19,571 nt of DNA, from contig CAKTUC010000022.1 of the NCBI GenBank assembly GCA_934617135.1, positions 1 through 19,571 of the forward strand. Direction: 5' to 3'. Within the stretch, counting starts at the first letter, position 1; each line of letters starts with the position of its first letter. This DNA comes from an uncultured Collinsella sp. GTDB lineage: Bacteria; Actinomycetota; Coriobacteriia; Coriobacteriales; Coriobacteriaceae. The position numbers and the translations under genes are program-made. The notes beneath the pieces were generated by a model. That model did not search any database, was not told the origin of the DNA, and worked only from the letters and a program-made list of their open reading frames with translations. This document shows, piece by piece, positions 1 through 19,571 of the stretch.

Positions 1-60
1 GCGGCGGCGCATCTGGCCGAACGAGTCCCCATACCCTCGTTCGGTCAGACGCGCCGCCGC
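1..60. repeat. Large GC-rich inverted repeat (hairpin) at window edge
   Basis: Positions 1-25 pair with 36-60 around a 10-nt loop (TCCCCATACC). Of 25 positions one is mismatched (11/50) and one is a G-U pair (16/45). It may continue beyond the left edge. It lies just upstream of the hisS promoter and is probably the 3' end signal of an upstream gene. The sequence after it is only moderately T-rich, so a classical terminator is not certain. It does not share the core of the two compound palindromes at 4531 and 6963. Confidence 0.7.
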
Positions 61-77
61 TGTTTGTGTTTGTGCCG

Positions 78-83
78 TATAAT
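78..83 (+). promoter_or_regulatory. Putative -10 element of hisS
   Basis: A perfect TATAAT lies 42 bases before the hisS start, preceded by TGCCG. I see no good -35 at 16-18 bases spacing. A nearly identical context (GTGCC then TATAATG) occurs upstream of ppc, which suggests a shared promoter style in this genome. Inferred from sequence only. Confidence 0.45.
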
Positions 84-125
84 GTCCACTACCTATGACG
101 CGATACAAAAGAAAGGTGTTTGCCC

Positions 126-1439
126 ATGCAGGCACAGAAGGCGGAGGGAACCCGCGACCTTATCGGCGCCGAGATGCGCGCCTGGCAAAAGATGCAGCAG
201 ATTGCGGCCGGCGTGTTCGAGCCGTTTGGTTTTAAGCCCATCGAGACGCCCGCGATCGAGCAGGTGGACGTATTTGTCCACGGTATCGGCCAGTCGACCG
301 ACGTCGTGCGCAAAGAGATGTTCCGCGTGTTCAGCGGCGCCAACCTGGAGCGCGTCTTTACCGAGGGCACCGACACCAAGCTTAAGCCCAAGCAGCGCCT
401 GGCGCTTCGTCCCGAGGGCACGGCCGGCGTGGTTCGCGCCGTCGTGGAGAACAACCTGGTGCCCCAGGGCTCCACGCCGTTTAAGGCCTACTATGCCGAG
501 GCCATGTTCCGCGGCGAGCGTCCCCAGAAGGGCCGTCTGCGTCAGTTCCACCAGGTAGGCATCGAGTGGCTCGGCGCTCCCGATCCGGCAGCCGACGCCG
601 AGTGCATCATCATGCTCATGGAGTTCTACAAGCGCCTGGGCTTCGATCTTTCCAAGCTTCGTCTGCTCATTAACTCGATGGGCGATGCCCAGTGCCGCCC
701 GGCTTATCGTGAGCAGGTCAAGCAGTTCATCCTCGATCACGCCGACGAGATGTGCGACGAGTGCCGCGAGCGCGCCGAGCTCAACCCGCTGCGCGCCTTC
801 GACTGCAAGAACGACCATTGCCGCGAGATCATGGCCGACGCCCCGCTGATGGGCGACAACCTGTGCGACGAGTGCCGCGAGCACTACGAGCAGGTCAAGC
901 GCTACCTGGATGCCGCCGGCATCGAATATGTCGAGGACCCCACACTGGTGCGCGGCCTGGACTACTACACCCGTACCGTCTTTGAGGTCGAGGCCCCCGG
1001 CGCCGGTGTCGGCTCCATCGGTGGCGGCGGTCGCTATGACGGCCTGGTCGAGCTCGAGGGTGGCAAGCCCACGGCCGGCGTCGGCTTCGCTGTCGGTTTT
1101 GAGCGTGCGCTGCTGGCCCTGCAGGCCTTTGGTAACGACTTGGGTGCCGAGGAGGCCCCGTGCGTCTACGTCGCCAATGCCGGCAAGGAGCTGCGTCAGA
1201 ACGTCTTTACCATTACGCAGGAGCTTCGCGCTGCAGGGATTGTGACCGAGGCCGACTATCAGGGTCGTTCGCTCAAGGCCCAGTTTAAGCAGGCCGATAA
1301 GGTGGGCGCCAAGCTCATCCTGGTCCTGGGCGGCGACGAGCTTGCCGCCGGCAAGGTCAAGGTGCGCGACATGGAGAGCCATGACGAGGTTCTCGTCGAT
1401 CTGGCCAACGTCGTCGAGGCGGTTCGCGAGCGCCTGTAG
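126..1439 (+). CDS. hisS: Histidyl-tRNA synthetase
   Basis: Class II aminoacyl-tRNA synthetase that charges tRNA-His with histidine in the cytoplasm. The 437-aa product has the usual bacterial HisRS length. Visible signatures are the histidine-specific motif RGLDYYTRTVFE at about residues 276-286 and GGGGRYDGL at about 299-307. The last ~95 residues fit the alpha/beta anticodon-binding domain. Between them lies the common HisRS segment with paired cysteines (CDEC, CKNDHC, CDEC). I chose the ATG at 126 because AAAGGTG at 112-118 sits 7 bases upstream; a TTG two codons earlier is too close to that site. The gene is followed by a terminator-like hairpin, so it is probably transcribed alone or as the last gene of a unit. 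Confidence 0.97.
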   Translation: MQAQKAEGTRDLIGAEMRAWQKMQQIAAGVFEPFGFKPIETPAIEQVDVFVHGIGQSTDVVRKEMFRVFSGANLERVFTEGTDTKLKPKQRLALRPEGTAGVVRAVVENNLVPQGSTPFKAYYAEAMFRGERPQKGRLRQFHQVGIEWLGAPDPAADAECIIMLMEFYKRLGFDLSKLRLLINSMGDAQCRPAYREQVKQFILDHADEMCDECRERAELNPLRAFDCKNDHCREIMADAPLMGDNLCDECREHYEQVKRYLDAAGIEYVEDPTLVRGLDYYTRTVFEVEAPGAGVGSIGGGGRYDGLVELEGGKPTAGVGFAVGFERALLALQAFGNDLGAEEAPCVYVANAGKELRQNVFTITQELRAAGIVTEADYQGRSLKAQFKQADKVGAKLILVLGGDELAAGKVKVRDMESHDEVLVDLANVVEAVRERL

Positions 1440-1496
1440 CGCATCTTTTTGAGCTGCGGGCCGCTAACGTGCCCTGCTCATGGAGAGCGATTGTTA

Positions 1497-1533
1497 CGGG
1501 GGTGTTTCGCTTTTATGCGGAATGCCCCCGTTT
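1497..1533 (+). terminator. Rho-independent terminator-like hairpin after hisS
   Basis: A 14-bp stem (1497-1510 with 1517-1530) begins with CGGGGG/CCCCCG, contains three G-U pairs and has a TTTTAT loop. It is followed only by TTTA, so it is a weak or moderate terminator. It lies 57 bases after the hisS stop and before the ppc promoter. Confidence 0.55.
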
Positions 1534-1645
1534 ACGTATGCCGTCCACCGAGAAATACGACCATTTAGGGCAAAAACCCTTGCAATGCAGAAAATACTTT
1601 TGTGTGGTAAAGCGCAATCAGCGCCGAAAGTTTTTGTCGAGTGCC

Positions 1646-1651
1646 TATAAT
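1646..1651 (+). promoter_or_regulatory. Putative -10 element of ppc
   Basis: A perfect TATAAT lies 45 bases before the likely ppc start, preceded by TGCC. No convincing -35 hexamer is seen at standard spacing. The interval 1534-1645 is noticeably more AT-rich than the flanking genes and contains no other feature I can support. Confidence 0.45.
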
Positions 1652-1695
1652 GAATATCGCATGTTACGTGCATAGAAGGAGGAATGGGAGGAAAC

Positions 1696-4509
1696 GTGGC
1701 TGAGAACCCAAGCAACCAGTCTGTACCCGAAGCCGCGGCGCGTGTCGCTGCCGTGGTCAACCGCCTCGTTAACCGAATCGGCTCGAATGCCGAGTCCAAG
1801 GAGCGTCTCGCCGAGATCGAGATCCCCGAGGAGCTGCGCGACAATCTGGCGCTGTTCTTGCGCCTGGAGCGCCGTGTGCTTAGCGAGTATGATCCCGAGA
1901 TCGCGGACCTGTTCGACAAGATTTTGACAGCCGAGATTGTGGCCAATGCCGGCAATCCCGGTAGCCGTGCTGCCGACGAGTCCGTCGACGAGCAGGGCGT
2001 GCCCACTGCCGACGAGCCCACCGCCGTGGCGTTTCGCGAAGTCGTTGATCTGATCGACAGCCTGCCGCTCGATAAACAGCAGGTTATCGTCCGCGCTTTT
2101 ACGAGCTTCTTCCATCTGGCAAACCTGTCGGAGGAGAACTACCGCGTGGCGCAGCTGCGCGAGCGCGAGGCCGGCGCGTCGACCGATACAGAGGTCGATC
2201 CCGCCAACGAACTCACCGTCGCCTATCACCAGTTGGTAAACGAGATGGGTGTCGAGGGCGCCAACGAGCTGCTCGACAAGCTGGAGTTCCACCCTGTCTT
2301 TACCGCACATCCCACTGAGGCCCGTCGCAAGGCCGTCGAGGGCAAGATTCGCCGTATCTCCAACCTGCTGGAGGAGCGTCCGCGTCTGGGCGGCTCCGAC
2401 CTGGTGGAGAACGAGCGCCACATGCTGCAGGAGATCGACGCCCTGGTTCGCACGAGCCCCATCGCACTCAAGAAGCCCACGCCGGTCGAGGAAGCCGATA
2501 CCATCATCGACATCTTCGATAACACGCTGTTCGACGTTATCCCCGTCATCTATCGTCGTTTTGACGACTGGGTGCTGGGCGACAAGGCCGGCACCGTGCC
2601 GCCGCTGTGCCCGGCATTCTTCCATCCCGGCAGCTGGATCGGCTCTGACCGCGACGGCAACCCCAACGTCACCGCTAAGGTAAGCCGCGAAGTCGCCGCC
2701 AAGTATTTCACCCATATGGTGCTCAAGCTCGAGGACAAGTGCCGCCGCATCGGCCGCAACCTCACGCTCGAGGCCACCTACAGCAAGCCGTCTGCCGAGC
2801 TCATGAACCTGTGGAACCATCAGGTCGAGATGAGCACCCAGTACACCGCGCGTGCTGAGTTGATTTCCGAGCACGAGCCGCATCGCGCCGTCATGCTCGT
2901 CATGGCCGATCGTTTGAACGCCACCGTGCGTCGCATCACCGACACCATGTATCACAGCGCAGACGAGTTCCTGGATGACCTGCGTGTCGTTCAGCGCTCC
3001 CTGGCCGCCTGCGGTGCCGTCCGTGCTGCCTACGGCCCGGTTCAGACCATCATCTGGCAGGTCGAGTCCTTCGGCTTCCATATGGTCGAGATGGAGTTCC
3101 GTCAGCACTCCGTGGTGCACGCCCGCGCCCTCAAGGATATCCACGAGAACGGTATCCACGGCGACCTGCAGCCCATGACGCGCGAGGTCATCGATACCTT
3201 CCGCGCTATCGGCTCCATCCAAAAGCGCTACGGCAAGAAGATGGCGCACCGCTACATCATCTCGTTCACCAAGAGCGCCCAACATGTGGCCGACGTCTTT
3301 GAGCTTGCCCACCTGTCCTTTGCGCACGAGGAGGATGTCCCCGAGCTCGACGTGATCCCGCTGTTCGAGCAGCTCGAGGACCTCGAGGGCTGCGTCGACG
3401 TGCTCGACCAGATGCTTACTCTGCCCGTGGTGCAAAAGCGCCTTGCCCAGACCAACCGCCGCATGGAGGTCATGCTGGGCTACTCCGACTCTTCCAAGGA
3501 TGCCGGTCCTACCACGGCCATGCTCGCGCTGCACTCCGCGCAGGAGCGTATTGCCAAGTGGGCCGAGAAGAACGATATCGACCTGGTGCTCATGCACGGT
3601 CGCGGCGGTGCCGTGGGCCGTGGCGGCGGTCCGGCCAACAAGGCCGTGCTGGCGCAGCCCAAGGGTTCGGTCAACTGCTTCTTTAAGCTCACCGAGCAGG
3701 GCGAGGTCATCTTTGCCCGTTACGGCAACCGCACGCTGGCTCAGCGCCATGTTGAGTCCGTTGCCGCCGCAACGCTTTTGCAGTCGGCCCCGAGCGTCGA
3801 GAAGACCAACACCGAGACCACGCAGAAGTTCTGGGATATGGCGGAGAAGCTCAACGCAGTAAGCCATGAGCGCTATCTGGACCTGCTGAACACCGAGGAC
3901 TTTACACCGTGGTTCTCGACCGTGACGCCGTTGACCGAGGTCGGTCTGCTGCCGATCGGCTCGCGTCCCGCCAAGCGCGGTCTTGGTGCCAAGTCGCTCG
4001 ACGACCTGCGTACTATTCCGTGGATCTTCAGCTGGAGCCAAGCGCGCATTAACCTGGCCGCTTGGTACGGCCTGGGCACCGCCTGCGAGCAGCTGGGCGA
4101 TCTTGACCAGCTCAAGGCTGCCTACCAGGAGTGGCCGTTCTTCCGCACGTTCATCGACAACATCGAGATGTCGATCGCTAAGACCGATCAGCGCATCGCC
4201 AAGATGTACCTGCACCTGGGCGATCGCCAGGATCTGTCCGAGAAGGTCTTCACCGAGATGCAGCTTACCCGTAAGTGGGTCCTTGCCATCGTCGGTGACG
4301 AGTGGCCGCTGCAGCGTCGCCGCGTGCTTGGCTGCGCCGTTCGTGTGCGCAACCCCTACGTCGACGCCCTGTCCATCGCCCAGGTCCGCGCCCTTCGCGA
4401 GGTGCGTATGAACCAGGACGAGATGGCGGAGGAGAAGAAGGCCGAGTACATGAGCCTGATTCTTTCGACTGTTACCGGCGTCTCGGCAGGACTGCAGAAC
4501 ACGGGGTAA
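1696..4509 (+). CDS. ppc: Phosphoenolpyruvate carboxylase
   Basis: Anaplerotic enzyme that carboxylates phosphoenolpyruvate with bicarbonate to oxaloacetate and phosphate. From the GTG start the product is 937 aa, within the family's usual 850-970. The catalytic signatures are all present: FTAHPTEA with the catalytic histidine at about 205, GSDRDGNP at 316-323, GYSDSSKDAG at about 595-604, HGRGGAVGRGGGP starting at 634, and the conserved C-terminal QNTG. I prefer GTG at 1696 because GGGAGG at 1686-1691 lies 4 bases upstream and AAGGAGG precedes it. An in-frame ATG at 1684 is only one base from that first Shine-Dalgarno, which is too close. It is a single-gene unit followed by a palindromic element and a strong terminator. 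Confidence 0.97.
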   Translation: MAENPSNQSVPEAAARVAAVVNRLVNRIGSNAESKERLAEIEIPEELRDNLALFLRLERRVLSEYDPEIADLFDKILTAEIVANAGNPGSRAADESVDEQGVPTADEPTAVAFREVVDLIDSLPLDKQQVIVRAFTSFFHLANLSEENYRVAQLREREAGASTDTEVDPANELTVAYHQLVNEMGVEGANELLDKLEFHPVFTAHPTEARRKAVEGKIRRISNLLEERPRLGGSDLVENERHMLQEIDALVRTSPIALKKPTPVEEADTIIDIFDNTLFDVIPVIYRRFDDWVLGDKAGTVPPLCPAFFHPGSWIGSDRDGNPNVTAKVSREVAAKYFTHMVLKLEDKCRRIGRNLTLEATYSKPSAELMNLWNHQVEMSTQYTARAELISEHEPHRAVMLVMADRLNATVRRITDTMYHSADEFLDDLRVVQRSLAACGAVRAAYGPVQTIIWQVESFGFHMVEMEFRQHSVVHARALKDIHENGIHGDLQPMTREVIDTFRAIGSIQKRYGKKMAHRYIISFTKSAQHVADVFELAHLSFAHEEDVPELDVIPLFEQLEDLEGCVDVLDQMLTLPVVQKRLAQTNRRMEVMLGYSDSSKDAGPTTAMLALHSAQERIAKWAEKNDIDLVLMHGRGGAVGRGGGPANKAVLAQPKGSVNCFFKLTEQGEVIFARYGNRTLAQRHVESVAAATLLQSAPSVEKTNTETTQKFWDMAEKLNAVSHERYLDLLNTEDFTPWFSTVTPLTEVGLLPIGSRPAKRGLGAKSLDDLRTIPWIFSWSQARINLAAWYGLGTACEQLGDLDQLKAAYQEWPFFRTFIDNIEMSIAKTDQRIAKMYLHLGDRQDLSEKVFTEMQLTRKWVLAIVGDEWPLQRRRVLGCAVRVRNPYVDALSIAQVRALREVRMNQDEMAEEKKAEYMSLILSTVTGVSAGLQNTG

Positions 4510-4530
4510 TAGATAGCCCTGTAGTCGTTC

Positions 4531-4655
4531 GGGCCCGCCATAGGTTTACTTTTAGGCACGTCCTCGGACATGCGAGAAGCCCCGCTGCGCACTTCGTGCG
4601 GCGGGGCTTCTCGCGTCCTGCGGGATGTGCCTAAAAGTAAACCTATGGCGGGCCC
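4531..4655. repeat. Compound palindrome, copy 1 (conserved core, unique arms)
   Basis: The outer arms 4531-4559 and 4627-4655 are perfectly complementary over 29 bases. Inside them are GTCCTCGGACAT (4560-4571) and GTCCTGCGGGAT (4615-4626), a 14-bp inner stem (4572-4585 with 4601-4614), and an apex CGCAC-TTC-GTGCG (4588-4600). A second copy with the same layout and core but different arms lies at 6963-7087. It starts 21 bases after the ppc stop. There is no T-run directly after it, and a separate terminator follows at 4722. The function is unknown. Confidence 0.9.
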
Positions 4656-4721
4656 TGCGATGTCCGGTCTTCTGCGGATTACGGGCTAAAGGAAGAATGG
4701 CGCGCTTCGCGCGTTTTGGAC

Positions 4722-4760
4722 GGCGGTCGTGGTTCCTTTTGGGGCTGCGGCCGCCTTTTT
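4722..4760 (+). terminator. Rho-independent terminator downstream of ppc
   Basis: The stem 4722-4736 with 4741-4755 can pair over all 15 positions with several G-U pairs, has a TTTT loop, and is followed by TTTTT at 4756-4760. A smaller hairpin CGCGC-TTC-GCGCG with a TTTT tail lies just upstream at 4701-4717. Together they end ppc transcription. The remaining 4761-4858 is a G+T-rich larA leader with no clear regulatory site. Confidence 0.8.
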
Positions 4761-4858
4761 GTACTTGTCAATTGTGAACGTTCTGTTAATGGGTTGGTGG
4801 GTGGTTGGTTGTTATCGGTGAGCGGCGTATCCTTCCTACGGTTTATCTAGTGTGTTAG

Positions 4859-6160
4859 ATGAAAGGAAGAGGGCGCTCGTCGTTGTTTGAATGTGAACTG
4901 CCGTTTGACCACAAGACGTTGCATCTGGAGCTCGAGGATAAGAACTTCGCGGGTGTGATGGAAGGTCATCAAAACGAGTTTAAGACCACGAAATCTCAGG
5001 AAGAGCTGGTAGAGGAGTCGCTTGCCAACCCTTATGGTTCGCCTTCGCTCGAGGAGCTTTGTGCTGGCAAGAAGGATATCGTCATCATTAGCTCCGACCA
5101 TACGCGTCCCGTTCCTTCGCGTGTGACGATGCCTATTCTGCTGCATCACATCCACTCCGCTGCGCCTGAGGCGCGCGTTCGCATTCTGGTCGCTACGGGT
5201 ATGCATCGTCCGTCGACGCACGAGGAGCTCGTCAACAAGTACGGCGAGGAGATCGTTGCCAACGAGGAAATCGTTATGCACGTCGCGACTGACGACAGCA
5301 TGATGAAAAAGATCGGCACCCTGCCTTCTGGTGGCGAGTGCATTATCAACAAGATTGCCGCCGATTGCGATCTGCTGCTTGCCGAGGGCTTTATTGAGCC
5401 GCACTTCTTTGCCGGTTTCTCTGGTAGCCGCAAGTCCGTCCTGCCTGGCATCGCCAGCTACAAGACCATCATGTACAACCACAACGGTCAGTTTGTGAAC
5501 GATTCCCACTCGCGTGCCGGCAACCTGTGCCACAACCACGTGAGCGAGGACATGTTCGCCGCCGCCGAGATGGCTCACCTTGCCTTTGTGCTCAACGTTG
5601 TGCTCAACGGCAAGCATGAGGTCATCGGCTCCTTTGCCGGCGACATCCACAAGGCGCACGAGGCTGGCTGCGAGTTCGTGAAGAGCCTTGCCGGCGTTGA
5701 GCCCGTCGAGTGCGAGATTGCCATTACCACCAACGGCGGCTACCCGCTCGACCAGAACATCTACCAGGCCGTGAAGGGCATGTGCGCTGCCGAGGCCACG
5801 CTTCCCGAGGGCGGTGTGATCATCGACGTCGCCGGTTGTGCCGACGGTCACGGTGGCGAGGGCTTCTATCACAACATCGCCGACAACGATCCGGCGGAGT
5901 TTGAGCGCGCCTGCATCGATCGTCCCAAGGACGAGACCCTGCCCGACCAGTGGACGAGCCAGATCTTCGCCCGCATTCTGGCACATCACCCCGTGATCAT
6001 GGTTACCGACCTGTGCGATCACCAGATGCTCAAGGATATGCACATGACGCCGGTCAACACTATCGAGGAGGCGCTCAAGCTCGCCTTTGAGATGAAGGGT
6101 GCCGATGCTAAGGTGGCCGTCATTCCCGATGGCCTGGGCGTTGTCGTCGCGCAGCACTAG
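4859..6160 (+). CDS. larA: Nickel-pincer-dependent lactate racemase
   Basis: Interconverts D- and L-lactate using the nickel-pincer nucleotide cofactor bound covalently to a lysine. The product is 433 aa and matches my recollection of Lactobacillus plantarum LarA closely along its length. Visible signatures include SSDHTRPVPS, MHRPSTHEELVNKYG, PHFFAGFSGSRKSVLPG, GGYPLDQNIYQAVKG and DGHGGEGFYHN. The known catalytic set (His108, His174, Lys184, His200) appears at 116, 182, 192 and 208, a constant offset of 8. Nothing resembling a Shine-Dalgarno precedes the ATG at 4859. Either the message is leaderless, or translation starts at an in-frame TTG at 4883 (codon 9), which would restore the known numbering and follows GGAAGAGGG. 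The larD-like gene follows after 49 bases, probably in the same operon. Confidence 0.95.
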   Translation: MKGRGRSSLFECELPFDHKTLHLELEDKNFAGVMEGHQNEFKTTKSQEELVEESLANPYGSPSLEELCAGKKDIVIISSDHTRPVPSRVTMPILLHHIHSAAPEARVRILVATGMHRPSTHEELVNKYGEEIVANEEIVMHVATDDSMMKKIGTLPSGGECIINKIAADCDLLLAEGFIEPHFFAGFSGSRKSVLPGIASYKTIMYNHNGQFVNDSHSRAGNLCHNHVSEDMFAAAEMAHLAFVLNVVLNGKHEVIGSFAGDIHKAHEAGCEFVKSLAGVEPVECEIAITTNGGYPLDQNIYQAVKGMCAAEATLPEGGVIIDVAGCADGHGGEGFYHNIADNDPAEFERACIDRPKDETLPDQWTSQIFARILAHHPVIMVTDLCDHQMLKDMHMTPVNTIEEALKLAFEMKGADAKVAVIPDGLGVVVAQH

Positions 6161-6209
6161 TGCGCGGCCTAAACGAATCGTTTATAACCGACAAGAAAGA
6201 TAAGGTTTT

Positions 6210-6941
6210 ATGCTTACCAAACTCCTCTGCGAATTCGGCGCGACGGCCCTCATGATCGTCTTTGGCGTGGGCGTGCACTGCGATACCGTGCTCAAGGGCA
6301 CCAAGTATCAGGGCTCTGGCCACATGTTTGCCATCACCACCTGGTCTTTTGGCATCTCGGTCTGCCTGTTTGTCTTTGGCGGCGCCGTGTGCATGAACCC
6401 CGCCATGGTGCTTGCCCAGTGCATCGTAGGCCTGGTGCCGTGGAGCAGCTGCATCCCCTTCATGATTGCCGATATGCTCGGCGGCTTTGTGGGCGCCGTA
6501 ATCGCTTGGTTTATGTATGCCGATGAGTTCAAGGCTTCCGAGGGCGTCGTCGACCCCATTGCCCAGCGCAACATTTTCTCGACCAACCCCACCACCGAGG
6601 GTACCAACTATGCCCGCAACTTCTTCTGCGAGGCTATCTGCACCTTCGTGTTCATCAGCGCCATCCTTGCTGCCGCTAGCCGCGCCGGCGAGAACGTTCT
6701 GATGCTCGCCATCTGCGTTGGCCTGATCGTTTGGGCCGTTGGCATGGGCATGGGCGGCATCACCGGCTTCGCCATGAACCAGGCTCGTGACCTTGGTCCT
6801 CGCATGGCCTATCAGGTGCTGCCGATTAAGAACAAGGCTGACAACAACTGGAAGTACGGCCTGCTTGTTCCTGGCATCGCTCCGTTTGTCGGTGCTATTG
6901 TGGCCGCACTGTTTGTGCATGGCTTCTTGGGCATGTTCTAG
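6210..6941 (+). CDS. larD: Aquaporin/glycerol-facilitator family channel, LarD-like lactic acid channel
   Basis: Membrane channel of the MIP family, 243 aa, with about six hydrophobic segments. The first pore motif is a standard NPA (residues 63-65, MNPAMVLAQ). The second is NQA (190-192) within GFAMNQARDLGPR, so proline is replaced by glutamine while the family's downstream R-D-x-G-P-R is intact. In L. plantarum a MIP-family protein in the lar operon (LarD) carries lactic acid across the membrane. Placement 49 bases after larA supports the same role here. The gene name rests on context rather than on a specificity residue. The ribosome binding site is weak (AAGG at 6202-6205). Confidence 0.85.
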   Translation: MLTKLLCEFGATALMIVFGVGVHCDTVLKGTKYQGSGHMFAITTWSFGISVCLFVFGGAVCMNPAMVLAQCIVGLVPWSSCIPFMIADMLGGFVGAVIAWFMYADEFKASEGVVDPIAQRNIFSTNPTTEGTNYARNFFCEAICTFVFISAILAAASRAGENVLMLAICVGLIVWAVGMGMGGITGFAMNQARDLGPRMAYQVLPIKNKADNNWKYGLLVPGIAPFVGAIVAALFVHGFLGMF

Positions 6942-6962
6942 TCCAGGGCTACATAGTTGTCC

Positions 6963-7087
6963 GCTGCCCGCATGGGGTAACTTCCCAGCGCGTCCTCGGA
7001 CATGAAAGAACCCCCGCTGCGCACTTCGTGCGGCGGGGGTTCTTTCGTCCTGCGGAATGCGCTGGGAAGTTACCCCATGCGGGCAGC
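6963..7087. repeat. Compound palindrome, copy 2 (conserved core, unique arms)
   Basis: The outer arms 6964-6991 and 7059-7086 are perfectly complementary over 28 bases, with one further pair at 6963/7087. They are unrelated in sequence to the arms of copy 1. The inner segments GTCCTCGGACAT (6992-7003) and GTCCTGCGGAAT (7047-7058) nearly match copy 1. The 14-bp inner stem (7004-7017 with 7033-7046) differs from copy 1 by compensated changes. The apex CGCAC-TTC-GTGCG is identical. It lies 21 bases after the larD stop, between convergent transcription units. From 7088 to 7168 I see only G+T-rich sequence. Confidence 0.9.
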
Positions 7088-7168
7088 TGCGGAGTCTTTG
7101 CTGCGCTCGAGTAGGCAACCCAACATATATATCTGAATTTGGATGTGATGGGCACTTTGTTGTTAGGC

Positions 7169-7240
7169 GCTTTGAGATGCGGGTGACGCTTTGGGATGCG
7201 TGGCGCCTTGGGGTGGGGTGGTGCTTTGGGATGAGAGGCT
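7169..7240. repeat. Degenerate 18-bp minisatellite, four units
   Basis: Units resembling GCTTTGGGATGCGTGGC begin at 7169, 7188, 7205 and 7223, giving periods of 19, 17 and 18. A weaker unit may begin near 7153. They lie in a strongly G+T-rich stretch: I count 91 of 120 bases G or T in 7141-7260. The array runs up to the TetR stop codon at 7244. Confidence 0.6.
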
Positions 7241-7243
7241 TGC

Positions 7244-7783
7244 TTAGTTGAAGAGGGGTTGTATGGCTGATAGGTAGTCTTTGGCTACGTCGGCTTTGTT
7301 TGCTTGGAAGTTGTGCCAGGCCCACCATTGGACTGTTCCTACGAAGCTTGAGGCTATGTGGTGTAGTAGGAAGCTTCGGTCCATGGTGGCGGCGGGGCCG
7401 TTTGGGTCGGTAGGAACGGTTTCGGCTGCTCGTGACATGATGGTCTTACGTAAGCAGTCGGCGAAGACGCGTGAGCCGGCGCCGGCTACCAGGGCTCGTA
7501 CGCCTTGACGACGTTCCCAGAGATTGTTGAGGATGTGCTCGACTTGTATGAGCGGGTCGTCGAGGGGCGTGCCGTCATCGTCGAGGGCATGGGTGCAGAT
7601 ATCGCTCACGAGTTCGGACAGTAGGTCATCTTTGCTCTTGAAGAGGCCGTAGAACGTGGCCCGACCCACATGGGCGCGAGCGATGATGTCGCCGACGGTG
7701 ATCTTGCCGTAGTCCTCCTCGCGAAGGAGCTCAGAGAATGCAGCAACGATGGCGGCGCGGCTTTTGGTTTTGCGGGCATCCAT
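7244..7783 (-). CDS. TetR-family transcriptional regulator
   Basis: Likely DNA-binding repressor, 179 aa. The N-terminal helix-turn-helix is clear: ITVGDIIARAHVGRATFYGLFKSKDDLL at about residues 28-55, given here in short form as ITVGDIIARAHVGRATFYGL then FKSKDDLL. The C-terminal part would be the ligand-binding and dimer domain and is not recognisable. I start at the ATG (7783), two bases after the larC stop, which implies translational coupling. A TTG ten codons earlier inside larC has no better ribosome site. As last gene of larB-larC-tetR it probably regulates the lar genes, though its target is unproven. The second half uses many codons rare in the neighbours (CTA, ATA, TCA, CGA, GTA) and is strongly G+T-biased on the + strand. 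Confidence 0.85.
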   Translation of the reverse strand: MDARKTKSRAAIVAAFSELLREEDYGKITVGDIIARAHVGRATFYGLFKSKDDLLSELVSDICTHALDDDGTPLDDPLIQVEHILNNLWERRQGVRALVAGAGSRVFADCLRKTIMSRAAETVPTDPNGPAATMDRSFLLHHIASSFVGTVQWWAWHNFQANKADVAKDYLSAIQPLFN

Positions 7784-7785
7784 GG

Positions 7786-8703
7786 CTATGCATCCACGTG
7801 AACAAGCAGGCAACGGAGCGTGCCGGAGCAGACCTCGTAGGGGCGCTTACCGGCGCCGTAGCCGACGGCCTCGATGCGGTAGCGGGCCGGCAGGTGCTCG
7901 GACGTGCGCAGTGCGGCAACGATGGCGGCGCCCGTGGGCGTCACGAGCTCGCCGGCGACCGGCGCGGGCGTGAGGGCGATATTGCCCGCCTGGCACAGGT
8001 TGACGACAGCGGGGACGGGGATGGGCATAAGGCCGTGGGCACAGTGGATGGTGCCGTGACCCTCGGAGAGCGACTCGACCACGATGTCCTCAATACCCAG
8101 GTCATCGAGGCAGATGGCGACGGAGCAGACGTCGACGATGGAGTCGACGGCGCCCACCTCGTGGAACATGACGGTATCGGGCGTTTTGCCGTGGGCCTTG
8201 GCCTCGGCGGCGGCGAGCGCGGTAAAGATGGCGAGCGCGCGACGCTTGGCGCCATCGCTTAGCTGCGAGCCGTCGATGATGGCGGTGACGTCCGCCAAAG
8301 AACGGTGGTGATGGTGGTGGGCGTGATGGTGACCCTCGTGGCCATGACCGTGGGCCTCATGGTCATGCTCGTGGCAGTGCTCGTGTTCGTGCTCGCCATG
8401 ATCATGATGGTGGCGCTCGTGCTCGTGCGTGTGCTCGACAGCTGCTTCGTTGCCGTAGAGCCAGGCCATGTCGTGGTCGTGGTTCTCGAGCTCCTCTGCC
8501 AGCTGAACGTCAAAGTCGCAGGCGTCGATGCCATGCTTGTTTACGCGCGTCACGGCAATCTCAAAGCCGCCGACCGGAAGCGTGGCGAGCTGCTCGCGCA
8601 GATGCTCCTCGCTGGCGCCCAGGTCGAGCAGGGCCGCGACGGTCATGTCGCCGCTGATGCCCGAGGTGCCGTCGATGATAAGCGTGTGCTGATGGTTTGA
8701 CAT
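7786..8703 (-). CDS. larC: Nickel-pincer cofactor nickel-insertion protein, LarC1-length, with His-rich insert
   Basis: LarC inserts nickel into the pincer nucleotide needed by LarA. The 305-aa product has the family start (IIDGTSGISGDMTVAALLDLGA) in the form IIDGTSGISGDM, then FHEVGAVDSIVDVCS, LVTPTGAAIVAAL and GYGAGKRP. Residues 91-133 hold 24 histidines in 43 positions, a probable nickel-binding tract. Known full LarC is about 400 aa or more; in L. plantarum it is made from larC1 and larC2 by programmed frameshifting, and the C-terminal half binds CTP. Here the protein ends right after the LarC1 part, and the next gene in the strand is tetR, so no LarC2 half is present locally. The ribosome site AAGGAG lies 7 bases before the ATG. 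It starts 10 bases after larB. Confidence 0.93.
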   Translation of the reverse strand: MSNHQHTLIIDGTSGISGDMTVAALLDLGASEEHLREQLATLPVGGFEIAVTRVNKHGIDACDFDVQLAEELENHDHDMAWLYGNEAAVEHTHEHERHHHDHGEHEHEHCHEHDHEAHGHGHEGHHHAHHHHHRSLADVTAIIDGSQLSDGAKRRALAIFTALAAAEAKAHGKTPDTVMFHEVGAVDSIVDVCSVAICLDDLGIEDIVVESLSEGHGTIHCAHGLMPIPVPAVVNLCQAGNIALTPAPVAGELVTPTGAAIVAALRTSEHLPARYRIEAVGYGAGKRPYEVCSGTLRCLLVHVDA

Positions 8704-8713
8704 GAAATGCTCC

Positions 8714-9496
8714 TTAGCGGGCGCAGGACGCGCCGGCGCTCAGATGATTGATAAGACTTGCCTGATAGGCGGCGCCGAAGCCGTTGTCGATGTTGACGAC
8801 CGAAACGCCGCTGGCGCAGGAGTTGAGCATGGCGAGCAGTGCGGCCACGCCGCCAAAGCTCGCGCCATAGCCCACGCTGGTGGGGACGGCGATGACCGGA
8901 CAGCTCACAAGGCCTCCGATGACGCTCGCCAGGGCGCCTTCCATGCCGGCGATGGCGATGACCACCTGCGCCTGGGCAAGTTCTTCGGCATGAGCAAGCA
9001 GACGGTGCAGGCCGGCGACACCCACGTCGTAGAGGCGATCGACCTCGTTGCCGTAGAACTCGGCCGTCAACGCGGCCTCCTCGGCGACGGGTAGGTCGCT
9101 CGTGCCGGCGCAGGCGACGACGATGCGTCCGTTGCCGGTGGGGGAGGGCTTGCCACCCACCAGGGCGAGCTGGGCGTCCGGGACATATCCCAGGTCGATG
9201 TCGTTGCCAAGAAGCTCAGCGGTGCGCGCGGCTTTTTCGGCATCCAAGCGCGTGACCAGGATACGCTCCTGGCCGGCATCGAGTAATGCTTTGATAATGG
9301 CGGCAATTTGCTTGGCGGTTTTACCGGCGCCGTAGACAACCTCGCCGGCTCCCTGGCGCACTCCGCGCGAAAGATCGAGCTGTGCAAAGCCCAGATCGGC
9401 GGTCGGAGCCGTCTGGATGCGCGTGAGGGCATCGGCCGGTGCAACATTTCCATCTGCCACGTCACTTAGCAATTGCTCAAGATCGCGTTTGTCCAT
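8714..9496 (-). CDS. larB: Pyridinium-3,5-bisthiocarboxylate cofactor biosynthesis protein LarB
   Basis: LarB carboxylates the pyridinium ring of nicotinic acid adenine dinucleotide and hydrolyses its phosphoanhydride, the first step of nickel-pincer cofactor synthesis. The 260-aa length fits the family. The C-terminal half resembles PurE-type AIR carboxylases, with AGTSDLPVAEEA (about 130-141), AGMEGALASVIGGLV, VIAVPTSVGYGA and VVNIDNGFGA. The ribosome site AAGGGA precedes the ATG by about 7 bases. It is the first gene of the minus-strand cassette larB-larC-tetR, separated from serB by 116 bases that contain an inverted repeat, so it probably has its own promoter. Confidence 0.94.
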   Translation of the reverse strand: MDKRDLEQLLSDVADGNVAPADALTRIQTAPTADLGFAQLDLSRGVRQGAGEVVYGAGKTAKQIAAIIKALLDAGQERILVTRLDAEKAARTAELLGNDIDLGYVPDAQLALVGGKPSPTGNGRIVVACAGTSDLPVAEEAALTAEFYGNEVDRLYDVGVAGLHRLLAHAEELAQAQVVIAIAGMEGALASVIGGLVSCPVIAVPTSVGYGASFGGVAALLAMLNSCASGVSVVNIDNGFGAAYQASLINHLSAGASCAR

Positions 9497-9539
9497 ATAA
9501 GTTCCCTTCGACGCTTAAAAGTTTAGCACGCAAAGGGCT

Positions 9540-9573
9540 ATTTCCGAACATTAGAGCAAAATTGTTCGGAAAT
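9540..9573 (-). promoter_or_regulatory. Inverted repeat upstream of larB, candidate operator
   Basis: Perfect 11-bp arms ATTTCCGAACA (9540-9550) and TGTTCGGAAAT (9563-9573) are separated by 12 bases, so arm centres are about 23 bp apart, roughly two helical turns. It sits 44 bases before larB. A possible extended -10 (TGCTAAACT on the minus strand, complement of 9518-9526) lies between it and larB. It could bind a regulator or be the serB 3' hairpin, but no T-run follows it. A smaller repeat, AAATCT-N8-AGATTT, adjoins it at 9570-9589. Confidence 0.55.
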
Positions 9574-9612
9574 CTAATATGTCAGATTTGATGGAGTTGT
9601 GAGGTTAACTCG

Positions 9613-10248
9613 CTAGTCGCGCAGGATGATGTCCATGGCGAGCATCAGGTTGCGCTCATCGATGGCAAACGGTGCCGCCTCGCGCGTCTTGGGCTTGGCG
9701 CAAAACGCGATACCGGTGCCCGCGGCCTGGATCATGGGGATGTCGTTTGCCCCGTCGCCAATAGCGACCGTGTGGGCCATGTCGACGCCGCACTCAACCG
9801 CCCAATCCAGCAGCTGGATGAGCTTGGACTCCTTGGTCACAATGCCTGCCGCCAGCTTGCCGGTGAGCTTGCCGTCCACGACCTCCAGACGATTGGCCAG
9901 GCAAAAGTCGATACCCGCGGCAGCCACGATCTTATCGGCGACCTCGTGAAAGCCGCCGCTCACCACGCCGACCTTCCAGCCCTTGCTGTGTGCCGAGCGC
10001 ACAAGCTCCAACGCGCCGGGGGTAAATGTCACGCGCTCAAAGGTGCGCTCGAACACGCTCTCGTCCAGGCCGGCAAGCAGCCCCACGCGTTCCTCGAGCG
10101 CCTGCTTAAAGTCAAGCTCGCCGCGCATGGCGCGTTCGGTGATCTGTGCCACCTGCTCGCCCACGCCGGCCTCTTCGCCCAACAGGTCGATGACCTCCTG
10201 GTTGATGAGCGTGGAGTCGATATCCATAACGATGAGGCGTGCAGTCAT
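9613..10248 (-). CDS. serB: Phosphoserine phosphatase
   Basis: HAD-superfamily enzyme that removes phosphate from phosphoserine, the last step of serine synthesis. The 211-aa protein shows all HAD motifs: DIDST at 9-13 with the nucleophile Asp9, VVSGGF at about 95-100, a lysine in TKESKL near 139-142, and GDGANDIPM at 164-172. The sequence following DIDST (EVIDLLGEEAGVGEQVAQIT) is characteristic of SerB. There is no ACT domain. I chose ATG at 10248 because GAAAGG lies about 6 bases upstream and the HAD fold starts at once. An in-frame start at 10293 would add 15 residues without homology. It is divergent from aspS and shares a 256-base intergenic region with it. Confidence 0.94.
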   Translation of the reverse strand: MTARLIVMDIDSTLINQEVIDLLGEEAGVGEQVAQITERAMRGELDFKQALEERVGLLAGLDESVFERTFERVTFTPGALELVRSAHSKGWKVGVVSGGFHEVADKIVAAAGIDFCLANRLEVVDGKLTGKLAAGIVTKESKLIQLLDWAVECGVDMAHTVAIGDGANDIPMIQAAGTGIAFCAKPKTREAAPFAIDERNLMLAMDIILRD

Positions 10249-10441
10249 GGCGGGCCTTTCCGAGTGCTGTTTTATTGGGGCATATTGTCGCACGTGACGA
10301 GCGCGGGCGGGTGCCGCGGTGCGTCAATTGTTTCGTCTCCGTCAAGTCTTTGGGCAGGAGCCACTTTTTCGCGGTACATCGGCACAGGTGCGATAAGATA
10401 GAACGCCATGTCTGGCTGCGCGGTTTACGCAGGCTGGGCAA

Positions 10442-10483
10442 ATCTGTACGACGCCGCCCGGAACGACACGGGGCGGCACAGAT
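10442..10483 (+). promoter_or_regulatory. Hairpin in the aspS leader
   Basis: ATCTGT (10442-10447) pairs with ACAGAT (10478-10483), and GCCGCCC (10453-10459) pairs with GGGCGGC (10471-10477), with a five-base bulge on the left. It ends five bases before the AAAGGAGG ribosome site at 10488. A smaller hairpin CTGCG-N7-CGCAG lies just upstream. It may affect translation or mRNA stability. I see no T-box sequence. Elsewhere in the serB-aspS gap (10249-10441) a possible -10 TAAGAT at 10394 is the only signal. Confidence 0.45.
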
Positions 10484-10504
10484 CCATAAAGGAGGATCAC
10501 TGGT

Positions 10505-12292
10505 ATGAGCCAGACCCGTCCCATCGACGAGCATTCCATGCACACCCGTACCTGCGGCGAGCTTCGCCGCGAGAACGTGGGCGAAGAGGTTACCCTCACC
10601 GGTTGGGTGAGCCGTCGCCGCGATCACGGCGGCCTTATTTTCTGCGATCTTCGCGACCGCGAGGGCATCACGCAGCTTACCTTCGACCCCGAGCACTCCG
10701 ACGGCGACGCCTTTAAGATCGCCGAGACCATGCGTCCCGAGTGGCCCATCAAGATTCACGGCGTCGTGCGCGCCCGTGGTGAGGAAACCACCAACACCAA
10801 GCTCGCGACCGGCGAGATCGAGGTCCTGACCGACCACGCCGAGGTGCTCAACACGTCCGTCACCCCACCGTTCCAGATCGAGGATGGCATCGAGACCAGC
10901 GAGGACACCCGTCTGCGCTATCGCTATCTGGACCTCCGTCGTCCCGAGATGATGGCCAACCTCAAGCTGCGCTCCGACTTTACCTTTGCCATTCGCGAGG
11001 CGCTGCACAACCGTGAGTTCATGGAGGTCGAGACGCCCTCCCTGTTCAAGTCCACGCCCGAGGGCGCTCGCGACTTCATCGTCCCCAGCCGCATCCAGCC
11101 GGGCAACTTCTACGCTCTGCCGCAGTCCCCGCAGCTCCTGAAGCAGCTGCTTATGGTCGGAGGTGTCGAGCGCTATTACCAGGTTGCCAAGTGCTTCCGC
11201 GACGAGGACCTGCGCGCCGACCGTCAGCCCGAGTTCACCCAGGTCGATATCGAGATGTCCTTCGTGGACCAGAACGATGTCATGAGCGCCCTCGAAGAGG
11301 TCCTGGCCGATGCCTTCGGTCGCATGGGTGTCGAGATGCCCACGCCGCTGCGTCGCATGGACTACTGGGAGGCCATGGACACCTATGGCTCCGACAAGCC
11401 CGATACCCGCTACGGCATGCACCTGGTCGATCTGACCGACATCTTCGCCAACTCCAAGTTCAAGGTCTTCGCGACTGCCGCAAACGAGGAGGGCTCTGTC
11501 GTCAAGGCTATCAACGCCAAGGGCGCCGGTGCCTGGGCACGTGCCAAGATCGATAAGCTCGCCGGCGTGGCCTCCACGTTTGGCGCCAAGGGCCTGGCCT
11601 GGATCGCCTTCCGCGAGGACGGCTCCATCAACAGCCCCATCGTCAAGTTCTTCTCGGACGAGGAGATGGCCGCTCTGCGCGAGCGCATGGACGTCGAGCC
11701 CGGCGACCTTGTGATGTTCGCCGCCGGCCCGCGCCTGCTCTCCGACGAGATCCTGGGCGGCATGCGTTCCCACATGGCCAACGCGCTCGAGATCAAGCGC
11801 GAGGGCCACGACTTCCTGTGGGTCGTCAACTTCCCGCTGTTCCACTGGGACGAGGATCGCAAGGCCTATGCTGCCGAGCATCAGCCCTTCACCCTGCCGA
11901 CCGAGACCGACATCGCCAAGATCGAGGCCGATCCGTTGGCAGCCGGTTCTTGCACCTACGACTTTGTCATGGACGGCTTTGAGGCCGGTGGCGGCGGTAT
12001 GCGTATCCACAACGCCGAGATGCAGATGTCTATGCTCAAGCTCCTGGGCTTTACCGAGGAGCGTGCCGAGTCTCAGTTTGGCTTCCTCATGGAGGCCCTC
12101 AAGTTTGGTGCGCCCCCGATGGGCGGTTTCGCTCTGGGCCTGGACCGCGTGTGCATGCTGCTCACCGGTTCCGACTCCATTCGCGACGTCATGGCGTTCC
12201 CCAAGACGGCCAGCGGCTCCGACCTTATGTCGGGCGCCCCGAGTGCCGTTAGCGGCGCCCAGCTCAAGGACGTCAGCCTGCGCCTGATGTAG
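10505..12292 (+). CDS. aspS: Aspartyl-tRNA synthetase
   Basis: Class IIb synthetase that charges tRNA-Asp. The 595-aa length is typical of bacterial AspRS, which carries a GAD insertion domain. The N-terminal OB-fold anticodon-binding domain is visible as GWVSRRRDHGG then LIFCDLRDREGITQL (residues 33-58). Class II motif 2 is FRDEDLRADRQPEFTQVDIE, and motif 3 is GFALGLDRVCMLL near the C terminus. His41 in the RDHGG segment corresponds to the histidine found in non-discriminating AspRS enzymes, so it may also charge tRNA-Asn (inference). A strong ribosome site AAAGGAGG lies 9 bases before the ATG. The gene ends in a clear terminator. Confidence 0.97.
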   Translation: MSQTRPIDEHSMHTRTCGELRRENVGEEVTLTGWVSRRRDHGGLIFCDLRDREGITQLTFDPEHSDGDAFKIAETMRPEWPIKIHGVVRARGEETTNTKLATGEIEVLTDHAEVLNTSVTPPFQIEDGIETSEDTRLRYRYLDLRRPEMMANLKLRSDFTFAIREALHNREFMEVETPSLFKSTPEGARDFIVPSRIQPGNFYALPQSPQLLKQLLMVGGVERYYQVAKCFRDEDLRADRQPEFTQVDIEMSFVDQNDVMSALEEVLADAFGRMGVEMPTPLRRMDYWEAMDTYGSDKPDTRYGMHLVDLTDIFANSKFKVFATAANEEGSVVKAINAKGAGAWARAKIDKLAGVASTFGAKGLAWIAFREDGSINSPIVKFFSDEEMAALRERMDVEPGDLVMFAAGPRLLSDEILGGMRSHMANALEIKREGHDFLWVVNFPLFHWDEDRKAYAAEHQPFTLPTETDIAKIEADPLAAGSCTYDFVMDGFEAGGGGMRIHNAEMQMSMLKLLGFTEERAESQFGFLMEALKFGAPPMGGFALGLDRVCMLLTGSDSIRDVMAFPKTASGSDLMSGAPSAVSGAQLKDVSLRLM

Positions 12293-12316
12293 GCGAACGG
12301 CTTACATATTGCTCGC

Positions 12317-12351
12317 AACGAGGGGAGGACGCGCGCCTTCCCTCGTTTTTT
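12317..12351 (+). terminator. Rho-independent terminator of aspS
   Basis: ACGAGGGGAGG (12318-12328) pairs with CCTTCCCTCGT (12336-12346), allowing one G-U pair, around a 7-base loop. It is followed by TTTTTT. It lies 25 bases after the aspS stop. Confidence 0.9.
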
Positions 12352-12424
12352 ATGTCGTGACGTTATGTTTGGAGGCTTGCCGTCGTGCGTCGGGAAACTA
12401 CAACCCGGAATCGGCGCTTAGAGT

Positions 12425-12652
12425 GGGATGCGCTTTCCGGCTGAGCTGTCTGGCGGAAAGCGCATCCCGGAACATGCGGCCAGAACGGGATGCGGTTTCC
12501 CAAAGGGAGTCGTCTGGGAAAGCGCGACCCAGAATTCAGCAAAAATACGGGACACAGTTTCCGGTTGAGCTTCAGGCGGAAACCGTGTCCCATAATCGAC
12601 GTCTAGAACGGGCCGGGCTTTCCGCAACAACTGACTGGCGGAAAGCCCGGCC
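12425..12652. repeat. Tandem array of four covarying hairpins, 62-bp period
   Basis: Left arms begin at 12425, 12487, 12549 and 12611, exactly 62 bases apart. Stems are H1 12425-12439/12454-12468 (15 bp perfect), H2 12487-12502/12515-12530 (two mismatches, one G-U), H3 12549-12563/12577-12591 (one mismatch), H4 12611-12624/12639-12652 (14 bp perfect). The upper stem TTTCC/GGAAA is constant. The lower stem varies (GGGATGCGC, GGGACACAG, GGCCGGGC) with matching changes on the other arm. A degenerate half-unit precedes H1 near 12390. The array fills the gap between convergent aspS and the LacI-family gene. On the minus strand H3 is followed closely by TTTTT, so it may terminate that gene. Confidence 0.85.
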
Positions 12653-12659
12653 AAGTTTC

Positions 12660-13676
12660 CTACAGCGAGTCTCTCTGAACGAGCTGCATGTGCATGACGG
12701 TGGTGGTTGGCTCGGCACCCTTGATCATGTCGAGCGCAATGTTGGCGGCCATATGGCCTTCCTCGCGCAGGGGCTGGCGGACGGTCGTGAGTGCGGGGAC
12801 GCAGCGCGTCGCAATCTCGTGATCGTCGAAGCCGACGACAGAAACGTCCGCCGGAACGGATAGGCCTGCCTCGTTGAGTGCGGTGATGACGCCAGCCGCG
12901 ATACGGTCCGATCCGCAGAGCACGCCATCGAAAGCAATCTTGCGCGCGAGGATCTGGCGCATGGCCTGATAGCCGTCTCCGCTGTTCCAGCCGGTATAGA
13001 TAACGTTTGCGTCTGGGAGGTCTTCGCCCAAGACGGCGCGGTAGCCGCGAAGGCGGTCGATGACGGCGGGGTTGTCTTGCGGTCCCAACACGGCGACGAT
13101 ATCTTTGCGCCCGCGCTCCTTCATGGCGTGTGCCGCAAAGCGTCCGCCCTCTTCGTCGTCAGAGTAGACCGTCGAGAACACATCGCGATAGGGGTGGCCC
13201 TCGAGCTGGCCGCACAACACGGTGGGTACGCCCAGCTCGCGCAGCACCTCGAGCAGCTCGCTACCCTTGTAGGGGGAGACGTCGATCGCGGCGTCGAACG
13301 AGCGGCGCTCAAAGTGTTCGCGTGCGCGGTTGCGCTCATGCGTAGAAGACGCCTGCAAGATAACGGGCAGATAGGACGACTCCGACAGTTCCTCGGTAAT
13401 GCCGCTCAAAAATTCGCTATAGGTGGGGTCGCTGAAGAGCTCACTCAGGGGCTCGGTCACGAGCACGGCGATGATTTCCGTGCGCCCGACAGCGAGCGCT
13501 CGGCCGCGAGCGTTGGGGACAAAATTGACTTCCTTGGCCGCTGCGCGGACGCGTTTTTTGGTTTCCTCGCTAATGCGGGGCGAATCGTTGAGGGCGCGCG
13601 ATGCCGTGGAGCGCGACACGCCGGCAGCTGCGGCAACCTCGGCAAGCGTAGGTGCGGTGCGAACTGGTTGGGTCAT
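12660..13676 (-). CDS. ebgR: LacI-family transcriptional repressor, EbgR-like by context
   Basis: The 338-aa product has the full LacI layout. A DNA-binding helix-turn-helix lies at about residues 10-30 (TLAEVAAAAGVSRSTASRALN, shown as TLAEVAAAAGVSRSTASRAL), followed by the hinge helix near NARGRALAVGRTEI and a periplasmic-binding-like sugar-sensing domain ending around VRQPLREEGHMAA. A ribosome site AGGAGA lies 6 bases before the ATG. It is divergent from ebgA, and the shared 375-base region holds three copies of a palindrome of LacI type. It therefore most likely represses ebgAC, with a galactoside as inducer. E. coli EbgR does this for ebgA, though there the genes are co-oriented. The name ebgR rests on this context. 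A TATAGT on the minus strand near 13740 is a possible -10. Confidence 0.85.
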   Translation of the reverse strand: MTQPVRTAPTLAEVAAAAGVSRSTASRALNDSPRISEETKKRVRAAAKEVNFVPNARGRALAVGRTEIIAVLVTEPLSELFSDPTYSEFLSGITEELSESSYLPVILQASSTHERNRAREHFERRSFDAAIDVSPYKGSELLEVLRELGVPTVLCGQLEGHPYRDVFSTVYSDDEEGGRFAAHAMKERGRKDIVAVLGPQDNPAVIDRLRGYRAVLGEDLPDANVIYTGWNSGDGYQAMRQILARKIAFDGVLCGSDRIAAGVITALNEAGLSVPADVSVVGFDDHEIATRCVPALTTVRQPLREEGHMAANIALDMIKGAEPTTTVMHMQLVQRDSL

Positions 13677-13919
13677 GGCGTCTCCTGGAGAATGCGGTCG
13701 ATGTTGTTATTGATACGGGCTGGTGCGGATACAGCTTACTATAGTGCGCCTGAACAGCGTTCATAGTATCCGGCCACTGGTGGCATTTCACATCCGAGCT
13801 GCTGTTGAACATGTCTTGCAAAGATGGGGCGTGAATGGGCACGGGGCCGTCTGCGGGCCTTGCAACGCTGTTTTGCGCTGTGTATTGATACTCAGGGTGG
13901 CACAAGTGCGGGGGTTGTA

Positions 13920-13929
13920 CAACCGGTTG
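13920..13929. promoter_or_regulatory. LacI-type operator O1
   Basis: CAACCGGTTG, a perfect 10-bp palindrome with the central CG typical of LacI-family operators, in the context TACAACCGGTTGCACC. It is the copy farthest from ebgA, 45 bases before O2. From 13677 to 13919 I see no other supported site apart from a possible promoter for the repressor. Confidence 0.8.
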
Positions 13930-13964
13930 CACCGTTAATCCGGCGAAATCGACCGTTCAGCGGA

Positions 13965-13974
13965 CAACCGGTTG
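13965..13974. promoter_or_regulatory. LacI-type operator O2, overlapping the -35
   Basis: CAACCGGTTG in the context GGACAACCGGTTGCACAAG, identical over 19 bases to O3. It overlaps the proposed -35 TTGCAC of ebgA, so binding should block RNA polymerase. Confidence 0.85.
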
Positions 13975-14001
13975 CACAAGTTTTTGCATCGCCCGTAAGA
14001 T
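13972..14001 (+). promoter_or_regulatory. ebgA promoter
   Basis: -35 TTGCAC (13972-13977) and -10 TAAGAT (13996-14001) are separated by 18 bases. The start of transcription would fall near 14008, inside operator O3, and the -35 lies inside operator O2. The same -10 hexamer TAAGAT occurs upstream of aspS at 10394. Confidence 0.7.
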
Positions 14002-14006
14002 ATGGA

Positions 14007-14016
14007 CAACCGGTTG
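14007..14016. promoter_or_regulatory. LacI-type operator O3, at the transcription start
   Basis: CAACCGGTTG in the context GGACAACCGGTTGCACAAG, 42 bases (four helical turns) from O2. It covers the predicted transcription start and lies 35 bases before the ebgA ATG. Confidence 0.85.
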
Positions 14017-14036
14017 CACAAGAATCACTACGATGA

Positions 14037-17060
<3,024 letters not shown>

Positions 17061-17063
17061 GTC

Positions 17064-17519
17064 ATGCATGTCTTTAACTCGCGCGCCGATTTCGACGCTC
17101 AGATGAAGTCCGTCAAGAAGTGGATGCGCACTGGCCAGGCACTCGATGGTGTTGCCGACCTGCAGCACGACGTGGCTTACTCCATCGGCGACTCGTTGGT
17201 GTACTGGTGGGTCTATGCCCGCGAGGCCGCAACCGCCGATCTGGTCGGTCACCGTCGCTATCATGCCGTGCTCGCTCCGCTCGATGGTGACCTCACCGTC
17301 GAGGTTGCCCCCAAGGCTGACCTCACTTGCACCCGCGCTTACAGCGATATCGATGATCGCGAGCGCTTTGAGGGGGCAGGGGAGAAGGTGACGATTCCTG
17401 CCGGCGGCGTTGCCGTCGTCGAGATCGATGAGGCGTATCGCGTCCTCGCCGACACCACGGATCCCCGCGTCACCGTGCTTCACGTGACGGTCGAAGGTTA
17501 TTCCTTCCCCAACAAGTAG
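17064..17519 (+). CDS. ebgC: Beta-galactosidase small (beta) subunit, EbgC/YhcH family
   Basis: The 151-aa protein matches EbgC (149 aa in E. coli), a cupin-like YhcH/YjgK/YiaL family protein that assembles with EbgA and is needed for full activity. Visible matches are HDVAYSIGDSLVYWW, VGHRRYHAVLAPLDG, ERFEGAGEKVTIPAGG, EIDEAYRVLADT and HVTVEGYSFPNK. It starts three bases after the ebgA stop. Its ribosome site AAGGAGG lies inside the last codons of ebgA, so the two are translationally coupled and made in fixed ratio. Confidence 0.93.
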   Translation: MHVFNSRADFDAQMKSVKKWMRTGQALDGVADLQHDVAYSIGDSLVYWWVYAREAATADLVGHRRYHAVLAPLDGDLTVEVAPKADLTCTRAYSDIDDRERFEGAGEKVTIPAGGVAVVEIDEAYRVLADTTDPRVTVLHVTVEGYSFPNK

Positions 17520-17548
17520 TATTCGTCCACCTGGACGTTTGCTTTGCG

Positions 17549-17640
17549 CCGTTAAGGGGGATGGCTTTGTTGACTCCCTTTTCCCCATTCCCCTTAGCGG
17601 GTGCGCCGTCCGCGATTGCGCTTGCAGCTCGGACGGTTTT
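17549..17640 (+). terminator. Hairpin block and terminator between ebgC and the permease
   Basis: Two stems lie in this gap. CCGTTAAGGGG (17549-17559) pairs with CCCCTTAGCGG (17590-17600) with a long loop. CCGTCCG (17606-17612) pairs with CGGACGG (17630-17636) and is followed by TTTT. A short stem CGTCC-ACCT-GGACG at 17524-17537 with a T-rich tail comes first, right after the ebgC stop. They suggest that ebgAC ends here, with some possible read-through. A possible -10 (TATAAC, 17649-17654) for the permease follows. Confidence 0.7.
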
Positions 17641-17660
17641 AGATGAGATATAACGGATGA

Positions 17661-19136
<1,476 letters not shown>

Positions 19137-19183
19137 CGGCTAGGGTTTATCTACGGCTGTGGAATAAATCGATTCCCTTTCCT

Positions 19184-19212
19184 AAGGAGGGGCCCTTCGG
19201 GCCCCTCCTTTT
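19184..19212 (+). terminator. Rho-independent terminator of the permease gene
   Basis: A perfect 12-bp stem AAGGAGGGGCCC (19184-19195) with GGGCCCCTCCTT (19199-19210) closes a TTC loop, and TTTT covers 19209-19212. It lies 47 bases after the permease stop. Confidence 0.92.
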
Positions 19213-19236
19213 GCGCTTTGCGACCTGATTTTTGAA

Positions 19237-19463
19237 CCCGGTGGGCAAAAAATGCCAAATATGAGTACTGTTGCAAAAGAGGTGTCATATCCTTTGGCCT
19301 GTTTTGAGCGAAAAAGGTCAAAAATGAAGTTTTCAAACCCCCTATAGACGCGAATTGGTGCCTTTCAGGCCTTGAAAATCGTCCAAATCGCCCAATTTAG
19401 GCTCGATTTTGCTGCTACTAAAATGGTGACAGTACTCATATTTGCCACTTTTTGCCCACGGGG
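19237..19463. mobile_element. MITE-like element with 35-bp terminal inverted repeats
   Basis: Positions 19237-19271 are the reverse complement of 19429-19463 at 32 of 35 positions. The shared inner 15 bases, AAATATGAGTACTGT, are perfect. The 157-base interior is AT-rich compared with the genes and has no convincing reading frame; AAATCG recurs within it. No target-site duplication is evident. It fits a non-autonomous element, but a large structured RNA is also possible. Confidence 0.65.
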
Positions 19464-19520
19464 TATCCGAAATGTCTCTCGGCAGGCATCTAACGGGTAG
19501 CGCGCAGAGATGTGGTGTAA

Positions 19521-19568
19521 GAGGCGGGGCATGCCCCGCCTCTTCCCTTTCTTGAAAGGAAGGGGACA
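19521..19568 (+). promoter_or_regulatory. Short palindrome and probable ribosome binding site of the next gene
   Basis: Positions 19521-19542 form a perfect 22-base palindrome, with arms GAGGCGGGGCA and TGCCCCGCCTC. After it, CCCTTT and AAAGG sequences can pair, and AAAGGAAGGGG at 19556-19566 looks like a Shine-Dalgarno for a plus-strand gene starting just beyond the window. From 19464 to 19520 I see nothing. Confidence 0.5.
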
Positions 19569-19571
19569 CCG

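What the first reader, a model, noticed from the sequence alone, without database searches (positions are those of the whole stretch)
4531..4655. Compound palindrome family: invariant core inside unique, perfectly paired arms
Copy 1 here and copy 2 at 6963-7087 have the same nested layout. Shared parts are GTCCTCGGACAT on the left, GTCCTGCGG(G/A)AT on the right, an identical apex CGCAC-TTC-GTGCG, and a 14-bp inner stem with compensated differences. The outer arms are 29 and 28 bp, perfectly complementary in each copy, yet unrelated between copies. Ordinary RNA drift should leave some mismatches, so the arms may be made by copying one flank to the other (template switching at the core), or the core may be a mobile palindrome that recruits arms. 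GTCC-TC-GGAC can also fold on itself or pair across the stem (GGAC with GTCC). Each copy starts 21 bases after a stop codon.
Basis: partly seen in the sequence, partly recalled or inferred. Interest (0 to 1): 0.85.

Follow-up and report, generated by a model that had tools for sequence, protein, structure and literature searches.

The report
Repeated hairpins behind Collinsella stop codons
Two giant hairpins in this gut-bacterium DNA belong to a repeated family that sits just behind gene stop codons, nearly always facing the same way, and whose two arms may be kept matching partly by copying at the DNA level, which makes them a useful natural test of how hairpins evolve.

Summary
Both nested palindromes are real and belong to a dispersed family of about 125-nt hairpins in Collinsella: 63 exact-pattern matches in genome contigs, all titled Collinsella, and 47 hairpins of five related types in one complete genome. 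A related core (type E) occurs in 51 of 65 Coriobacteriaceae genomes.

Sites are stable between strains (9 of 10 intervals), while inner modules and arm alleles are exchanged in place, so a mobile core recruiting arms is unlikely.

Where a flanking gene could be called, the asymmetric core faces the upstream gene: 30 sense, 1 antisense in G003; 84 to 0 for types A-D elsewhere. This suggests an RNA element at mRNA 3' ends.

Arm mismatches show no G·U excess (39 G·T, 33 A·C), 23 of 80 compensated changes are transversions, and some indels are mirrored. That fits DNA template switching, but the contrast with ordinary terminators is only suggestive (p = 0.095). Function is inferred.

The parts
4531..4655 (+). 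Copy 1, whole nested hairpin (type A), 21 nt after the ppc stop codon
4531..4559 (+). Copy 1 left outer arm, 29 nt, perfectly complementary to 4627-4655
4560..4571 (+). Copy 1 left core GTCCTCGGACAT (GTCC helix, TC loop, GGAC helix, AT bulge)
4572..4614 (+). Copy 1 inner module: 14-bp stem 4572-4585 / 4601-4614 with apex TG-CGCAC-TTC-GTGCG
4615..4626 (+). Copy 1 right core GTCCTGCGGGAT (TGC loop)
4627..4655 (+). Copy 1 right outer arm
6963..7087 (+). Copy 2, whole nested hairpin (type A), 21 nt after the MIP-channel stop codon
6963..6991 (+). Copy 2 left outer arm, 29 nt, perfectly complementary to 7059-7087
6992..7003 (+). Copy 2 left core GTCCTCGGACAT
7004..7046 (+). Copy 2 inner module: 14-bp stem 7004-7017 / 7033-7046 with the same apex
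7047..7058 (+). Copy 2 right core GTCCTGCGGAAT
7059..7087 (+). Copy 2 right outer arm
1684..4509 (+). Gene upstream of copy 1, phosphoenolpyruvate carboxylase (name recalled from the sequence, not from a family search)
6210..6941 (+). Gene upstream of copy 2, major intrinsic protein (aquaporin-type channel, PF00230)

Best explanation
The palindromes are two copies of a repeated family of long hairpins at the 3' ends of genes in Collinsella. Shown in sequence: most copies whose gene could be placed begin 4-46 nt after a stop codon with the asymmetric core (GTCC-TC ... TGC-GGAAT) facing the upstream gene; the arms are diverged versions of one consensus and stay paired; sites are stable across strains while inner modules and arm alleles are exchanged in place. 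Inferred: the transcribed hairpin works as a 3'-end RNA element (a barrier that defines or protects the mRNA end, perhaps helping termination), its conserved unpaired bases being the selected, recognised part. Inferred: the arms stay complementary largely through DNA template switching, a change in one arm being copied to the other or copied away, and not only through selection for pairing in the RNA.
For: Orientation: 30 sense, 1 antisense, 1 both, 15 uncallable of 47 in G003; types A-D 84 sense, 0 antisense, 11 uncallable and type E 60 sense, 2 antisense, 3 both, 21 uncallable in other loci, many of them orthologs. Distances 4-46 nt for 32 of 35 sense-called copies. Covariation: 415 of 420 arm pairs Watson-Crick over 15 loci with about 3 pair types per position, 49% after re-dealing right arms; the 4-bp helix between the loops covaries between loci. 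Copying: G·T 39, A·C 33; 23 of 80 compensated changes are transversions; mirrored one-base indels. Loops held: no symmetrised core in 3.28 Mb searched with four patterns. The E core recurs in 5 of 6 genera.
Against: No transcript data. The contrast with terminators in G·U share is p = 0.095. 37 compensated of 139 single or compensated steps could still be chance order of events in small trees, and 59 single changes remain uncorrected. Pairs of alleles with one-arm indels (57) outnumber those labelled mirrored (23), though many one-arm indels lie in the 12-nt flank. Five of 16 complete copies at one locus carry mismatched hybrid arms. 15 of 47 G003 copies have no callable gene next to them.
Confidence: 0.5

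Rival explanations
1. Ordinary RNA evolution: the arms are kept paired only by selection on the sense transcript, one mutation at a time, with no copying between arms.
For: Fixed sense orientation behind stop codons, covarying helices and conserved loops are what a selected RNA shows. 57 of 80 compensated changes are transitions. The G·U contrast with terminators is not significant (p = 0.095).
Against: No G·T over A·C excess in the arms (39 to 33; 7 to 12 in G003); transversions are not depleted among compensated changes; mirrored one-base indels; hybrid mismatched arms persist in 5 of 16 copies at one locus.
Confidence: 0.3
2. The hairpins are transcription terminators, the inner module being a terminator hairpin and the outer arms a reinforcement.
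For: Position and orientation at gene ends. In 10 of 30 hairpin-bearing genes a terminator-like match (GC-rich stem, then T-rich stretch) lies inside the hairpin, for instance GGCTCGC...GCGAGCCTTTTTG.
Against: None of the 30 has a U-tract at the foot of the hairpin, and ordinary U-tract terminators are not depleted behind hairpin genes (9 of 30 within 220 nt against 268 of 764 within 300 nt; p = 0.70). At ppc an ordinary terminator lies further downstream in most strains of that clade. Types B-E lack a clear T-rich stretch by eye.
Confidence: 0.3
3. The hairpins are selfish REP-like repeats that spread in single-stranded DNA and happen to accumulate behind stop codons, without a function of their own.
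For: Dispersed at dozens of sites with uneven numbers between species: E pattern 29 in G003 but 0-3 in many other Collinsella genomes. IS110-family insertions treat them as REP-like targets.
Against: Strict orientation, stable sites between strains, and no cognate mover found: the two Y1 transposase genes of G003 have no family hairpin within the 6-kb stretches checked.
Confidence: 0.2
4. The core is a mobile palindrome that on insertion recruits or copies the flanking DNA into two unique arms.
For: At the hairpin-less ppc site of L080 the bases TCGATTCCC resemble TCGGGTCCC at the distal end of the right arm of the type-B allele.
Against: Arms share a consensus across loci and an almost fixed length of 28-31 bp in types A-D. 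Inner modules, not arms, often differ between strains at one site. The L080 site is equally explained as a deletion scar; a similar scar that keeps the distal right arm is seen in L283.
Confidence: 0.04

Closest known systems
Repetitive extragenic palindromes (REP/BIME; GTAG- and CGTC-tagged families, PMC3733652: abstract, opening part and passages read)
   Same: Repeated intergenic palindromes near gene 3' ends, often between convergent or unidirectional genes, entered by insertion sequences, thought to act as RNA.
   Different: About 125 nt and nested instead of 20-40 bp; conserved asymmetric internal loop inside variable arms; nearly fixed sense orientation; no G·T excess in stems, whereas that paper cites frequent G·T pairing; no RAYT beside them in G003.
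Template-switch maintenance of hairpins (PMC8794818: abstract and passages read)
   Same: Paired, multi-base and mirrored changes that keep stems perfect.
   Different: There in rRNA and other RNA genes, short stems; here in a dispersed bacterial 3'-end family with about 29-bp arms and loops that stay asymmetric.
Intrinsic (Rho-independent) terminators
   Same: Stable hairpin just behind a stop codon; some inner modules have a T-rich 3' side.
   Different: No U-tract at the hairpin foot; 29-bp outer arms; ordinary terminators are not depleted behind them.
Rfam Collinsella-1 (RF01700 in PMC2864571, one passage read)
   Same: A candidate structured RNA of human-gut Actinobacteria.
   Different: No match of the window hairpins at the gathering score or at E up to 5.
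IS110-family targets in REPs (PMC1525189, PMC11208160, PMC11187229: search listing and abstract starts only)
   Same: Here too an IS110-family element enters a palindrome at one fixed point, GTCCTG^CGG, in 4 loci.
   Different: This concerns a parasite of the hairpins, not the hairpins themselves.

Membership tests
REP (repetitive extragenic palindrome) | Repeated, intergenic, palindromic | tested here: met
   53 classified hairpins in G003, none inside a called gene (gene calls cover 83%)
REP (repetitive extragenic palindrome) | 20-40 bp unit | tested here: not met
   About 125 nt with a 28-31 bp outer arm in types A-D
REP (repetitive extragenic palindrome) | Unpaired GTAG or CGTC tag at one end | tested here: not met
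   CGTC occurs at the inner core where the bases are paired, not as an unpaired end tag; flanks read GTCCGG on many but not all copies
REP (repetitive extragenic palindrome) | Associated RAYT transposase | tested here: not met
   Two Y1_Tnp matches in G003; no family hairpin in the 6-kb stretches around them. Other genomes not examined for this
Intrinsic terminator | Hairpin directly followed by a U-tract | tested here: not met
   0 of 30 at the hairpin foot; 10 of 30 have a terminator-like match inside the hairpin
Intrinsic terminator | Ends transcription | not testable with these tools
   No transcript data
MITE / mobile palindrome | Clean empty site and target-site duplication | tested here: inconclusive
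   Hairpin-less sites in L080 and L283 look like deletion scars keeping the distal right arm; no clean empty site found
MITE / mobile palindrome | Conserved ends, variable interior | tested here: not met
   Reverse pattern: core most conserved, arms diverged to 46% mean identity
Quasipalindrome maintained by template switching | Mirrored changes independent of wobble class | tested here: inconclusive
   39 G·T to 33 A·C, 23 of 80 transversions, mirrored indels, but control contrast p = 0.095
Rfam Collinsella-1 (RF01700) | Covariance-model match | tested here: not met
   Not listed at gathering score or at E up to 5

The most novel reading that the evidence does not exclude
A Coriobacteriaceae-specific RNA element at mRNA 3' ends whose conserved unpaired bases (UC, AU and UGC inside GUCC...GGAAU) dock a dedicated protein or 3'-end machinery, while its long arms are maintained by DNA template switching instead of selection for RNA pairing: selection holds the loops and copying holds the arms, in dozens of natural replicates per genome.
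Probability: 0.3. Interest if true: 0.75.

Novelty: new variant of a known kind. Interest (0 to 1): 0.55.

Why it matters
If right, it gives dozens of replicated hairpins per genome, over 43 held Collinsella genomes, in which the mutation process (arm-to-arm copying) and selection (asymmetric loops, fixed orientation) can be told apart. That bears on how perfectly paired stems arise and persist. It also gives a candidate mRNA 3'-end element for a family of common gut bacteria and a defined landing site for an IS110-family element.

Tried and rejected
Mobile core that recruits arms: disfavoured by the arm consensus, stable sites and in-place module exchange.

GTCCT on both sides of the inner module looked like a target-site duplication. 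Dropped: the right-hand 4-mer varies with the left-hand one (GTGC opposite GCAC, GGTC opposite GACC, GCGC opposite GCGC; CCCC opposite GGGC with one mismatch), so it is a paired helix.

The first gene calls (longest ORFs) put many hairpins inside spurious antisense ORFs. They were replaced by a codon-model caller that still misses genes (83% coding). RAYT as the mover: not supported in G003. Rfam at a permissive threshold gave only models far below their gathering scores, mostly microRNA and sRNA, read as long-hairpin chance matches. A-D pattern matches outside Collinsella: 13 of 204 genomes against 2 of 204 for the reversed control. By eye the matched stretches do not fold on themselves and several recur in congeners like coding sequence, but no fold was run on them. 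A same-locus terminator control was too small (7 to 2) and was replaced by 185 terminators. The module regular expression over-extended some modules, so 78 is approximate.

Literature: searches of open-licence PMC papers, of which 45, 54, 55, 58, 75 and 76 bear on novelty. Only the listed top rows were seen (for example 20 of 692). No listed title describes this family; that is no proof of absence.

Full report
WHAT IS THERE. Copy 1 spans 4531-4655 and copy 2 spans 6963-7087; each starts 21 bases after a stop codon (from the sequence). As RNA the sense strands fold at -117.8 kcal/mol, far below shuffles (z -19.2 and -17.5). Rfam at gathering scores finds only an aspS leader elsewhere in the window.

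A FAMILY. The pattern GTCCTCGGACAT-N8..30-CGCACTTCGTGCG occurs 63 times at 58 loci of genome contigs, all titled Collinsella, and 0 times in viral contigs. A motif-free hairpin scan of those loci showed further types with the same internal loop but other helices. One complete unnamed relative, G003 (2,306,349 bp), was read in full. It holds 257 hairpins of at least 16 bp within about 220 nt. By my own motif rules 53 of these fall into related types (A 8, B-D 7, E 26, F 1, H 4, I 2, J 2, K 3). A rescan with somewhat different settings gave 47 of types A, B-D, E, F and H. Types I, J and K are the least secure members. Type E has a related core (CAGTCCTG ... GTGCGGAACT), found in 51 of 65 genomes of the family and 5 of 6 genera, with no match to the reversed pattern in any of the 65. 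The A-D pattern matched 38 of 247 genomes of the order: 25 of 43 Collinsella (one of them, G017, non-palindromic by eye) and 13 of 204 others, against 2 of 204 for the reversed control. The outside matches do not look palindromic by eye.

ARMS ARE RELATED. Fifteen locus groups of types A-D were compared, one best-paired allele each. Mean arm identity between loci is 45.6% against 26.1% for shuffled arms, with clear positional preferences. The two window arms agree at 15 of 28 positions. So the arms are diverged members of one consensus. Pairing within copies is 415 of 420 for these representatives, 405 of 420 for one random allele per locus, and 2932 of 3024 over all 108 copies (60 of 108 perfect over 28 bp). 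Re-dealing right arms between loci gives 49%. The 4-bp helix between the conserved loops also varies in step between loci.

POSITION AND ORIENTATION. With a codon-model gene caller none of the 53 hairpins lies inside a called gene, 35 are called sense, and 32 of those 35 start 4-46 nt after a stop. Testing 47 copies for a coding ORF ending at either side gave 30 sense, 1 antisense, 1 both and 15 uncallable; for types A-D 13 sense, 0 antisense, 2 uncallable (binomial p = 3e-8 and 2e-4). In other fetched loci types A-D were 84 sense, 0 antisense, 11 uncallable, and E 60 sense, 2 antisense, 3 both, 21 uncallable. Many of these are orthologs of the same sites; the two antisense cases (L009, L011) pair with one G003 site, 1356967. 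At least three convergent gene pairs carry two hairpins on opposite strands. The arms are symmetric, so the only directional part is the asymmetric core. Its fixed direction relative to transcription is the main reason to think of an RNA function.

STABLE PLACES, EXCHANGED PARTS. A-D sites of other strains mapped to 10 G003 intervals, of which 9 hold a hairpin; at the tenth G003 has about 525 bp of other sequence (three loci gave no paired flanks). Other hairpin-less or deleted sites are L080 at ppc and L283 and L285 at an E locus. At the MIP-channel site the same arms hold GAAAGAACCCCCGC or GCAAAAAGGCTCGC stems in different strains, and 7 of about 78 distinct inner modules occur in two or more locus groups. 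At ppc some strains have a type-A and others a type-B hairpin behind the same stop codon, with right halves of A or B hairpins further downstream. At an E locus 5 of 16 complete copies pair a left arm of one allele with a right arm of another (L267, L271, L272, L273, L279; by eye). Recombination through the conserved core would explain module exchange and such hybrids.

HOW THE ARMS STAY PAIRED. Unique interior mismatches in 199 hairpins: G·T 39, A·C 33, other 21 (p = 0.56 against 1:1). Blocks of mismatch, as in the hybrids, end the scored arm and are not counted. In G003 alone the figures are 7, 12 and 10 of 1224 pairs. In 185 ordinary U-tract terminators of G003 a similar symmetric method gives 53, 25 and 11 (p = 0.002 against 1:1). 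The contrast between the two sets is p = 0.095, so suggestive only. Along minimum spanning trees of alleles there are 80 compensated pairs, 59 single changes and 7 double changes that do not pair; 23 of the 80 compensated are transversions, no fewer than among mismatches (21 of 93, p = 0.38). Exactly mirrored one-base indels occur (L009/L022, L268/L274). Of allele pairs with indels 23 were labelled mirrored and 57 one-armed; pairs are not independent, and many one-arm indels lie in the flank. Arm-to-arm copying in replication predicts this pattern; a stepwise G·U path does not. The process was proposed for RNA genes in PMC8794818 (abstract and passages read). Copying across the core would make the loops symmetric, yet four patterns for symmetrised cores had 0 matches in 3.28 Mb. 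So the loops are probably held by selection, or copying tracts stop at them.

WHAT IT PROBABLY DOES. The best-supported reading is an RNA element at mRNA 3' ends. A pure terminator is possible but less likely. None of 30 hairpin genes has a U-tract at the hairpin foot, and ordinary terminators are not depleted behind them (9 of 30 within 220 nt against 268 of 764 within 300 nt, p = 0.70). In favour of it, 10 of 30 have a terminator-like match inside the hairpin. End protection or processing with a bound protein is inferred, not shown.

MOBILE PARTNERS. Four of the 63 pattern matches (L003, L019, L021, L053) are cut at GTCCTG^CGG by one element; its 462-aa open frame in L019 matches PF01548 and PF02371, the IS110 family. 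IS110-family elements are reported to choose targets by guide RNA and to enter REPs (PMC11208160, PMC11187229, PMC1525189: listing and abstract starts). Y1 transposase genes occur in 6 of 8 Collinsella genomes tested, but are not next to this family in G003.

NOVELTY. The listed results of searches contain no description of this family (only the top rows of each were seen). It works like REP-type 3'-end hairpins but fails their size, tag and RAYT criteria as tested here, so it is filed as a new variant of a known kind.

Noticed in passing
L019 4101-5489 (+); junctions in L003, L019, L021, L053: An IS110-family element (PF01548, PF02371) sits at the same point, GTCCTG^CGG, of type-A hairpins in four loci; in L003 another IS (IstB-like frame, recalled) interrupts it.
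   Followed up: partly
L066-L069, L071, L073-L079, between ppc and larA: Right halves of type-A or type-B hairpins, starting near the apex, lie downstream of an intact hairpin, as if arrays lost left halves.
   Followed up: partly
L267, L271, L272, L273, L279: Hybrid copies whose left and right arms come from different alleles and do not pair over several bases.
   Followed up: partly
window 19236-19271 and 19429-19464: Inverted pair (36 nt, 92% complementary, 157 nt apart) that resembles a G003 family with conserved ends GTGGACAAAAAATGCCAAATATGAGTACTGT at 265427, 1270180, 1372231 and 1867660, MITE-like.
   Followed up: no
G003 881179-881505 (L334): A Y1 transposase gene lies beside GGGACAAAATAATCAGTAGTATTTGTCCC, like hairpins at G003 629789 and 875221: a candidate RAYT with its own repeat, separate from the family studied here.
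   Followed up: no
G003 468115, 1078042, 1084836, 1092697, 1242470, 1890069, 1957594, 2050185: Another abundant palindrome family with conserved ends (GATGTTACAGATCGAGACA).
   Followed up: no
window 4859-9496: Lactate racemase cluster: LarA domains (PF09861, PF21113), MIP channel (PF00230), nickel insertion protein (PF01969) and AIRC-type LarB-like protein (PF00731); copy 2 lies inside this cluster.
   Followed up: partly
window 10410-10493: aspS RNA leader (RF02930, 76.1 bits) in front of the aspartate-tRNA ligase frame.
   Followed up: no
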